Origin: Acidobacteriota bacterium
Lineage (GTDB): Bacteria > Acidobacteriota > Terriglobia > Bryobacterales > Bryobacteraceae
Direction: 5' to 3'
Assembly: GCA_947470805.1 (NCBI GenBank)
Contig: CANIVU010000039.1
Span: 1-64,000 of the forward strand
Length of the DNA stretch: 64,000 bases
Part shown: positions 1-64,000 of the stretch, one piece after another
Layout: every line of letters starts with the position of its first letter
Position numbering within the stretch: position 1 is the first letter of the stretch
Translations under genes and position numbers: made by a program
The notes under the pieces: generated by a model
The model's input: only the letters and a program-made list of their open reading frames with translations
Told to the model about the DNA's origin: nothing
The model's database searches: none

Positions 1-164
1 ACGTTCGCAGCCGTGCCCGGTCCGGTGGCCGTGCTGCAAGTAAGAGTGACGGAGCCAGGTGTCGCCGTCAAGAGGTTTACAGCGTAAGCCGGGATGGTCG
101 ATCCGACCATCGCTACGAATAGCCCGAGAGCTGTTCGGTTGGCCTGGAGTAATGACAGTTTCAT
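1..164 (-). CDS. Secreted Ig/BACON-like protein, N-terminus only (cut by window edge)
   Basis: The reverse strand has an ATG at 162-164 followed by 54 uninterrupted codons to the window edge. The product begins MKLSLLQANRTALGLFVAM and runs to an AYA-like signal peptidase site near residue 27, then continues as a Thr/Ser/Val-rich stretch (TPGSVTLTC) typical of the first strand of a BACON or Ig-like domain. An AGGA sequence lies just upstream of the ATG. The rest of the gene is outside the window, so only export and a beta-rich start can be claimed. Its style matches the other exported repeat proteins here. Confidence 0.6.
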   Translation of the reverse strand, partial: MKLSLLQANRTALGLFVAMVGSTIPAYAVNLLTATPGSVTLTCSTATGPGTAAN

Positions 165-382
165 ATCCAAAATCCTGTTCGAGTACGATCTACGGCGAAT
201 TTGTATTCGCCCATCTACCTCTTCGGACTGGATCTATGGATGTTGAAGAAAGTTAGTGTTTCAAGCCATCTTCGCCCATGGGGTTCCGCTGTTTGCCTGA
301 GTTAGTTCCGGCCACCTGCTTAGGGAACGCCCACGTGCTTAAGGTCTTTCCGGCGCGGCGTAGTGCAAAGACTCCATCTTCC
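165..382. other. Intergenic, 218 bp
   Basis: This stretch is upstream of the partial secreted-protein gene and downstream of the M14 peptidase gene, both on the reverse strand. I see no convincing ORF, hairpin or repeat. It probably holds the promoter of the partial gene. Confidence 0.5.
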
Positions 383-2992
383 CTACTGCGCCCGAACGTG
401 CAAAATCGCATTGAAAAGCATCGGAAACTCGCCGTGGTTCTGCCACCGGTAACAAGGATTCGTCCCAAACATCAGAACACGGCCCCTCCCCACAGGGACG
501 TCCAGAATGGCCGCCTTATCGCGGATCTCTCCAGCTCCCTTCAACAATCCGCTCAACTCCGTCCCGGTAAACTTCATGACCGTCCATTTGCTCTTCTGTA
601 CATCGGGAACGGAGAAAACGGGTCCCGCGGCATACCGCACGGGCAGCCGCTTCTTGTCGTACCCATAGAAAACCGGATGCGCCGGCTGCAGTACCTCCGC
701 CTCCACAATCGGCCCGGGCGCATAGAAAGCAGGTGACGTACGCCGCGCTTCCACCTCCCTCGTCAACCCGAACTCCGCCGGGAAGAAGCTCGAACCCCCC
801 AGCGTAATCACAACTCCACCTTCCCGCACGAACTTCTCAATCTCCAGCGCGCCAGCCAGCCCCATGCCCCCGGTAATGTCCTCCGTCTGTCCGTACATTC
901 CCTGATACGCCAGCGGAATCTTCGCGGGCTCAATGTCATAAACAAGCGCCTTCCCACTCCCGTACTGGCTGGGAATCAGCAGCACGTCATAATCCGCCCG
1001 CAACGCGCCCTTCTTCACCCGCTCTTTGTAGATCAGGTCGTACCCCACGCCGTACGTATCCAATGCATGACGAACCCAGCCAACCGGCTGCGTATTTCCC
1101 CACGTGGTGAACATCGCCATTCGCGGCACTTCCACCACATGCCGCTTCACCTCCGGCATTGCTTCCAGTGCAACCGCGCGCAGTCCCAACCCCTCCACCT
1201 CCCGCCGCAATCTCGCCGAATCCGCCACCACAAACGAACCCGCCGGCACCGTCAAACCACCAGCGGTAAACGCCTTCTCCACCGCCTCAAACTTCACGTC
1301 CTTCAACCGGTATCGCAGCGTAATCAACCCGTGTTCGCCGTTGTGCAACACCGCCAACAGCGCTCCCGTCCCCTCCACGCGCCCCTTCACTTCCGCCCGG
1401 TCCACCGCGGTTACAGTGACATCCAACAGAGCCTTATCCGCAATCTCCTTCACGTCAATCAGAGCCGTCAACCCCATCGTCCAACCCGTGTCGTCGTAGG
1501 TCCGCAAATTCGCGTCCGGGAACACCTGCTTCTCCAAAAGGCTCTTCGCCAATCGCCCATACGGCTGGTTCCGCTTCACTACAAACGAACCGGCTCCATA
1601 CCCATTCCAAGCCTCCCGCAGCGCGCCCACTTCAATGCCCTGCATGCGCAGCGTATTCACCACCCAGGCCACACGCGTCGGGTCCTTCTGCCCCGCTGGA
1701 ATCACAAACCCATATGGCGCCCCCTTCGCCCCATCTTCCACCGCATGCAACGACTTCTTATAAAAATTCTCGAGAATCACCCGCGGATGCGCCGCCGCCA
1801 GCTCCAACGCCGACAACACGCCCGTCTGCATGTAATTCGTGTTGTTCCGCAGAGACCACTCCACCTCCTTGTACGCCGGCAGCGGCCGGTACCACTGGCG
1901 CTCCGCCGCGGCGAACCGGTCCCCTTCCCCTTGCACTTTCCGCTTCATCGTGTTCGCGCCGCCGTTGCCGTACGTCTCGTACATCCGCAGCATGCCGTTG
2001 TGGTTCGACGCCATGAAGCCCAAATACCCAACAGACCACATATCCACGAACGCGTGCGTCCACACGCCCGGCATGCCATAGCCAATCAGCTTCGTCATCT
2101 CGTAGTTCGCAAACCACGGCAACTCCGCGTACAGGATCGGATCCAGGTTCGTGTTCTGCGGCGCCTGGCCACTAAACGTATACAGGAACGGAACAGATTC
2201 ATGGAGATCATGCACAATCGGCGGATGCCAATCCAGGTACGCCCGCAGCCAGTTCCGCATCGTTACCTGCGAGTAGTTCATGTCGCGGTTGTTGTCATGA
2301 AAAATGTACTTCCCCCAATACGGCGGCCCCGGCAGACGGTCCTCCTCGCTCTCCTCCTGCACCTTGTAGCGCCGGTACCATTCCACATACCGGTCCCGCC
2401 CGTCCGGCTCCAATAGCGGCGTGATCATCACGATCAGGTTCTTGCGAACACCGTCAAACAGCGCTCCGTCCTCGGCCACCAGCCGGTACGCCAACTCCAT
2501 CAGCATCTCCGGTGGCCCCGTCTCGCTGGAGTGCAACCCGCCGGTGATGTGATACACAGGCTTGGCCTTGTCCAACACCGCACGCGCCTCCGCCTCACTC
2601 ATCCCCCGCGGGTCGGCCAGCTTCGCCAAATACCCCTTGTACGTATCCAACGACGCCATCGTCGCCTCATCCGCAATCACCGCGCTCCAGCACGGCCGCC
2701 CCTCGTCGGTCTGCCCCACTTCAAGAATCCGTAGCCGCTTCGACGCCTTCGCCAGCGCCTCAAAGTAGCGCCGCACCATCACCGTATCGGTCAGTTTTTT
2801 CGGCGTACCGACGTGATATCCCAACACATCCTTCGGCGTCGGAATCCCTTTCACCAGCGGCAGATGATCCACCAGCGGCGACGAAAACTCCGGCTTCGTC
2901 GTCCACTGCTTCACGGACAGTGCAAAGTCCGCATCCAAATCCTGCCCAAAGGCCGCGCTGATCAGCGCCAGGACCAACGAAAAGCGTCGCAT
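383..2992 (-). CDS. Exported M14-family zinc carboxypeptidase
   Basis: An 869-residue secreted metallopeptidase. The chosen ATG at 2992 gives MRRFSLVLALISAAFGQ, a clear Sec signal peptide; the frame stays open 58 codons further upstream but that part overlaps the kinase gene and looks non-coding. The M14 zinc motif HSSE lies at residues 154-157 (His and Glu as ligands), the conserved Asn-Arg substrate site in DNNRDMNY near 233-240, and the third ligand is likely a His in HDLHES near 261-264. The C-terminal roughly 200 residues resemble the glutamine-amidotransferase-like domain often attached to such peptidases. Likely role is trimming C-terminal residues from peptides outside the cytoplasm. 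It follows the kinase gene on the same strand with a 19 bp gap and may be cotranscribed. Confidence 0.88.
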   Translation of the reverse strand: MRRFSLVLALISAAFGQDLDADFALSVKQWTTKPEFSSPLVDHLPLVKGIPTPKDVLGYHVGTPKKLTDTVMVRRYFEALAKASKRLRILEVGQTDEGRPCWSAVIADEATMASLDTYKGYLAKLADPRGMSEAEARAVLDKAKPVYHITGGLHSSETGPPEMLMELAYRLVAEDGALFDGVRKNLIVMITPLLEPDGRDRYVEWYRRYKVQEESEEDRLPGPPYWGKYIFHDNNRDMNYSQVTMRNWLRAYLDWHPPIVHDLHESVPFLYTFSGQAPQNTNLDPILYAELPWFANYEMTKLIGYGMPGVWTHAFVDMWSVGYLGFMASNHNGMLRMYETYGNGGANTMKRKVQGEGDRFAAAERQWYRPLPAYKEVEWSLRNNTNYMQTGVLSALELAAAHPRVILENFYKKSLHAVEDGAKGAPYGFVIPAGQKDPTRVAWVVNTLRMQGIEVGALREAWNGYGAGSFVVKRNQPYGRLAKSLLEKQVFPDANLRTYDDTGWTMGLTALIDVKEIADKALLDVTVTAVDRAEVKGRVEGTGALLAVLHNGEHGLITLRYRLKDVKFEAVEKAFTAGGLTVPAGSFVVADSARLRREVEGLGLRAVALEAMPEVKRHVVEVPRMAMFTTWGNTQPVGWVRHALDTYGVGYDLIYKERVKKGALRADYDVLLIPSQYGSGKALVYDIEPAKIPLAYQGMYGQTEDITGGMGLAGALEIEKFVREGGVVITLGGSSFFPAEFGLTREVEARRTSPAFYAPGPIVEAEVLQPAHPVFYGYDKKRLPVRYAAGPVFSVPDVQKSKWTVMKFTGTELSGLLKGAGEIRDKAAILDVPVGRGRVLMFGTNPCYRWQNHGEFPMLFNAILHVRAQ

Positions 2993-3011
2993 GGATCGTA
3001 GGGTAACAGCC

Positions 3012-4388
3012 CTAACGCCCCACCGCCTCCAGATGCGCGCGCGTTTCCAACGCTTCCGCGTGGGCCGGTCCCAATTCCCGTTGCCGGATCGCCAGTGACT
3101 CTCGGAACAAGGCCTTCGCCCGTTCCCGCTCCCCGGCCAGTACACACGCATGTCCCCCGGCTTCAAGGATGTCCGCCCAGACCAACGGTTGCCCCTCCCA
3201 CCTCTTCCGTAGCACCGGCAGGTTTCGTTCTAATGCCTCGTGAATGCTCACTCCCGCAAACAGCTCCGGCACGACGTGCGCCGCCAATCGGGCCCGCGCG
3301 CCTTCCCGCTCCAATCGCACCGTCTGCATCCATAGCCCCGTCGAAACAGCCAACAACACCGCGACAAATCCCACGCCTATCCAATGCCGTCGCCCATACT
3401 TGGACACCCGATACATCCATCCAAGTCCGTGCGCCTGCACGGGCAGCCCCATCTCATACGCCCGCAGATCGTCCAGCAACTCCGTAACCGAACGGTACCG
3501 GTCCTCTGGCCGCGGCTCCAACGCCTTGCATACAATCTGCGCCAGATCCCGGTCCACGCCCGCAGGCGGCCCGCCCCCCTCCGGCCTCCTCCCGGCCAAG
3601 AGCTCATACAGCAACGCTCCCAACCCATACACGTCCGTCAACGTCGTCACCGCTCCGCCGCTCCGCTGCTCCGGCGCCGCATACCGCGGTGTCAATGGCG
3701 CTGGCCCCGTCTCCGCCGTCTCGTCCAACAGCCGCGCAATCCCAAAGTCCAATAGCTTCGGCTGCCCATCCCCAGTCACCAGAATGTTGCTGGGTTTCAA
3801 ATCCCGATGCACCACCAGGTTCCGATGCGCATACTCTACCGCTTCCCCCACCAGGCGGAACAACCGCAGCTTTTCGGCCAGCGACGGGCCCTTGGCCACC
3901 CACGCCGCCAGCGGCTCCCCGGCCACATATTCCATGACGAAATACGGCTCACCGGTTTCCGTTCGCCCCCCGTCCAATAGCCGGGCAATCCCAGGATGCT
4001 CCAGCCGCGACAGAATCCGGCGCTCCACCAGAAACCGTCGCAACACCTCCGCCCCCTCCCGCCGCATACACTTCACTGCCACCGTCTGCCGGAACTCTTC
4101 GCCCTCCCGCTCCGCCAAATATACCGTTCCCATCCCGCCTCGCCCCAATACCCGCAATACGCGGTACTGCCCGATCTGCACCGGGGCCACCTCCTCCCAG
4201 AACAGCCCCAACGAACTCTCAGCCTCCGCGAACCAGGCAAACGCCTCCCCCTCGCTCCGCAGCATCGCCAATACCGTACGCGCCAGCTCCCCATCCCCCG
4301 CGCACTCCCGGGTCAGAAACGCTTCCCGCTCCTCCGCCGGCATCTCCCGGGCCGCGTGGTACAGGTTATCCAGCCGCTCCAGCTTCAT
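3012..4388 (-). CDS. Membrane-anchored serine/threonine protein kinase
   Basis: A 458-residue Hanks-type kinase. About 75 N-terminal residues (MKLERLDNLYHAAREMPAEE) form the helical leader common to acidobacterial and planctomycete kinases that follow an ECF sigma gene. The kinase domain covers about 76-310: glycine loop GRGGMGTVY, catalytic Lys at 106 (VAVK), HRDLKPSN at 194-201, DFG at 214-216. A single transmembrane helix follows at about 336-354, then about 100 residues with TPR-like helices that would sit outside the membrane. The gene starts inside the 3' end of the ECF sigma gene (23 nt overlap), so translational coupling is likely; the pair probably forms one signalling unit. Confidence 0.93.
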   Translation of the reverse strand: MKLERLDNLYHAAREMPAEEREAFLTRECAGDGELARTVLAMLRSEGEAFAWFAEAESSLGLFWEEVAPVQIGQYRVLRVLGRGGMGTVYLAEREGEEFRQTVAVKCMRREGAEVLRRFLVERRILSRLEHPGIARLLDGGRTETGEPYFVMEYVAGEPLAAWVAKGPSLAEKLRLFRLVGEAVEYAHRNLVVHRDLKPSNILVTGDGQPKLLDFGIARLLDETAETGPAPLTPRYAAPEQRSGGAVTTLTDVYGLGALLYELLAGRRPEGGGPPAGVDRDLAQIVCKALEPRPEDRYRSVTELLDDLRAYEMGLPVQAHGLGWMYRVSKYGRRHWIGVGFVAVLLAVSTGLWMQTVRLEREGARARLAAHVVPELFAGVSIHEALERNLPVLRKRWEGQPLVWADILEAGGHACVLAGERERAKALFRESLAIRQRELGPAHAEALETRAHLEAVGR

Positions 4389-4956
4389 TGCGCTTCCCTC
4401 CGCGCAGGCGTTGAAACAACCATGCCCGCGCCGTGTCCCAACCGCGCTTCACCGTTACCGGCGCCACTCCCAGCGCCTCTGCCGTCTCCTCCACTGTCAG
4501 TCCGCCGAAAAACCGGCACTCCACAATCCGTGCCAACCGCTCTTCGCTGGCCGCCAATCGCTCCAGGGCTTCGTCCAACTCCAGCAGTTCCGCGCTCTTC
4601 TGCTCGCTGGCGATCGTCGTTTCTGTCAATTCCACCTGCCTCCAGCCGCCTCCACGCTTGCCCCGATGCAGGTGCCTTGCGTGGTCCACCAGGATGTTCC
4701 GGATCGCCACCGAAGCAAAGTAAAAGAAGTGGCCCCGGTTGTCCCATGCCTCTCCCTCCCGGCTCGCCAGCCGCAGGTACGCCTCGTGCACCAGGCTTGT
4801 TGTGTCCGGTGACTCCGGCTCATGCCACTGCCAGCGTCGCCGGTGAGCAATCCGCCGCAGCTCTTCGTAAACCAGCGGGATCAGTTCGTCAGCCGCGCCC
4901 TGCTCTCCGTGCGCGAATGCGCTCAGTAGAGTAGTCAAATTGTCGGGCGCCGGCAT
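4366..4956 (-). CDS. ECF-type RNA polymerase sigma factor (acidobacterial/planctomycete TIGR02999-like group)
   Basis: A 196-residue sigma factor. The ATG at 4956 is preferred because AGGAG lies about 8 nt upstream. Region 2 is visible as LVHEAYLRLASRE with WDNRGHFFYFASVAIRNIL, and region 4 as ECRFFGGLTVEETAEALGV followed by APVTVKRGWDTARAWL, the helix-turn-helix contacting the -35 element. This family usually sits next to a serine/threonine kinase, as here, and the kinase is thought to modulate its activity or share its regulon. No anti-sigma gene is present. A long hairpin lies directly upstream of the ribosome-binding site at 4970-5013. Confidence 0.93.
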   Translation of the reverse strand: MPAPDNLTTLLSAFAHGEQGAADELIPLVYEELRRIAHRRRWQWHEPESPDTTSLVHEAYLRLASREGEAWDNRGHFFYFASVAIRNILVDHARHLHRGKRGGGWRQVELTETTIASEQKSAELLELDEALERLAASEERLARIVECRFFGGLTVEETAEALGVAPVTVKRGWDTARAWLFQRLRGGKRNEAGAAG

Positions 4957-4969
4957 CGCAATGGCTCCT

Positions 4970-5013
4970 ACGGAGAGCTTCCTCCTTCGAGTATAGGAGG
5001 AAGCTGCCTCCGT
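4970..5013 (-). promoter_or_regulatory. 17-bp-stem hairpin in the leader of the ECF sigma gene
   Basis: Inverted repeat between the large secreted-protein gene and the ECF sigma gene. Inner arms 4976-4986 and 4995-5005 pair over 11 bp around an 8-nt loop (4987-4994). Outer arms 4970-4975 and 5008-5013 add 6 bp after a 2-nt bulge. There is no U-tract, so it is not a canonical terminator. The arms carry AGGAGG and its complement, and the true AGGAG of the sigma gene is adjacent (about 4965-4969), so alternative pairing could hide the start site. A processing or termination role for the upstream gene is equally possible. Confidence 0.5.
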
Positions 5014-5026
5014 GGGAACCGCCGGT

Positions 5027-8000
5027 CTACTTGATTTCAATCGTGCGGGCTTCCAGCTGCGCGCCCATCAGCAGGCCGATGTCCAGCCCCGGCGCCTGGA
5101 AGGGCGTTGCGACCCCGTTCGCCCGGAAGCTGAACAGTCCCAGCAATCCGAACTTGTCGCTCAAGTCCCCGGACGCGCCGACCGCCGGCAGGTTCGCCAT
5201 TGCCGATGCCGGAACCGTGAATGTCCCCGCACCCGCTTGCACTGCACACAGGAAGCCGCTGCTGGCCTTGGTCTTTTGATCCGTGCCGTAACCCAGCACC
5301 AGCAGCGACTCTCCGGCCGTCCCCCCAGTCCAGGTTAGGGTGAACGGTATCTTGCGGTCGATCGAAGCCAACTGTGTCCGATTTGTCCAGCTGACGCTTT
5401 GCCGCAGCGCGATGCTCGCGCTGAACGCGCCCACATCTTTGCCGCCACTGCCGGTCACCGTATATGTGCCCGGATCCAGCGGCATGTTCGCCGCATTCCC
5501 CGGCAGCGGAAGCGAGCCGCCCAACATCCCCATATAGGTCCCGTTATCGGAGCGGTCCATCGTGGCCGACTTGCCGCCCGGACCGCTCACCTTCAACGAC
5601 ACACCCGCGTCCAACATGGTCGCGCCGCCCGTCTCCTGCAGCGGCCCGCCAAGGGCCCCGCCCAGCAAGTCGGAGATGTCCCGCACGCCCGCGTAGGCCT
5701 GGCAGGTGCCCTGCGGAGGCAGGGAGGTCATCATGTTGAAGCCCAGATCGCCACCCGCCTGCATCTTCGGGAAGGTGGCAATACCCAGATCGGCGTCCAG
5801 CTTCTGTTCGCCCTGCGTGGCCGTGTTCAACGTAGCCGAAAGCCGCGTCAACATCACCACGCCGATCTTGCCGCCCGTTGATGTCAGTGTCGACGTCGGG
5901 TTCGCCGCGTCAGCGCACGTCTGGCCATTGGTATCAATCGCCATCGATACCACGTTGCTCCACACGTCGCCTGCCTTCACTTGCACCGGAACGAAGCAGC
6001 CCGTTGGCGCATCGGCCGGCACTTCGGCCACTATCTGGTCCACACCGGAACAGCAGGGCGCGCGACCGTTATAGAGCAGGTTGGCCGGCTTACCGCCAAT
6101 CGTCATCTCGAAAGTAAACGGCAGATTCCCCGCCGGTGGCGCCACGTTGTCCGGCGTCGTGATCGGTCCGGCTCCGGTGCCCCATAGAATCACTACCTGC
6201 CGCGGTTTCGCCGTCGCCGAACGTGTGTTCAACGGTTGTTCCAACTGCGTCATGTAGTTCTGAATAATACCCGGCCCCCGGCCCTGGCTCGTGGCAAAGA
6301 TGCCGAAATTATTCTTCGCAATCCGCACCGCCACAGCCCGGCTGGCGTTGCCGTTGTAGGTGACGATCATCTCGGCATCGCCCAGCGGCGCGTTCGACGG
6401 AATGATCCCGTTAATCTGCGTGCTCGACGTGTACACCAGGTAGCAGTCCACCGTGCGCGATCCCTGCCGGATCTGCACCAGCGTCCCGCCCAGATTCGTC
6501 GGCAGTGGGAACTGCTCCACCTGCCGCGGTGGCGTCGGGCCCACGCCGGAAGCAAAGATCGTGAAGAACGATCCCTGCGCCAGCGCACCGCCCGGCAACG
6601 ATGGCGGCACGCCGCTCGCCGAATTCACAATGCCGTTCTCCGTCACCGTCGGCGTACCGGGAATGCTCCCGGCGTCCTGCGTCAACGTGAAGGTCAGTCC
6701 GTTCACCGTCATCGTCGCGTTCCGTGCGCTGGTCGTTGCGTTAGTGTCATAGGTGAACGCCACCCGCCCCGGTCCCGCGCCGCTCGCCGCGCCGGTGATC
6801 TTCAGCCAGCTGTCGTTGCTCTTGGCTGTCCAGGCGCAGGTGGGGGTTACGGAGTTAATCAGCACTGTACTGCCGCCACTTCCCGGGCCCACCCGCGCAG
6901 ATGCCGGCGATAGTGTCACTGCGCACGACACGCCCGCCGCTTGCGTGACGTTGGTGGCTTGCGCCGCCGTGATCACGCGCCCGCTCCGTACGGCCGGATC
7001 GGGATTCGCCAAAACCAGATAGTCCACCGCGCCGGATCCCTTGCCGTTCGCGTTACGAACCGCCGTGATCCGGATCCAGCTCACCTCGCTGTGCGCGTTC
7101 CACTCGCAATTGTCCGCGGTGGTCACACGGATGATGCCGGTCGTCTGTGCCGCCACGGAAGATGCCGTCAGCGGCGTCACAAAGTAGTTGCAACCCTGCG
7201 TCACGGTCCAGCCAACGCCGGTTCCCGTGCCGCCCCCGCCAGTTCCCTGGCAAGCCGTCACGCGCCGTGTGCCGCTGCCCGTGCGCCCGTTCGACGACAC
7301 GTTCACCACCACATCGGCTTCCTTCGTCGCGTCCGCCGGAGTATAGGAGACTTCGCACTGGCTCGTAATATTCGTCGCCACGGTCTGCAACAACGCCTGC
7401 AACTCGGCCGACGTCGCGCCCTTCGTAAACGTGCCGCCCGTCTCCGTGCCCATGCGCCGCATCACAGTCTCGTTGATGCCCGTGCCGAAACCTACCGCGT
7501 AGATGGGGGCCTTGGCCGCCTTCGCCGCCGCAATGGCTTCGTCAATCGTCTTCCCACCCTGGTTGTCGCCGCCATCGGTCATCATCACAATGGCCCGCCG
7601 GCCGGTTATCGCGGCAATGTCCGTCGCCGCCATGAACACCGCCTGGTACAGCGCCGTGCTGCCGCCGATCGCCAGCGAATTGATCGCCGTAATCGCCAGC
7701 TGCTTGTTCGTCGTGAACGCCTGCTTCTTCGTCACGCCCGAATCAAAGTTGTACACCGCCACCTGATCGCTCGCCCCCAGCGAGTTCACCAGGTTCACCG
7801 CCGCCGTCTTCTCGTTCGCCAGATCGGTCGCACTCAACGAACCGCTCGTGTCGATCACAATCGCCACCGCCGCACCGCTCCCGGCCGACGTTCCGCCGCC
7901 GGAACTGCTGCAGTTCACCAGCGTCACCGGCCGCGAAACGCCGTTCTCGGTAACCGTGAAATTAGACGAGTTCAAACCCGTCACCGCTTGGCCCGAACCG

Positions 8001-9352
8001 TCGATAACCGACACTGTAACCTTCTTCGTCACCGGACAGGCCGAGTTGTCCTCCGCGCTCACCGTCACCGTTAACGCCCCGCCACTACCTCCGCTGCCCG
8101 TTCCGCTCATGTCCAAGCGGTACACGTAGTCCGCCACCCCTCCAGCCGCCACCGTAGGGCCCACGGTAACCTTGTTCAAATTCGTTAGCCCCGCCGCACC
8201 CAGGCTCAAACCGCTGGACCCGCTCGCTCGCGTCCAGGTCGCCGCGTTCGCAAACGATGCCGTCGCAAACACCGCCTCTTCCGTTGTCCCGTCGCTCCAT
8301 GTCACCGTCACCCGCGCGTGGCTGCCAATTGTCGAAGGCTCCGTATAGAGGTAGTACGTGCCGGGCTGCAGATTCACGCTCTTGTTGCTCACGTTGTTTA
8401 ACAGCCCCGCCGCTGCGTCTGGCATGGAAACGCCCAATGTCCACCAACCGTCCGCCAGCGTCGACCAACCCTGGTTATTCCACGTGAATACACTCGCGCT
8501 GCTCAATGCACCCATCTCCAACTTCAGTCCGGTCGCTGTTTTCCCACCCGTCGATGGAGCCGTACAGGCACCCACCGTCTTCCGTGCGCTGCCGGTGCGG
8601 TTGTTGATTGTAACGGTCACCGTGACGTCCGCGGTTCTCGTTGGATCCGTTGGCGCATACGCCATCGTGCACGTCCCCGTTCCGGTACAAGTCACGGTTC
8701 CTGACTTTGCAACCGTCCCCTCCGTCAGCGCGAAATTGGCTCCGGTCAAACCGGAAATCAACGCGCCGGCCGAGTCTTTCACCGTCACCGGGATCTTCTT
8801 TGTCGCCGGACAACTACTGTTGTCCTCCGTCCCCAGCGTCACTGCCAAATCGTTCACCGGCGTGGGGTTCGGATTGCTGATTGTCACCTTAATGGTGCCC
8901 GTATTCGGATCTTGCGGGTTAAACGCCGCTACCGCGATGAAATAGGTGCCGGCCCGCAACCCCGGCGAACCCGACAGCCCGATATGCAAATCCTTATTCG
9001 TGATCAGCTCCGTCGAATGGTCGGCAATAATCGCGCCGCCCGTGCCGATGGCCACGTCCACGCCGAAACGTGCGTACAGATCGATGTCCGAACTCGTAAT
9101 CAACTGAAGCCGCAGCTCCGTCGCCCCACTCGGGACTTTGACAAAGAACCCGAACTCGCCGTTAAACAGCGTCGCCCGCGTGATCAACGGAATCGTAAAA
9201 TTCACCGATGACCCGTTCTGCAACTCCATGGAGGCGTTCCGCTCCGGATTCCCGGTCTCCCGCACCACCCCGTCGCCGGTAATTTTCCTCTGCCCCGTAT
9301 CCGCCGAGAACAACAACCCCGCTTGCAGTAGAACCAACAGCGCCGAACGCAT
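5027..9352 (-). CDS. Large secreted VWA-domain protein with PPC, BACON and TIGR03437-like domains
   Basis: A 1441-residue exported protein. The ATG at 9352 (MRSALLVLLQAGLLFSADTG) is chosen because GGAGG lies 9 nt upstream and a signal peptide follows. In order: a pre-peptidase C-terminal (PPC)-like beta domain (about 40-165), Ser/Thr-rich Ig-like segments, a von Willebrand A domain at about 505-690 with the metal site DTSGS and MTDGGDN, two BACON-like domains (about 730-910) and a 'Solibacter-type' TIGR03437-like domain (about 935-1150). The last 290 residues are not recognised. The architecture suggests metal-dependent adhesion or matrix binding at the cell surface. It precedes the ECF sigma and kinase genes on the same strand and could be in their regulon, which is inference. 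Confidence 0.85.
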   Translation of the reverse strand: MRSALLVLLQAGLLFSADTGQRKITGDGVVRETGNPERNASMELQNGSSVNFTIPLITRATLFNGEFGFFVKVPSGATELRLQLITSSDIDLYARFGVDVAIGTGGAIIADHSTELITNKDLHIGLSGSPGLRAGTYFIAVAAFNPQDPNTGTIKVTISNPNPTPVNDLAVTLGTEDNSSCPATKKIPVTVKDSAGALISGLTGANFALTEGTVAKSGTVTCTGTGTCTMAYAPTDPTRTADVTVTVTINNRTGSARKTVGACTAPSTGGKTATGLKLEMGALSSASVFTWNNQGWSTLADGWWTLGVSMPDAAAGLLNNVSNKSVNLQPGTYYLYTEPSTIGSHARVTVTWSDGTTEEAVFATASFANAATWTRASGSSGLSLGAAGLTNLNKVTVGPTVAAGGVADYVYRLDMSGTGSGGSGGALTVTVSAEDNSACPVTKKVTVSVIDGSGQAVTGLNSSNFTVTENGVSRPVTLVNCSSSGGGTSAGSGAAVAIVIDTSGSLSATDLANEKTAAVNLVNSLGASDQVAVYNFDSGVTKKQAFTTNKQLAITAINSLAIGGSTALYQAVFMAATDIAAITGRRAIVMMTDGGDNQGGKTIDEAIAAAKAAKAPIYAVGFGTGINETVMRRMGTETGGTFTKGATSAELQALLQTVATNITSQCEVSYTPADATKEADVVVNVSSNGRTGSGTRRVTACQGTGGGGTGTGVGWTVTQGCNYFVTPLTASSVAAQTTGIIRVTTADNCEWNAHSEVSWIRITAVRNANGKGSGAVDYLVLANPDPAVRSGRVITAAQATNVTQAAGVSCAVTLSPASARVGPGSGGSTVLINSVTPTCAWTAKSNDSWLKITGAASGAGPGRVAFTYDTNATTSARNATMTVNGLTFTLTQDAGSIPGTPTVTENGIVNSASGVPPSLPGGALAQGSFFTIFASGVGPTPPRQVEQFPLPTNLGGTLVQIRQGSRTVDCYLVYTSSTQINGIIPSNAPLGDAEMIVTYNGNASRAVAVRIAKNNFGIFATSQGRGPGIIQNYMTQLEQPLNTRSATAKPRQVVILWGTGAGPITTPDNVAPPAGNLPFTFEMTIGGKPANLLYNGRAPCCSGVDQIVAEVPADAPTGCFVPVQVKAGDVWSNVVSMAIDTNGQTCADAANPTSTLTSTGGKIGVVMLTRLSATLNTATQGEQKLDADLGIATFPKMQAGGDLGFNMMTSLPPQGTCQAYAGVRDISDLLGGALGGPLQETGGATMLDAGVSLKVSGPGGKSATMDRSDNGTYMGMLGGSLPLPGNAANMPLDPGTYTVTGSGGKDVGAFSASIALRQSVSWTNRTQLASIDRKIPFTLTWTGGTAGESLLVLGYGTDQKTKASSGFLCAVQAGAGTFTVPASAMANLPAVGASGDLSDKFGLLGLFSFRANGVATPFQAPGLDIGLLMGAQLEARTIEIK

Positions 9353-9427
9353 AAGAGTATGCCTCCACACACTACCTACGCCATTCCCCCTAAACCGGGA
9401 TCATAGAGCGATAAAATCTTCAGCACC

Positions 9428-10831
9428 ATGCGTCTCACCGTCCTGCTGTTCGCCGTCTGCGGCTTCGCGGCCGACTGGCCTTCCTTCCGCGGCCCAAACG
9501 GCTCCGGTGTCTCCAACGCAACCAATCTCCCCGCCGAGTTCGGCCCCAAACAAAACGTCGTCTGGCGCACGCCCCTCCCGCCCGGCGCCGCGTCCCCGGT
9601 CCTTACCGATGACGCCATCTTCCTCACCGCCGCCGAAAACTCCCAACTCCTCACTCTGAAACTCAACCGCCAAACCGGCCAAATCCTCTGGCGCCGCGCC
9701 ATTCCCCAGACCCGCGTCGAAAAGCGCCATCAGCTCAACAACCCCGCCAGCCCATCCCCGGTCACCGACGGCAAAAACGTCTACGTCTTCTTCAGCGATT
9801 TCGGCCTCATCTCCTACGCCCCCGATGGCAACGAACGCTGGCGCCTCCCCCTTCCCCCGTTCGCCAACTTCCACGGCATGGGCGCCTCCCCCATCCTCGC
9901 CGGCAATAAACTCATCCTCGTCTGCGATCAGGACCTCGAATCCTTCGTCCTCGCCATCGACAAAGACACCGGCAAACAACTCTGGAAAACCGCCCGCCCC
10001 TCCGTCGTCCACGGCTTCGCCACGCCCTCGCTCTTCCGCACCCCCAATGGCGAAGAACAGGTCATCGTCCCCGGCTCCTACCTCCTGGCCGCCTACGGCC
10101 TCGAAGACGGCAAAGAGCGCTGGACCGTCCGCGGCCTCTCCTGGCAGATCAAAGCCACCGCGGTCGTCAACAACGACACCATCTACGCCACCGGCTGGGC
10201 CCCCGGTGCCGACCCCGGACAGGCCAAGCCCCTCCCTCCGTTCGAAGAAGCCATCCAGCAAGCCGACGCCAACAAAGACGGCAAGCTTTCCAACGACGAA
10301 CTACCTCCGCCCTTCAAGCACGGCGGCAGCTGGTCCGCCATCGATCTGAACAACGACGGCGTCCTCGACGCCCGCGAATGGGGTTTCTACCGCGGCCGCC
10401 GCGAAGCCAACAACGTCACCATCGCCGTCAAACCCGGCAACGCCCGCGGCGACCTCACCGCCACCCACGTCACTTGGAAATCGCTCCGCATGGTACCGGA
10501 AGTACCCTCCCCGCTATACCTGAACGGAATGCTCTATACGATCAAAACCGGAGGTATCCTCACAGCCATCGATGCCGCCACCGGCGAACTCAAGAAATCG
10601 GCCCGCGTCACCGGCGCCATCGATAGCTACTACGCCTCCCCGATCGCCGCCGATGGCAAGTTGTTCCTCTTCAGCGAACAGGGCAAAGCCGCCGTCCTGA
10701 AGCCCGGCGCCGAATGGGAGCTATTGAAAGTAAACGACTTCGAAGAGCCGATCTACGCCACCCCAGCCGTTGCCGACGGGCGTCTCTATGTCCGCACCGC
10801 CTCGGCGCTCTTCGCCATCGGCGCGCCGTGA
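9428..10831 (+). CDS. Exported PQQ-like beta-propeller protein with EF-hand pair
   Basis: A 467-residue protein with a signal peptide (MRLTVLLFAVCGFAAD). It opens with WPSFRGPNGSGVS, the usual start of PQQ-like outer-membrane propellers, and has repeated blades such as ILWRRAIPQ, QLWKTARP and KERWTVRGL. Between blades, near residues 275-325, are two calcium-binding EF-hand loops: DANKDGKLSNDE and DLNNDGVLDARE. Such inserted EF-hands are common in planctomycete and acidobacterial propellers. No catalytic quinoprotein residues are evident, so it is more likely a binding scaffold than a dehydrogenase. It is divergent from the large VWA gene; their promoters share about 75 bp. Confidence 0.88.
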   Translation: MRLTVLLFAVCGFAADWPSFRGPNGSGVSNATNLPAEFGPKQNVVWRTPLPPGAASPVLTDDAIFLTAAENSQLLTLKLNRQTGQILWRRAIPQTRVEKRHQLNNPASPSPVTDGKNVYVFFSDFGLISYAPDGNERWRLPLPPFANFHGMGASPILAGNKLILVCDQDLESFVLAIDKDTGKQLWKTARPSVVHGFATPSLFRTPNGEEQVIVPGSYLLAAYGLEDGKERWTVRGLSWQIKATAVVNNDTIYATGWAPGADPGQAKPLPPFEEAIQQADANKDGKLSNDELPPPFKHGGSWSAIDLNNDGVLDAREWGFYRGRREANNVTIAVKPGNARGDLTATHVTWKSLRMVPEVPSPLYLNGMLYTIKTGGILTAIDAATGELKKSARVTGAIDSYYASPIAADGKLFLFSEQGKAAVLKPGAEWELLKVNDFEEPIYATPAVADGRLYVRTASALFAIGAP

Positions 10832-10873
10832 GATAGATAGTACCGCTGCCCACTGCTCGCGCGGCTGTTTGAA

Positions 10874-11278
10874 CTAGCGAATGAACCGGATCGCATATTC
10901 AGGCTGCTCGGCGAGAACATCAAATTCATGATGATCCGCCGTGAGAATCGTAGCCCTCAGGCGCGCCGCCAATTCGATCGCGAAGCAATCAGCCAAAGAG
11001 ACACGACGGAGGTTGGATTTCAAGATTCCAGCCGCCTGCCAAACAACCGCAGAGAGATTTGCGTCCTATATCATGCCAACCTGCGCCAAGTCTGAAATCG
11101 CCTGTAGAGCCTCCTGTCGACCAGAAGCCCTGTGAAAGTCTTAGAAGACTTCACAAAGATTGAGCGCATGAGCATGACACTTCGACGTGGGGTCGATAAG
11201 AGCCTCGGCGACGGCAGCGGCGCCTGGTTCATCCCGAAGATAGGCAATCATCGCACTTGCGTCAAGAACGAAAATCAC
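10874..11278 (-). pseudogene. VapC-type PIN-domain toxin, inactivated by two in-frame stops
   Basis: Read from a GTG at 11278, the frame codes for a 134-residue PIN protein: VIFVLDASAMIAYLRDEPG (first acidic residue Asp6), CHAHALNLCEVF (Glu43), SLADCFAIELAARL (third acidic site) and ATILTADHHEFD (fourth). The spacing and length match complete VapC ribonucleases. The frame is broken by TAA at 11141-11143 (codon 46, where VapC proteins usually have Tyr) and TAG at 11066-11068 (codon 71), with no frameshift. The GTG overlaps the antitoxin stop as GTGA, the normal vapBC arrangement. Only a fragment of 45 residues or fewer could be made, so the toxin should be dead unless the stops are read through. 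Confidence 0.85.
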
Positions 11279-11505
11279 AGTCGGGATTCCTGGACCGTTT
11301 CTTCCCTCTTACGGCTCATGAACGACTCACTCGATGTCGGAATGTGCCGGTACTTGCCCCTGATTGAATCAACTAGTTGCTTCCGGCTGTTGGGGGCATC
11401 TGGCTCTGGAAGCGCAATCGCCGCAAGAGCGGCCGTCAATTCCCGGCGCTGCGCAGCGTCCAAACTCCGAACGGCTTCAACGATAGATTGAACTTGCTCC
11501 GACAT
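11275..11505 (-). CDS. VapB-like antitoxin of the broken vapBC locus
   Basis: A 76-residue protein (MSEQVQSIVEAVRSLDAAQ...) read from the ATG at 11505, with GAGG upstream. The helix SLDAAQRRELTAALAAIAL is typical of short antitoxins paired with PIN toxins; the C-terminal half (RGKYRHIPTSSESFMSRKR) resembles the disordered toxin-binding tail. The stop overlaps the toxin GTG. The frame is intact although its toxin is interrupted. An intact orphan antitoxin may still protect against related VapC toxins or regulate its own promoter. Family assignment is by pattern and position. Confidence 0.7.
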   Translation of the reverse strand: MSEQVQSIVEAVRSLDAAQRRELTAALAAIALPEPDAPNSRKQLVDSIRGKYRHIPTSSESFMSRKREETVQESRL

Positions 11506-11824
11506 GCCCAACCGTCCTCGTCCCCATCATAACCGATCAATAGAAAGATGGCGCTGTAGGGTTTTGCCTGGTTCCAAACGAGTCTAAATCAAATTGTTAC
11601 AAATATTTGTAGCGTGCCGATCTGACAGATCACGGTCAACTGTAACGGCATCCGCGGATTCGTACGTGGCAGCCGGCCGTGCCATTTGACCTCACGAAAT
11701 GCTCCCCGCCCCAGCCGCGCTATCGTTTCCACGCGATGTCGGCCATCCGTCCTAGACTCCGAACAAAGGTACCCCTCTACCCTAACGCCATAGACATTGC
11801 GTCAAATTGGTGCACAATGATGCC
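11506..11824. other. Intergenic, about 320 bp between divergent small genes
   Basis: This stretch separates the antitoxin gene (leftward) from a tiny rightward ORF. The left half is AT-richer than its surroundings (around 11570-11620), consistent with the toxin-antitoxin promoter. I find no convincing ORF, tRNA or strong hairpin in it. Confidence 0.4.
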
Positions 11825-12007
11825 ATGCAAGCCGCTAAGCCCAAGCTTGTCCATCAAAGGGTAGTTCTGCCCGCAAACGGGATTGAAGCCGAAAAGCGAA
11901 AACAACACGCCTTCTTCGATCTCGCTGAGAAGTTCCGCGAAGAAAAAGCTCCGGACGTTGCCAAACGGCTCGGTGACCAATTGGGCAGGATGGTCTTCGG
12001 CGGCTGA
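11825..12007 (+). CDS. Small hypothetical protein (60 aa)
   Basis: The frame from ATG 11825 gives MQAAKPKLVHQRVVLPANG then a charged helix (FFDLAEKFREEKAPDVAKR) ending LGRMVFGG. Short soil-bacterial proteins with this style of ending are often the first gene of a small toxin-antitoxin-like pair, but I cannot name a family. No strong ribosome-binding site is visible; a TTG six codons upstream is an alternative. Its 3' end overlaps a second tiny frame at 11973. Confidence 0.45.
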   Translation: MQAAKPKLVHQRVVLPANGIEAEKRKQHAFFDLAEKFREEKAPDVAKRLGDQLGRMVFGG

Positions 12008-12107
12008 TCCCAAAATCGAACGTTGGGACGATCTCCCGGAACCCGTTCGAAACCGCATCATTGCGCATCTCCAAGCCCCGCCCCGCCCCAGGGTTGTATC
12101 CTGGTAG
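11973..12107 (+). CDS. Possible 44-aa overlapping ORF
   Basis: A GTG at 11973 inside the preceding small ORF opens a second frame for 44 residues: a Trp-rich start (TNWAGWSSAADPKIERW) and the protein-like stretch DDLPEPVRNRIIAHL. The overlap of about 35 nt would allow translational coupling. It could equally be the C-terminal half of the previous protein after a frameshift. Evidence is only composition and position. Confidence 0.3.
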   Translation: MTNWAGWSSAADPKIERWDDLPEPVRNRIIAHLQAPPRPRVVSW

Positions 12108-12124
12108 TTTCGGAGTAAAAGAAT

Positions 12125-12670
12125 TTGTCTCGTATTGGTAACGCGTTCAGCAGCTTCTTCGGTATCTTGTTCGGCGGTGAGCTTCCGCCCGACGTCGCCA
12201 AAGCCTATGGCTTCATCAAGGCGTCGGAAGTCAAAAAGCCCGAAGCCCCCAAGCCCGCCCCCAAAGTCGCGGAGGTCAAACCCTCTGACGGCGCCCTCCA
12301 ACTATTAGGCATCCTCCAGCGCGACGCCCGCCTGGTCGATTTCCTCATGGAAGACATCGCCGCCTACTCCGACGACCAGGTCGGCGCCGCCGTCCGCACG
12401 CTCCACGAACAGTGCGGCGTCGCCCTCAAGCGCTGCGTCTCGCTCGCCCCCGTCATCGACGGCGTCGAAGGCACCTACACCAAGTCCGAAGCCGCCGGTT
12501 CCGACGCCAAGCAAGGCCTGAAATTCATCGGCAACGTGCCCGCCGAAGGCCGCGCCCCCGGTGGCCTCCTCCGCCACAAAGGCTGGAAAGCAGCCAGTGT
12601 CGACCTCCCCAAGGTCAACTCCTCGGTCAACCTGAACATCATCGCCCCCGCCGAAATCGAAGTCGAGTAA
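12125..12670 (+). CDS. DUF2760-family protein, first gene of the Hsp70 operon
   Basis: A 181-residue cytoplasmic protein starting at TTG 12125 with GGAG 9 nt upstream. A short hydrophobic N-terminus (MSRIGNAFSSFFGILFGG) and a Lys/Pro/Ala linker precede the conserved part (about 55-181): LQLLGILQRDARLVDFLME, SDDQVGAAVRTLHEQC and KGWKAASVDLPKVN. DUF2760 proteins are typically encoded directly before atypical Hsp70 genes, as here (3-nt gap), so a co-chaperone or substrate-delivery role is a reasonable inference. The biochemical function is unknown. Confidence 0.8.
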   Translation: MSRIGNAFSSFFGILFGGELPPDVAKAYGFIKASEVKKPEAPKPAPKVAEVKPSDGALQLLGILQRDARLVDFLMEDIAAYSDDQVGAAVRTLHEQCGVALKRCVSLAPVIDGVEGTYTKSEAAGSDAKQGLKFIGNVPAEGRAPGGLLRHKGWKAASVDLPKVNSSVNLNIIAPAEIEVE

Positions 12671-12673
12671 CCC

Positions 12674-14389
12674 GTGGCAAACGGCACCGTCATCGGTATC
12701 GATCTGGGTACCACGAACTGCGCCATCGCTACCTCCACCGGCGCCGCCGTGGACGTGCTCCCCATCACCCAGCTCACCGGCCCCGGCGAGCTGCGCGAAG
12801 AGCGCCTCTTCCCCTCGTCCCTCTACATCCACGGCGCCAAAGAGTTCGCCGAAGGCACCACCGCCCTCCCATGGGACGACGCGCCCAAATACATCACCGG
12901 CGAATGGGCCAAGCGCCGCGGTGTCGAAAACTCCAGCCGCCTCGTCCACTCCGCCAAAAGCTGGCTATCCCACTCCGGTGTCGATCGCACCGCCCCCCTT
13001 CTCCCCCTCACCGCCCCCGAAGGCGTGACCAAAGTCTCCCCCCTCGAAGCCTCCACCGCCTACCTCACCCATCTCCGCCAATCCCTCGGCGACATCGAAG
13101 ACGCGCAAGTCCTCATCACCGTTCCCGCCTCCTTCGACGCCTCCGCCCGCGCTCTCACCGAAGACGCCGCCCGCCGCGCCGGCTTCGCCAATTTCGTTCT
13201 CCTCGAAGAACCCCAGGCCGCCTTCTACGCCTGGCTCGAACGCCATGAAGACTGGCGCGAACGCGTCCACTCGGGCGACAAAATCCTCGTCATCGATATC
13301 GGCGGCGGCACCACCGATTTCACGCTCATCGCCGTCGGCGAAGCCGCGGGCGAACTCACCCTCGAACGCGTCGCCGTCGGCGAACACATCCTCTTGGGCG
13401 GCGACAATATCGACCTGGCCTTAGCCCGCACCGTCGAACAGGAACTGGCCGCCAAGAACACCAAACTGGACGCCGCGCAGCTCCACATGTTGTGGCAACG
13501 CTGCCGCGCCGCCAAAGAAAAACTCCTGGCTGAAAACGCCACCCAAACCGAAGAACCCGTCACCATCCTCGGCCGCGGCACAGGCCTCATCGCCGGCACC
13601 ATCAAAGCCACCCTCCGCCGCGAAACCCTGGAACAGGTCCTCTTAAACGGCTTCCTCCCGCCCGTCGAAAAGTCCGAACAACCCGCCAAATCCAAACGCG
13701 CCGCCCTCGCCGAAGTCGGCCTGCCCTACGCGTCCGACCCCCGCATCACCGCCCACCTCGCCCGCTTCGTCCAACAAGCCGGCGCCCCCACCCACGTCCT
13801 CTTCAACGGCGGCGTCCTCCACAGTGAAATCGTCCGCCGCCGCATCGTCGAAACCCTCAACGGCTGGCTCGAAAAACCCGTCCTGGTCCTCGAAGGCGAA
13901 GACCTCATGCACGCTGTCGCCCGCGGTGCCGCCTATTACGGCCTCGCCCGCCAGGGCAAAGGAATCCGCATCCGCGGCGGCGTCCCCCGGACCTATTACA
14001 TCGGCATCGAATCCTCCATGCCCGCCGTCCCCGGCATCCCCGCCCCCATGAAGGCGCTGACGGTCGTGCCCTTCGGCCTCGAAGAAGGCTCCAGCGTTGA
14101 ACTCCCCAAAATGGAGTTCGGCCTCCTCACCGGCGAACCCGCCGAGTTCCGCTTCTTCTCCTCCGTCTCCCGCCACGCCGACAAACCCGGCGAAATCCTC
14201 GACCCCATCCCCCCCGAAGTCGAAGAGCTCTCCCCCATCGAAGTGCACCTCCCCGCCGCCGCCGAATCGGTCACCCGCGTCACCCTCGCCGCGGACGTCA
14301 CCGCCACCGGCGTGCTGGAGCTCTGGTGCGTCGCCAAAGACAATAACCGCTGGAAACTGGAATTCAACGTTCGCGAGCAAACGCAATGA
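12674..14389 (+). CDS. Hsp70-family chaperone, short form
   Basis: A 571-residue DnaK-like protein starting at GTG 12674. ATPase signatures: phosphate-1 loop IGIDLGTTNCAIA near residues 8-20, phosphate-2 loop DIGGGTTDFTL near 211-221, and the adenosine-side stretch HVLFNGGVLHS near 375. After the nucleotide-binding domain comes a shortened beta-type substrate-binding region without the helical lid of DnaK. The stop overlaps the start of the next Hsp70 gene (ATGA at 14386-14389), so the two are translationally coupled. It is not the housekeeping DnaK: there is no GrpE/DnaJ context. Confidence 0.9.
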   Translation: MANGTVIGIDLGTTNCAIATSTGAAVDVLPITQLTGPGELREERLFPSSLYIHGAKEFAEGTTALPWDDAPKYITGEWAKRRGVENSSRLVHSAKSWLSHSGVDRTAPLLPLTAPEGVTKVSPLEASTAYLTHLRQSLGDIEDAQVLITVPASFDASARALTEDAARRAGFANFVLLEEPQAAFYAWLERHEDWRERVHSGDKILVIDIGGGTTDFTLIAVGEAAGELTLERVAVGEHILLGGDNIDLALARTVEQELAAKNTKLDAAQLHMLWQRCRAAKEKLLAENATQTEEPVTILGRGTGLIAGTIKATLRRETLEQVLLNGFLPPVEKSEQPAKSKRAALAEVGLPYASDPRITAHLARFVQQAGAPTHVLFNGGVLHSEIVRRRIVETLNGWLEKPVLVLEGEDLMHAVARGAAYYGLARQGKGIRIRGGVPRTYYIGIESSMPAVPGIPAPMKALTVVPFGLEEGSSVELPKMEFGLLTGEPAEFRFFSSVSRHADKPGEILDPIPPEVEELSPIEVHLPAAAESVTRVTLAADVTATGVLELWCVAKDNNRWKLEFNVREQTQ

Positions 14390-17007
14390 AGATCGGCATC
14401 GACCTCGGTACCACCAACTCCGCCCTGGCCTGGATGGATTCGTCCGACGACGACCAGACGATAAACGTCCTCGACATCCCCCAATTCGTCGCCCAGGGCC
14501 GCGAAGACCGCCTCCGCACCCTCCCCAGCTTTCTCTATCTCGGCGACCAGAACTACGTCGGCGCCTACGCCCGCGAACAAGGCGCTCTCACCCCCACCCG
14601 CACCGTCCACTCCGCAAAAAGCTGGCTGTCGAATGCCGATGTCGACCGCCGCGCCAAAATCCTCCCCTGGGACACCCAGGAATCCGCCCGCGAACTCTCT
14701 CCCGTCGAAGTCAGCGGCAAGTTCATCGAACACATGCGCAAAGCCTGGGACGCTGCCAACCCGCAACACCCCCTGGCCGAGCAGGACATCGTCCTCACCG
14801 TTCCCGCGTCGTTCGATGAAGAAGCCCGCGAACTCACCGTCGAAGCCGCCCGCGAAGCCGGCCTCGAAAACATCACCCTGCTCGAAGAGCCCGCCGCGGC
14901 CTTCTACTCCTGGATCGCCAACCACCTCACGGAATCCCAGAAGACGTTGTTCGACGGCCAGACGGTCCTCATCTGCGACGTCGGCGGCGGCACCAGCGAT
15001 TTCACGCTCATCAAGGTCTCCCGCAAAGGCGACCTCGTCGAATTCACCCGCACCGCCGTCGGCAAGCATCTCCTCCTCGGTGGCGACAATCTCGATCTCA
15101 CCCTCGCCTGGCTCGTCGAAGCCAAGCTCGGCCAGCCGCTCTCCCTCCGCCAGCGCGCCGCCCTTCGCCGCCAGTGCGCCAGCGCCAAGGAGCGGATGTT
15201 GAACAACCCGGCCGTGGAGAAGGTGGAGATCACCGTCCTCGGCAGCGGTTCTTCCATCATCGGCGGCACGCTCCGTACCGAAATCACCCGCGCCGAAGCG
15301 TTGGAACTCGCGCTCGATGGCTTCCTGCCCAAGTGCGAACTGTCGGACCGTCCCAGCGACGACAAGCGCTCCATCTTCCGCGAACTCGGCCTGCCCTACG
15401 TTTCCGACCCGGCCGTCACAAAACACCTCGCCGCCTTCCTCGCCGGCGCCGGCGACGTGAAACCGGACGCCATTCTCTTCAACGGCGGCTTCTTCATTCC
15501 CGAAATCCTCCGCCAGCGCGTCGCCGACGTGCTCGAAAGCTGGTTTGGCAAGCGCCCCGCCATCTTTGAAAATCGCGATCTAGATCTCGCCGTCGCCGTT
15601 GGCGCCGCCTATTACGCCAACGCCAAAACCACCGGCACCGGCGTCCTCGTCCGCGGCGGCCTGCCCCGCGCCTATTTCATCGGCATCGGCGAAGGTGCGG
15701 AGCCCATAAAGACGGTCTGCCTCGCCCCGCGCGGCACCGAAGAAGGCAGCTCGCTCGAACTCGATATGGAAGGCCTGCAACTGGTCGCCAACAAGCCCGT
15801 CAGCTTCCGCCTGTATAGTTCCCTCACCCGCACCGAAGATCAACTCGGCGCCGTCGTCGAGTTCCCCGCCACCGATGTCGAAGCCGGCGAACTCCACGCC
15901 CACGCGCCGTTAAACGCATTGATCCGCTTCGGCAAACCGCAAGGCGAACGCCTGGTGCCCGTCAAACTGGGCGCCAAGCTCACCGCCGTCGGGACGCTCG
16001 AAATCTACTGCGATTCAAAGGTCAGCGATAACCGCTGGCGTCTCCAGTTCGAACTCCGCAAAGCGAAGAAAGCCGCCACCGCCCGCCGCGCCGCCGCCGT
16101 CATCAGCGACGAAGCCCGCGTCGCCGGCATCGCCCTGGTCGAAGCTGTCTTCTCCCCCACCGGAACCGGCGCCCCCGAAGAGCTCCCAGCCAAGCTGGAA
16201 CAGACCTTCGGTCTGGGCCGCAACTCCTGGCCCAGCGACCTCATCCGTTCCCTGGCCGACAAGTTCCTGGAGCTCGCCGAAGGCCGCAAGAAATCGGCCC
16301 AACACGAGATCCGCTGGCTGAACCTCTGCGGCCTCTGCCTCCGCCCCGGCTTCGGCTACCCCGGCGACGATCTGCGTATCGAACAGGCCCGCCGCATCTA
16401 CGCCGCCGGCATGGCCTTCGGTAACCAGGTGGAAGTGGAACGCGAGTGGTACATCTTCTGGGGCCGCGTCGCCGGCGGGTTGAACAAGAATCAACAAGCC
16501 GACATCTACCAGCGCATCGCCCAATACCTCCTCCCCAAAGGAAATAAGAAGGTGCAGCGCATTAACACCAGCCTCCAGCGCGAAATGTGGCGCACGGCCA
16601 GCAGCCTGGAGCATCTCCCCGCCGGAACCAGAACCGAACTCGGCGACGCCCTCGTAAAGAAGCTAAGAAACAACGACGGAGCCGCCAGCGAACTCTGGTG
16701 CATCGCCCGCATCGGCTCCCGCAAGCTCTTCTACGGGCCCATGAACCAGGTGCTCCCCGCCAGCACCGCCAGCCGCTGGGTGGAGTCCCTAGCCAAGGTC
16801 CCCAACGCCACCGAAACGTTGGTCCGCCTGGCCCAAAAGACCGGCAACGTCACCCTCGACGTCAACGCCCAAACCACCGGCCTCGTCCGCAAACTAATTG
16901 CCAACGATACCGACCTGGAAGCCCTCCTCAGCGGCGAAGCCCAGTCCGACTTCGACCGCGTCTTCGGCGAAGAACTCCCCGGCGGGTTGGTGCTGGAGAA
17001 TAGTTAA
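14386..17007 (+). CDS. Hsp70-family chaperone with C-terminal DUF3731-like domain
   Basis: An 873-residue protein. The N-terminal 560 residues are Hsp70-like: IGIDLGTTNSALAWMD at 3-18, CDVGGGTSDFTLIK near 197-210, LFNGGFFIPE near 365. The following roughly 300 residues, starting near KAKKAATARRAAAVISDEA, are helical and match the DUF3731 type of extension (WYIFWGRVAGGLNKNQQ, LWCIARIGSRKLFYGP). It overlaps the preceding shorter Hsp70 gene by 4 nt, so with DUF2760 this is a three-gene operon. The two Hsp70s may form a heteromeric machine. A diverged copy of its last 20 codons lies at 18799-18885. Confidence 0.9.
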   Translation: MKIGIDLGTTNSALAWMDSSDDDQTINVLDIPQFVAQGREDRLRTLPSFLYLGDQNYVGAYAREQGALTPTRTVHSAKSWLSNADVDRRAKILPWDTQESARELSPVEVSGKFIEHMRKAWDAANPQHPLAEQDIVLTVPASFDEEARELTVEAAREAGLENITLLEEPAAAFYSWIANHLTESQKTLFDGQTVLICDVGGGTSDFTLIKVSRKGDLVEFTRTAVGKHLLLGGDNLDLTLAWLVEAKLGQPLSLRQRAALRRQCASAKERMLNNPAVEKVEITVLGSGSSIIGGTLRTEITRAEALELALDGFLPKCELSDRPSDDKRSIFRELGLPYVSDPAVTKHLAAFLAGAGDVKPDAILFNGGFFIPEILRQRVADVLESWFGKRPAIFENRDLDLAVAVGAAYYANAKTTGTGVLVRGGLPRAYFIGIGEGAEPIKTVCLAPRGTEEGSSLELDMEGLQLVANKPVSFRLYSSLTRTEDQLGAVVEFPATDVEAGELHAHAPLNALIRFGKPQGERLVPVKLGAKLTAVGTLEIYCDSKVSDNRWRLQFELRKAKKAATARRAAAVISDEARVAGIALVEAVFSPTGTGAPEELPAKLEQTFGLGRNSWPSDLIRSLADKFLELAEGRKKSAQHEIRWLNLCGLCLRPGFGYPGDDLRIEQARRIYAAGMAFGNQVEVEREWYIFWGRVAGGLNKNQQADIYQRIAQYLLPKGNKKVQRINTSLQREMWRTASSLEHLPAGTRTELGDALVKKLRNNDGAASELWCIARIGSRKLFYGPMNQVLPASTASRWVESLAKVPNATETLVRLAQKTGNVTLDVNAQTTGLVRKLIANDTDLEALLSGEAQSDFDRVFGEELPGGLVLENS

Positions 17008-17131
17008 CAACACCGCTATACAATATACAAGTGGACTAAGAATCCACTCATATCGATATAGCGCCTTTAAGCGGCAGTGAAGATAAGTTCTCGGCCCGCG
17101 GTCGTCCGGAATGACAACTTTCAGCGACCGC

Positions 17132-17599
17132 CTACTCGTCGATCCACTCCAGCAACGTCATTGCTGGTTCAGATCCCGCTCTTGTTTCACACTCGACAAG
17201 TGCGCCGAATTGATACTTGAAAGTGCGTCTGAATGCCAGGAGGCGTTCTTGATCACATCCGGTGCCGATCGGATTCGTTGTTTTCTTTAGCTCAATCACG
17301 AGAACATTCGGACCCTTTGGTCCCCGCCGGTGGACGATGATGTCTGGTACAACGAGAGCGTTACCATCGGCGTCCCGGCTATTCGCACAATCCTCTGAGA
17401 TGCCAAGCCTTTTTGGGTGGTGGCCGTCCCGGTTGTACTCAACATCTACTTCAAAGTCGGCGAATGCATGCTGAAGGTACATTGCAAGCCGCGCAGCTAT
17501 GCAGCGCTCACTTAAGTTACCGACAAGCAACTCTCTGTCACGATCTGCGACCAAACTTAAGCTATCTTCCACAAGTTGTCGAGCCGTTATCGTATCCAT
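17132..17599 (-). CDS. Orphan PD-(D/E)XK nuclease-like protein
   Basis: A 155-residue protein from ATG 17599, in an AT-richer stretch than its neighbours. The core VVPDIIVHRRG followed by VLVIELKKT fits the Asp...Glu-x-Lys pattern of PD-(D/E)XK nuclease folds, and the N-terminal part (LSERCIAARLAMYLQHAF) resembles small restriction-like proteins of unknown role. No partner methylase is adjacent. It could be a stand-alone nuclease, an inactive relative, or part of a defence remnant; I do not recognise a named family. Base composition and position at the edge of the accessory region suggest horizontal acquisition. Confidence 0.6.
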   Translation of the reverse strand: MDTITARQLVEDSLSLVADRDRELLVGNLSERCIAARLAMYLQHAFADFEVDVEYNRDGHHPKRLGISEDCANSRDADGNALVVPDIIVHRRGPKGPNVLVIELKKTTNPIGTGCDQERLLAFRRTFKYQFGALVECETRAGSEPAMTLLEWIDE

Positions 17600-17751
17600 C
17601 TACCAAAAAGAGCCTTTCTTTTTACGGAGTGTCGGTTAAGATCGGCCAGCGGCACTTATACAACACTAACAATCAATAGTCGTGAAATGTCTCATAGCTA
17701 ATTCCCACACAAAAGCGATAGATTCGCAATAGTCAGTAGAGTTGACGCCCC

Positions 17752-18240
17752 TCAGTCTTGAACTGGCGAATAAGGAGCAAACAGCTTGTTTTTGCCCGAG
17801 TCCTCACACGTGTTGTACGTCGCTGCAATCGACTCACGAAGGCCCAATACATTAGATGCCGACCAAGGATTTCGCTTCTCCCACTCACTCAAAAACGTCC
17901 CGTCGACAATATGAGAAATGGCCGGCGCAAGCGCTTCCGAAAAGTACGGCTGAACCAAGTGCTCCAAACTCGGCTGCTCCGATACAAAAATTAGGCATCC
18001 TAAGGGCACTGACGCCTTCGCTGGTTCGCAGACAGAAAGTACAGTCGTTCGAATAAACGGCAACATCGGGTCCAGCTTTCCGTAACCTGGACGATTTCGG
18101 TAGGTTTGGGCCAACCAAAAATGAAGGTCCTTGTCGGGTGAGCGCTTTATTGTCAAAATCAATGATTCGTGGGTGACCTCCACTGTGCTCCGAAGTAGAG
18201 CCTTTGGGTCCCAGAATTTCAGCCGATCGAATAAACCCAT
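17752..18240 (-). CDS. Hypothetical protein (162 aa)
   Basis: Start chosen at ATG 18240 (MGLFDRLKFWDPKALLRST) because GGAGGG lies 8 nt upstream; eight more codons could be added at the N-terminus. No signal peptide or membrane helix is evident. Recognisable phrases such as SLILTIKRSPDKDLHFWLA and RESIAATYNTCEDSGKN do not point me to a family. Codon use is AT-richer than in the Hsp70 operon. The gene runs in the same direction as the nuclease-like gene but is 150 bp away, so a shared transcript is uncertain. Confidence 0.6.
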   Translation of the reverse strand: MGLFDRLKFWDPKALLRSTVEVTHESLILTIKRSPDKDLHFWLAQTYRNRPGYGKLDPMLPFIRTTVLSVCEPAKASVPLGCLIFVSEQPSLEHLVQPYFSEALAPAISHIVDGTFLSEWEKRNPWSASNVLGLRESIAATYNTCEDSGKNKLFAPYSPVQD

Positions 18241-18287
18241 ATCAAGCACCCTCCATTGTTCCACCGCCGAAAACGGTCAAGCCACGC

Positions 18288-18420
18288 CTAATTAGACCAA
18301 AGCAAATCCCAACGCGCAATCCTATCCGCGAGCACCTCCATCGTGAACCGCTTCACCTCAAATGGAGCCGTCTCCCCAGTACCGCCGAATAAGCCATCGC
18401 TTCCGACGGCTCAACAACCC
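18288..18420 (-). pseudogene. Possible coding relic upstream of the 17752-18240 gene
   Basis: On the reverse strand a short frame ending at TAG 18288-18290 reads as a protein-like tail containing EVKRFTMEVLADRIARW. It has no start or rest of gene and abuts the broken radical-SAM copy. I cannot name the parent protein. It may be the 3' end of a gene lost when this region was rearranged, or chance. Confidence 0.25.
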
Positions 18421-18455
18421 CTGCGATGCACCGCCCATCCTATTACCGGGCGAAC

Positions 18456-18788
18456 TCAATCATTGGCCTTACCGCCCGCCCCCTCCCGAACCGCCCGCGC
18501 CCGCGTCGGCATCCCAATCTTCCTCTGACGCTCCTGTTCCATCGGCATCCCCATCACATCCGGCGCCGCCCGCCCCTCTCTTGCCAACGCCGACATCATC
18601 CGCATCGGCCTATCCATATGCCCAAAAAACAACGTCTGCCCCGCGCATAAATAATCCAGCCTCGCCTCCTCACCCGGCGCCGTCAAAAACCCGCTCTTCA
18701 GGCACTCCCCCGTGGCAAGCAAACCGCACACGACACTCCCTGCAAAACCGCGGCAATCCGCCCGCTTGTCCATCCCAAACGCCACCTG
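18456..18788 (-). pseudogene. Truncated, frameshifted copy of the radical-SAM maturase C-terminus
   Basis: This stretch is a clear but diverged copy of the last roughly 110 codons of the intact maturase gene at 27368-28576. Matching segments include VAFGMDKR (VAFGLDKR in the intact gene), FCRECRVRFACHG (YCRECSVRFACQG), DYLCAGQTLFFGHMDRPMRM and ERQRKIGMPTRARA. A 1-nt loss near 18756-18763 and a 1-nt gain near 18709-18716 move the cysteine-rich part out of frame and then restore it. The N-terminal two thirds, including the iron-sulfur motif, are missing. Homology stops abruptly near 18788, where a copy of the Hsp70 tail begins. Confidence 0.85.
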
Positions 18789-18798
18789 CCTCCAACCC

Positions 18799-18885
18799 CA
18801 ATCCGACTCCAACCGCGCCTTCGGCAAGGAACTCCCCGGCGGGCTCGTGTTGGAACACAGCCAGCCACAACCACTCCTACTATGA
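18799..18885 (+). pseudogene. Displaced copy of the Hsp70/DUF3731 C-terminal tail
   Basis: Read rightward, 28 codons give QSDSNRAFGKELPGGLVLE then HSQ and a stop at 18883-18885. The intact Hsp70 at 14386-17007 ends QSDFDRVFGEELPGGLVLE followed by NS. DNA similarity extends through ggaactccccggcggg. Only the last 20 or so codons are copied and there is no start. It directly abuts the broken radical-SAM tail, making a mosaic of two gene ends that are intact elsewhere in the window. Confidence 0.75.
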
Positions 18886-18915
18886 CACTCGGTACTATAG
18901 TAAAAACGCAGTGGA

Positions 18916-19317
18916 TTGAGGTCTCATTGGCGGATCCCTAAGAACCAATGGTTTCAGCGTTTTGCAAAAAAGGAGAACCTCACTGACGCCTCGTTGCGGG
19001 AAGCAGTAGGACGCGCCACCACCGATGTAGTAGGTGCCAATCTCGGCGCCGGCGTCATAAAGCAGCGAGTTGCGCGGCCCGGTGAAGGAAAGGCCAAGGG
19101 CTACCGCACGATCATCTTTTTCCGGCAAGGCGCTCTTGCCATCTTCGTTTTCGGTTTCTCCAAGAGCAAAAAAAGCAACCTGACCGATCGCGAAGAAGAT
19201 GCGTTCAAGGAAGCGGCCAAGCACCTTCTATCCCTGCCGGAAACAACCATCGACACGTTCGTACAAAACGGAGAACTCATCGAGGTAACAGAAAATGAGC
19301 AAGAAGTATCGCAGTGA
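18916..19317 (+). CDS. HigB/RelE-family toxin
   Basis: About 133 residues from TTG 18916; the start is uncertain because no ATG precedes the conserved part and a stop lies four codons upstream. The family core is plain: WFQRFAKKENLTDASLREAV, GVIKQRVARPGEGKAKGYRT and IIFFRQGALAIFVFGFSKS, typical of the HigB2-like group of ribosome-dependent mRNA interferases. It overlaps the downstream XRE antitoxin gene by 23 nt, the toxin-first order usual for HigBA. The reading frame is intact, in contrast to the vapC gene 8 kb away. Confidence 0.82.
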   Translation: MRSHWRIPKNQWFQRFAKKENLTDASLREAVGRATTDVVGANLGAGVIKQRVARPGEGKAKGYRTIIFFRQGALAIFVFGFSKSKKSNLTDREEDAFKEAAKHLLSLPETTIDTFVQNGELIEVTENEQEVSQ

Positions 19318-19612
19318 AGCGCTCGCGTCCATCCACGAAACCATGGAAGCGTTGCATGAAATCGGTGCCATCGATAAGCGGACCATGCGTGGCTTCGATG
19401 AGACATGCCTCACGCCAATCCAGGACCTGGCGCCCGACGAAATCAAAGAGATCCGCGAAAGGGAACACGTCAGCCAGACCGTGTTCGCGAACTACCTGAA
19501 CGTAACGACCAGCCTGATCAGCAAATGGGAACGCGGCGAAAAAAAGCCCTCCGGCGCATCCCTGAAACTTCTGTCTCTGGTCAAGCGCAAGGGCCTCGAC
19601 GCAGTCGCCTGA
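19295..19612 (+). CDS. HigA-like XRE-family antitoxin
   Basis: A 105-residue protein from ATG 19295. The N-terminal half (SIHETMEALHEIGAIDKRT) is the toxin-binding region and the C-terminal half is a Cro/C1 helix-turn-helix, IREREHVSQTVFANYLNV followed by TTSLISKWERGEKKPSG. HigA proteins neutralise HigB and repress their own promoter. It overlaps the toxin gene end by 23 nt. Confidence 0.88.
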   Translation: MSKKYRSEALASIHETMEALHEIGAIDKRTMRGFDETCLTPIQDLAPDEIKEIREREHVSQTVFANYLNVTTSLISKWERGEKKPSGASLKLLSLVKRKGLDAVA

Positions 19613-19674
19613 TCCCATTCACCCCGCACCGCCGCCCAGCCCGCCGGAATCGATTCACCCGGAAAGCAACGCCT

Positions 19675-19857
19675 TCATTCCCCGTCCGCTGAGGACGATC
19701 CCAGTTCCGCCTCGATCTCCTCAATCGATGGCAGGCTTCCCTTCAACTCTGCTGGCAGCCCCTCCAGGTGCCGGAACTCCGCGATCCCCATCGGCGTCGC
19801 CAGATTGCGAAGTGCGTACTCGACAACCAGCTCCCTCTTGCCTTTGCACAGGATGAG
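19675..19857 (-). pseudogene. C-terminal fragment of a DUF1016/YhcG-type PD-(D/E)XK nuclease
   Basis: About 60 codons survive: LILCKGKRELVVEYALRN, LATPMGIAEFRHLEGLP and SLPSIEEIEAELG, the usual end of DUF1016 (YhcG) nucleases. DNA similarity with the second relic at 23287-24291 is very high but ends abruptly near 19857 at a shared gatgagc; the frame running on to 19959 is unrelated sequence. Both relics point the same way and bracket the 19.9-23.3 kb segment. This copy retains the 49 bp missing from the other. Confidence 0.8.
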
Positions 19858-20177
19858 CGTCGAGCAGGACGGTGAGATTCTGACCACGCCCCATCTGGGT
19901 CGGCGCGCGATAGTGATCCCGAATCGGATCTCCTCATGACGCCAGCAACTCATCTTCAACTACAAGCTGGCGTTTGAATCGATGCGTTTTTGAGCTGGCT
20001 CTATCTGCTCATTTGTTGGACCCTCTCGCCGCCCACCCATCGCGTCTGCGGCAATTTGCGTCGCCGCCAAATAGGCCCCCCCCTCACCCGGCGGCGATCC
20101 CTCTGTACTGGTAGACTCGCAGTGATTGGCAAGAATGGAATTGCGATGCAAACGCCCAGCAGCGGAGGTTTCTTGAA

Positions 20178-21095
20178 ATGAGGCTTGTCGACCGAAGGTC
20201 CTTTCTGCGATCTATTCCCTCAGCGATGATGCTGGCAGCAGCTGCGTCCTCTCCTCAGCTAGCTGCGCTTCCCAATCGGCCCAAGGTCCCAGGGACCCTA
20301 AGTCTCCGTGCGCGCCGGCGAACGAAAGAGACCGGACCCGCTGAGCAAACATTGCAGTGGCCGGTTGCACGCACTGCGATCATCATCTGCGACATGTGGG
20401 ATTCACACACGTGCGGAATGTCAGCGCAGCGTGTCGCTTTGATGGCGCCCCGAATGAATCAAATCGTCAGCGCCGCCCGAAGTCTGGGCATTATGATCAT
20501 CCATGCGCCGAGCGACACGATGAAGTTCTACGACGGAACTCCATGGCGAGAGCGAATGAGGAATGCGCCTGTTGCCTCATCCCCTTTCCCGATTATCAAT
20601 CGCTGCCCGCGGGTTCCGGCCGAAGAGCGCGATTTCCCCATTGACGATTCCGCTGGAGGATGTGACGATCCGATTTTGAAAACGTTCACCGGCCCGCCCT
20701 ACCCGTGGACCCGCGAACACCCGGCAATTGACATCGTGGGCTTCGACGGAGTGAGCGATAGCGGCCAGGAGGTATACAACTTCTGTAAGCAAGAGGGCAT
20801 AGACAAGATCGTGCTGATGGGGGTCCACACGAACATCTGTATCCTGAACCGCGGGTTCGGCACACGACAGATGACGCGCCTTGGCTTCGACGTCGTACTG
20901 GCTCGAGACCTCACAGACGCAATGTACGATCCAAGGACGCGACCGTTCGTAAGCCACGCACGCGGCACTGAGTTGGTTGTGGAGCACATCGAGACGATGT
21001 GGGCGCCGTCTATCCTGTCCGACGATTTGACTCACGTGGTGCCGGGTACGGCAGATGTGCCGGCGCGACCAGAGAGGCGACGGTCCGGAGGCTGA
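20178..21095 (+). CDS. Exported isochorismatase-like cysteine hydrolase
   Basis: A 305-residue protein from ATG 20178, with GGAGG 9 nt upstream. The N-terminus (RRSFLRSIPSAMMLAAAAS) is a Tat-type signal. The catalytic domain shows the isochorismatase fold: IIICDMWDSHTCGM with the catalytic Asp near residue 72, and GVHTNICILNRGFG with the nucleophile Cys near 214. Family members hydrolyse vinyl ethers, amides or carbamoyl groups (isochorismate, nicotinamide, N-carbamoyl compounds); substrate cannot be told here. Export is unusual for this family in general but occurs in acidobacterial relatives. The gene lies between two DUF1016 relics, next to a convergent SelA-like gene. Confidence 0.85.
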   Translation: MRLVDRRSFLRSIPSAMMLAAAASSPQLAALPNRPKVPGTLSLRARRRTKETGPAEQTLQWPVARTAIIICDMWDSHTCGMSAQRVALMAPRMNQIVSAARSLGIMIIHAPSDTMKFYDGTPWRERMRNAPVASSPFPIINRCPRVPAEERDFPIDDSAGGCDDPILKTFTGPPYPWTREHPAIDIVGFDGVSDSGQEVYNFCKQEGIDKIVLMGVHTNICILNRGFGTRQMTRLGFDVVLARDLTDAMYDPRTRPFVSHARGTELVVEHIETMWAPSILSDDLTHVVPGTADVPARPERRRSGG

Positions 21096-21421
21096 GACCC
21101 ATTGATGTTTCTGCCGTTGGCCGAATTTTGCGGGTGCCGACCGTTGCGCGGTGGGGACATCGGCGGCGTCCGATTGAAGGCCAGGCGGCGTTAGCTGACG
21201 CGACGTACAAGAGCTCGTTGCTGATTGCCGCTGATGATGTGGCGAGTGGCGCCCTCAAAAACACGTTATCAGGCACCCGCTCCCGCTAGCCAGGGCATCC
21301 ACCAGCCGACGCTTGATCTCCAATTCGATCCGGCCGTCAGCCCGACCACCCGCTCGCTCGGCAGAATTCTCCGCCAGCAACCCCTCAATCCATTGCATAG
21401 TCGCCACGGCGAGTCCCGTGC
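21096..21421. other. Intergenic, 326 bp between convergent genes
   Basis: This stretch lies between the hydrolase and SelA-like gene ends. A short leftward frame (21255-21455) overlaps the end of the SelA-like gene, but its protein-like quality is weak. No clear terminator hairpin with a T-run is seen. Confidence 0.35.
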
Positions 21422-22987
21422 CTAACCTGTCGATCCCACTCTCCGTCCTGTCCACCGCACTGACCCATCTTCCCAGCCAAGAGCCACCATTCCTTCCATT
21501 TTTCCTTCCTGCGCTTTGCCTGAGAAAACGTAATTGAAATCCATGCCTTCGTGTCGCCCGCTCGAACGAATCTCGACGCGATCGCCAGAAATTGTCCCGA
21601 TGAGCGTTCCTTCGGGTACCACCGGGCTGCGGTAGACCCCTTTAAGTTGGTTCCCGTCGTTGTCGATGTATAAATGCCACTTCGTCGAACTTGCCAGGAA
21701 CGTGATGTCGAGCTCCCAGTGGCCGGTCAAGTTGGCCGCCGGAGGTATTCTCGCCGGCTTTGGCTTGGCTCGTGGTGCCTTGCGGAACTCTTCCTGCAGT
21801 CGTTCGGCAACGATCTTGTACTCGCCGGGATACATGGCCGCCGGGCGGAGCACAAAGCCGTGGCCTTCCCCTTCGGCATGAGTCATAATACGCGGTTGGC
21901 CGTCAAGCAGGCGCTTGCCAAGTTCCCAGTTTTCCAGGCCAATCACCTCGGGGTCCCAATCGATCTGCAACGTCGGATAGTAACTCTTCTCCTTGGGAAT
22001 GACGACCCGGCTTGTGACGCCGGGCACCTCATCGAGACGCAGCTTGACGTACTGAAACCAGCCCAGCCATTCGCGGTCTTCCGCTTCGCGGCTACGAGTG
22101 GAAAAGAGAGACTCTATTGCCACAGCCAGGCCGATGATTTCTTCCTTGCTCACTTTGATTGAGCGTCCAAAGGTGATGTGGGGCGAACTCACTTGCCAGG
22201 CAGCCTGGATCAGGTTCTTGCGTCCGAAGAGAAGCCCCGACGTCTGCGGACCGCGTACGATCTTTCCTCCGCTGCATGCGACAAGGTCCACGCCCGCGGC
22301 GAGATACGGATTGGGCTTGAGCGGAAGATCAGCAGCCGCATCGATGAGAACGGGGACGCCATGCTTGTGGCAGGCGTCGACGTACTGTTTGAGTGAGAAT
22401 TTGTTTCCTTCTGCGAGCAGGTTGGCCTGGCCGTGTGCGAGGGCGGTTCGAGGGCCTAGCGCACGATCCAGCTCGGCCAGCGTCTCCACTTCGATCATCG
22501 TCGCGCCGGTCGCGCGCACGGCATGATCGTAGTAACTGCGTGACCATTTGGGAACCACGCATTCGCGCTTCATCCCTGTGATATCCGGCAGCTTCTGCAT
22601 CTTTTCGGGATCGCCACCCGCAATACACGCCGCGGCGCCACAAGTCACCGCGCCTGCCGCCCCGGAGCTGACTATCGCGGCCTCGGCCCCAAGCAGTTCG
22701 GCCAATCGTGGACCCACTTTCGACATGAGTTCGTCGATATTGACGTGGTAATGGCTCGCCTGTTCGACGGCCGCAATTACTTCCGGCAGTTGGCGTGAAC
22801 CGCCATTGATCGTATACGTGGAGGTGCAGTTAATGAATGGTTCGACGCCGAAGCGCTGGTAGACCGACGGACCGGACCCGCGCACCGGAATAGGAACTGC
22901 CGCTGGAGCGGCCAGCCCCAACAGACTGGACAGACGGGATACGAATCCGGCACGGAACATAGAACGACGGCTGGTTTCGGAATTCAT
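21422..22987 (-). CDS. Exported SelA-like PLP-dependent protein with C-terminal beta domain
   Basis: 521 residues from ATG 22987, with GGAGG 6-7 nt upstream. A Tat-like leader (RRSMFRAGFVSRLSSLLGLA) precedes a fold-type I PLP domain of the selenocysteine-synthase-like group: VYQRFGVEPFINCTSTYTI, GAEAAIVSSGAAGAVTCGA, the site VLIDAAADLP (Asp) and the Schiff-base lysine in LVACSGGKIVRGPQTSG. Such SelA-like proteins are not selenocysteine synthases; they probably act on amino-acid-like substrates. The last 110 residues (HWELDITFLASSTKWHLYI onward) are a lipocalin-like beta domain absent from the paralogue at 37001-38176. Substrate unknown. Confidence 0.82.
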   Translation of the reverse strand: MNSETSRRSMFRAGFVSRLSSLLGLAAPAAVPIPVRGSGPSVYQRFGVEPFINCTSTYTINGGSRQLPEVIAAVEQASHYHVNIDELMSKVGPRLAELLGAEAAIVSSGAAGAVTCGAAACIAGGDPEKMQKLPDITGMKRECVVPKWSRSYYDHAVRATGATMIEVETLAELDRALGPRTALAHGQANLLAEGNKFSLKQYVDACHKHGVPVLIDAAADLPLKPNPYLAAGVDLVACSGGKIVRGPQTSGLLFGRKNLIQAAWQVSSPHITFGRSIKVSKEEIIGLAVAIESLFSTRSREAEDREWLGWFQYVKLRLDEVPGVTSRVVIPKEKSYYPTLQIDWDPEVIGLENWELGKRLLDGQPRIMTHAEGEGHGFVLRPAAMYPGEYKIVAERLQEEFRKAPRAKPKPARIPPAANLTGHWELDITFLASSTKWHLYIDNDGNQLKGVYRSPVVPEGTLIGTISGDRVEIRSSGRHEGMDFNYVFSGKAQEGKMEGMVALGWEDGSVRWTGRRVGSTG

Positions 22988-23286
22988 GGCGATCCTCCCT
23001 TGAATTCGAGCGTTGAGGTTGACGCGCCCGTCACTCCGTGTGGGTCGAACCGGTAATGCGCGCCGTGTCAATCAAGAATATACGGCGCGGCGATGTCGGT
23101 GCTCGTCTGCTGCTACACGAAGTCCCCTCCTCTCTCGCTGCTTGCCGGAATAGTGTGGCCTGCCGTCACCAGAGACTCCACGGGAATCGTCAGCAGCGCG
23201 AAGCTCGAATAAGGGATCATGATCGCGAACTGTCAGCGACCCTGCTTCAACAACTCCTCTTCCCGCCGACTGATAGCATCCCCAGC
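22988..23286. other. Intergenic, 299 bp
   Basis: Upstream of the SelA-like gene and downstream of the DUF1016 relic. It holds the SelA-like ribosome-binding site (about 22990-23000) and presumably its promoter. No ORF or strong repeat is recognised. Confidence 0.4.
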
Positions 23287-24291
23287 TCATCTCGTCTGAC
23301 GATCGCCGTTACTCCCCGTCTGCCGACGATGATCCCAATTCCGCCTCGATCTCCTCAATCGATGGCAGGCTTCCCTCGGCGTTGCCAGATTGGGAAGTGC
23401 GTACTCGACCACCAGCTCCTTCTTGCCTTTGCACAGGATGAGCCCGATGGTTGGATTGTCGCTGGGGTGTTTGAGCATGTCATCGACCGCGGCACGGTAG
23501 AAGTTCATCTTGCCGGCGTACTCCGGTTGGAACGGCCCGGTCTTCAGGTCGATCACCACAAAGCAACGAAGTTTCAGGTGATAAAAGAGAAGATCCAGCC
23601 GGTAGTCGTCGCCGGCGATCGCAAGCAGATACTGGCGCCCGACGAAAGCAAAACCGGTACCGAGTTCCAGAAGGAACTTCTGGATATGCGCCACCAGTCC
23701 GCTCTCCAAGTCACGCTCACCGGCGTCCTTGGAGAGCATCAGGAAGTCGAAGTTGTAAGGGTCTTTCAGAAGCTGCTGGGCCAGAGCGGACTGCGGAGCC
23801 GGCAGTGCTGTGGTGAAGTTCGTGATCCCCTTTCCCTGCCGGCGATACAGCCCTGCCTCGATCTGCATCACCAGCACGCTCCGGCTCCAGCCGTGATCGA
23901 TGGCGGCTTGAGCGTACCACTGTCGTTCCAGTGAGTCCTTCACATGGTCGAGAAGGCGCACGTTGTGCCCCCACGGCAATCTTGCAACAAGCTGTTGCAA
24001 AATTGATTCCTCCGGCCAAGCCTCCGCGAAAGCCTTCATGTACCCGAGGTTCCGGGGGGAAAGCCCCTTCATATCCGGGAACTCCGAGGCCAGGTCCCGC
24101 GAGAGACGAGGGATGACGTTCTTCCTCCAACCCTCCGGCGCCTGCCGCGAAAGAATCTCCCTCTCGATCCCCCAGTACAGCAAAATCAGTTACTGATTGA
24201 CGGCGACGGCCGCCCGCACCTGCGCCGTCTGAATCCGCTACTTGATGCTCTTCAAGAGGGCGGCGTACGACGGCGTGCTTGGCAACGGAAC
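23287..24291 (-). pseudogene. DUF1016/YhcG PD-(D/E)XK nuclease, decayed full-length copy
   Basis: The reading frame runs from about 24291 (STPSYAALLKSIK) through RIQTAQVRAAVAVNQ and LILLYWGIEREILSRQ to the nuclease core YRLDLLFYHLKLRCFVVIDL, which carries the Asp and the Asp-Leu-Lys metal site. Two in-frame stops lie in the N-terminal helical domain, TAG at 24238-24240 and TAA at 24190-24192. A 49-bp deletion at about 23375, seen by comparison with the tail copy at 19675-19857, frameshifts the last 25 codons. A TTG at 24183 could still express about 298 residues. YhcG proteins often travel with restriction and mobile regions. Confidence 0.85.
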
Positions 24292-24409
24292 TCCGTCGGC
24301 CTCACGCCCGAGAACAGCTCCAGGCCGAAACGACCTCATACCAACGCAACAGGAATCCGCAAACGTATGGGCCCCATCCATGAGATCACTGCCCTGAGAC
24401 GGTCCAGCA

Positions 24410-24435
24410 CTCACCAGGATTGGTATGCTCACCAG
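24410..24435 (+). promoter_or_regulatory. Direct repeat / palindrome upstream of the tRNA gene
   Basis: CTCACCAG occurs at 24410-24417 and again at 24428-24435, 18 bp apart (about 1.7 helical turns), and the second copy is part of the small palindrome CTCACCAGTGAG. The repeat ends 15 bp before the tRNA gene. It may be an operator for the tRNA-CDS unit. No convincing -35/-10 pair can be assigned. Confidence 0.3.
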
Positions 24436-24450
24436 TGAGTAGCTGATCTT

Positions 24451-24525
24451 TCCGGGGAAGTTCAGTGGTAGAACGCTCGGCTTAGGACCGAGAAGGCGCT
24501 GGTTCGAATCCAGCCCCCGGATCCA
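24451..24525 (+). tRNA. Atypical tRNA, anticodon UAG, glycine-like body with short variable loop
   Basis: 75 nt fold into a complete cloverleaf. The acceptor stem is TCCGGGG/CCCCGGA (24451-24457 with 24515-24521). The D arm GTTC/GAAC has a standard AGTGGTA loop. The anticodon stem CTCGG/CCGAG carries loop CTTAGGA, with anticodon TAG at 24483-24485. The variable loop is 5 nt (AAGGC) and the T arm is GCTGG-TTCGAAT-CCAGC. Discriminator T and CCA are encoded (24522-24525). UAG reads CUA leucine codons, but bacterial tRNA-Leu has a long variable arm and A73. Here the D arm and U73 resemble tRNA-Gly, while the first pair is U1-A72 as in tRNA-Gln and position 8 is A rather than the near-invariant U. 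No standard identity set fits. It ends 16 nt before the next gene. Confidence 0.85.
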
Positions 24526-24541
24526 CGTTTTCCGAACCTGC

Positions 24542-26854
24542 ATGAGCGAAGACAAACAGAACGGAGCGCAAGCCGCCGGCGTCAATCCGGGCTATGCCGA
24601 ACATCAACTGGCAAAGGCGCTAACCGCGGCCGAGGAGCACCCGGATCCGACCATTCGTCAACGGGCGGAGAAACGCCTTCGACAATGGCAAATGGTTTTC
24701 CGGAACATCCTCTCCGGACACTTGGCGTATGGGTCGCGCACGCCTATCCCCGACGCTCCCACCTGGGCAACGCCGGAAGTCGTGACAGGCGGTTTCGCCA
24801 CCGGTAATTTGCTGGCCGCCGGCCCGCTCCGGCCGCACGAAGTCAGGCTCCTCGAATCCCTTCCGAATATTGAAACTGGCGCGGAGCGAGCGGCACTCAA
24901 CGCACACTTCGTCGGCGGCGAAGGCCTCGCACAGCTCTGTCAGATGTTGGCCAATCGCTGCTACGACGTGGAACTCCCGGAAGAAGGTGCCCTTCTTACC
25001 GTCGCGTGGCTTGCCGAAAACGGCCGTGCCGAAGCCGCTCGCTCTCTCCTCGAACAGCTCGCCCCGCATTTCTCAAAACTCCGCTTCTACCCTGTTCCAA
25101 GAAACGAGCCACGCCGTCTGGAGACGCGCGTACATCTCCAAACGGTCGCCGAGTCGGCGCACGCGCTCCAAACCATTCGGCCCAACGAACGCATCCTGGC
25201 GCAAAAGGAATCCGTCAATGTGTGGGCTCCGTTTCACGACCGCGTCGTAGCTCTCTTCCAGGAAACAGTACAGGACACCTGGCCGTGCAGAATCTTCCCA
25301 CGTGACTGGCCCTCTCGCGCAAAGAAACTGCTCGACGAATTCACCGAGCTGCGAGCTGCTCACACCCTCTGCCGAAAGATGGATCGGCCCAATCAGCACT
25401 ACCGGCAACTGCGGGATCTGCTCGCCAAGTGCGCATCCGACCCAGCCTCACTCACAGGAAAAGAAGTCGGCCGCATCCGGCTGATCCTCACACAGTACCA
25501 ACAAAAACGCGGCACACCCGGCTCAACAGTCTGCGGAACGGCCCGGCAGAAACAAGCCAACGATGTGGCCGCTCCCACGTTCCACGCCGTCGCAGTCTCC
25601 GTTTTGCCACGCCTCTCCGCTCTTCCCCAGGACGAAGGCGTCGATGATGTCGACCCGCTCTGTGGCCCCATCACCACCATCGAGTCCACTGTAAAAGGCG
25701 TGGCAGCGGGAACGCCTCTGCCCTTGCCGGTCAGAAGACGAATCGAGCGGTGCCTCAATGAGACGGTGGAGGTGCTGGTCGAACGCGGCTTCATCACCTC
25801 CGGCGACACGCTGGCAAGGCTGCTGCCGCAGATCACCTCTGCAATTCGCTCCGCCAGTTTCGCCGACCCCCAACTGGAGTGGCTCTACCGCGCAATCTAC
25901 CGTGCCTTTCGGCAGCGGCGCTCCCTGCTGCTTTTGAATCTGGAAAAGCAGGTTCAAATCGAGGAACTGCCGTGGATCAAAGCAATGGAGCCCTTGCGAG
26001 ACGAAACGGCACAAGCGCAGGACCGCGCGAAGAACACGCTCGCGGAGGCCACCACCCTGACCCTGACGTCGTTCCCCTACGCCATCATTCCCAACAAACT
26101 GCTGCAGGAACTTTGCGCACTGGCAAAGGGAGCACAGCTCGACCTCCCTCTCGTGGACGAAGTCGCCGCCGACATTTTCATGGGAAGGTTCTCGGACAAG
26201 TTCGTCGATGCGGCTAAGCGAGCCGCCGCCGTATTGGACGGCACCCTCTACGCCACCTACTATCGGATCGACTGCTCCGCCATCAAGGCGCTCCCCTCGG
26301 CACTGCGTCAGGCCTCTGCACGGCCGACTGCCAACACGTTTGCCGACCTTTGCGTGCACCGCGCAAGTGTTTCGCTAGTTGGTTGGGACACGGTCAGGAA
26401 CGGCATGGTCATCGAGCAGCAGCAGATCCTGACCACCCAGAACCTGGCCGTTCTGTGCAGTGAGTTGGGCCTGACCGGCACACTGCGCGACAGATTTCCC
26501 GCCATGGCCCGAACGTGCCTGACTTGGATCTTCCGCCGGCAACAAACCGACACGCGCGACTGGCACGCCCGCCTCGTAATCCTGAAGAACACCGCCTACG
26601 CCTGGCGGCAAATGCTGTACTTCCTTTCCTTCGTCACTCCCGCCGAACTGGCCGCTTTCCTCGAGTGGGCGAAATCGCAGTTCCAGGAACAGCCAGAGGA
26701 TTTTCAGCTACGATTCCGGCCCGCGTTCACAGGGTTGGTATTGGCGTCGGAGGGAAAAGTCTTCGACGACGATGCCCACGCACGAAGGTTCCTTGGCTGG
26801 TCGAAGGAACGTCATTGGCTCCTGCCGGAGCCGGCCGGCCACCAGTCCCGGTAG
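24542..26854 (+). CDS. Unassigned 770-aa protein directly downstream of the atypical tRNA
   Basis: The ATG at 24542 follows the tRNA CCA by 16 nt and has no Shine-Dalgarno sequence, so tRNA processing would leave an almost leaderless mRNA. The protein is soluble-looking, largely helical and rich in Arg, Leu and Ala, without signal peptide, membrane helix, P-loop, zinc-finger or nuclease motif that I can see. Distinct segments are AYGSRTPIPDAPTWATPEVV then TGGFATGNLLAAGPL (about 65-95), GKEVGRIRLILTQYQQKRG (about 300-320), the mid-part FPYAIIPNKLLQEL (about 515), and the C-terminal RRFLGWSKERHWLLPEP. CTA codons occur at positions 27, 612 and 723, so the adjacent tRNA could in principle read this very message. 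It ends 28 bp before a convergent gene. I do not recognise the family. Confidence 0.75.
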   Translation: MSEDKQNGAQAAGVNPGYAEHQLAKALTAAEEHPDPTIRQRAEKRLRQWQMVFRNILSGHLAYGSRTPIPDAPTWATPEVVTGGFATGNLLAAGPLRPHEVRLLESLPNIETGAERAALNAHFVGGEGLAQLCQMLANRCYDVELPEEGALLTVAWLAENGRAEAARSLLEQLAPHFSKLRFYPVPRNEPRRLETRVHLQTVAESAHALQTIRPNERILAQKESVNVWAPFHDRVVALFQETVQDTWPCRIFPRDWPSRAKKLLDEFTELRAAHTLCRKMDRPNQHYRQLRDLLAKCASDPASLTGKEVGRIRLILTQYQQKRGTPGSTVCGTARQKQANDVAAPTFHAVAVSVLPRLSALPQDEGVDDVDPLCGPITTIESTVKGVAAGTPLPLPVRRRIERCLNETVEVLVERGFITSGDTLARLLPQITSAIRSASFADPQLEWLYRAIYRAFRQRRSLLLLNLEKQVQIEELPWIKAMEPLRDETAQAQDRAKNTLAEATTLTLTSFPYAIIPNKLLQELCALAKGAQLDLPLVDEVAADIFMGRFSDKFVDAAKRAAAVLDGTLYATYYRIDCSAIKALPSALRQASARPTANTFADLCVHRASVSLVGWDTVRNGMVIEQQQILTTQNLAVLCSELGLTGTLRDRFPAMARTCLTWIFRRQQTDTRDWHARLVILKNTAYAWRQMLYFLSFVTPAELAAFLEWAKSQFQEQPEDFQLRFRPAFTGLVLASEGKVFDDDAHARRFLGWSKERHWLLPEPAGHQSR

Positions 26855-26882
26855 GATCCGGCGGCCGGCCACACAAGCAAAT

Positions 26883-27239
26883 CTACGCCGCCGCGCCGCC
26901 CTGGTACCGCGCACTCCCAAACCCAAGCATCGGGTAGAAGATAAACGGCAACAGCGCCAGCCCCACCCCGAATCCAGTGCTCTGGCCGAACTTTTTGGCG
27001 ATCTCGATATTCACCAGTACCATCACAATGAGGCTCACCAGCGGAATCAGCAACAACACAATCCACCACATGGGTTTCCCTGCCATCTCCAGGATGAGAA
27101 TGATGTTGTAGATCGGAACCAGGCAACCCCAGCCCGGTTTTCCCGCCTTTACAAATACCTTCCAGACTCCGGCCATAACCGCGGCCACCAACGCCAAGCT
27201 AATTACCGTAAACAGTAATGAGGATATCGAATCGTCCAT
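26883..27239 (-). CDS. DUF5684-like small membrane protein
   Basis: 118 residues with four hydrophobic segments: LLFTVISLALVAAVMAGVW, CLVPIYNIILILEMAG, WWIVLLLIPLVSLIVMVLVN and LALLPFIFYPMLGFG. The phrases KAGKPGWGCLVPIYN and EMAGKPMWW are typical of DUF5684 proteins, integral membrane proteins of unknown role. ATG at 27239 has AGGAG upstream (about 27247). The gene is convergent with the 770-aa protein gene. Confidence 0.8.
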   Translation of the reverse strand: MDDSISSLLFTVISLALVAAVMAGVWKVFVKAGKPGWGCLVPIYNIILILEMAGKPMWWIVLLLIPLVSLIVMVLVNIEIAKKFGQSTGFGVGLALLPFIFYPMLGFGSARYQGGAAA

Positions 27240-27367
27240 TTTGCTCTCCTGAGTGAATTTGCGTTTCTAAACATTTAGTACGGGAGTAAAAGCAAACATC
27301 TCTGTCCTGGTCCCCGTTCCAATGCAGCGCCGCAAATCATATCCATCCCCGCCGGCGGTGTCAACCG

Positions 27368-28576
27368 TCACCCTCGCCCCACCTCCCACGCCGCCCGCGC
27401 CCGCGTCGGCATCCCCATCTTCCTCTGTCGCTCCTGCTCCGCCAACATCCCCATCACCTCCGCCGCCGCCCGCCCCTCCCGCACCAACCCCGACATCATC
27501 CGCATCGGCTTATCAATATGCCCAAAAAACAACTTGTGGCCCGCGCACAAATAGTTCAGCCCCGCCTCTCCATCCGGCGTCGTCAAAAACCGGCTCTTCG
27601 GGCACTCCCCCTGGCACGCAAACCGCACACTGCACTCCCGGCAATACCGCGGTAACCCGTCCCGCTTGTCCAACCCAAACGCTACCTGCTTCGGCGAAGC
27701 CGCAATCTCCACCAACGAATCCCGCATGATATTCCCCAATAAATACGCGGGTTCCACATAGTGGTCGCACGAATAAACGTCCCCATTCGGCATCAGCGCC
27801 ATCGCCTGCCCGCACGTCTCCTGATGAATGCACAACGCCGCCCCCGCCCCGTGCCAGCACGCCAGCGCCGAATCAAAATGCTGCACATAAATCCGCCCCA
27901 CATCCCGCCGCACCCACTCGTCAAAAATCGCGTTCAAAAACCGCCCCCATTGCTCCGGCCCCACGCTCCGGTCCGTCACCCCAGCCTCGCCAACCCGCTC
28001 CACAATCGGAATAAACTGCAAATACTTCGCCCGCACCTCATCCCGGAAAAACCGGTACACCTCCAACGGCCGGTCCCCATTCGCCGCATGCACCGTGCAC
28101 AGAATGTTGAACTCCGCCCCCGCCGCCTGCAACAACCGCGCCGCCCGCATCACCTTCTCAAACGTCGGTCGCCCACCCTTGTCCACCCGATATGCATCGT
28201 GAATCTCCCGCGGCCCGTCCAACGACAACCCCGCCAATATCCGGTTGTCCGCAAAAAACCGGCACCACTCCTCATCCACCAACGTGCCATTGGTCTGAAA
28301 CGTATGCTCCACCGTCGTCCCCGGCCCCGCATACTTCCGCGCCAAAGCCACCGCCCGCCGGAAAAAATCGAGGCCCATAATTGTCGGCTCTCCGCCCTGC
28401 CAGGCAATGGTCACCGAAGGCGCCCCCTTCGCCGCCTCCACCACCTGCCGGATGTAGCTCTCCTGCACATCCGCGCCCATCCGCTCCCGGCCCATCTCTT
28501 CCTTCGCCAAGAAGAAGCAATACTTACAGTCCAAATTACAGATCGCGCCCGTCGGCTTCGCCATCACATGGAACAT
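27368..28576 (-). CDS. Radical-SAM anaerobic sulfatase-maturase-like enzyme (SPASM domain)
   Basis: 402 residues. The radical-SAM cluster motif CNLDCKYC (Cys13, 17, 20) is followed by the GGEP motif in WQGGEPTIMG. The C-terminal SPASM region supplies auxiliary cluster cysteines: CIHQETCGQAMALMPNGDVY, SCDHYVEP, and YCRECSVRFACQGECPKSRF. This is the layout of anaerobic sulfatase-maturating enzymes, which oxidise a Cys or Ser of a sulfatase to formylglycine. No sulfatase gene is in the window, so the substrate is not established. A broken copy of its last 110 codons lies at 18456-18788 in the same orientation, 8.9 kb away. Confidence 0.9.
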   Translation of the reverse strand: MFHVMAKPTGAICNLDCKYCFFLAKEEMGRERMGADVQESYIRQVVEAAKGAPSVTIAWQGGEPTIMGLDFFRRAVALARKYAGPGTTVEHTFQTNGTLVDEEWCRFFADNRILAGLSLDGPREIHDAYRVDKGGRPTFEKVMRAARLLQAAGAEFNILCTVHAANGDRPLEVYRFFRDEVRAKYLQFIPIVERVGEAGVTDRSVGPEQWGRFLNAIFDEWVRRDVGRIYVQHFDSALACWHGAGAALCIHQETCGQAMALMPNGDVYSCDHYVEPAYLLGNIMRDSLVEIAASPKQVAFGLDKRDGLPRYCRECSVRFACQGECPKSRFLTTPDGEAGLNYLCAGHKLFFGHIDKPMRMMSGLVREGRAAAEVMGMLAEQERQRKMGMPTRARAAWEVGRG

Positions 28577-28735
28577 ACGCGCATCATTACGCCGCCAGCT
28601 GCCGGTGTCAATCGTCCCCCCGAATTCCTCGCCGCAAAAAAGCGTCAGTCACAACACTCGATCTCTCATGGAATCAATAGGTTAACTTCCACAACTGCCA
28701 TCCGTTCCTTGACAACTTGGTATAATGAAAGAGTG
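28577..28735. other. Short divergent upstream region of the maturase gene
   Basis: AT-richer than its flanks, this segment contains TTGACA (28709-28714) and TATAAT (28721-28726). They are only 6 bp apart, so they cannot form one standard promoter. TATAAT could belong to a short rightward transcript ending at the hairpin at 28736-28771. Confidence 0.3.
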
Positions 28736-28771
28736 AGGGCTTGTTCTGCATCCAACAGAACAAGCCCTTTT
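28736..28771 (+). terminator. Strong intrinsic-terminator-like hairpin
   Basis: A perfect 13-bp stem AGGGCTTGTTCTG (28736-28748) with CAGAACAAGCCCT (28756-28768) around the 7-nt loop CATCCAA, followed by TTTT on the rightward strand. No rightward protein gene ends nearby, since the maturase gene is leftward and starts at 28576. It may therefore end a very short RNA beginning just after TATAAT at 28721-28726. Confidence 0.6.
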
Positions 28772-28774
28772 GAC

Positions 28775-29056
28775 TTACTCCCCCCGCGCCGGCGGAACAA
28801 ACTCTGCCACCTTCCCAAGTGGCAACCGCCCGCCAAGGGGCCGAAAACGGCCTCCAAGTGCCCGAAATGGTGGAAATAACCCAAGAGTTGTTGCAAACAA
28901 AGGCTTTCCCCCCTGGGACTCGTTCCGGGGTAACCCAAGAAACCCGCCATCCCCCCGCGAAACACCTCCAAACACCCGGAACATAACCCAAGAAATCGCC
29001 TCCTGGCGTACCACCCCGCCCAGTGGTAAACGACCTTCCGCAAGATCGCGAAACCG
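28775..29056. other. Non-coding stretch with a repeated TAACCCAAG word
   Basis: About 280 bp with no convincing gene. The 9-mer TAACCCAAG occurs three times (about 28876, 28930 and 28984), roughly 54 bp apart each time. Near 28818-28865 the related phrases CCAAGTGGC, CCAAGGGGCC and CCAAGTGCCC also recur. It looks like a degenerate tandem repeat before the HExxH gene. Confidence 0.45.
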
Positions 29057-29560
29057 ATGCTCGCCCAACTCATCGCCCTCCCCGTCGCCGCCTACATCAC
29101 CCGCAACCATCACCGCCTCATCGAAGGCGCCGCCGCCCTCCCCACCGCACAAAAACGCCGTCTCGCCCCCTACTTCCCGGAAGCCATCCTCAACACAGTC
29201 CGCGTCCACCAACGCGACCCCCTGCCGATACCCCACCCGCCCTTCACCAGCCTCGTCCGTAAACTCGGCCTCAGCTACCCCGATCTCTCCCTCACCGCCG
29301 CCATCACCTTCGGTGACCTCATCGTTACCCGCGAGCCCATGTCGATCAGCCTGCTCTTCCACGAACTCGTCCACGTCGTCCAATACCGCCAGCTCGGCAT
29401 TTCCGCTTTCGCCCGCCACTACGTGCAGGGCCTGCTCACCCACCGCGCCTACGAAAAGATCCCCCTCGAAGCCCACGCCTTCCACCTCGAAGCCCGCTTC
29501 GAATTCGACCGCCAACCCTTCAACGTCGAAGCCGAAGTCACCCGTCTACTCAACCCGTGA
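29057..29560 (+). CDS. Putative HExxH zinc metalloprotease-like protein
   Basis: 167 residues. The zinc motif is HELVHVVQYRQLG at about residues 102-114, with the two His as ligands and Glu as catalytic base, as in DUF4157-like proteins. The N-terminus (MLAQLIALPVAAYITRNHH) is mildly hydrophobic but lacks a good signal site. The third ligand is probably the Glu in PLEAHAFHLEARFE near 138-148. No adjacent gene suggests a substrate. The 3' end overlaps the convergent zeta-like gene by 15 bp. Confidence 0.65.
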   Translation: MLAQLIALPVAAYITRNHHRLIEGAAALPTAQKRRLAPYFPEAILNTVRVHQRDPLPIPHPPFTSLVRKLGLSYPDLSLTAAITFGDLIVTREPMSISLLFHELVHVVQYRQLGISAFARHYVQGLLTHRAYEKIPLEAHAFHLEARFEFDRQPFNVEAEVTRLLNP

Positions 29561-30001
29561 CAACCACCCCGGCCCATCCGTCGCCCGCCACTCCAACGAC
29601 CCGTTCCGATACCGGGCCACCAACCGGTGCCCCTCACCAGAGTTATCAAACAACGCCGCCGCATGAGACATCGGCAGAATCTCCCGCAGGTTATCCAGGC
29701 TCCGAAAGTACCGCCGCCGGATATCCTCCTCCGGCACCGCATGTCCGCCCATCCTCACTCGCGCCTCCCGGTTCCCCGAAAGCGTAGTCTCCAACAGAAA
29801 CCCTCGCCCCGCCTCCAAATGCGAAGCCGTCCGTTGAATCACCATTCGCCCTGCCTGAAGCACGCTCGCTAAACTGCCATCCGCTAATCGGATCGTATCC
29901 GGGCTGATGATGTCGTCCAACCCCGCAGGGTCAATCCGCCGCACCAGCGTGCTCTTGCCGCTCCCATTCGGGCCGCCCAGCAATACAAATCGGGGCTGCA
30001 T
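29546..30001 (-). CDS. Zeta-toxin-like P-loop kinase with an apparent internal deletion
   Basis: 151 residues. Walker A is GGPNGSGKSTLVRR at about 9-22; ISPDTIRLADGS and FLLETTLSGN (about 68-77) match zeta-like or AAA-type small kinases, and GGHAVPEEDIRRRYFRSLDN is the lid-type Arg motif. In the family about 35 residues normally lie between ETTLSG and GGH..VPE, including a hydrophobic beta-strand. Here only about 7 are present, so an in-frame deletion is likely and activity is doubtful. The gene follows a small partner gene with a 3-nt gap, the usual layout of zeta-like toxin-antitoxin pairs in soil bacteria. Confidence 0.7.
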   Translation of the reverse strand: MQPRFVLLGGPNGSGKSTLVRRIDPAGLDDIISPDTIRLADGSLASVLQAGRMVIQRTASHLEAGRGFLLETTLSGNREARVRMGGHAVPEEDIRRRYFRSLDNLREILPMSHAAALFDNSGEGHRLVARYRNGSLEWRATDGPGWLSRVE

Positions 30002-30004
30002 CCG

Positions 30005-30223
30005 CTACGCCGCGTCGACCACCGCAACTTCCGCTACCGGCCGCAACGCCCCATCTACAATTTCAGCCAGAAACCGCTTCCCGTTCTGCTCAATGTAGTA
30101 TCGTTGCGTGGCTTCATCAAACCACCCAACCGCCAGCCCCGCGTCCAGCGCTTCCTGCCGCGCAGTCCGTCCGGCGAGCGCCGCCTCTCGCGCGAAATCG
30201 TCACTCAAGATATCCTGAGCCAT
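30005..30223 (-). CDS. Small partner (antitoxin-like) of the zeta-like gene
   Basis: 72 residues from ATG 30223: an N-terminal helix (DDFAREAALAGRTARQEALD) and a short beta part (QRYYIEQNGKRFLAEIVDG). Position directly upstream of a zeta-like P-loop gene suggests an antitoxin, but sequence alone does not prove it. Its start is only 14 bp from the divergent deacetylase ATG at 30238, so each promoter must lie within the other gene. Confidence 0.6.
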   Translation of the reverse strand: MAQDILSDDFAREAALAGRTARQEALDAGLAVGWFDEATQRYYIEQNGKRFLAEIVDGALRPVAEVAVVDAA

Positions 30224-30237
30224 AATCCAATTATCCC

Positions 30238-31008
30238 ATGACCCGCCGCCTCTTCCTCCTTACTCCCCTCGCCGCCCAAACCAAGACATTCCAATGGCCC
30301 AACGGCAAAACCGCCGCCCTCTCCCTTACCTTCGATGACGCCCGCGTCTCCCAGGTCGACGCCGGAATCCCTTTCCTCAATAAGCTCGAAACCAAGGCCA
30401 CTTTCTACGTCCTCTCCTCCGCCTACACCCAGCGCCTCGAAGCCTGGAAAGCCGCCCTCAAGGCCGGTCACGAAATCGCCCACCATACCAAAACCCACGC
30501 CTGCACCGGCAACTACGCCTTCGCCAAAAACAAGGCCCTCGAAGACTTCACCCTCACCCGCATGGCCGAAGATCTCGACACCGCCACCGACGAAATCGTC
30601 ACCACCTTCGGCGTCAAACCCACCAGCTTCGCCTACCCCTGCGGCCAGAAATTCGTCGGCCGCGGCGCGAACACTCAGTCCTACGTTCCCCTCATCGCCA
30701 AACGCTTCGTCACCGGCCGCGGCTACCTCGACGAAGCCGCCAACGACCCCACCATCTGCGACCTCTCCGCCCTCATGGGCTCTGGCCTCGACAACCTCAC
30801 CTTCCCCCAAATGAAGGCCCAGCTCGACGCCGCCATCAAGGACCGCCGCTGGCTCATCTTCGCCGGCCACGAAATGGGCCTCACCAACCGCAACCAGATG
30901 ACCAACCTCGACGCCCTCGCCGAACTCATCGCCTACGCCCGCGCCCAGAACGTCTGGCTCGACACCGTCCACAACATTGCCCAACACGTCCACAAATCCC
31001 GCGCATGA
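30238..31008 (+). CDS. Polysaccharide deacetylase (NodB-homology) family protein
   Basis: 256 residues. The N-terminus MTRRLFLLTPLAAQTK is a short export-like leader. The NodB motif 1 is LSLTFDDARVSQV (Asp-Asp, about 31-32), the metal motif 2 is HEIAHHTKTHA (about 78-88), and SFAYPCGQKFVG is motif 3. These enzymes remove N-acetyl groups from glycans using a metal ion. It overlaps the downstream lipoprotein gene by 4 nt, so the two are coupled. Confidence 0.87.
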   Translation: MTRRLFLLTPLAAQTKTFQWPNGKTAALSLTFDDARVSQVDAGIPFLNKLETKATFYVLSSAYTQRLEAWKAALKAGHEIAHHTKTHACTGNYAFAKNKALEDFTLTRMAEDLDTATDEIVTTFGVKPTSFAYPCGQKFVGRGANTQSYVPLIAKRFVTGRGYLDEAANDPTICDLSALMGSGLDNLTFPQMKAQLDAAIKDRRWLIFAGHEMGLTNRNQMTNLDALAELIAYARAQNVWLDTVHNIAQHVHKSRA

Positions 31009-31898
31009 CCCGTTTCGCCCTCGCGGCCGTCCTTCTCCTCGCCGCCTGCAACGACAATCACGGCTGGCAACTCAAACCTGCCATCCCCGCCGGCCCGCCC
31101 CTCCGCATCGGCGATCAGCTCTACCTTCTCACCACCCAATACCACCCCCGTTACCGCATGGATTCGGAAGACAATTCCCGACTCGTCGACCGCAAAACCT
31201 ATACCGATCTCTGGACCTTCGACGCCAACACCGCTACCCCTCTCAGCCGCCTACGCCTCCATACGGCAACTGCGGATCTCACCACCGGCCCCGCCATCCT
31301 CCGCGCCGACGCCGGCAAGCTCTCCATCCGCCTCCCCGATGGCACGGTCGCCACCCCCGCAATCCCATCCCCAAACCCCGCCGCCCCCGCCTATTACACC
31401 AAAACCGCCTCCTACGTCTTCCGCTCCCGCGGACTCAAAATGCCCGGCCGCTGGATCGGTCTGCTGGATGATTCCGAAGCCGCTCTCTTCCGCGACAAAA
31501 ACCTCCTCTACCCCGACCTCGACCGCCCCGCCCCCCGCAAACTCTGGAGCCGCATCAACAACATCCTCACACCCTTAACCGCCGACTTTCAAAACCCCGG
31601 CCTCCTCGGAACCAAAACCGAACCCCTGCTTCTCCACAACCCTGACAGCGTTCTCCTCCACCACAACGACCAACAACTCACCCGCAATGCCGGCCCTGCC
31701 GGCAATGCCCTCTGGACCACCCAGCTCCACTTCACCGTCATCCAATCCGTCCTCCCCGGCGACACCACCCTCATCCTCCTCGGAGCCCAACCCAACACCA
31801 CAGAGCACTTCATCACCGCCGTCCCACTCGCCACCGGCGCCCAAAGAACCTACAACCTCAGCCTCCTCGAAGGCAATCCCCAAGCCACGAACCCCTGA
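31005..31898 (+). CDS. Putative lipoprotein of unknown function
   Basis: 297 residues starting inside the stop of the deacetylase gene (ATGA). The leader ALAAVLLLAACNDNHGWQ contains a lipobox (LAAC), giving a lipid-anchored mature protein beginning CNDNHG. The rest is beta-rich with WD-like phrases (LYLLTTQYHPRYRMDSED, TYTDLWTFDANTATPLSRL) but no named domain. Coupling with the deacetylase hints at a shared envelope function. Confidence 0.65.
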   Translation: MTRFALAAVLLLAACNDNHGWQLKPAIPAGPPLRIGDQLYLLTTQYHPRYRMDSEDNSRLVDRKTYTDLWTFDANTATPLSRLRLHTATADLTTGPAILRADAGKLSIRLPDGTVATPAIPSPNPAAPAYYTKTASYVFRSRGLKMPGRWIGLLDDSEAALFRDKNLLYPDLDRPAPRKLWSRINNILTPLTADFQNPGLLGTKTEPLLLHNPDSVLLHHNDQQLTRNAGPAGNALWTTQLHFTVIQSVLPGDTTLILLGAQPNTTEHFITAVPLATGAQRTYNLSLLEGNPQATNP

Positions 31899-31909
31899 CT
31901 CCGATCCGC

Positions 31910-34204
31910 CTAAACCGGCGGGCCTCCAATCGCCACCGGAATCGGTGCCGACTCCACGCCGCCCACAGTCACCACCACCGGCACTACTTCCACGAGGGTC
32001 GCGCTCAACGGCGCGCGCACATTGATCTGGCAAACGCCCTCCACCAGCCCCGGTGCCGTTCCGGCATAGGCCATCTCCGCCGCCCGTCCGCCAACCGTCG
32101 CCGTTACCGTCTGGCTCACCCGCTTCAATACATCAGTGGCTACGCCACCCGTCTTCCCACCCGGATTGGTCTGTCCGCAACCCGTCGCGAATAGGCTGAA
32201 ATACTCCCCCGCCGCCGCCGGATTCGCACGCGAATTTAATCGTCCATCCCGCGCATTCACAATCGGCGGAAACAGCCCCGGTGCTGCCGGTCGCGCCTGC
32301 AAATACAAAGTGTTCGTCCGCCCCGCCGCCGATTCCGCCCGCATCGCCACTACCTCGCGCCCCGCCACCTCAAACGGCACAATCACGTTCCCCTGCCGCC
32401 CATCGGCGTACAAAACCGGAGCCGCCACGTCGTCAAAAAACACCTTCAAACCATCCGTCGAAACACCAATCCAATACACGCTCAGAATCTCCCCCGCCGC
32501 GATCGGCGCATAGCGAAACGTCGCAGAATTGACGATACTCCGCGGAAACAGATTCGCCACCTCCAGCTTCCGGATCAACGTCGTCGTGCAGCACCGATGA
32601 TCAGTAAATAACAGGTTCCCCGCCGGATCGAGCGTCATCCCATACGGCCCCAACAGGCTCGCCTGCGTCGCCAGCCCGTTGTCGCCCACCCCATCGCGGT
32701 TCCCGTTCCCAGCCACCAGCACCGGCTTCCCGCCCGGCGCCACTTTCCATATCCGGCCCAGAACAGCCTGGGAGAAATACAACGTCCCCGCACTGTCCAC
32801 GGTCAGCCCCGAGGGAACTTCAAATCCCTCGGCAATCGTCGTGATCTCCCCGCCCGGTGTCCGCCGCAAAATCTTCGCGCCATAGGTGTCAGCAATGTAC
32901 AGATTTCCCTGCCTGTCCACCGCCACCGATTCCGCCCCCGTCAACCGGTCCGCGCCCACCAGGGTGGCAATCTTCCCATCCGCCGAAATCTTCCGCACCC
33001 GCGTCCGCGCGTCCGTAAAATACAGCGCCCCATCACCGTCCACCGTCACGTCCATCGGGAACGAAAGCCCCGCCTGCAAAGCCGGACCGCCGTCGCCGCC
33101 AGAACCCTCCACCCCCGTCCCGGCCACCACCGTCACCTGCCCCGTCCGGCTCACTTTTTTGATCTGGTGCGCCGCCGCGTCCGCCACGAACAAGTTCTCC
33201 GCCGCGTCCATCGCAATGCCCAAAGGGCCCGCAAATCCCCGCGCCACCGTGCTCACCACCCCCGTCGCGCTGATCTTCCGGACGCTCTTCGTCAGCGTAT
33301 CGGTGATGTACAGGTTTCCTGCCCGGTCGCTCACCAGGTCCCGCCCGGAAAACGTGGCGTTATACAGAGGCCCGCCGTCGCCCCCTCCCCCGCCCGCGTA
33401 AACGGTGCGCACCCCGGAAGCCTCCACGTTCACAATCGTGTCCTGCGCCAGCACATACAGCCCGCCCCTCCCGTTCGGCGTGAAGAACAGCGTCGCCGGA
33501 AAACTAGTCAGGCGCCCCTGCGGATCCCGGCGCACGCTGCTCTGCCCATCCGCCGCCGAATAAAAAAGGTTCCCCGCGCCATCCACCGCCAACTGGTACG
33601 GGTCGCCCATCGGCAACGCCTGTGTCACGTCGCCGCCGGCTGTGTCAATTCGGTGCAACTCACCCCGCGATGGCACATAGACATATGCATTCCCGGCACT
33701 GTCCAACGCCAGTCCCTGCAGCAGAAACTCGCTCCCGATTGGAGCCAGCGTCCGCGTTCCGTCCGAACGATGCCGCACCAGCCCCTCCCGAGTCAGCCAG
33801 AACACCGTCCCGTCCGGCGCCACCGCAATCTCCTGGATAAACACCCCCGGGTCAATCACCCCGCGCATCACCCCGTCCGCTGAAAACTTCAGGATCCGAA
33901 ACGACCCGCTGGTCTCCAGCACGTAGACGTTTCCCTGCGCATCGGTGCCAATATCCCGCGGCATCGTTGCCGTCCCCGCAAACGTGGAAATCCGTCCATC
34001 GGTCCCCACGCGCCGCACGCGATCCGTCTCGGCGATAAAGCAATTCCCCAATGGGTCGCAGGCCATCGCCCGTGAACCGACCAGCCGCGCATCAACCGCC
34101 AATCCGCCGTCGCCCTTCCCGCCCTCGTCGCCGCCACCCGCCAGCGTGGTCAGCAAGTAGGACTGGGCAATCAAAGGCAAACTAGCAAACAAAAGAAGGC
34201 GCAT
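31910..34204 (-). CDS. Secreted NHL-repeat propeller with C-terminal TIGR03437-like domain
   Basis: 764 residues from ATG 34204; signal peptide MRLLLFASLPLIAQSYLL. Residues about 20-530 contain about ten NHL/SBBP-type repeats such as ISTFAGTATMPRDIGTDAQG, DSAGNAYVYVP and DRQGNLYIADTYGAKI. From about 545 to the end is the 'Solibacter-type' domain: NSATFRYAPIAAGEILSVY, NARDGRLNSRANPAAAGEY and FSLFATGCGQTNPGGKTGG. It is a cell-surface or secreted scaffold without catalytic residues. Confidence 0.88.
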   Translation of the reverse strand: MRLLLFASLPLIAQSYLLTTLAGGGDEGGKGDGGLAVDARLVGSRAMACDPLGNCFIAETDRVRRVGTDGRISTFAGTATMPRDIGTDAQGNVYVLETSGSFRILKFSADGVMRGVIDPGVFIQEIAVAPDGTVFWLTREGLVRHRSDGTRTLAPIGSEFLLQGLALDSAGNAYVYVPSRGELHRIDTAGGDVTQALPMGDPYQLAVDGAGNLFYSAADGQSSVRRDPQGRLTSFPATLFFTPNGRGGLYVLAQDTIVNVEASGVRTVYAGGGGGDGGPLYNATFSGRDLVSDRAGNLYITDTLTKSVRKISATGVVSTVARGFAGPLGIAMDAAENLFVADAAAHQIKKVSRTGQVTVVAGTGVEGSGGDGGPALQAGLSFPMDVTVDGDGALYFTDARTRVRKISADGKIATLVGADRLTGAESVAVDRQGNLYIADTYGAKILRRTPGGEITTIAEGFEVPSGLTVDSAGTLYFSQAVLGRIWKVAPGGKPVLVAGNGNRDGVGDNGLATQASLLGPYGMTLDPAGNLLFTDHRCCTTTLIRKLEVANLFPRSIVNSATFRYAPIAAGEILSVYWIGVSTDGLKVFFDDVAAPVLYADGRQGNVIVPFEVAGREVVAMRAESAAGRTNTLYLQARPAAPGLFPPIVNARDGRLNSRANPAAAGEYFSLFATGCGQTNPGGKTGGVATDVLKRVSQTVTATVGGRAAEMAYAGTAPGLVEGVCQINVRAPLSATLVEVVPVVVTVGGVESAPIPVAIGGPPV

Positions 34205-34261
34205 CGCACTATTCTCCCTGCACGCCCCATGCTAACCTCCCGGCTGCGATATCCTCATCCC

Positions 34262-35176
34262 ATGCGCCTCGGCCTCCTCCTCGCCCTTAGCATCAGCGCA
34301 GTCATCGCTCAACCCCTCGGCCAGCTTCCCAAGGGCAAAGTCGTCCTCATCGCCCAGCCCCACCACGACGACCACACCACCGATTACGGCATGGGCGGCG
34401 TCATCGCCCGCTTCGTCGAAAGCGGATACAAAGCCATCTACATCCGCGCATCGAACGACGAAAAGGACGGCGCCAACAGCTACGGCGTCAACGACATCAC
34501 CAACCTCAAGGAAACTCGCGACGCCGCCAAAATCCTCGGCATGAGCGAAGTCATCAGCCTCAACTGGCGAAACGACTTCATGAACCCCATCCCCCTCAAC
34601 GAACTCCGCGAACAGCTCATCCTCCTCATCCGCAAATACCAGCCCGACGTCGTCCTCGGCCACAACCCCTGGGAGCACTACCAGAAGAACCCCGACCACC
34701 GCCAAGTCGCCCGCGCCCTCGTCGAAGCCTACTGGCTCGCCGGGCTCGATACCGTCCACCCCGAGCATTTCACGCTCGGCCTCAAGCCCCACGCCGCCCG
34801 CCACTTCTACGGCAAGGGCCGCCTCGATTGGGGCCTTGGTCAAATCTCCAACGTCGCCCTGGAACTCAACGAATCCCAGGTGCAAAAGAAGGAACGCGCC
34901 ATCGCCGCCCACCGCAACGTCTATCACAGCCCCGGCATCCGCCGCGCCACACAGGAACGCCTCGCCGCGCAAGGCCAGCACATCCCGGAGTTCGACACCG
35001 CCACCGACGACGACGCCAGCGACCTCAATCTCCACTGGTGGATGAACCACAACTCCCGCGAAATCGGCGCCAAGGCCGGCGTCAAATACGCCGAAGATCT
35101 CTACTACATGGACGCGACGTACCATCTCCCCGGGCTGAAGAACTACATCGAAACCAACGCGAGGAAACTCCCATGA
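34262..35176 (+). CDS. Secreted PIG-L/LmbE-family deacetylase (metal motif retained)
   Basis: 304 residues. Start ATG 34262 gives the signal peptide MRLGLLLALSISAVIAQ; an in-frame start 11 codons upstream lacks sense. The family motif HPDDE appears as QPHHDDHTTDYGMGG (about 31-45), keeping His and Asp-Asp, and GHNPWEHYQKNPDHRQVA (about 136-153) supplies the second His set. PIG-L enzymes remove N-acetyl from amino sugars. It is the first of three overlapping PIG-L genes (4-nt ATGA overlap with the next). Confidence 0.85.
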   Translation: MRLGLLLALSISAVIAQPLGQLPKGKVVLIAQPHHDDHTTDYGMGGVIARFVESGYKAIYIRASNDEKDGANSYGVNDITNLKETRDAAKILGMSEVISLNWRNDFMNPIPLNELREQLILLIRKYQPDVVLGHNPWEHYQKNPDHRQVARALVEAYWLAGLDTVHPEHFTLGLKPHAARHFYGKGRLDWGLGQISNVALELNESQVQKKERAIAAHRNVYHSPGIRRATQERLAAQGQHIPEFDTATDDDASDLNLHWWMNHNSREIGAKAGVKYAEDLYYMDATYHLPGLKNYIETNARKLP

Positions 35177-36036
35177 TCCTCGCCCGCCGCGTCTTCCTCC
35201 AGCTCCTGGCCGCCAAGCCCAAGCCCACGGTCCTCATCGTCGCCTCCGACGCCAACTGGCTCGAATGCGCCGGCGGCACCATCGCCGCCCAAATCGCCAA
35301 CGGGGCGAATGCCGTGTTAATCCGCGTCGGCAACGACGAAAAGGAATCCGTCGGCCTAACCCCCGAAGAAACCGCCCACCGCAACCGCCAGGAATCCGAA
35401 ACCGCCGCCAAACTGCTGGGAATCACCGAAACCATCTCCTTCGGCTACCGCAGTTCCGAACTGAAGGATGTCCCCCACACCACCATTCGCGACCGCATCA
35501 TCTTCCTCATCCGCCACCACCGCCCCACCGCTCTCTTCTTCCCGAACCCTCATACCGAACACGACCGCAACCTCGACCGCTACTACGTCGGCGCCGCCGC
35601 CGAAGACGCCTGGCACTGCGCCCGCTACGCGAACTTCCTCCCCGCCGCCAACCTACCGCCCCACATCGTCCCCGAAGTCTTTTACTACGCCCCGCCCACC
35701 GACCCCCGCCGCCGCGAACCCGAATCCACCGCGACCTTCACTCCACAGCCTCGCCAAATCGACATCTCGAAGACCTTCGCAACCAAACTAGCCGCCGCCA
35801 AAACACTCCGCACCATCAACCGCGCCACTGCCACCCGCCTCAAGCAAACCTTACAGGCCGAAGGCCGCCGCCTCCCGCTGCTCGACACCATCACCCAACA
35901 ATCCATCGACAAACTGGTGGAGGAAAACCTCCGCGGCCTCGCCGCCATCAGCGCCCAAGGCACCGCCTACAAACAAGCCGAAGAGTTCCGCTACGCAGGG
36001 ATCGAATATGGCATACCCACGAAATATCTTCGCTAA
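35173..36036 (+). CDS. PIG-L-fold protein lacking the zinc motif
   Basis: 287 residues from ATG 35173, which overlaps the previous stop. The fold is recognisable (AVLIRVGNDEKESVGLTPEE, ETAAKLLGITETISFGYRSS, FPNPHTEHDRNLDRYYVGAA), but the expected HPDDE is VASDANWLECAGGT, so His and both Asp ligands are gone. NPHTEHDRN, the second metal site, remains partly. It may be an inactive partner of the first PIG-L. It starts MILARRVFLQLLAAKPKP, a weak leader. Its 3' end overlaps the third PIG-L gene by 29 nt. Confidence 0.8.
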   Translation: MILARRVFLQLLAAKPKPTVLIVASDANWLECAGGTIAAQIANGANAVLIRVGNDEKESVGLTPEETAHRNRQESETAAKLLGITETISFGYRSSELKDVPHTTIRDRIIFLIRHHRPTALFFPNPHTEHDRNLDRYYVGAAAEDAWHCARYANFLPAANLPPHIVPEVFYYAPPTDPRRREPESTATFTPQPRQIDISKTFATKLAAAKTLRTINRATATRLKQTLQAEGRRLPLLDTITQQSIDKLVEENLRGLAAISAQGTAYKQAEEFRYAGIEYGIPTKYLR

Positions 36037-36904
36037 AATCCTCCTCTGCGCCGTGGTGGCCCATGCGCAGGAATCGCCCAAGACCATCGTGGCCATCACC
36101 GCCACCGGCGGCGACTATATCAAAGGCGCCGGTGGCACCCTCGCCCGCTTCATCGCCGAAGGCTTCCAGGTCTACGTCATCCAGGTCGGCAACGACGAAA
36201 AGGTCAGCCTCAACCTCGGCCCCGCCGAAACGCGCCTGGCCAACAATGCCGACGCCATTCGCGCCGCCAAAGTACTCGGCGTAACGGAGTTGATCAACCT
36301 CAACAACAAGTCCGGCGAACTCAGCCAGCTCTCCAGCAACGAACTCCGCAACCAGCTATCGACGCTGATCCGTTTCTTCAAACCCCAAAAGCTATTCCTG
36401 CCAGACCCCTTCATCCACTACGACCCCGACTGGGACCAATTCTGGACCGCCCGCGCAGCCGAGGAAACGAACTACTCCAACAGCGCCGTTTTCCTTGCAG
36501 AGCTAACCCGCATCGGTATCAAAGGCCACGGCGTCCCGGAGACCTACTACTACAGCGCCCGCCGCCCCTACCGCCCCGGCGAAGGCGGCCACAACGGCGC
36601 CCGCCTCGAAGCCATCGACATCAGCCAGACGCTGCAAACCAAACTAGCCGCCGCCGCCGAACTGAAAACCACCAATCACGCCTACGCGGAACACGTCCGC
36701 CAGCGCCTTGAACAGGCCGGCAAGTCCACAGCAAAGGTCGACGAAACCGTTGTCACCGAACTCCTCACCGACCTCGCCCAATTAATTGGTGCCAGGCACC
36801 AATTACCGTACAGCGAGGAGTTCAACTACCACGGCGCCCCGCCCGGCACAAAACAACCCATCGCTCCCTGGCTCCAGGAACGCGCTAAACCTCTCCCCAA
36901 ATAA
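36008..36904 (+). CDS. Exported PIG-L-fold protein lacking the zinc motif
   Basis: 298 residues from ATG 36008 with a signal peptide (NIFAKILLCAVVAHAQ). Again the fold is clear (VYVIQVGNDEKVSLNLGPAE, AAKVLGVTELINLNNKSGEL) but HPDDE is replaced by ATGGDYIKGAGGT. DPFIHYDPDWDQF keeps one His at the second site. A 21-bp perfect palindrome at 36784-36804 lies inside its coding sequence and encodes LIGARHQ near residue 260. A longer palindrome follows directly after the stop codon. Confidence 0.8.
   Translation: MAYPRNIFAKILLCAVVAHAQESPKTIVAITATGGDYIKGAGGTLARFIAEGFQVYVIQVGNDEKVSLNLGPAETRLANNADAIRAAKVLGVTELINLNNKSGELSQLSSNELRNQLSTLIRFFKPQKLFLPDPFIHYDPDWDQFWTARAAEETNYSNSAVFLAELTRIGIKGHGVPETYYYSARRPYRPGEGGHNGARLEAIDISQTLQTKLAAAAELKTTNHAYAEHVRQRLEQAGKSTAKVDETVVTELLTDLAQLIGARHQLPYSEEFNYHGAPPGTKQPIAPWLQERAKPLPK
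36784..36804. repeat. 21-bp palindrome inside a coding sequence
   Basis: AATTGGTGCC-A-GGCACCAATT, a perfect inverted repeat with a single central base, within the third PIG-L gene. Its outer AATT and inner GGTG/CACC arms resemble the larger palindrome 100 bp downstream, which suggests a REP-like family. Confidence 0.65.
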
Positions 36905-36945
36905 CCAGACAATTCCTGGGTGACAGTCACCCAGGAATTGTCTGG
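36905..36945. repeat. 41-bp perfect palindrome immediately after the PIG-L operon
   Basis: Arms 36905-36924 (CCAGACAATTCCTGGGTGAC) and 36926-36945 are exact reverse complements around a single A at 36925. It begins right after the stop codon of the third PIG-L gene. It would form a 20-bp RNA hairpin or a DNA cruciform. No T-run follows, so it is not a standard terminator; a REP-like mobile palindrome or RNA-stabilising element is more likely. Confidence 0.75.
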
Positions 36946-37000
36946 GAAGTTCCCAAGCTCCACCAGCTCACGAAATCTACTAAACTGTCCGCCAGCCCCC

Positions 37001-38176
37001 ATGGACAACGAACTCACCCGCCGCGCCCTCCTCGCCACTGCCGCTGCCGCAACCGCCGCACAAGCCGCCCCTCCACCAACCCCCTCCGTCTACGCCACCC
37101 TCGGCATCCGCCCCGTCATCAACGGCGTCGGAGTCGTCACCCACCTCGGCGGCTCGTTGATGCACCCCGACACCCTCAAAGCCATGACCGAAGCCGCCCG
37201 CTGCTTCGTCCCGCTCTCCGAACTCCAAACCAAAGTCGGCGCCCGCATCGCCGAGCTCCTCGGTGCCGAAGCCGCTATGGTCACCAACGGCTGCGCCTCC
37301 GCCATCACCATGGGCACCGTCGCCTGCGTCGCCCTCGGCAACCCGCAAGCGCTCAAAAACCTCCCCGACACGACCGGCCTCAGGAACGAAATCGTCCAGC
37401 AAAAATCCCACCGCGGCGGCTACGAACAGCAGATGCTCCTCGTTGGCACCAAGATCATCTGGGTCGAAACCAAAGAAGAGCTCGAACGCGCCATCAACCC
37501 CCGCACCGCCATGCTCTTCTTCTACAACGAAATGGAGCCCGACGGAAAAATCACCCGCCAGGAATGGATCGAAGTGGGCAAGCGCCGCGGCGTCCCCACC
37601 ATCAATGACGCCGCCTCCGACGCCACGCCCCGCGAACGCCTCTTCCAATACCAGAAGGAAGGCTTCGACCTCGTCGCCTTCTCCGGTGGCAAAGCCATCC
37701 GCGGCCCCCAGTCCTCCGGCATCCTCATGGGCCGAAAGGATCTGATCGCCGCCGCCACCCCGGGCTTCACGCCCTTCGCCGGCATCGGCCGCAATATGAA
37801 GGTCGGCAAGGAAGAGTTGATCGGCCTCCTCACCGCTCTCGAACGCTACCTCAAAGCCGATCACGAAGCCGAATACAAAGAACTCGAAGCCCGCGTGCAA
37901 CACATCCGCGACGGTCTCGCCCCTATCAACGGCGTCACCACCGAACGCTACGTTCCCCCCATCGCCAATCACGTCCCACACGTTCTCGTCACCTGGTCCG
38001 AATCCGCCTTCCCCTACAAAACCGGCGACGTCACCAAACAACTCCGCGACGGCACACCCTCCATCGCCGTCTCCGCCTTTGGCGACCGTAAACTCAAAAT
38101 CTCTCCCTGGATGATGCAACCCGGCGAACACACAATCGTCCTCGCCCGCCTCCGCGAAATCTTCCAAAAGGCCTAA
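37001..38176 (+). CDS. Exported SelA-like PLP-dependent protein
   Basis: 391 residues from ATG 37001. The leader DNELTRRALLATAAAATAAQ carries twin Arg and resembles a Tat signal. The PLP domain parallels the paralogue at 21422-22987: VYATLGIRPVINGVGVVTHL, GAEAAMVTNGCASAITMGT, and the lysine in LVAFSGGKAIRGPQSSG. It lacks the extra beta domain of the paralogue. It begins a run of four same-strand genes (to 41574) with gaps of 2-16 nt or overlaps, so cotranscription is likely. Substrate unknown. Confidence 0.85.
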   Translation: MDNELTRRALLATAAAATAAQAAPPPTPSVYATLGIRPVINGVGVVTHLGGSLMHPDTLKAMTEAARCFVPLSELQTKVGARIAELLGAEAAMVTNGCASAITMGTVACVALGNPQALKNLPDTTGLRNEIVQQKSHRGGYEQQMLLVGTKIIWVETKEELERAINPRTAMLFFYNEMEPDGKITRQEWIEVGKRRGVPTINDAASDATPRERLFQYQKEGFDLVAFSGGKAIRGPQSSGILMGRKDLIAAATPGFTPFAGIGRNMKVGKEELIGLLTALERYLKADHEAEYKELEARVQHIRDGLAPINGVTTERYVPPIANHVPHVLVTWSESAFPYKTGDVTKQLRDGTPSIAVSAFGDRKLKISPWMMQPGEHTIVLARLREIFQKA

Positions 38177-38178
38177 CC

Positions 38179-39237
38179 ATGCGCCTGCTTCTCTTCCTCG
38201 CCGTCACCACCCTATCGGCCCTCGAACGCCCCGGCGTCGAATTCAAAATCTACCAGTTCCCTGCCAACCAGATCCCCATGATCGACGGCAAAGCCAACGA
38301 TTGGGCCCAGGTCCCCGCATCCTACGCCATCGGCATGGACCAACTCAAAGACACCGTCCACAACTCCCGAATCAACAAGAAGGATCTCGACGTCACAGTC
38401 AAAGTCGGCTGGGTCAAAGGCCTCAACCGCCTCTACTTCCTCTACGAAGCCACCGACGACTACTGGGACTTCCGCCGTGCCGATCGCCACAACGACATCT
38501 TCGAACTCGTCGTCGATGGCGACCTCTCCGGCGGCCCGCTCATCTCCTCCCTTCACCCGCACAAGGACCTGGATAAAGGCGAAGCCTTCCAAACCTTCCA
38601 CGGCGTTCACGCGCAGAACTATCACATCTTTACCCCCGCTCCCGACCGCGATTGGGCCTTCGTCTGGGGCTGCCAGCCCTGGATCAAGGAACTCCCATGG
38701 GCCAACGCCGCCTACGATTACAACTTCAAACATGGCGAATCCGGCAAGCTCACCCTCGAATTCTGGATCACGCCTTTCGACTACGCCCCTCTCGAAGGCC
38801 CGGCGCGCGCCGTCGTTTCCCAACTCACCGAAAACAAAATCATCGGCATGTCCTGGGCCGTCCTCGATTACGACGACGTCGACGCCAAGGACAACGAAGC
38901 CTTCTGGAACCTCTCCCACAAAACCAGCATGTTCGGCAACGCCAGCGACCTCGTCGCCTTCCGCCTCATGCCGCTGGAGCCGAAGAATCAGAAGCCCATC
39001 GCCGCCCACTGGACGTTCCAGGTGCTCGACTACGATCGCCGCGCCGTCGCCTTCCAGGACAAATCCACCGGCCAAATCACCGCCCACAAATGGCACTTCG
39101 GTGACGGCGAAACCTCCACCGAACAACACCCCGTGCACATCTACAAGGCCGCCGGCGAATACATCGTCACATTAGAAATCGAAGGCCCCGCCGGCAAATC
39201 CCGCTGGACCAAGGTCCGGGACGTCGTCATGAAGTGA
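38179..39237 (+). CDS. Exported CBM9-like protein with C-terminal PKD domain
   Basis: 352 residues; signal peptide MRLLLFLAVTTLSALE. Residues about 30-270 resemble the carbohydrate-binding CBM9-type sandwich (IDGKANDWAQVPASYAIGM, LYFLYEATDDYWDFRRADR, NDIFELVVDGD). The last 80 residues form a PKD domain: HKWHFGDGETSTEQHPVHIY and GEYIVTLEIEG. It probably binds glycans outside the cell. It lies 2 nt after the SelA-like gene. Confidence 0.82.
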   Translation: MRLLLFLAVTTLSALERPGVEFKIYQFPANQIPMIDGKANDWAQVPASYAIGMDQLKDTVHNSRINKKDLDVTVKVGWVKGLNRLYFLYEATDDYWDFRRADRHNDIFELVVDGDLSGGPLISSLHPHKDLDKGEAFQTFHGVHAQNYHIFTPAPDRDWAFVWGCQPWIKELPWANAAYDYNFKHGESGKLTLEFWITPFDYAPLEGPARAVVSQLTENKIIGMSWAVLDYDDVDAKDNEAFWNLSHKTSMFGNASDLVAFRLMPLEPKNQKPIAAHWTFQVLDYDRRAVAFQDKSTGQITAHKWHFGDGETSTEQHPVHIYKAAGEYIVTLEIEGPAGKSRWTKVRDVVMK

Positions 39238-39253
39238 TACCATCACCCTCAGA

Positions 39254-40354
39254 ATGTGCCCTCGCTCCTCACGCCGCGCCTTCCTCGCGGCCGCGTTAGC
39301 GGCGCGCCAATCCTACGCCGACACTCTTCCCAAAGTGCGCGAATTTCGCCGCGGCGGAATGATCTACCGCCAACTCGGCCAGACCGATATCAACGTCTCG
39401 CTCCTGTCGTTCGGCTCTCACACCGACCCTCGCTTCAAGAAGAAGGTGGAAAACGGCAACGTCCTCCAAGAGGAAGGGCAATCCCGTCGCGACCGTCTCA
39501 TCGCCCGCGCCCTTGATCGCGGCGTGAACCTCATCGACACCTACGAAAACGAAGGCCAGTGGAACCCGCTCGCCAAGGTCCTGAAGGGCAACAACCAGCG
39601 CCAACGCGCACTCGTCTCCCTCTGCCGACAGTTCCCGCAATTCGTCGGAGAGAACATCGATAACGCCGCCCGCCTCTTCGGTCACGTCGATCTCTACCGC
39701 ATCTATCTCAGCGAAGGAAAATCGGTGGACGCCAAAGCCCTCTCCGATTGGGACGTTCTTCGCAAAGCAAAACAAGCCGGTAAAGTCCGCGCCATCGGCA
39801 TCTCAACGCATGACGAAGGCATGATGCTCAGCGCGCTCAAGGAACTCGAAGGAATCGACTACTTCATGTTCCCCTACAACTTCATTCACGCCCGCGCCGA
39901 CTACGCCGAGTTCCTCCCCGAAGCTGCCCGCCGCGGCGTCGGCCTGATCGCCATCAAGCCTCTGGCCGCCGGATCGATCGTCAAGATGGATCCCAAAGCC
40001 AAGCAGAACACCAGCCCCGAACGCGACTTCGTCCAGCTCTATCAGGCCAAGTACCGTCCGCTACTGCCCTCGGTCGTAGCGGATCTAACGAAGAGCCTCG
40101 AGCAACTCCCCGAAGAAACCCTGTGCCAGGCTGCTCTGCGCTTCGTCTACTCGCGCCCCTTCATGACCGCCGCCATGCCCGGCATGTTTGAAGAGGAGAC
40201 GCTCGAAGACAATCTCTCCGGCCTCAACCGCCATCTGGAGTTGAGCCGCGCGGAACGCAACGTCCTCGAAGCTGCTACCAAGGTCGCCCAGGCAACAGAC
40301 CAACGCTGGCTTCCGAAACACTATCAATGGTTAGACCAACGCTGGCAGGGCTAG
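39254..40354 (+). CDS. Exported aldo/keto-reductase family protein
   Basis: 366 residues from ATG 39254. The leader PRSSRRAFLAAALAARQSYA is Tat-like. The AKR barrel begins MIYRQLGQTDINVSLLSFGS, with the catalytic Asp/Tyr in RGVNLIDTYENEGQW, and ends with NADPH-site-like phrases (GLIAIKPLAAGSI). Length and motif order are those of a complete AKR. Export of a folded cofactor-bound enzyme fits Tat. The 3' end overlaps the next gene by 28 nt. Confidence 0.85.
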   Translation: MCPRSSRRAFLAAALAARQSYADTLPKVREFRRGGMIYRQLGQTDINVSLLSFGSHTDPRFKKKVENGNVLQEEGQSRRDRLIARALDRGVNLIDTYENEGQWNPLAKVLKGNNQRQRALVSLCRQFPQFVGENIDNAARLFGHVDLYRIYLSEGKSVDAKALSDWDVLRKAKQAGKVRAIGISTHDEGMMLSALKELEGIDYFMFPYNFIHARADYAEFLPEAARRGVGLIAIKPLAAGSIVKMDPKAKQNTSPERDFVQLYQAKYRPLLPSVVADLTKSLEQLPEETLCQAALRFVYSRPFMTAAMPGMFEEETLEDNLSGLNRHLELSRAERNVLEAATKVAQATDQRWLPKHYQWLDQRWQG

Positions 40355-41574
40355 TCTTCGCGCTCACTGTCGCGGCCCAATCCCCCCAACTCAAACAAGC
40401 CGGCGTCTGCTCCCGGTGCCACGTGGCCCAGGTCTTGGAATGGTCTGTCGCCGCCAAACATGTGGCCGCCCAAACCAACTGCCAGGCGTGCCACGGCCCC
40501 AGCGCGGCCCACGTCGCCAACGAGCGTAACCAGGTCAAGCCCGACCGTCCCATCCCCACCTGCGCCACCTGCCATAACGCAGGCTGCCCCAAAACCAAGC
40601 AGACGCAAAACTGCCAATCGTGCCATCATCCCCACGCGCTCGCCAATCCGAACGACCGTCAACTCCGCCAAACCCAAACCACCGCCAACCCCGCCCAGGA
40701 AACCTATAAAACCAAAATGAGCGATGGCGACCGTCTGGCCGCACTCCGAGACTGGGCGAAGGCGAAGGAAGCCTACCTGGCCGCCGCGAAAGCCCGCCCC
40801 TCCGACCGTCGTGCCGCCAGCCGCGCCCAGATGGCAGGACGTCGCCAGAGCCCGGAGATGCCGGGGTTGGAGATCATTGGCACCGCATACGACGAGGAGT
40901 CCGGTTACCCCATGCAGGTTCGCGTAAAGGGAACCAGCATCGAGCTCCTGTTAGTCCCCGCCGCCGATATAGACATCGGCAGCGACCAATGGCCCGCCAC
41001 GCGCCCGGTGCATAGCGTGCACACGGAGCCGTTCTATCTCAGCAAAACCGAAATCACACAGCAGCAATGGGAATCACTGGGTTTGGAGAACCCCAGCCCG
41101 GTAAAGGGACCAAAGCTCCCTGTCCACAACATCTCCTGGGCGGACGCCCAAGCCTGGATCGCGAAACTAAACGAGAAGACGCAAGGAAGCTTTCGCCTGC
41201 CCACCGAAGCCGAATGGGAGCGAGCGGCCGCGCCCGCCGAAGGCCCGTTGGAGGACCAGGCCTGGTACCGCGCCAACACGGCGAACGGCGTCGCCGGAGT
41301 CTTCAAAGAGTCAACTGCCTACACGCCCAAACCGGTAGCAACGAAGCGTCCCAATAAACTGGGCTTCCACGACATGCAAGGCAACGTAGCGGAGTGGTGC
41401 CAGTCGATCCTGAAGCCCTACCCTTATACCGAAGCCCCTGGCACCAAGGACGATCTAAGAGTAGTCCGCGGCGGCGCCTACGCCGACAGTCCGGAGTATC
41501 TCAATCCGGCCTTCCGCCACAGCGAGCGTCCCACCCGCCGCAACCCGTGGCTGGGGCTCCGGCTGGCGCGCTAG
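40327..41574 (+). CDS. Tetrahaem cytochrome c fused to a SUMF1/FGE-type domain
   Basis: 415 residues; signal peptide VRPTLAGLVFALTVAAQ. Four CxxCH haem sites lie in residues about 25-110 (CSRCH, CQACH, CATCH, CQSCH). A Lys/Ala helical linker follows, then a SUMF1 (formylglycine-generating-enzyme-like) domain from about 185: PFYLSKTEITQQQWESLG, SFRLPTEAEWERAA, KLGFHDMQGNVAEWCQSIL and VVRGGAYADSPEYLNPAFRH. True FGEs have two catalytic Cys near the C-terminus; here I see only one Cys (in EWCQ), so the domain is probably a structural or substrate-binding relative. The gene begins within the AKR gene. Confidence 0.85.
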   Translation: MVRPTLAGLVFALTVAAQSPQLKQAGVCSRCHVAQVLEWSVAAKHVAAQTNCQACHGPSAAHVANERNQVKPDRPIPTCATCHNAGCPKTKQTQNCQSCHHPHALANPNDRQLRQTQTTANPAQETYKTKMSDGDRLAALRDWAKAKEAYLAAAKARPSDRRAASRAQMAGRRQSPEMPGLEIIGTAYDEESGYPMQVRVKGTSIELLLVPAADIDIGSDQWPATRPVHSVHTEPFYLSKTEITQQQWESLGLENPSPVKGPKLPVHNISWADAQAWIAKLNEKTQGSFRLPTEAEWERAAAPAEGPLEDQAWYRANTANGVAGVFKESTAYTPKPVATKRPNKLGFHDMQGNVAEWCQSILKPYPYTEAPGTKDDLRVVRGGAYADSPEYLNPAFRHSERPTRRNPWLGLRLAR

Positions 41575-41625
41575 TCATTCCCTTGTGCAGATTCAAGCTG
41601 CATCGAACATCAACCGCGTTGAGCA

Positions 41626-42822
41626 TTAACCACCAGTGAATCTAGAGAGCCGTGACGGTGTTTTCTTCGTAACTTGTACCCGGCAAAGCCACCAGAATGC
41701 CAAGGTTTTTGCGAAGAGTGTTATCTCAGGCGACCTTAGGTCCCGAAGGATCTCCTGGATAACTCGTTCTGAAGCGACTTTTGTTACTGAAAATGCTAAG
41801 GGCGCCCACGACTCCGAGTGAAGGCGAAGTATATGAGACAGAACGCCGCTCTCGAACCCCGCTAATCGTGCAAGCGAAAGATTGAGGTCGCCCAGTTCTA
41901 AGCCCGGAGGCGTCCGTTTTTCGATCCTTTCTTGTTTTCGCCTAACTTTGCGTGGCAGTGTAGCATTCGAGAAAGGAATGTCCTCCGACCTAGCCGCAAC
42001 TGAGAGAACCCGATCCACTGTATCTATTGCAGTGGACCTAGATATGCCGAAGGGGCTACCAATTCGTTCAACAATCTGAAGAACAGATTTCAAAACGACT
42101 AGGCTGGTCATCACAATCGCAACCGGGCTCAACAAGAACCTGACTGAAAGCACAAAACTAATTTGTTCGAGTTGTCGCGCTTGAATCTCTTCTACGTCAC
42201 TCAGTTTTGGAAATTCCCGAACAGCAAGAGCGAATGGCTCCATGCTACTCCATTTCCTAACGAACAATTGATATTGATACTGGGCGAGCACCGAGCTTGA
42301 GTTCACCGAATCAGAGTAGAGATATAGTCTTGCGACACGACGAAAGCGGCGCATCATGCCACCCAAAACAGCCGAACCAGGCTCCGCCAGCGTCTTTGTT
42401 GCTATGTCGGGAATTCGAAGGGCAAGTGCGACCAACGCCTGCAGGCCACACGATCTTCGCTCGTGGTCAGATGAATAGATCGCGTCCCAGATCTTTGCAT
42501 AAGGTTCCGCATTGGTTAACCCACATGATGCCAAAGTAGGTTCGCAAATGAGCCTCAGCATCTTTCTCGCCTGCCTAGGATCAACGCGGGGAATCTTGAC
42601 GTTTTCTTCAAACGATTCAGACAAATACCACAAAACCGATTCGCGATCATCCAACGATAAAATGGGGCTTTTCGCCGTGAAGCCCATGCCAGCCGCAAGC
42701 GTGTGGCGTTGAAGCAAGGCGCTCAAAACCCTTTTGTAGTGGGGATTCGTACGCGGCGTCTTCCATTCAATCAGTGAACGCGCCGCCAAACGAAGCCGGA
42801 GGTCACGAGTTTGAGGCTGCAT
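41626..42822 (-). CDS. Hypothetical protein downstream of the NACHT gene
   Basis: 398 residues, starting 20 nt inside the end of the NACHT NTPase gene, so the two are probably translated together. The sequence is helical with a possible membrane segment at FVLSVRFLLSPVAIVMTSLV (about 225-245). Other phrases (LRLRLAARSLIEWKTPRTN, LALRIPDIATKTLAEPG) match nothing I recognise. Base composition is AT-richer than the flanks. It may be an effector, sensor or structural partner of the NACHT protein. Confidence 0.65.
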   Translation of the reverse strand: MQPQTRDLRLRLAARSLIEWKTPRTNPHYKRVLSALLQRHTLAAGMGFTAKSPILSLDDRESVLWYLSESFEENVKIPRVDPRQARKMLRLICEPTLASCGLTNAEPYAKIWDAIYSSDHERRSCGLQALVALALRIPDIATKTLAEPGSAVLGGMMRRFRRVARLYLYSDSVNSSSVLAQYQYQLFVRKWSSMEPFALAVREFPKLSDVEEIQARQLEQISFVLSVRFLLSPVAIVMTSLVVLKSVLQIVERIGSPFGISRSTAIDTVDRVLSVAARSEDIPFSNATLPRKVRRKQERIEKRTPPGLELGDLNLSLARLAGFESGVLSHILRLHSESWAPLAFSVTKVASERVIQEILRDLRSPEITLFAKTLAFWWLCRVQVTKKTPSRLSRFTGG

Positions 42823-44449
42823 TGTTCTGTTCAGGAAAAAGCCGGTTGAGGAAGGACTGTTGTCCGGTTCCGCTCAACTGCGCCGCGTACAACAAGGCGA
42901 CTTCCTCCCACCACTCTGCGTCCGTCTCATAGAGTCTTAGGAGATCCAAACTCGTTACATGCTCGCCTCGTGTGCTAATCTGCTCTTTCATCGAGGTGGA
43001 AACTAAATACTCTTGGAATGTCAAATGGGAGAACGCCATCAGCGGCGCGCCGTCCTCGCTCAACCCCCGTTCAATCAGTAGTTGACTTCGTTGTTCGATG
43101 TTGCTCAATATTTTAGAACAAGAGATAGCCGAGGCACGGCTTGTAGGCATGGACTTGAGAATCTCCGGAAGAACCGAGTGTTCCAACTCATATCGAGATA
43201 CTTCTCTGAGATGGCGCTTGTGGAGGAACTCCGCGAGAGCTCGGAGAATCGTTATGACTTCGTCTCCCGGAACGACCTGATTATACTCTTCCTGAACACT
43301 TGGCGGTGCAAACCGCCGTTCAACTAGGATCTTCACACATTCATCGTAGAGAATGTGGCGTCTGTCAGGAATCAGTCTTTTGACATACTGAACCAAAACA
43401 ATTAATGAGAGCAACATCGGATTGACAGCAAGTTCATAGATTCTGACATTAACCTTTAGCGTGTCCAAAAGTTGAGTGGCAAGCGCCGGTTCCTTTAGCG
43501 AGTCATACCACTTCTTAACTAGTTGTTCGATGAGTCCCCACGATAGGCGCTCCACTGTGATAGTTTCGAAGCCATAGGAGCCTAGTTGGCCGGTATATCC
43601 GACTATTCGACTCGTAAGTATGAAGCGATTGCCGGCGGGAACAGAACTGGTTAGTTCACCAATCTTCCTCGAAATAGCTTCACGTGCATTTTGACTTCCT
43701 AACTCATCAAATGCATCAAAAAGAAATACACATTCACCTCGACGCAATTTCTTCTCAAACAACGCTGCCGGAAACTCTCGAAGGCTGTCTACGCTTCTGA
43801 ATTCATCCCTAAGCGCGTCAAGGAGGCTCTTGTCTTTCGCCCAGTCATCGACATCACGCAACCTGTTAAGGTAGACAAATACCGGAAGTGGGCGGTCAGG
43901 AAAATTCAGTTCGTTTTTAAGCCGTCTTCTTGCCGCGGCTACACTTCTTTTGCTCTCGACCGAGCTCAACTCCTCTCGGTAGGGAGAACACCCTCTTCTT
44001 GCTCGGGCAAACGTTAAAGCCAAAAAACGCAGGATCGTTGTCTTGCCTGCTCCAGGATCCCCCAGGATAACTAGTTTTCTGGATTTCCCGAGCGCGGCAC
44101 CGAGAGTAACTTCCTTTTTCGTTTCATTTTCACTGGTTAGCGTCAATGAGACGTAAAGGGTGTCGAGTTCCTGACTATGTCGATCAGTGACTGGGACGAG
44201 AGTTGTTGGAAGAATCGGCAGAAACTGATGCTCTTTCACAAGCCAATCCAGATAGCTATTCTCGAAAGTCCTACGAGTGACTAACCCCTTGAGCGTATCC
44301 CACATCTTCTCGCCACTCCCCTTCAAGAGCGGCCAAAGAATGATCGCGAATAGCGTGGCTATTATCGCGAACAATCCTGAAATCAATGCTGCAAGTATCG
44401 TAATTACCTGTTGCGGTTGCTTTCCGATCCATTCAATCAGCTCACGCAT
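42803..44449 (-). CDS. Membrane-anchored NACHT-type NTPase
   Basis: 548 residues from ATG 44449 (MRELIEWIGKQ), with AGGAG just upstream. A hydrophobic N-terminal segment (ILAALISGLFAIIATLFAI) predicts a membrane anchor. Walker A is ILGDPGAGKTTILRFLA (about 130-146), Walker B CVFLFDAFDELG (about 240-251), followed by sensor-like FILTSRIVGYTGQ and the NACHT C-terminal helices (YELAVNPMLLSLIVLVQYV). NACHT NTPases in bacteria are widespread in anti-phage systems; this one lacks an obvious nuclease or TIR effector domain, so any effector function may be in the downstream gene. AT-richer composition than its neighbours suggests acquisition by transfer. Confidence 0.85.
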   Translation of the reverse strand: MRELIEWIGKQPQQVITILAALISGLFAIIATLFAIILWPLLKGSGEKMWDTLKGLVTRRTFENSYLDWLVKEHQFLPILPTTLVPVTDRHSQELDTLYVSLTLTSENETKKEVTLGAALGKSRKLVILGDPGAGKTTILRFLALTFARARRGCSPYREELSSVESKRSVAAARRRLKNELNFPDRPLPVFVYLNRLRDVDDWAKDKSLLDALRDEFRSVDSLREFPAALFEKKLRRGECVFLFDAFDELGSQNAREAISRKIGELTSSVPAGNRFILTSRIVGYTGQLGSYGFETITVERLSWGLIEQLVKKWYDSLKEPALATQLLDTLKVNVRIYELAVNPMLLSLIVLVQYVKRLIPDRRHILYDECVKILVERRFAPPSVQEEYNQVVPGDEVITILRALAEFLHKRHLREVSRYELEHSVLPEILKSMPTSRASAISCSKILSNIEQRSQLLIERGLSEDGAPLMAFSHLTFQEYLVSTSMKEQISTRGEHVTSLDLLRLYETDAEWWEEVALLYAAQLSGTGQQSFLNRLFPEQNNAASNS

Positions 44450-44731
44450 GGGCGCTCCTCGCTTTATATTTGAGTAGAATATCACGCCGTAATAGGTGCA
44501 GCGCACGAGTGGTCATCGGCGATCTGCCGAACCTCCACGGAGTGCCTTTGCAGATCGTGTCTCCAACGCCGTATTAATTCTGGCAGGAATTACCATCCTG
44601 GCACCCCTCAAGGGCCCCTCCATCTCGCAGCTAAAGTGGTAGATCCTTAGGAAGCAATCAATACAACATGGTGAAGGTTGAGATAATCCTGTTGCGCAGG
44701 AACTACGCAACATCTCGACTGTTGGAGAATA
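44450..44731. other. Intergenic, 282 bp upstream of the NACHT module
   Basis: AT-rich near 44455-44490, consistent with the promoter of the leftward NACHT gene. No rightward gene is supported. No tRNA or clear repeat marks the boundary between the AT-rich insert and the kinase gene. Confidence 0.4.
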
Positions 44732-47344
44732 CTATGGTTTCAGGTCTTTTCCTCCCCCCATCCGCCGAATCGCCTCCAACTCCTCGGCCAACTTCCACTC
44801 CGGCCACGTCCCCACCACGCGCCGCAACGCCGTCCGCAGCCCCGGATCCGCATCCCCCCACTGCATCGCCCGCGCCAGATTCTGCGCCATCTGGAAGCGC
44901 CGCGTATACAGGAAATACGAGTTCTCCGTCAACGAAGGCTCCCGCAACTCCCGCGCCCTTCGCAGGTACTCCCACGCCTTCACCCGCTGGCCATCCGCCC
45001 AGGCGAAGTCCGCCAGTATCTCCAACGCCCCAAACCCCGCCGCGCCTTTCCACTGCTCCGCCAGGGCCAGCATTCGCGCCCGCGCCGCCGCCTTCTTCCC
45101 ATGCGCAAACTCATCCACCGCCAAGGCCTGTTCCAACTCCGCCAGTCCCTCCGCGTGGCCGCCCAGCCAACCCTGGACCTCCTTCACCAACGCCGCGTTC
45201 AATCCCTTGCCGCACAACGCCTGCGTCTGCAACAACTCCAGCCCCAGTCCCGCTTTCACGGGCCCCTCGGTGGCATCATACGGCCGCATGGCCAGGGCCT
45301 TCTCCTTGTGGGGAATCGCCTCGCACCATCGCCCCAGACTGATCACTCCGGGAGAGCCCAACGCCGCCGCCACATGGCTCCACAGGAAACTTTCCCGGCG
45401 CGCGAACATGACGTCTCCGGCGTTCTTGTCCCGGTTCTTGTCCGCAATCGCCAGGCCCTCGCGGGCGGCCGCCAGGGAAGCCTCGGGGCGCCCCATTAAC
45501 TGCAATGTCTCGGAACGCTCCACGCGCAGCAACATGCGGTAGGACAGCTCCCCCCACGCATCGGCGGGCCCCTGCGCTTCCTCCAGATACCGCAGTGACG
45601 CCACATTGTCGCCCACCATGGCGCGCCGTCGCGCCATCTGGATCCGCGTCGGCACAAATGTCGACGGATCATCAGGCTTCGCCAGCGCCACCGCCTTTTC
45701 CAACACCTCATCGGCTTCGGCCGGCTTGCCGGCGCGCGCGTACACATCCGACAGGCGCGCATAGCCGATTGCCATCGATTTCAACAGCTCCGGGTTGTCC
45801 CCATGGCGCCGCCGCAACTCCTCCTCAATCGCCAATCCCTTCTGGTGGTACAACATCGCCAAATCCCGCCGCCCCAGATTCGAAATCCGCGCATATCCCT
45901 GAATATCGGCAATCCGGTGATACGCCAAAGCCAGCTCCTGCTGCAATGTCGCATCGCCGGACGCCTCCGCCGCCAGGCTGTCCAGGTAGCGGAGCGACTC
46001 GTCCACCATTACCTGGCGCAGCTTCTGGTTGCCCGCCAGCTTGCGCGCCTCGGCGTCGAAATCGGTCAGTACCTTCATCGACAGCGCCCGCACCTCCCGG
46101 AACCGGTCTTGCGCCCGCCGCCCCTCCCGTACCGTAAAGAAACCGCCAATCCCGGCCGTCACCACCAGCGCCGCGGTCAGCACCACCGCCAGCCGGTTCC
46201 GCCGCACAAACTTCTGCACCCGGTACGTCACCGTGTCCGGACGCGCAATTACCGTCTGCCCCGCCATATGACGCCGAACGTCTTCGGAAAACTGTGCGAC
46301 GCTCTGATACCGCCGCTCCGGCTCCTTCCGCAGCGCCATCAGCAATATGTTGTCCAAATCCCCCTGTAACAGCCGCCGTAGCCGCGTGTCTTCCTTCACC
46401 ATCGTCGATGGCACCGGTACTGGCGCAGTCCCGATGATCTGCTCCACCTCCGCCGCCGAGTGATTCTTCAATTGATACGGCCGGTCCCCCGTCAACAACA
46501 AGAACAAAATGACGCCCAACGAATACACGTCCGACGCCACCGTAATCGCCTCCCCCCGAATCTGTTCCGGACTCGCAAACTCCGGTGTCATCGGTCGCCA
46601 TCCCGTCTCCGTTAGCGGGCCGTCCTCCAGCACATCCGGGTCCAGCAGTTTCGCAATGCCGAAGTCCAATAACTTCGGCGTCCCATCCGCCAGCACCAGT
46701 ATGTTCGACGGCTTCAAATCGCTATGTACAATCAGCCGTTGGTGCGCGTGCTGCACCGCCTGGCAGATCTTCCGGAACAGCTCCAACTTCTGCTGCGTGT
46801 CCAACTTATGATCCCGGCAGTAATGGTGCACCGGCACGCCGTCGGCGTACTCCATCACCAGATACGGCAGTCCGTCGTGCTCCCCGCCGTCGATCAGTCG
46901 CGCTATATGCGGATGCTCGAGCGAACTCAGAATCCGCCGCTCCGCATAGAACCGGTGTGCCAGTCGCCCCCCGGCAATGCCGGGATGCAGAATCTTCATC
47001 GCCACTTTCTGTTCGAATCCGGCCTCCGCCCGCGTCGCCCGGTACACGGTCCCCATCCCGCCTTTCCCAATGCACTCAAACACCTGGTACGCGCCGACCC
47101 GCTGCCCCTCAAACGATTTCGGCAGCACCCCGGGACCCTTGAATTCAATGATCGCCGCCTCAATCGCCGGCGCAATCAAATTCCCCGTCAGCCCTTCCAA
47201 CATGGCTTCGACGGTCTTTCGCAGTTCTTCGTCCCCTCCCGCCTCGCGCTCCAAAAACGCGGTCCGGTCCGCCGGCGCCATATCCGCCGCTTCCTGGAAC
47301 AAATCATCAATGCGCCGCCAGCGCTCAGGGGTCAATTCGGCCAT
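44732..47344 (-). CDS. Serine/threonine kinase with TPR-like receptor half (non-RD)
   Basis: 870 residues from ATG 47344 (MAELTPERWRRIDDLFQEA). The kinase domain spans about 85-350: GKGGMGTVYRATRAEAG, Lys117 in VAMKILH, VHSDLKPSNILV and DFGIAKLLD. Ser replaces the Arg of the usual HRD, so it is a non-RD kinase whose activation does not rely on the usual loop phosphorylation. A transmembrane helix lies at about 395-415 (LAVVLTAALVVTAGIGGFF), followed by about 450 residues of TPR-like helices. No ECF gene is adjacent, unlike the kinase at 3012-4388. Confidence 0.9.
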   Translation of the reverse strand: MAELTPERWRRIDDLFQEAADMAPADRTAFLEREAGGDEELRKTVEAMLEGLTGNLIAPAIEAAIIEFKGPGVLPKSFEGQRVGAYQVFECIGKGGMGTVYRATRAEAGFEQKVAMKILHPGIAGGRLAHRFYAERRILSSLEHPHIARLIDGGEHDGLPYLVMEYADGVPVHHYCRDHKLDTQQKLELFRKICQAVQHAHQRLIVHSDLKPSNILVLADGTPKLLDFGIAKLLDPDVLEDGPLTETGWRPMTPEFASPEQIRGEAITVASDVYSLGVILFLLLTGDRPYQLKNHSAAEVEQIIGTAPVPVPSTMVKEDTRLRRLLQGDLDNILLMALRKEPERRYQSVAQFSEDVRRHMAGQTVIARPDTVTYRVQKFVRRNRLAVVLTAALVVTAGIGGFFTVREGRRAQDRFREVRALSMKVLTDFDAEARKLAGNQKLRQVMVDESLRYLDSLAAEASGDATLQQELALAYHRIADIQGYARISNLGRRDLAMLYHQKGLAIEEELRRRHGDNPELLKSMAIGYARLSDVYARAGKPAEADEVLEKAVALAKPDDPSTFVPTRIQMARRRAMVGDNVASLRYLEEAQGPADAWGELSYRMLLRVERSETLQLMGRPEASLAAAREGLAIADKNRDKNAGDVMFARRESFLWSHVAAALGSPGVISLGRWCEAIPHKEKALAMRPYDATEGPVKAGLGLELLQTQALCGKGLNAALVKEVQGWLGGHAEGLAELEQALAVDEFAHGKKAAARARMLALAEQWKGAAGFGALEILADFAWADGQRVKAWEYLRRARELREPSLTENSYFLYTRRFQMAQNLARAMQWGDADPGLRTALRRVVGTWPEWKLAEELEAIRRMGGGKDLKP

Positions 47345-47397
47345 AACAAAACTACCGCACCAGTGTACCCAACCAAGCCACCTGATAAACTCCCCCC

Positions 47398-48273
47398 ATG
47401 CGCCTCCCGGTCTTACTCGCCCTGTCCATTCCACTCATCGCCACCGATAACTTCACGATCCAATCCAACATCTCCTACGGCATGTACTCCGGCGCCGCCC
47501 TTCTTCTCGACGTCTACAAGCCCAATGCCCCCAACGGCTACGGCATCATCTATGTCTCTGGTTCCGGCTGGACCACTCCCCTTGCTTACTCCGCTCCCGA
47601 ACTCAAATCCAACGGCCAATCGAAGCTCTACGCCACCGCCCTAGCCAACGCCGGCTACACCGTCTTCAGCGTCAACCACCGCTCCCTCCCCCGCTTCCGC
47701 TACCCCGCACCTGTCGAAGATGTCCAACGCGCCGTCCGCTTCATCCGCCACAACGCGGCCAAATTCGGCATCAATCCCAATAGAATCGGTGCCTCCGGGG
47801 GCTCCTCCGGCGGCCATCTCGTCAGCATGCTCGGCACGCTCGACGGACGTGGCCTCCCCAACGATCCCGACCCCGTCGAACGCGAAAGCGCCAAGGTTCA
47901 ATGCGTCGTCGCCCGTGCCGCCCCCATCGATTTCCTTACCGGTACCAACGGCTCGTTCCTGCTCGGGATGACCCGTCCGCTCCCCAACGACAAAACCTCC
48001 ACCGAATACCGCACCCACGTTGAAGCCTCCCCCATCTCCCACGTCACCCCGGACGACCCGCCCTTCCTCCTCATGCATGGCGACAAGGACGAAAGCGTCA
48101 ACATCTCGCAAAGCGAACAGATGGAGGCCAAACTCAAATCCGCCGGCGTCCCCGTGAAGTTCCTACGCATCCCCGGCGCTGCCCACGGGCCCACCTTCCC
48201 CGGCGCCATCAACCCGCCGGACTACGTCGGTGAAATGGTTCGCTGGTTCGATCAATACCTGAAAAAGAACTAG
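47398..48273 (+). CDS. Secreted alpha/beta-hydrolase (BD-FAE/esterase-like)
   Basis: 291 residues; signal peptide MRLPVLLALSIPLIA. The hydrolase fold shows an oxyanion region IIYVSGSGWTTPLAY, nucleophile Ser in IGASGGSSGGHLVSM (about 136-150), Asp in LMHGDKDESVNI and His in PGAAHGPTF. Length and order match carbohydrate-ester or feruloyl-type esterases. It is divergent from the kinase gene with a 53-bp gap. Confidence 0.87.
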   Translation: MRLPVLLALSIPLIATDNFTIQSNISYGMYSGAALLLDVYKPNAPNGYGIIYVSGSGWTTPLAYSAPELKSNGQSKLYATALANAGYTVFSVNHRSLPRFRYPAPVEDVQRAVRFIRHNAAKFGINPNRIGASGGSSGGHLVSMLGTLDGRGLPNDPDPVERESAKVQCVVARAAPIDFLTGTNGSFLLGMTRPLPNDKTSTEYRTHVEASPISHVTPDDPPFLLMHGDKDESVNISQSEQMEAKLKSAGVPVKFLRIPGAAHGPTFPGAINPPDYVGEMVRWFDQYLKKN

Positions 48274-48300
48274 CCCGCCACCCGTTATCATAAAAGTCGT

Positions 48301-50511
48301 GTGACACGGCGCCTCTCCACATCCTGGGTCGTACGCACCGGATGGCTCCTCGTCGCGCTAACCTCGTGCTCCCATCGCGAGCCCGCCACCCCCGTGGCGT
48401 CGAACGACTATGTCGACGCGCGCACATGCGCCCCGTGTCACGCCGCTATCGCACGCGGCTACGCCAAAACCGGCATGGCGCAAGCCTTCTTCGTCCCCAC
48501 CGCCGCCAGCGTTCCCAATCCCAAGCCCTACTTCCACCCCGCCTCCGCCACCTGGTACGAAATGGTCGCCCGCAATGGAGCCTGGTTCCAACGCTGGTGG
48601 CAGATCGGCGCCAAGGGAAGCCGCGAAAGCGAAGGTGAAGCCCAGATCGATTTCGTCATGGGCTCCGGCAATCACGTCCGGACTTACCTGCACCGTACCA
48701 CCCGCGGCACCCTCACAGAACTCCCCCTTGCCTGGTACGCCGAAGCCGGCGGCACCTGGGCCCTCAACCCTGGCTTCGATACAGCCGATCCCCCCATCGG
48801 CCGCAAGATCGGCTACGACTGCATGTTCTGCCACAACGCCTACCCTGCGAATCAGCCCACCGGCGCAGAACCCGTCTTCAAGGGCCCGCTCCCCCAAGGC
48901 ATCGATTGCCAACGTTGCCACGGCCCCGGCGGCAACCACCTCCGCGCGGTCCAGCAGCCCAATGCCCAGCCCGCCGCCATCCGCGCCTCCATCGTTAACC
49001 CCGCCCGCCTCGCGAAAGATCGCGAAATGGATGTCTGCGCGCAATGCCATCTGGAAACCACCGTACGCCTGCTGCCCAACGCTATCCGCCGCTACGATCG
49101 CGCGCCCTTCTCCTACCGCCCCGGCGAACCATTCAGCGCGTTCCAGCTCACCTTCGATCACGCCCCCGGCGCCGGCCGTGAAGAGAAATTCGAAATCGTC
49201 AGCTCCGTCTACCGGCTGCGCCAGTCCAAGTGTTTCCTCCAAAGCCAGGGCGAACTGAAATGCCGGACCTGCCATAACCCCCACGACATCCGCCACGGCC
49301 AAGCCGGCCTCGATGGCTATAACAAGGCGTGCGCCAGCTGCCACCAGTCCGCCAAACTCCCCGCCGCCTCCCACCCCGCCGCCGCCACGAACTGCATCAA
49401 CTGCCACATGCCCAAGCGCCGTACGGAGGATGTCGTCCACGCCGTCGTCACCGACCACCGGATCCAGCGCCGCCCTCCGGCCAACCCACTCGCTCCGATC
49501 GCTGAACGCCACGGCCCCCAGTGGGAGTACCGCGGCGAAGTCGTCCCCTATGGCGATGGGGATGAACTCTACACCGCCGTCGCCCAGGTCATGCATGAGA
49601 GCAATCTTGCGGCCGGAATCCCTCGGCTGCAGGCCCAAATCGCCAGCCGCCAGCCAGCCCAGCCGGAGTTCCAAATGGAGTTGGGCGACGCACTCCAACG
49701 CGCCGGGCGATCGCAGGAATCGGCCGCCGCGTATCGCACTGCTTTGGAAATGCAGCCGGGCTCCCCCCGCCTCTGGGCTCGCCTCGCCATGCCTCTCCGT
49801 GCCGCCGGCCAAACGAAGGAGCCGCTCGAAGCCCTGCGCAAATCCCTCGCGATCGACGCGAACCAGCCCGATGTTTGGCTCAATCTCGGGCTGCTGGAAT
49901 CGCAGTTAGGCGATAAACCCGCCGCTATTCAATCCTTCCGCAAGTCCATCGCGCAGGATCCCGAACTGGCCGAAGGCCATGCCAGCCTCGCCGCCGTCCT
50001 CGCCGAGACCGGTCAGACCGCCGAAGCCGAAACCGAACTCCGCACTGCCCTCAGCCTCCGTCCCGCCCTGCCCGCTGCCCATGCGCAACTGGCCTACCTG
50101 TTCGCCAACCGGGGGGATTTGGAACAAGCCATCTGGCACTTCGCCCGTGCCGGAGACGCCGCCATTAACCAGTTCAGCTACGGCGTCACTCTCGTTCGTA
50201 TGAACCGTTTCGCGGAAGCGCGCGTGCATTTGCAGAAGTCCCTCGATGCCGATCCGAATCAGCCCATGGCGCACGAACTCCTCGGCCGCCTTCTGGCCGA
50301 AGCCGGCAAGGCGCCGGAAGCGATCGCGCACTTTCAGGAGGCCATCCGCCTCCGTCCCGATTTCGGCCAGGCCCATCTCAATCTGGCCGCGGCGCTGTTG
50401 CGCCAAGGCAACCGTTCCGCGGCCGCCGCCGAATTCCGCCTGGCCCAATCGGACCCCGATCCACAAATCCAAAAGATGGCCACGGCCGGCCTCAACGCCG
50501 CCGGCAGGTAA
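48301..50511 (+). CDS. Multihaem cytochrome c lipoprotein with TPR repeats
   Basis: 736 residues from GTG 48301; a leader ending LTSC suggests a lipoprotein. Seven CxxCH sites are visible: CAPCH, CMFCH, CQRCH, CAQCH, CRTCH, CASCH and CINCH, all in the first 380 residues. The remainder (about 430-730) is a string of TPR repeats such as AGRSQESAAAYRTALEMQP and AAIQSFRKSIAQDPELAEGH. Acidobacteria carry several such cytochrome-TPR proteins of unknown redox partner. Its 3' end overlaps the convergent methyltransferase-like gene by 20 bp. Confidence 0.88.
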   Translation: MTRRLSTSWVVRTGWLLVALTSCSHREPATPVASNDYVDARTCAPCHAAIARGYAKTGMAQAFFVPTAASVPNPKPYFHPASATWYEMVARNGAWFQRWWQIGAKGSRESEGEAQIDFVMGSGNHVRTYLHRTTRGTLTELPLAWYAEAGGTWALNPGFDTADPPIGRKIGYDCMFCHNAYPANQPTGAEPVFKGPLPQGIDCQRCHGPGGNHLRAVQQPNAQPAAIRASIVNPARLAKDREMDVCAQCHLETTVRLLPNAIRRYDRAPFSYRPGEPFSAFQLTFDHAPGAGREEKFEIVSSVYRLRQSKCFLQSQGELKCRTCHNPHDIRHGQAGLDGYNKACASCHQSAKLPAASHPAAATNCINCHMPKRRTEDVVHAVVTDHRIQRRPPANPLAPIAERHGPQWEYRGEVVPYGDGDELYTAVAQVMHESNLAAGIPRLQAQIASRQPAQPEFQMELGDALQRAGRSQESAAAYRTALEMQPGSPRLWARLAMPLRAAGQTKEPLEALRKSLAIDANQPDVWLNLGLLESQLGDKPAAIQSFRKSIAQDPELAEGHASLAAVLAETGQTAEAETELRTALSLRPALPAAHAQLAYLFANRGDLEQAIWHFARAGDAAINQFSYGVTLVRMNRFAEARVHLQKSLDADPNQPMAHELLGRLLAEAGKAPEAIAHFQEAIRLRPDFGQAHLNLAAALLRQGNRSAAAAEFRLAQSDPDPQIQKMATAGLNAAGR

Positions 50512-51331
50512 TCGCCGTCACCAGGTAACTCCGCGGCCCGAGATCCCAAACCCACGGCTCGGACATCGCCGGCGGCTCTGCCCAGTACGAAGCCAGCGGC
50601 GCCTCTCCCAGCAACCGTTGAATCAGCAACGGGTTCATCCCCGTGAAGCACCGCTGCTCCCGCACCACCCGTTCCATCACCCTCTTCGGCGCATCCACCA
50701 GTTCCGGGTGCGTATCGCTCGAAACAAAGTCCGTAAACAACACCGCCGTGCCCCCCGGCGCCGTCAACTCCGCTACCGTCCGCAAATGCTGCAGCCGGAC
50801 CAGTTCCACCAGTGGCCGCAACTCTTGGCGCGCCTCGCCCACCGCTCGCTGGAGAATCGTAATCAATTGCGACAGCAAACAGGTGGACGCCACCGCGGCA
50901 TACGGACCGCCCAGTTGCCCGACAGCGGGCAGTCCCGCCAGCGCCCCGCGCAGCCGCGCAAAATTCTCGCTCGAAGGCACCTGCGCCACCGCATGGCACT
51001 GTTCCAACGTACCGGTCAGGTCACAGGCTGAAAACTCGATCCGCTCTCGCTGTCCCATTCCCCCCGCGCTGTGAAACTGATTCGCCACTCCCGCCTGCAT
51101 CGCCTCGGCGTCAATGTCCACCAGCCGGATCCGCTCCCAGCGCGCAGTCAGCCGCACCAGATCCAGATCATTGCAGTTCCCCGCGCCCAGCACGCACAGC
51201 GACCCTGTCGCCTCAGCCTCCAGCCGCGACGTCACCTGCTCCCGATGTGCCGCAAACGCCTGCCAACTCGTTTGCGAGGCGCGGTTAAAGTACCGTTGCC
51301 GGAGAAACGGATTGACGTCCTGCTGCTTCAT
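50492..51331 (-). CDS. Putative SAM-dependent methyltransferase
   Basis: 279 residues. A Rossmann-type motif I is SLCVLGAGNCNDLDLVRLTA (about 44-63), with the acidic motif II residue in RIRLVDIDAEAMQAG (about 67-81). ATSCLLSQLI and TVAELTAPGGTAVLFTDFV look like motifs IV-V. The substrate class is unclear. No signal peptide. ATG at 51331. Confidence 0.65.
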   Translation of the reverse strand: MKQQDVNPFLRQRYFNRASQTSWQAFAAHREQVTSRLEAEATGSLCVLGAGNCNDLDLVRLTARWERIRLVDIDAEAMQAGVANQFHSAGGMGQRERIEFSACDLTGTLEQCHAVAQVPSSENFARLRGALAGLPAVGQLGGPYAAVASTCLLSQLITILQRAVGEARQELRPLVELVRLQHLRTVAELTAPGGTAVLFTDFVSSDTHPELVDAPKRVMERVVREQRCFTGMNPLLIQRLLGEAPLASYWAEPPAMSEPWVWDLGPRSYLVTAITCRRR

Positions 51332-51391
51332 CGTCTCGCAAATTTCATTGTAAGTTGCACCCTCAGCACCGAAGCCGGTGTCTAACCCGCA

Positions 51392-52435
51392 GTGACCCGG
51401 CTACCCGCCATTCTCGCCACCCTGTCGTGCGCATTCGCATTCTCCCAGCCCGTCCCACGCTTTCGCGCCGAAGACGTCCGCCCACACGGTTCCGCCGAAC
51501 CGCACCCCCTGCTCCCAGGCCTACTCACGTGGATCTTCGGCGCCGACTTAGCTGACGCCCATGGATGCACCGCCAAAAACGCCTCGGATCCCGCCACCTA
51601 CAAAACCGAACTCTGCGGAACCCGCGTTCTCGTCGGCGGAATTGAGGCGCGCCTCATCGCCGTCATGCCCGGTCAGATCAATCTCGTCCTTCCCGTCCAA
51701 CCTTGGGCGAACGAAATGGTCGACGTGCAGGTGGTCCGCCAAGGTAAAGCCAGCGCGGTCGTACCCGTCCATTTCGGTGACAATCGGCCGGTCCTTTCTC
51801 TCCCGGAGTCCGCGTTCGCCGGCATGCCCGTCTGGCTGCGTGTGGAAAAGCCATGGGGCAAGGGCTGGCTGCGTTACCCGTTCCACACTGAGCCGTGGGG
51901 TACCGGGCCCGGCGTGCTGGAAGTTCGCTCGCAGGGCCGGGATCTGCCGATGCTCTCCCTACTGCCTTTTGTTCTTCCCGATATCGGCCGGACAGTCGGC
52001 TTGCCGGGCGAAGTACCGCCGAAGTATCTCCATCGCCTCCCTCTACATCTCGTCTATCCCCTGGATCGCCCCGGGACCTATGAGTTCCGCTACACCGAGT
52101 ACAGGTTTCTTCCACTAAGCCGGGAGCGGGAAATCCATCTCCAATCCGCCTGGACGCCCATCGAGATCCAACCCGACACCCCCGCCCAACGCCGCGCCTG
52201 GCTGGAACGCCTGGCCGCCGCGCCTCGCCTCGACACCGTCGAACTCCTCTCCAATTTCCTTCCGTCGCTCCTCGCCCAACGGGACGAACCCGCCTTGCGT
52301 CTGCTTGCTCCTTACCTCGATTCGCGCGACCCCCTGGTCCGCAGCTATGCCGCCTACGCCTTGAACTACTTCGACGGTAAACTCCTCCAAAGAGTCGTGC
52401 CCGGTCGAAAACCCCTGCGGAACGTTCGGATTTAG
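51392..52435 (+). CDS. Secreted protein with TIGR03437-like N-terminal part
   Basis: 347 residues from GTG 51392; signal peptide-like TRLPAILATLSCAFAFSQ. The segment HPLLPGLLTWIFGADLAD, then ILVGG-like TRVLVGGIEARLIAVMPGQI and NLVLPVQPW, matches the 'Solibacter-type' domain normally at the C-terminus of larger proteins. Here it is N-terminal. The rest has beta-rich and helical parts without known domain; a HEAT-like tail (RRAWLERLAAAPRLDTVELL) ends the protein. Confidence 0.68.
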   Translation: MTRLPAILATLSCAFAFSQPVPRFRAEDVRPHGSAEPHPLLPGLLTWIFGADLADAHGCTAKNASDPATYKTELCGTRVLVGGIEARLIAVMPGQINLVLPVQPWANEMVDVQVVRQGKASAVVPVHFGDNRPVLSLPESAFAGMPVWLRVEKPWGKGWLRYPFHTEPWGTGPGVLEVRSQGRDLPMLSLLPFVLPDIGRTVGLPGEVPPKYLHRLPLHLVYPLDRPGTYEFRYTEYRFLPLSREREIHLQSAWTPIEIQPDTPAQRRAWLERLAAAPRLDTVELLSNFLPSLLAQRDEPALRLLAPYLDSRDPLVRSYAAYALNYFDGKLLQRVVPGRKPLRNVRI

Positions 52436-52461
52436 CGCGACAATAGCGAGGAGCGAAAATC

Positions 52462-53019
52462 ATGCCCTCCAAAGTCCTCATCGTCATCGGCGACGCCGCC
52501 GAAGCCATGGATACCCTCTACCCCTTCTTCCGCATTAAGGAAGCAGGGTACGAAGTCGTCGTCGCCGGCCCCGAAGCCCGCCTCTACCACCTCGTTATGC
52601 ACGAGATCCCGCCCGGCTGGGATATCACCCGCGAAGGCCCCAGCTACCATATGGCGGCCGACGTTGCCTTCGCTCATATCAATCCAGCCGACTTCATCGG
52701 CCTCTTCATCACCGGCGGGCGCGCGCCTGAATATCTCCGCTACGACCAGCACCTCATGGCCATCACGCGCCACTTCTTCGCGGAAAACAAACCCGTCGCC
52801 AGCGTTTGCCACGGCGTGGAAATCATCGCCGCCGCCGACGTGATCCGCGGAAAACGCGTCGCCACCGTCGCTAAATGCGCAATGGATGTCACCTTCTCCG
52901 GCGGCACCTTCGTCAACGAAGGCTGCGTACGCGATGGCAATCTCGTTAGCGGCCGCACCTGGCACGACAACCATCTCTTCATGGCCGAGTTCATGCGAAT
53001 GCTCGAAGCCGCCGTCTAA
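52462..53019 (+). CDS. DJ-1/PfpI-family protein
   Basis: 185 residues, with AGGAG upstream of ATG 52462. The nucleophile elbow ASVCHGVEIIAAADVIRGK places the reactive Cys near residue 114. The usual acidic partner region is present in FIKED-like PFFRIKEAGYEVVVAGPEAR, and FITGGRAPEYLRYD precedes the elbow. Members include deglycase, peptidase-like and chaperone proteins, so activity is not assignable. It lies 47 bp before the large BACON-like gene. Confidence 0.85.
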   Translation: MPSKVLIVIGDAAEAMDTLYPFFRIKEAGYEVVVAGPEARLYHLVMHEIPPGWDITREGPSYHMAADVAFAHINPADFIGLFITGGRAPEYLRYDQHLMAITRHFFAENKPVASVCHGVEIIAAADVIRGKRVATVAKCAMDVTFSGGTFVNEGCVRDGNLVSGRTWHDNHLFMAEFMRMLEAAV

Positions 53020-53035
53020 ACGGCCACCCACATGC

Positions 53036-53065
53036 TCTTCTCCTGGTGTCCGAACCAGGAGAAGA
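53036..53065 (+). promoter_or_regulatory. 12-bp hairpin sequestering the ribosome-binding site of the next gene
   Basis: Arms TCTTCTCCTGGT (53036-53047) and ACCAGGAGAAGA (53054-53065) pair perfectly around the 6-nt loop GTCCGA. The right arm contains the AGGAG Shine-Dalgarno of the gene starting at ATG 53067, and the stem ends 1 nt before that ATG. No T-run follows, so transcription termination is unlikely. The structure should lower translation unless melted, by temperature, a protein, an RNA or coupling with the upstream PfpI gene. Confidence 0.6.
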
Positions 53066-53066
53066 A

Positions 53067-56000
53067 ATGAACTCGTTCCGCACCGCCCCGCTCATCCTCG
53101 CCGCGCTGTCCCTCTGCGCCCTCACGCCTGCGCACGCCCAATCCGCCATTGTCGTCAACACCACAGCTATCCAGCTCAGCTCCTCCCCGGGTAATCCCGC
53201 CGCGGTCTCCCAAGCCGTCACCGTGAATACCAACAACGCCGCCTTCGGCTACCAGGTATCCACCACCATCTCCAGCCCCAGCGGCGGCAATTGGCTCACT
53301 GTCGACCGCCTCAGCGGCTCCACGCCCTCCGCCATTCTCGTCTCCGCCAATGCGGCCACACTCGCGGCCGGTACATATTTTGCGACTGTTCAGATCACCA
53401 GCTTCGGCGCCACCAATACTCCCGTCACCATTCCCGTCACCTTCATCGTGAGCGGAGCCGCCCAGCTCTCCTTCGCCCCCGCGTCCCTCACCTTCAACTA
53501 CCAGCTCGGCGGCGTATTCCCCTCGCCACAAACGATGTCGGTGACCGCCAGCGGTCAATCGGTCAGCTTTTCCGCCACTGCCCTCACCGTCACTGGCGCC
53601 GGTTGGCTCGAAGTCGGTCCCCCCAGCGGCGCCACTCCGGCCAATATCACCGTCAGCGCCTCCTCCGCATTTCTCAGCGCCGCCGCACCCGGTGTCTATA
53701 ACGGCTTCGTTGTCCTCACCCCCTCCACCGGGGGCGGCACGGCTGTCCAACTGCCCGTCACGCTGAACGTCACCGGCACCCCTAAGTTCACCGCCGCGCC
53801 TGAGTCCATCACCTTTAACTACCAGACAGGTCAGGCCAACCCCCCGCAGCAGACCATCAACATCGCCCTCCTCGGCGGGATTGGCCCCTTCAGTACCACC
53901 GTCAGCACCAGCCAGGGCGGCAACTGGCTCGTCGTCACGCCCCTTACCGGCGTCACCCCCACCATCCTCACCGTCGGCGTCCAGCAGCCTTCCTCCCTCC
54001 CACCGGGCATCTATAACGGCACAATCGCCATTGGCAGCCCCTCGGGCATTGGCGCGTCGCTCTCCATCCCGGTCACACTCACCATCAGCAACAGTCCGCT
54101 GCTCACCCTCGCCCCGAATGCTCTGAAGTTCACCTATCAAATTGGCGGCGCCAACCCCACGCCTCAGGTCGTCACCCCAGCCAGCTCCAGCACTGCCATC
54201 AACTTCGCCGTCACCCCCCAATCGGCCGGCAACTGGATCACCGTCAACCCCGTCTTCGGCACCACGCCCAATCCCATCAGCGTCGGTATCAACCCCGCCG
54301 GCCTCGCCCCTGGCACCTATACCGGCTCGGTCACTGTCACCGGCAACGGCGCCGGCAACGGCCCGCAATCTGTCCCAGTCACCCTCACCATTACCAATAA
54401 TCCCATCGTCACCGTTTCCACCACTGGCCTCACCTTCAACTACCAGCGCGGCCGCGACTTCCCCGGCGCCCAGGTCGTCAACGTCGGCAGCACCGGCGCT
54501 CCATTCAACTGGTCCATCTACGCCGAAACCATCTCCGGCACCGGCTATCTCACTGTCAACGTCACCACCGGTACCACCCCCGGCAGCTTCGCTGTCAGCA
54601 TGATCCCCTCCATCCTCGCCGCCGGCATCCCGGGCATCTATACTGCCCGCATCACCCTCACCGCCCCCGGCGCCGCCAATAGCCCTCTTGTTATCCCGCT
54701 AACGCTCGTCCTCAGCGATAGCGCGCTCGTCAACGTCAGCCAGCCCTCCCTCGCCTTCACCTTCCAGGGCGGCGGCGCGCTCCCCGCTCCCCAGTTCCTC
54801 TCTCTCACCAGCACCGGGGACCCGGTCAATCTCGCCGTCGCCAGCACCAGCACCGGCGGCTGGCTCACCGTCGGCCCCTCCACCACCGCCACCCCGGCCA
54901 ACGTCACCGTCCAGGTGAACCCCCTCGGTCTCCTGCCCGGTGTCTACAATGGCGCCATCACCATCACCTCCGCCGCGCAGAACAGCCCCATTACCATTCC
55001 CGTCTCTCTGACGGTTAGCGCCGGCACCCTCAGCGCCAGCCCCGCCAGCCTGACGTTCCTTCAGGCCCAGGGCGGCAACCCGCCGCCCGCCCAAACCATC
55101 GCCATCGCCAGTAACGGTCCCAGCCTGGCGTATTCCGCCACAGCCAACTCCGCCATCGGCTCCTGGCTCTCCGTCAGCCCCTCGGCCGCCGCGACGCCCG
55201 GCGCTGTTACCGTGAACGTCAACGGCTCCGGCCTTGCTCCCGGCACCTATATGGGCATCGTCACCGTAACCTCTACGGGTGCGGCCAATAGCCCGATTAA
55301 TCTTCCCGTCACCCTCACGGTTGGGGCGCAGCAGACCATCGCCGCAACCCCCTCCACCGTTGCCTTCAGCTACCAGGTGGGAGCGGCCACGCCATCCGCG
55401 CAGATCGTGACCCTCTCCTCCAGCGCGCCCTCGATCGCCTTCACCGCCACCTCCAGCGCCTCGTGGCTCACCGCCAGCCCGGCCAGCGGCACCGCGCCGA
55501 CCACGCTCTCCCTCGCCGTTAACCCAGCGGGCCTTACCGCCGGTACGTACAACGGCACCGTCACCATCACCGCCCCCGGCGCCGGCAACAGCCCGCAAAT
55601 GGTCGCCGTTTCGCTTACCGTCACGGCCTTGGCCTTCCCGGCCATCAGCGCTGTCGGTAACGGCGCCAGCTTCCTCCCGGGCCCCATCTCCCCCGGTGAG
55701 CTGATCTCCATCGTCGGAGCCAACCTCGGCCCGGCCACTCCCGCCTCCTTCGTCCTCAACGCCGTCGGCCTCGTTGATCCCACACTCTCCGACACCCAGG
55801 TCCTCTTCGACAACCTCCCCGGCACGGTGCTCTACACGTCCCAGACCCAGGTCAACGTCATCGTCCCGTACGATGTCTACGGCCGCCTCTCCGTGCGTAT
55901 GACGGTCATCTACCGTGGCCAAGTGTCCTCCATTCTCGAGCTCCGCGTGGCTGACGCCGCCCCCGGCATCTTCGCCATCGGGGGTTCCACACAGGGCGCG

Positions 56001-56348
56001 ATGGTGAACCAGAACGGCACCATCAACACGGCCACCAATCCCGCCCCGCGGGACTCTGTCGTCACCGTCTACTTGACGGGCGAAGGCCAAACGACACCCG
56101 GCGGCCAGGACGGCCGCGTCACCCCCCGTGACGGTACGCTCCTGAAGCGTCCGCTACTGGCCGTTACCGCCACCATCGGCGGCATGCCCGCCGTGGTGGA
56201 ATACGCCGGCGCCGCTCCCGGCATCGTCTCCGGCGTGATGCAGGCCAACCTCCGCATTCCCGCCAATGCCCCCGTCGGTAACCAACCGGTGGTCATCACG
56301 GTCGGTACCGCAATCAGCCAATCCAACGTGACGGTGGCGATCCGCTAA
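53067..56348 (+). CDS. Secreted eight-repeat BACON-like protein with TIGR03437 domain
   Basis: 1093 residues from ATG 53067 (signal peptide NSFRTAPLILAALSLCALTP). Residues about 30-840 contain eight tandem beta-sandwich repeats of about 95 residues sharing LTFNYQLGG, GNWLTVDRLSG and APGTYTGSVTVT-type phrases. From about 850 to the end is the 'Solibacter-type' domain: GNGASFLPGPISPGELISI, VIVPYDVYGRLSVRMTVIY and ATNPAPRDSVVTVYLTGEGQ. It has no enzymatic motif and is probably an adhesin or glycan-binding surface protein. Its ribosome-binding site is in a hairpin. Confidence 0.88.
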   Translation: MNSFRTAPLILAALSLCALTPAHAQSAIVVNTTAIQLSSSPGNPAAVSQAVTVNTNNAAFGYQVSTTISSPSGGNWLTVDRLSGSTPSAILVSANAATLAAGTYFATVQITSFGATNTPVTIPVTFIVSGAAQLSFAPASLTFNYQLGGVFPSPQTMSVTASGQSVSFSATALTVTGAGWLEVGPPSGATPANITVSASSAFLSAAAPGVYNGFVVLTPSTGGGTAVQLPVTLNVTGTPKFTAAPESITFNYQTGQANPPQQTINIALLGGIGPFSTTVSTSQGGNWLVVTPLTGVTPTILTVGVQQPSSLPPGIYNGTIAIGSPSGIGASLSIPVTLTISNSPLLTLAPNALKFTYQIGGANPTPQVVTPASSSTAINFAVTPQSAGNWITVNPVFGTTPNPISVGINPAGLAPGTYTGSVTVTGNGAGNGPQSVPVTLTITNNPIVTVSTTGLTFNYQRGRDFPGAQVVNVGSTGAPFNWSIYAETISGTGYLTVNVTTGTTPGSFAVSMIPSILAAGIPGIYTARITLTAPGAANSPLVIPLTLVLSDSALVNVSQPSLAFTFQGGGALPAPQFLSLTSTGDPVNLAVASTSTGGWLTVGPSTTATPANVTVQVNPLGLLPGVYNGAITITSAAQNSPITIPVSLTVSAGTLSASPASLTFLQAQGGNPPPAQTIAIASNGPSLAYSATANSAIGSWLSVSPSAAATPGAVTVNVNGSGLAPGTYMGIVTVTSTGAANSPINLPVTLTVGAQQTIAATPSTVAFSYQVGAATPSAQIVTLSSSAPSIAFTATSSASWLTASPASGTAPTTLSLAVNPAGLTAGTYNGTVTITAPGAGNSPQMVAVSLTVTALAFPAISAVGNGASFLPGPISPGELISIVGANLGPATPASFVLNAVGLVDPTLSDTQVLFDNLPGTVLYTSQTQVNVIVPYDVYGRLSVRMTVIYRGQVSSILELRVADAAPGIFAIGGSTQGAMVNQNGTINTATNPAPRDSVVTVYLTGEGQTTPGGQDGRVTPRDGTLLKRPLLAVTATIGGMPAVVEYAGAAPGIVSGVMQANLRIPANAPVGNQPVVITVGTAISQSNVTVAIR

Positions 56349-58009
56349 CGCGCCCCCACCACGAACAGGCTACCCGCGTTCTGCGTGTAGATCCGTCCGT
56401 CCCCACCGATCGCGAGCGGCGTGTACGCCGCTCCGATCGCCACCTTCAGGAACAGGTTGCCGACCAGCTTGCCGCTCCGGTCGATGGCATAGAGATTGCC
56501 GTCCTCGCTGTTGGCGTACAACACTCCGTCCCGGTCCACGGCCACCATGTTCACGCACCACTCGAAGCCTTCCTCCTGCGTCTCGCACCGGGTGGTCCCA
56601 TCGGGCAGACGCTCGCAGGCCTGAGTGTTCGTGCTGCGGAAGCCCCACTCCCGCTTCAGCCCGGCATCCAGGCTCACCAGGTCGTAGCGCTTCTCGTCCG
56701 GCAGGCAGAACGCCGCGTTCCCGCAGTAGGACGTCGCTCCGTAGTGGTTGTCCTTCAGCAGGACTGAGTACGTCCCGTCGTGCGGGTAGACGGCCGGGGT
56801 CGTGTCCCAGCCGAAGTCGTAGGCGGCCAAGTAATCGCCCGCCGGGCTGAACTTCATCAGGTGTCCCCGGAAGTTGTTGTAGCCCGTGAACGCCCCGTAC
56901 AGGATGGCGCCATCCGGCGCCACCACCGGGGAGGCGGTGGACTGGTCCAGCACCTGCCCAGCCGGCAGCGAGTTCGTCGTCGGGTCCACGCCGCGCGTTC
57001 CGCTGGCGGGCAGGGACACGTCGCAGCCGTCGTTCAACCGGTCCCGCAACGAAGAAATCCACTTCACCCGGAGGTTCGGATCGAGCGCCACCAGATAGCC
57101 GTAGCTCGAGTTGAAGTGGGCCCGGCTGACGGTATAGATGGTGCCATCGGTTCCGACCGCCGGCGCCACGTTCAGCCCTGGCCGCTGGCGGCCGCAGAGC
57201 CCGCTCGGCGGAACAGCGTCTGGCGTGGGCGGCCACGGCAGCGGCGCCGCGTTACCCGCATTCGCGAAGGTTTGCAGGCAAGTTGATGGCGCTTCGCGGT
57301 TCATCCGCCCGAACGACACCCGGGCCATACTGCCATCGGCGCCGATCTTCACCAGCCATGCCCCAGCCACTTCGGTGGTCCAGGGGTTCGCCGGCGCCAG
57401 TTGAATGGTGTTGTAGTACAGGTTGCCCTGCTCGTCGGCGGTGATCGGACCCGCCACGTACATGTTGGGGTTCTCCTCGCCGAAGGGGTTGATCTGCTCC
57501 ATGACGCGTCCGGAATCCCGGTCGATCTTCATCACCATCCCCGCGCTCGACGGGGCATAGATGTAGCGACCCACCAGCACCGGATGGAACACCGGCTCCC
57601 ACCGGCTGCCGGTATCGGGCGCTGGCTTCCATTGCGAGTCGGTGGTCCACTTCGGCGTCAGCTTGCCGCCTTCCCATTGCAGCCGGGTCACGTTCCACCG
57701 CATCCGGCTCCACAGCGCCGTACCACAGGGCTGGAGGAAGTCCTGGCAGGAGCGCCATTCGCCTTCGCGAGTCATCATGAACACGTCCTGGCCGTCCACG
57801 ATGGGCGCCATGTAATGCACCAGCAGGTTGCCGTTGCTGTCGTCGCGCATGGCATCGGCCAGCGGGTCATACAGGAAGTCGCCCTGGATCACCTCCGGCC
57901 GCTGTGCAGCCACGTTCACCGCACCGGTATGGCGGGGGTTCTGCCCCCACTGTGTCCACCCCTGGCCCCACGCCAGCCCGGCCACTAAGTACAGCGCCAA
58001 ACGTTTCAT
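56345..58009 (-). CDS. Secreted PQQ-like beta-propeller protein
   Basis: 554 residues; signal peptide MKRLALYLVAGLAWGQG, then WTQWGQNPRHTGAVNVAAQ, the usual propeller start. Blades include GTIYTVSRAHFNSSYGYLV, ALDPNLRVKWISSLR and DGVLYANSEDGNLYAIDRS. Eight or so Cys suggest disulfides. Related to but distinct from the EF-hand propeller at 9428-10831. Its 3' end overlaps the BACON-like gene end by 4 bp. Confidence 0.85.
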   Translation of the reverse strand: MKRLALYLVAGLAWGQGWTQWGQNPRHTGAVNVAAQRPEVIQGDFLYDPLADAMRDDSNGNLLVHYMAPIVDGQDVFMMTREGEWRSCQDFLQPCGTALWSRMRWNVTRLQWEGGKLTPKWTTDSQWKPAPDTGSRWEPVFHPVLVGRYIYAPSSAGMVMKIDRDSGRVMEQINPFGEENPNMYVAGPITADEQGNLYYNTIQLAPANPWTTEVAGAWLVKIGADGSMARVSFGRMNREAPSTCLQTFANAGNAAPLPWPPTPDAVPPSGLCGRQRPGLNVAPAVGTDGTIYTVSRAHFNSSYGYLVALDPNLRVKWISSLRDRLNDGCDVSLPASGTRGVDPTTNSLPAGQVLDQSTASPVVAPDGAILYGAFTGYNNFRGHLMKFSPAGDYLAAYDFGWDTTPAVYPHDGTYSVLLKDNHYGATSYCGNAAFCLPDEKRYDLVSLDAGLKREWGFRSTNTQACERLPDGTTRCETQEEGFEWCVNMVAVDRDGVLYANSEDGNLYAIDRSGKLVGNLFLKVAIGAAYTPLAIGGDGRIYTQNAGSLFVVGAR

Positions 58010-58012
58010 GCC

Positions 58013-58894
58013 CTAAACTCCAGCGCGCTGGAACAGCGCCTCGGACTTCCGTTTGATCTCGCTGGCCAGCGTGAACGGGTCGGCCTGCTGATATTTCGGC
58101 CAGAAGAGCTCGACCGAGATCGGGCCTTTGTAGCCGCGGTCGACGAGCTTGCGGACGATCCGGTCGAGCGGCGCCACGCCGTCGCCGGGGACCACGCGGG
58201 ACTGCAGGTCCAGCAACTCTCGCGCCATGTCCGGGGTGTCGTTCAGGTGGGCGTGGACGATCTCGCCGGGGCGGATGTCGTCCATGTCCTCCATGCGGCT
58301 GGGGCCGGACCAGAAGTGGTAGCAGTCGAAGATGATGCCGAAGTTGGGATGGGCGGCGGCGCGGTGGAGGCGGAGCGCCGTCGGGAGGGAGGCCAGGTAG
58401 GTGGAGTTGCGGACGAACTCCGCGCCCACTTTGAGGTCGAATTGCTTGGCGACGTCGGCCACCTGGCGGATGTTTTCGACGCCGCGGGCGTAGTCGTCGG
58501 CGGTGAACTTGGCCGAGGTGACGCAGGGTGAATAGACCACGGGCGCGCCCAGCGCCTTGAACTGCTCACAACGGCGTTTGAAGGCCTCCAGGTGCTCGGC
58601 GAATTGGGGGTTGGGCTCCCAAAGCCCCGTGACGCCCAGGGCGGCACAGACGACGGTTTGGCCGTTGTCGGCGATGATCCGTTTGGCCTCGGCCAGGGTG
58701 CCGGTTTTGAGGAACTCGTCCAGCAGGCCGGAGACTGGCTCCACGAGGGTGATGCCGGCCTTGGCCCAGCCTTGGAGGGACTTCGCGTACCCCGCTCCGG
58801 CGGAGGTGAATTGGTGCAAGCTTAGCTTCATAGTTCGCGTGGCTGCCCCGGCGAGAGTCACAGGCGCCAGAAGTACAGTTCGGCGAGGCAGCAT
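58013..58894 (-). CDS. Sugar phosphate isomerase/epimerase-like TIM barrel protein
   Basis: 293 residues from ATG 58894 (MLPRRTVLLAPVTLAGAA, a weak Tat-like leader). The barrel shows AP-endonuclease-2-type metal-site phrases: LGAPVVYSPCVTSAKFTADD, KVGAEFVRNSTYLAS, FGIIFDCYHFWSGPSRMED, IVHAHLNDTPDMARELL and GYKGPISVELFWPKY. Members convert keto/aldo sugars or inositol derivatives. It lies 3 nt from the propeller gene on the same strand. Confidence 0.82.
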   Translation of the reverse strand: MLPRRTVLLAPVTLAGAATRTMKLSLHQFTSAGAGYAKSLQGWAKAGITLVEPVSGLLDEFLKTGTLAEAKRIIADNGQTVVCAALGVTGLWEPNPQFAEHLEAFKRRCEQFKALGAPVVYSPCVTSAKFTADDYARGVENIRQVADVAKQFDLKVGAEFVRNSTYLASLPTALRLHRAAAHPNFGIIFDCYHFWSGPSRMEDMDDIRPGEIVHAHLNDTPDMARELLDLQSRVVPGDGVAPLDRIVRKLVDRGYKGPISVELFWPKYQQADPFTLASEIKRKSEALFQRAGV

Positions 58895-58933
58895 ATCGCC
58901 TACGTTAGCGCGTTTCCGGCCCCCAAAATGAAA

Positions 58934-58959
58934 CGGCCCCGAACCGAAGTCCGGGGCCG
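58934..58959 (-). terminator. Intrinsic terminator after the TonB-receptor operon
   Basis: Arms CGGCCCCG (58934-58941) and CGGGGCCG (58952-58959) pair over 8 bp. Read leftward, the hairpin follows the stop codon of the 58978-60798 gene and is followed by TTTCATTTT, a T-rich tail. This marks the operon end. Confidence 0.75.
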
Positions 58960-58977
58960 ATGGTTGTTGTCGATTGC

Positions 58978-60798
58978 TTAGTTGACCTTGATGTCCGGAT
59001 CGTTCAGCCAGCAGGTCCACTCTTCGGTCCAGTCCTCGTCGCCGATGCCGCCGATGAAGCGAGCCGACTGATCGAAGAAGCCGTCGTCCGGAGGAGCCAC
59101 CCAACCCACGCGGTTGAGCGGGCTCATGGCAAGGCCCATGAAGTCGGGGTCGGAGTATTCGAAGGGGCGAGCGGCCAGCGGGTCGGCAATGAGGAAGTTC
59201 TTGCCGGCGCCGTTGCCCTTCTGGCCCTGGGCGTACTGCAGGTCGTAGGCGGCCGGGATCTGGCCGGCCAGCGTCATGGCGCCTTTGGTGCCGATGTTGG
59301 TGTTGTGGCAGAGGATGCCGTTCATGGTCACGTTGCCCAAGTCGGCCTGGGCTTGCGTGGTGGCGTCGCTGACGTTGATGCAGGCGCTGAAGTAGTTCGA
59401 GAACACGAGGTTATTGAACGACCCGCGGCTGCCGCGGCGGAGGAAGAGGCCGGGGGCGTTGGCTTCGTCGAAGCCGGGGATGCCGCTGCCGTAATAGCTG
59501 ATGTTGAAGAACGTCGGGTTGGAGAACGGCTCGGCGGCCTGGTTGTATTCGCTGTTGTCGCCTTCGACGCCGCGGTTGCCGGGAGCGTCGGGGCTCTGGT
59601 ACATGAGGCCGAACTGGACGCGGCCGGTGTAGCCGAGCTGGTAGTCGGTGAAGTCGTCAGCGCCGAGGCCGCCTACGAGCCACTTGGCGTCGTTGTTGCC
59701 GCCGAACCATTCGAAGGAATCGTCCTTGCCGTAGATGGCCTGGAGGTGTTCGGAGACGGTGCCCTTGCCGCAGCCACCCCAGGTGAAGGAGTTCAGCTCG
59801 TTGTTGGGGGAGATGATGGTGCCGGCGTATTCGACGCGGACGTAGCGGAGCTCGCCGCAGCTATGGTTGGGGTCGGTACCGCCGTAGACGCTGTCGGCGT
59901 TGCCGACGAGGCCTTCAATGTAGAACGTTCCGGGGGCGTTCTTGCAGCCATCGGCCGGGCAGATGCCGGTGCTGCCGGGGATATTGCCGCCGACGTTGAT
60001 GGGGGCTTTGCCCAACATGACGATGCCGCCCCAATCGCCGCGCTGGCGCTGGCCGAAGGGCTGGGAGCTGGTCATGATAATCGGCCGGGACTTGGTGCCG
60101 TTGGCCATGATCTTACCGGTCTGGGTGACCAGGAGGGCGGAGGGCGGCGTGGTGCCGGGCTGGCCGACGACGAAGGTGCCGGGTTCGATTGTGAGCACCG
60201 CGCCACCCTTGACGGTGACGATGCCTTGGAGGTTCCACTGCGTGTCGTTGGTGAGCGTGCGGCTGGTGGCGATTTCACCGGACACGGTCTGCGTGCCTTT
60301 GACGACGCCGATCTTCATGTAGGAGGTCTTGACGACGCGGGTGCCCGTGTAGTCGCGGAGTTGCACGACGATGGTGTGCATGCCGAGTTCGTTGGGGATG
60401 GTGACGGATGGGAAGCGGCCGCCGTCGCCGATGAGAACCGTCTTGGCCGTATCGGAGAGAGGGGCGGCGTCATAGCCGGTTTCTTCGGTCTTGCCGTTGA
60501 CGTCGGTGGCGGTCTCCTGGCCGTTGGGCAGGTAGAACTTTTTACCGTTCTGGTTGTTCTGGCGGTAGGCGAAGACGGTGTAGGGGTAGCGGTCCCCGTT
60601 GGTCTTGACGGTCCAGCGGAGGGTCAGTTTCTGGCCTTCCTGGTAGACGTATTTATCGCTCCAGATATACATGGAAACCCGGGTCCGGGGGCCGCCCAGA
60701 ATGGTGGCCTCACGGGAAACGGTGGTCTCGGCCTCGGCACCCGCCAACAGGCAGGATGCGGCGATCAGGCCGAGTGTCAGTGTCAATTGCACTCGCAT
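58978..60798 (-). CDS. Exported beta-helix-like protein of the TonB operon
   Basis: 606 residues from ATG 60798, with GGAG upstream; signal peptide QLTLTLGLIAASCLLAGAEA. The first 165 residues look like an Ig-like domain (YVYQEGQKLTLRWTVKTNG). From about 170 the protein has right-handed beta-helix-type phrases: VTVKGGAVLTIEPGTFVVG, LLVTQTGKIMANGTKSRPI, GGIVMLGKAPINVGG and LRYVRVEYAGTIIS. It lies 21 bp after the TonB receptor gene. Probably a surface partner of the receptor; ligand unknown. Confidence 0.8.
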   Translation of the reverse strand: MRVQLTLTLGLIAASCLLAGAEAETTVSREATILGGPRTRVSMYIWSDKYVYQEGQKLTLRWTVKTNGDRYPYTVFAYRQNNQNGKKFYLPNGQETATDVNGKTEETGYDAAPLSDTAKTVLIGDGGRFPSVTIPNELGMHTIVVQLRDYTGTRVVKTSYMKIGVVKGTQTVSGEIATSRTLTNDTQWNLQGIVTVKGGAVLTIEPGTFVVGQPGTTPPSALLVTQTGKIMANGTKSRPIIMTSSQPFGQRQRGDWGGIVMLGKAPINVGGNIPGSTGICPADGCKNAPGTFYIEGLVGNADSVYGGTDPNHSCGELRYVRVEYAGTIISPNNELNSFTWGGCGKGTVSEHLQAIYGKDDSFEWFGGNNDAKWLVGGLGADDFTDYQLGYTGRVQFGLMYQSPDAPGNRGVEGDNSEYNQAAEPFSNPTFFNISYYGSGIPGFDEANAPGLFLRRGSRGSFNNLVFSNYFSACINVSDATTQAQADLGNVTMNGILCHNTNIGTKGAMTLAGQIPAAYDLQYAQGQKGNGAGKNFLIADPLAARPFEYSDPDFMGLAMSPLNRVGWVAPPDDGFFDQSARFIGGIGDEDWTEEWTCWLNDPDIKVN

Positions 60799-60819
60799 GG
60801 TTGCTCCTCTCGTACTTCT

Positions 60820-63570
60820 TTAGAAAATCGAATAGCTAACGCCGACCTGGAAGGTACGGCCCAGCTGGTAGTCGCGCTGGATAATGTTGGCCTGGGTCCA
60901 GCGGTATTTGTTGTCGGCAAGGTTCTCCGCTTCAAAGCGCAGAGACCACTTGCCCTTTTCGCCAATGACGTACTGGTAGACGAAGTCCAGATAGGTATTC
61001 GCCTCCTGATAGATGTCGGGGAGTTGGAACGTGCCGACGCTGGCGATGCGGCGGGAGACGTAGTTGGCGTTGAAGCGGGCGTCGCTGTGCCACTTGGGCC
61101 GGCGCCACTGGGCGCTTGCGTTGTAGATGAAGCGCGATTGGCCCAGAAGGGGGCGGCTTTGGGAGGTGACGATGGTGGCGTCTTCGGGTTTGATGTCGAT
61201 GTTGGAATCGACGAAGGTGAAGTTGCCGTTGACCGAGAACTCCTGCAGGCGCTTGTGGAAGCGGGCCAGGTTTTGGCGGACTTCGAATTCGAGGCCCATG
61301 TTGCGCGCACCCTTGGCGTTGACGAAGGTCTGGCGCAGATCGTTCGACGGGACGATGGTCTGTTCAATCGGGTTAGTGAAGCTCTTGGCGAAGAAGCTGA
61401 CGGCCACCACCTGATTGCCACCGGGGAACATTTCCCAGCGGGCGTCGTAGTTTTGAATGGACGCGCGGACGAGGTTGGGGTTGCCGGCGACGACGAAGCC
61501 GCCGAGGACGTTGTTGAAGTCGAACGGCGAGAGCTCGCGGAAGTCCGGGCGGGAGAGTGTGCGGCTGTAGGAGAAGCGCAGGTTCTGCCGTTTGCTCAAG
61601 GCGTAGATGAGGTTCACCGAGGGCGCGGCATCGCGGTTGTGGAGACCGGCGAGGACCGGCTTGGCGTTGGGGATGCGGTTGTCGTAGGTGGTGACTTTTT
61701 GGTCGGCATCTTCGATGCGGAGGCCCGCTTCGATACGCCAGCGGGCGCCGAGACTCAGGTCCACCATGGCGTAGCCGGCGTAGATCATCATGTCGGCGTT
61801 GTAGGTGTCCGTCGCGCGAGTGAATTCGGTGATCTGGAAGCCGGTGGGCCGGATGTTGGAGGCGGCGAAGAGCTGGTTGGACGGCAGGAAGAGGTTCAGG
61901 GTTGTGAACTGCTGCGGGGCGTAAAGGAAGCGGCGGGCGGAGAAGTCACGCTGGCGCTTGGTGATGCGGACGCCCGTCTTGAAGAGACCGGAGATGGAGC
62001 CCTTGAAGAAGGGGATGCTGTAGTCGGCGAGGGGTTCGTAGATCTTGTCCTTGAGATCGCTGAAGAAGCGGAGGCCGGAGGAGCCGGTGGCGGCGAAGAT
62101 GTAGCGATTGTCGGGCAGTTTGTTGCGGAAGACTTCGCGCAGGTCGGGTTCGTTCCGGCTGGAATCTGAGTAGGTGAACTGCCAGTGGATGAGCGAATTG
62201 TGCTTCGTCGGCATGGCGTGATCGCCTTCGACGCCGGTGGAGAAGAGGCTGCGCTCCACATAGCGCAAGCGCTGGGAGTTCAGGAAGCCGTCGACGCCGC
62301 CGTCGTAGCCGCTGAATTCGCGCGTGGACTTTTCCGCGTCGTGGGTGAAGGTGTTGCGAAAGATGATCTTGTTTTGCGGCGTGAAGCGGACGGCCACGTT
62401 GAAGACGGCGCCGAGCTTGGCGGTTTCGGCGTATTCGCGGTAGTCCGGATAGTCCGTGAAGATGATGGGCGAACCGGCGCCCTGGCGGAGGTAGCGCTGC
62501 AGTTCCTTCTGCGTCTGGTTCTTGTTGGAGAAGCTGAGCGAGCCGACGATGCCGAAGCGGCCGAAGGTGCCGCCACCGACGGCGGACCAATCCATATTGG
62601 GCCGGGTGGACTTCACGGCGGTGGGTTCCCAGTTGTTCGAAAAGGCCTGGCCGAAGCTCTGCAACTGCTGTTGGGTGAACTGGCCGGGGATGAGGCGGGC
62701 GGAGTCGGGAATGGCGGCCGGGATGCCCTTGGAGCCGGCTCCGAAGCCGAAGTAATCCTTGGCGCCGCCGCCGGGGAAGCTGAGGCCATCGGCGAAGGTG
62801 GTGGCGGTGTTGAAGCCCGTCTTCATGGTCATGTTGAACATCTTCTGGACGGGGAATTCGATGGTCTTCATCTGGACCATGCCACCGGAGAATTCGGCGG
62901 GGAGATCGGCGGAATAGGACTTGATGATGCGGATGTTTTCGATCATGCCGGCGGGGAACATGTCGAGCGGGACGACGCGTTTTTCGGGCTCGGTGGTGGG
63001 GATCATGGCGCCGTTGAGCTGGGTGGCGCTGTAGCGTTCGCCGAGGCCGCGGACGTAGACGAAGCCGCTGCCGACGACGCTGACGCCGGTTACTTTTTGC
63101 AGCGCACCGGCCGCGTCGGAAGACGTGCCGCCGGCGAGTTCTTCGCGGCTCATGCTGTCGCTGACGGTGGAGGAGAGCTTGCGTTCGTTGAGCATTGCTT
63201 CCGCGGTTGCTTCGACGGCGCCGACGCGTTCGACGACGTCGACTTTGGTGACGTTGGCGGTGTTGGAAAGCAGGGTGCTGAGTTCGGTGGTGGCGCCTGC
63301 CTTGACGGCGACATCGGTGACGTCGACGGGCTGGTAGTTGGAGGCGCTGAAGCGGAAGGTGTAGGTGCCGGCCGGAGCGGAGATGGTGAAAGTACCATCG
63401 CTGCCGGTGACGTTGCGGTCATCGGAAGTGCCGTTGATGGCGATGGCTACACCGGAGATGGGGCGGCCACTTTGGCTATCGAGGACGCTGCCGGTGACTG
63501 TTCCCGGTTTCGGCGCCTGACTCCACGCCGCGAGGCTTACTGTCAGGAAAAGAACGAATTTACTGAACAA
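60820..63570 (-). CDS. TonB-dependent receptor with CarboxypepD_reg domain
   Basis: 916 residues from TTG 63570 (signal peptide FSKFVLFLTVSLAAWSQA). A carboxypeptidase-regulatory-like domain covers about 20-105 (SVLDSQSGRPISGVAIAING, TYTFRFSASNYQPV). The plug follows (EELAGGTSSDAAGALQKVTG, VYVRGLGERYSATQLNG, FSGGMVQMKTIEFP), then the outer-membrane barrel ending in the aromatic YSIF typical of TonB receptors. The start overlaps the upstream gene end by 11 bp. It imports large or scarce ligands across the outer membrane; ligand unknown. Confidence 0.9.
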   Translation of the reverse strand: MFSKFVLFLTVSLAAWSQAPKPGTVTGSVLDSQSGRPISGVAIAINGTSDDRNVTGSDGTFTISAPAGTYTFRFSASNYQPVDVTDVAVKAGATTELSTLLSNTANVTKVDVVERVGAVEATAEAMLNERKLSSTVSDSMSREELAGGTSSDAAGALQKVTGVSVVGSGFVYVRGLGERYSATQLNGAMIPTTEPEKRVVPLDMFPAGMIENIRIIKSYSADLPAEFSGGMVQMKTIEFPVQKMFNMTMKTGFNTATTFADGLSFPGGGAKDYFGFGAGSKGIPAAIPDSARLIPGQFTQQQLQSFGQAFSNNWEPTAVKSTRPNMDWSAVGGGTFGRFGIVGSLSFSNKNQTQKELQRYLRQGAGSPIIFTDYPDYREYAETAKLGAVFNVAVRFTPQNKIIFRNTFTHDAEKSTREFSGYDGGVDGFLNSQRLRYVERSLFSTGVEGDHAMPTKHNSLIHWQFTYSDSSRNEPDLREVFRNKLPDNRYIFAATGSSGLRFFSDLKDKIYEPLADYSIPFFKGSISGLFKTGVRITKRQRDFSARRFLYAPQQFTTLNLFLPSNQLFAASNIRPTGFQITEFTRATDTYNADMMIYAGYAMVDLSLGARWRIEAGLRIEDADQKVTTYDNRIPNAKPVLAGLHNRDAAPSVNLIYALSKRQNLRFSYSRTLSRPDFRELSPFDFNNVLGGFVVAGNPNLVRASIQNYDARWEMFPGGNQVVAVSFFAKSFTNPIEQTIVPSNDLRQTFVNAKGARNMGLEFEVRQNLARFHKRLQEFSVNGNFTFVDSNIDIKPEDATIVTSQSRPLLGQSRFIYNASAQWRRPKWHSDARFNANYVSRRIASVGTFQLPDIYQEANTYLDFVYQYVIGEKGKWSLRFEAENLADNKYRWTQANIIQRDYQLGRTFQVGVSYSIF

Positions 63571-64000
63571 ACAGGTTTACCTCGTTCGAATCCACGCCAT
63601 CCATGAACAGCTGCAACGGCACGCGGCCGGAGATGAAGGCGTTATCGGGAACGGTGACGTTGACCTGCCAGAGGCCGGCGAAGCCGGGGGCCATGCCGCT
63701 GAACTGGACGGTGGCGGGGACGCCGGCGATGAAGACTTCGGGGGTGGAAACGGTGAGAGCGAGGGGGCTGCTGGGAGCGGCGGCACCGTCGGCTACGGGG
63801 CGGGTGAGGGCGCCGGGGCCGGTGGCGTAGATCTGGACGACCTGGCCGCGACGGGCGCGATTGGTGTTGCTGTTGGCGGAGGAATCCTGGTTCAAGATAG
63901 CGCCGTCGCCGTTGTTGGCGAAGATGCCGGGGGCGGCGGACATGACGCGTACGGTGCCGGTGAGAGTGGCCGCGGCGGTCTTGACTTCGACGGTGCGGAC
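63560..64000 (-). CDS. C-terminal part of a secreted TIGR03437-like protein (cut by window edge)
   Basis: The frame is open to the right edge of the window. Its last 147 codons include MSAAPGIFANNGDGAILNQD, NSNTNRARRGQVVQIYATG and NLFVQ at the end, a typical 'Solibacter-type' C-terminus. It is directly upstream of and overlaps the TonB receptor start by 11 bp, so the two are in one operon. The N-terminal domains are outside the window. Confidence 0.82.
   Translation of the reverse strand, partial: VRTVEVKTAAATLTGTVRVMSAAPGIFANNGDGAILNQDSSANSNTNRARRGQVVQIYATGPGALTRPVADGAAAPSSPLALTVSTPEVFIAGVPATVQFSGMAPGFAGLWQVNVTVPDNAFISGRVPLQLFMDGVDSNEVNLFVQ

What the first reader, a model, noticed from the sequence alone, without database searches (positions are those of the whole stretch)
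24451..26854. Atypical UAG-anticodon tRNA joined to an unassigned 770-aa gene
Seen: a perfect cloverleaf with encoded CCA ends 16 nt before an ATG that has no Shine-Dalgarno. The anticodon is UAG (reads CUA-Leu), but the variable loop is short, the discriminator is U, the first pair is U1-A72 and position 8 is A. Known: bacterial tRNA-Leu has a long variable arm and A73, and U8 is almost invariant. No standard aminoacyl-tRNA synthetase identity set fits. The linked protein has no domain I recognise. Inference: the RNA and protein are one functional unit, for example a ribonucleoprotein, a dedicated recoding or mischarging system, a tRNA-decoy defence, or a mobile element carrying its own tRNA-like RNA.
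Basis: partly seen in the sequence, partly recalled or inferred. Interest (0 to 1): 0.88.

Follow-up and report, generated by a model that had tools for sequence, protein, structure and literature searches.

The report
tRNA-shaped RNA paired with orphan protein
In bacteria of six phyla, a large protein of unknown fold almost always comes with its own tRNA-shaped RNA just in front of its gene; the RNA is probably not used for ordinary protein synthesis, so the pair looks like an undescribed RNA-protein system.

Summary
The tRNA at 24451-24525 (anticodon UAG, A8, U73, short variable loop) ends 16 nt before a 770-aa gene. Homologues occur in Acidobacteriota, Chloroflexota, Planctomycetota, Verrucomicrobiota, Pseudomonadota and Actinomycetota. 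Of 52 distinct loci with DNA upstream of the gene, 51 carry a tRNA-shaped RNA on the same strand. The cloverleaf is held by compensatory changes (99.4% of cells paired, 153 double changes). Tertiary contacts covary too. The RNA body follows the protein tree (Mantel r 0.71); the anticodon does not (r -0.02). UAG and A8 are not conserved: 33 loop sequences occur in 57 RNAs, including six-base loops and an amber anticodon. Most Actinomycetota copies lack the T-loop bases U54/U55, and 24 of 48 loci have only 1-3 nt between RNA and start codon. This does not look like a decoding tRNA-Leu or a recoding system. It is a sporadic RNA-protein module without a shared partner gene. The protein matches no Pfam, NCBIfam, PADLOC or PHROGs family and no PDB fold. 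I infer that the protein binds the tRNA-shaped leader of its own transcript. Whether the RNA is a bait, an antitoxin or an autoregulatory operator is open.

The parts
24424..24429 (+). candidate -10 element (TATGCT, with TG one base before it) upstream of the tRNA-shaped RNA
   Evidence: Read. Over the family a TANNNT hexamer ends 3-14 nt before the RNA in 29 of 47 loci, against 3.7 expected from shuffles. In this window the gap is 21 nt, outside that range, so the assignment here is weak.
24451..24522 (+). tRNA-shaped RNA, positions 1-73
   Evidence: ARAGORN, Rfam RF00005 69.3 bits, family model R1 84.6 bits (the window RNA is one of the 40 that built R1), cloverleaf as minimum-free-energy fold of the isolated RNA
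24481..24487 (+). anticodon loop CUUAGGA (anticodon UAG at 24483-24485): C32-U33 conserved, 34-37 freely variable in the family
   Evidence: parsimony changes per column; loop list
24503..24509 (+). T-loop UUCGAAU, canonical here; replaced by GGCRGNN-type loops in most Actinomycetota members
24523..24525 (+). encoded CCA, not conserved in the family (CCA directly follows N73 in 12 of 48 loci)
24526..24541 (+). 16-nt spacer without Shine-Dalgarno
   Evidence: family spacers
24542..26854 (+). 770-aa orphan protein, presumed partner of the RNA; predicted almost all-helical
   Evidence: homologues; no library family; AlphaFold2 pLDDT 85.3; no PDB or viral fold match at E<=0.001

Best explanation
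This is a two-part RNA-protein module made from one transcript. A promoter starts transcription at or just before a tRNA-shaped RNA. The RNA is followed at once by the gene of a large, mostly helical, mostly basic protein. SHOWN by comparison: the linkage, the conserved cloverleaf and tertiary contacts, the lack of a conserved anticodon, discriminator or CCA, and the shared evolution of RNA body and protein. INFERRED (about 0.75): the protein binds the tRNA-shaped body of its own leader (acceptor, elbow, T-arm), either in cis or after release by tRNA-processing enzymes. Release would leave a nearly leaderless mRNA in most Actinomycetota members. INFERRED, weaker (about 0.35): the RNA keeps the protein in check as a bound ligand and exposes its free anticodon loop as a bait, so that damage to that loop (for example by an anticodon nuclease of a phage or competitor) or loss of the RNA releases the protein. 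The RNA is probably not a decoding tRNA.
For: Linkage in 51 of 52 distinct loci. The general tRNA tools alone (ARAGORN or RF00005) see it in 42 of the 49 loci given to them; six more were found by R1 and by eye without having been used to build R1. In 16 of the 27 gene-bearing Actinomycetota genomes, which I picked, the best R1 hit of each genome lies beside the gene. Over 394 genomes every hit of 77.6 bits or more (a line drawn afterwards) lies beside the gene in 24 gene-bearing genomes or, in G628, before its first codons, broken by an insertion. Changes on both sides in 14 of 21 pairs, 99.4% of cells paired. Covarying contacts in 57 RNAs: 18/55 is G-U in 21, A-G in 29, G-G in 6; 54/58 is U-A in 21 and G-G in 34; 15/48 is G-C in 46 and A-U in 6. 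RNA body against protein distances: Mantel r 0.71, p 0.0005, 44 loci; anticodon r -0.02. TANNNT 3-14 nt before the RNA in 29 of 47 loci against 3.7 in shuffles. Spacer of 1-3 nt in 24 of 48 loci. Purifying selection on the gene (dN/dS 0.15-0.38, 10 pairs). Eight loci have tandem RNA copies, with differing anticodon loops. In L080 the copy next to the gene has lost its loop while the upstream one is intact, against a strictly position-bound leader.
Against: No binding, expression or processing data exist. One intact homologue (L058, genome G111) has no tRNA-shaped RNA upstream and has a Shine-Dalgarno-like GAGGT instead; the two best of five R1 hits elsewhere in its genome are ordinary tRNAs, the other three were not looked at. 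So the protein may work without the RNA. Mantel tests and pair counts on related sequences overstate independence, and the 40 RNAs were picked by tRNA models, which favours pairing; the number of further pair types there is no higher than in shuffles (225 of 500 reach it). Some linked RNAs score 71-76 bits, no better than ordinary tRNAs. No defence, toxin or RNA-binding family matched. No neighbouring gene is shared beyond Achromobacter, so the bait idea has no nuclease or effector to point to. In a 131-nt context the predicted minimum-energy fold of the window RNA is not the cloverleaf.
Confidence: 0.6

Rival explanations
1. Cis-acting autoregulatory leader: the protein's real substrates are cellular tRNAs, and the tRNA-shaped leader is an operator by which it represses its own translation, as threonyl-tRNA synthetase does at thrS.
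For: The RNA seems to be at the 5' end of the transcript and abuts the start codon (1-3 nt in 24 of 48 loci). The body is conserved and the anticodon is free. The pI is above 7.5 in 19 of 21 members. The one member without the RNA has a Shine-Dalgarno-like site.
Against: Tandem arrays of two or three RNAs. In L080 the copy next to the gene is the damaged one. Anticodon loops differ between copies inside one locus. The protein resembles no tRNA enzyme in the libraries searched.
Confidence: 0.27
2. RNA-antitoxin pair that works like type III toxin-antitoxin systems: the protein is a toxin (possibly a tRNA-directed enzyme) and the RNA a pseudo-substrate that neutralises it.
For: RNA directly upstream of the protein gene, apparently in one transcription unit; tandem RNA copies in 8 loci; sporadic distribution (3 of 61 relatives counting the own genome and one fragment, 7 of 43 genomes in one genus, 27 of 394 Actinomycetota genomes); frameshifted or deleted gene copies beside a well-scoring RNA in L092, L094 and L095.
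Against: The protein is 770 aa and helical, with no toxin family match. L058 lacks the RNA yet keeps an intact gene. A terminator between RNA and gene, as type III systems have (recalled), was not scanned for; spacers of 1-3 nt leave no room for one.
Confidence: 0.2
3. A dedicated decoding or recoding tRNA, mischarged or used for CUA or other codons, with the protein as its charging or delivery factor.
For: Canonical tRNA core and U33 in every member; canonical T-loop in the window and in nearly all members outside Actinomycetota.
Against: Thirty-three loop sequences in 57 RNAs (a few from degenerate copies), including six-base loops in seven and an amber (CUA) anticodon in L082. Discriminator G 36, U 14, C 6, A 1. 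CCA follows N73 in only 12 of 48 loci. U54/U55 is absent in most Actinomycetota copies.
Confidence: 0.05
4. Coincidence or an attachment site: a mobile gene that inserts downstream of tRNA genes and regenerates a partial tRNA.
For: tRNA genes are common integration sites; the module is sporadic; an integrase lies downstream of L058, a serine-recombinase-like ORF (by eye) downstream of L005, and IS982 and IS21 genes near L053.
Against: The RNA forms its own family that follows the protein tree and is unlike the own genome's tRNAs. No integrase is shared by the loci read. The promoter signal and 1-3 nt spacers tie RNA to gene.
Confidence: 0.01

Closest known systems
thrS operator of E. coli (tRNA-mimicking mRNA leader; passages of PMC9976931 seen)
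   Same: tRNA-like fold in the 5' leader of the gene whose product may bind it
   Different: There the mimic lacks the acceptor arm and binds through the anticodon. Here it is a full cloverleaf with acceptor arm, and the anticodon is free. The protein is not a recognisable synthetase.
Type III toxin-antitoxin systems (ToxIN, AvcID; opening lines of abstracts seen)
   Same: an RNA encoded directly upstream of one protein gene, sometimes repeated in tandem
   Different: pseudoknot-type RNA with a ribonuclease or deaminase toxin there; tRNA shape and a 770-aa helical protein here; toxicity unknown
tRNA-Leu(UAG) (Rfam RF00005)
   Same: cloverleaf, anticodon UAG, CCA in the window copy
   Different: short variable loop, U73, A8; the own genome already has a normal tRNA-Leu(UAG); UAG is not conserved in the family
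Non-canonical and allo-tRNAs (review PMC7609411: only a search for six context words, no hit)
   Same: tRNAs with unusual features in bacteria
   Different: those are chargeable, altered cloverleaves (recalled); these are tied to one protein family and lack consistent identity elements
yjdF riboswitch with a tRNA-like fold (PMC9142559, opening lines of the abstract)
   Same: tRNA-shaped regulatory leader of a bacterial mRNA
   Different: a ligand-binding riboswitch; here a tRNA-type cloverleaf recognised by RF00005 that follows its protein in evolution

Membership tests
Functional elongator tRNA | consistent anticodon and identity elements within orthologues | tested here: not met
   33 loops in 57 RNAs; discriminator G 36, U 14, C 6, A 1
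Functional elongator tRNA | U54-U55 (T and pseudouridine) in the T-loop | tested here: not met
   met in the window and members like it; 54/58 is G-G in 34 of 57 RNAs, the G54-G55 type in most Actinomycetota loci and in L016
Functional elongator tRNA | 3' CCA, encoded or added, and aminoacylation | tested here: inconclusive
   CCA encoded after N73 in 12 of 48 loci; addition and charging cannot be tested here
bacterial tRNA-Leu | long variable arm and A73 | tested here: not met
   five-base variable loop, U73; own genome tRNA-Leu(UAG) is 87 nt with A73
tRNA-mimicking autoregulatory leader (thrS type) | tRNA-like structure in the 5' leader of the gene | tested here: met
   RNA upstream in 51 of 52 loci; promoter signal upstream of the RNA; co-transcription itself not measured
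tRNA-mimicking autoregulatory leader (thrS type) | the gene product is a tRNA-binding enzyme that represses its own translation | not testable with these tools
   no tRNA-enzyme match by sequence or fold; repression needs an experiment
Type III toxin-antitoxin | RNA gene upstream of the toxin gene in one operon | tested here: met
   position; promoter signal:
Type III toxin-antitoxin | toxin of a known type III family (ToxN, CptN, TenpN; names recalled) | tested here: not met
   no Pfam, NCBIfam or PADLOC match
Type III toxin-antitoxin | protein toxic alone, neutralised by the RNA | not testable with these tools
   needs expression with and without the RNA
Known anti-phage defence system | match to a catalogued defence protein | tested here: not met
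   0 of 21 members match PADLOC-DB 2.0.0 at E<=1
tRNA-integrating mobile element | integrase or transposase next to the gene | tested here: not met
   none shared by the 11 loci read by eye; single cases at L058, L005 (by eye) and L053

The most novel reading that the evidence does not exclude
A mobile RNA-protein sensor in which a tRNA-shaped RNA holds a large helical effector and shows a variable anticodon loop as bait or recognition element. Locus duplications are followed by fast change of just that loop. In Massilia rubra the two copies of a duplicated segment differ at 4 of 4 bases at positions 35-38 and at 6 of 306 bases elsewhere in the compared stretch, so one protein scaffold could sense many tRNA-directed attackers.
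Probability: 0.22. Interest if true: 0.95.

Novelty: categorically new. Interest (0 to 1): 0.85.

Why it matters
It joins a tRNA-shaped RNA class to a protein family with no relative detected by sequence or fold in the libraries searched, across six phyla. If the RNA is a bait or ligand, it would be a new way for bacteria to sense attack on tRNA or translation. If it is an operator, it would be the first full-cloverleaf mRNA leader that I know of (recalled, not proved by search). ARAGORN of the first 16 loci as ordinary tRNAs (Leu, Trp, Gln, Lys, Arg, Thr, Pro, one undetermined), so automatic annotation probably carries false tRNA genes. The module is small and occurs in named cultured organisms (Massilia, Achromobacter, Brevifollis, Nocardiopsis, Streptomyces), so it is directly testable.

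Tried and rejected
Tried without result: Pfam, NCBIfam, PADLOC and PHROGs (NCBIfam on the window protein only); PDB sequences (nothing below E 0.98); Foldseek of the whole model against PDB and viral structures and of the C-terminal half against PDB (nothing at E<=0.001); phage records and viral contigs: none. Ten literature searches gave nothing on this pair in their listings. Only open-licence PMC papers were searched and no bioRxiv library is held, so absence from print is not shown.

Rejected: tRNA-Leu recoding (anticodon not conserved); attachment site (no shared integrase, RNA follows the protein tree); conserved operon partner (none seen in the 11 loci, judged by eye from ORF starts; the Achromobacter loci share a site); A8 as a hallmark (3 of 57).

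Weakened by my own control: anticodon hypervariability. Free D-loop sites change as fast (14, 17 and 12 changes at 34-36 against 13 and 16) and also lack tree signal. Only pairs that I chose after seeing the data show the anticodon ahead: 13 of 20 against 7 of 27 free positions in 4 tandem pairs, p 0.008; 26 of 73 against 23 of 104 in 15 pairs that include these 4, p 0.036.

An error of mine: until I took L008:4491 for an ordinary tRNA-Lys and left it out; it is a second tRNA-shaped copy. Rows dropped from the locus count of 52: L007 (contig starts at the gene), L050 and L096 (C-terminal fragments), L168 (found through the RNA, gene broken), and L049, L059-L069, L097, L098, L145, L147, L148 (same loci fetched twice, judged by contig number or identical sequence). 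Also dropped: an 18-bit hit inside L091. L146, L149 and L150 were tested with R1 only, and are not in the RNA counts.
Full report
OBSERVATION. Its claim on synthetase identity sets was not tested. The genome (8.7 Mb) is probably Acidobacteriota: the 99% identical homologue L002 is titled Acidobacteria. It has ordinary tRNAs for all 20 amino acids, among them a normal tRNA-Leu(UAG).

THE FAMILY. Homologues were collected by protein, blind to the RNA: 16 loci in genome contigs, 6 plasmid records, 2 of 247 genomes of the window's phylum counting its own, 27 of 394 genomes of the class of Nocardiopsis and 7 of 43 of the genus of Achromobacter deleyi, the centre genome counted in each. After removing duplicates and fragments, 52 distinct loci have DNA upstream of the gene, and a tRNA-shaped RNA lies there on the same strand in 51. 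Forty-nine of the 52 were put through general tRNA tools (ARAGORN or RF00005 at or above gathering, or below it): 42 positive, L058 negative, and six (L053, L075, L076, L079, L085, L094) missed. Those six were found by the family model R1, which was not built from them, and by eye. L146, L149 and L150 were tested by R1 only. The exception, L058, has an intact gene and a Shine-Dalgarno-like GAGGT; of five R1 hits elsewhere in its genome the two best are tRNA-Val and tRNA-Asn and three were not looked at. The distribution is patchy among kin: 3 of 61 relatives, counting the own genome and one C-terminal fragment. In 11 loci read by eye the neighbours differ, except that the Achromobacter loci share a site.

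IS IT ONE RNA FAMILY? An alignment of 40 RNAs keeps 99.4% of cells paired, with changes on both sides in 14 of 21 pairs and in 153 cells, against 39.7 in shuffles and 4-18 in slid controls. The number of further pair types (32) is no higher than in shuffles (31.3). The 40 were picked by tRNA models and include tandem copies, which leans towards pairing. Tertiary contacts covary as well in 57 RNAs: 15/48 is G-C in 46 and A-U in 6; 18/55 switches from G-U (21) to A-G (29), with 6 G-G; 54/58 switches from U-A (21) to G-G (34). So the L-shape seems to be kept although 26 of 33 Actinomycetota loci, by my count, and the planctomycete L016 lack the bases that become T54 and pseudouridine 55. R1 puts a linked RNA first in each of 16 gene-bearing Actinomycetota genomes that I chose out of 27. 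In 394 genomes all hits of 77.6 bits or more, a line drawn afterwards, lie beside the gene in 24 gene-bearing genomes or, in G628, before a start that by eye resembles the family (MTNGYALGQLGKAFRTATTHEEGLL) and is then broken by an insertion. Linked RNAs of the other three gene-bearing genomes score 71-76 bits, in the range of ordinary tRNAs; of six regions fetched from the upper part of the list, five gave tRNA-Val at the hit and the sixth was G628. One search scored only 12 candidates per genome. In the eleven genomes, one unlinked hit (G315, 74.5 bits) outscored the linked one (73.3) and is an ordinary tRNA-Met.

WHAT IS NOT CONSERVED. The anticodon loop has 33 sequences in 57 RNAs, all beginning C32-U33; a few come from degenerate tandem copies. 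Seven rows have six-base loops and L082 has anticodon CUA, which would read amber. Position 8 is U in 52, A in 3, C in 2; the discriminator is G 36, U 14, C 6, A 1. CCA follows N73 in 12 of 48 loci. Positions 34-36 changed 14, 17 and 12 times on the protein tree of 45 loci and 32-33 never, but free D-loop sites changed 13 and 16 times. Protein and RNA-body distances correlate (Mantel r 0.71, p 0.0005, 44 loci; 0.60 within Actinomycetota, 0.88 outside); anticodon distances do not (r -0.02), nor do the free D-loop sites (r -0.04). The cautious reading is that the anticodon is unconstrained. The bolder one is that it is diversified: in Massilia rubra (L008) a segment with promoter region, RNA and the first codons of the gene is duplicated, and positions 35-38 differ at 4 of 4 bases against 6 of 306 elsewhere. 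Four tandem pairs point the same way (13 of 20 anticodon sites against 7 of 27 free sites, p 0.008; this includes the Massilia pair), but I chose the pairs after seeing the data, and 5 of the 15 pairs show no anticodon change at all.

TRANSCRIPT ARCHITECTURE. A TANNNT hexamer ends 3-14 nt before the first RNA in 29 of 47 loci, against a mean of 3.7 and a maximum of 11 in 300 mononucleotide shuffles. Seven distance ranges were tried, and the loci are related, so this overstates independence; in the window the candidate lies 21 nt away. The start codon follows N73 by 1-3 nt in 24 of 48 loci, and a Shine-Dalgarno-like pattern was flagged in 4 of 48 (the script found no start for L008 and picked doubtful starts for a few loci such as L087, L089, L092, L094 and L095). 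RNA and gene are thus probably one transcript that begins with the RNA; transcription was not measured. Cutting at the tRNA 3' end would leave a nearly leaderless mRNA in most Actinomycetota members; that step is inference. The isolated RNA folds as a cloverleaf for L071 and L016 and nearly so for the window; L010, and the window RNA in a 131-nt context, are predicted to fold otherwise.

THE PROTEIN. It is about 700-800 aa, with pI above 7.5 in 19 of 21 members, under purifying selection (dN/dS 0.15-0.38, 10 pairs) and predicted nearly all-helical at pLDDT 85.3 (C-terminal half alone 85.7). Invariant polar residues in 21 sequences include R459-R460-S461, D544, E625-Q626, Q628, N634 and R689-Q690. 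No library or fold search identified it.

MECHANISM. A dedicated RNA-protein pair fits best. Shared evolution of the RNA body and free evolution of the anticodon suggest that the protein grips the body and leaves the loop exposed. Tandem copies in eight loci, and L080 where the gene-proximal copy has lost its loop, favour an RNA that can act apart from its exact position. A thrS-like operator and a type III-like antitoxin remain serious rivals. The bait idea is the boldest that the data allow and has no direct support beyond loop variability.

LITERATURE. Search listings only for ten searches; passages of PMC9976931 (thrS operator); a word search of PMC7609411 with no hit. Nothing describing this pair was seen in them.

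Noticed in passing
window 23290-24183 (-): YhcG/DUF1016 PDDEXK nuclease gene upstream of the module, matching the N-terminal profile only from position 24, so its start may be missing.
   Followed up: partly
own genome: ARAGORN calls a tRNA-Ser(UGA) of only 75 nt besides a 90-nt tRNA-Ser(UGA); possibly a second atypical short tRNA, or a miscall; not examined.
   Followed up: no
L008:4326-5083: Segmental duplication in Massilia rubra of promoter region, tRNA-shaped RNA and gene start, with substitutions clustered in the anticodon loop.
   Followed up: yes
L168 (G628:C13), about 838-2290 (-): An insertion sequence that looks IS3-like (recalled, not tested) interrupts the gene within its first 30 codons or so, leaving the tRNA-shaped RNA.
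   Followed up: partly
L095 (G509:C45): Gene reduced to its N-terminal and C-terminal ends (profile 6-57 and 714-760) behind a well-scoring tRNA-shaped RNA.
   Followed up: no
L154 6707-7864 (+): Phage integrase downstream of the only homologue found without the RNA.
   Followed up: no
L005 7791-9383 (-): ORF that by eye looks like a serine recombinase, 0.5 kb downstream of the gene; not tested.
   Followed up: no
L047 2505-2599 (own genome): tRNA-Sec gene in the window's genome; the only other tRNA there with A at position 8.
   Followed up: no
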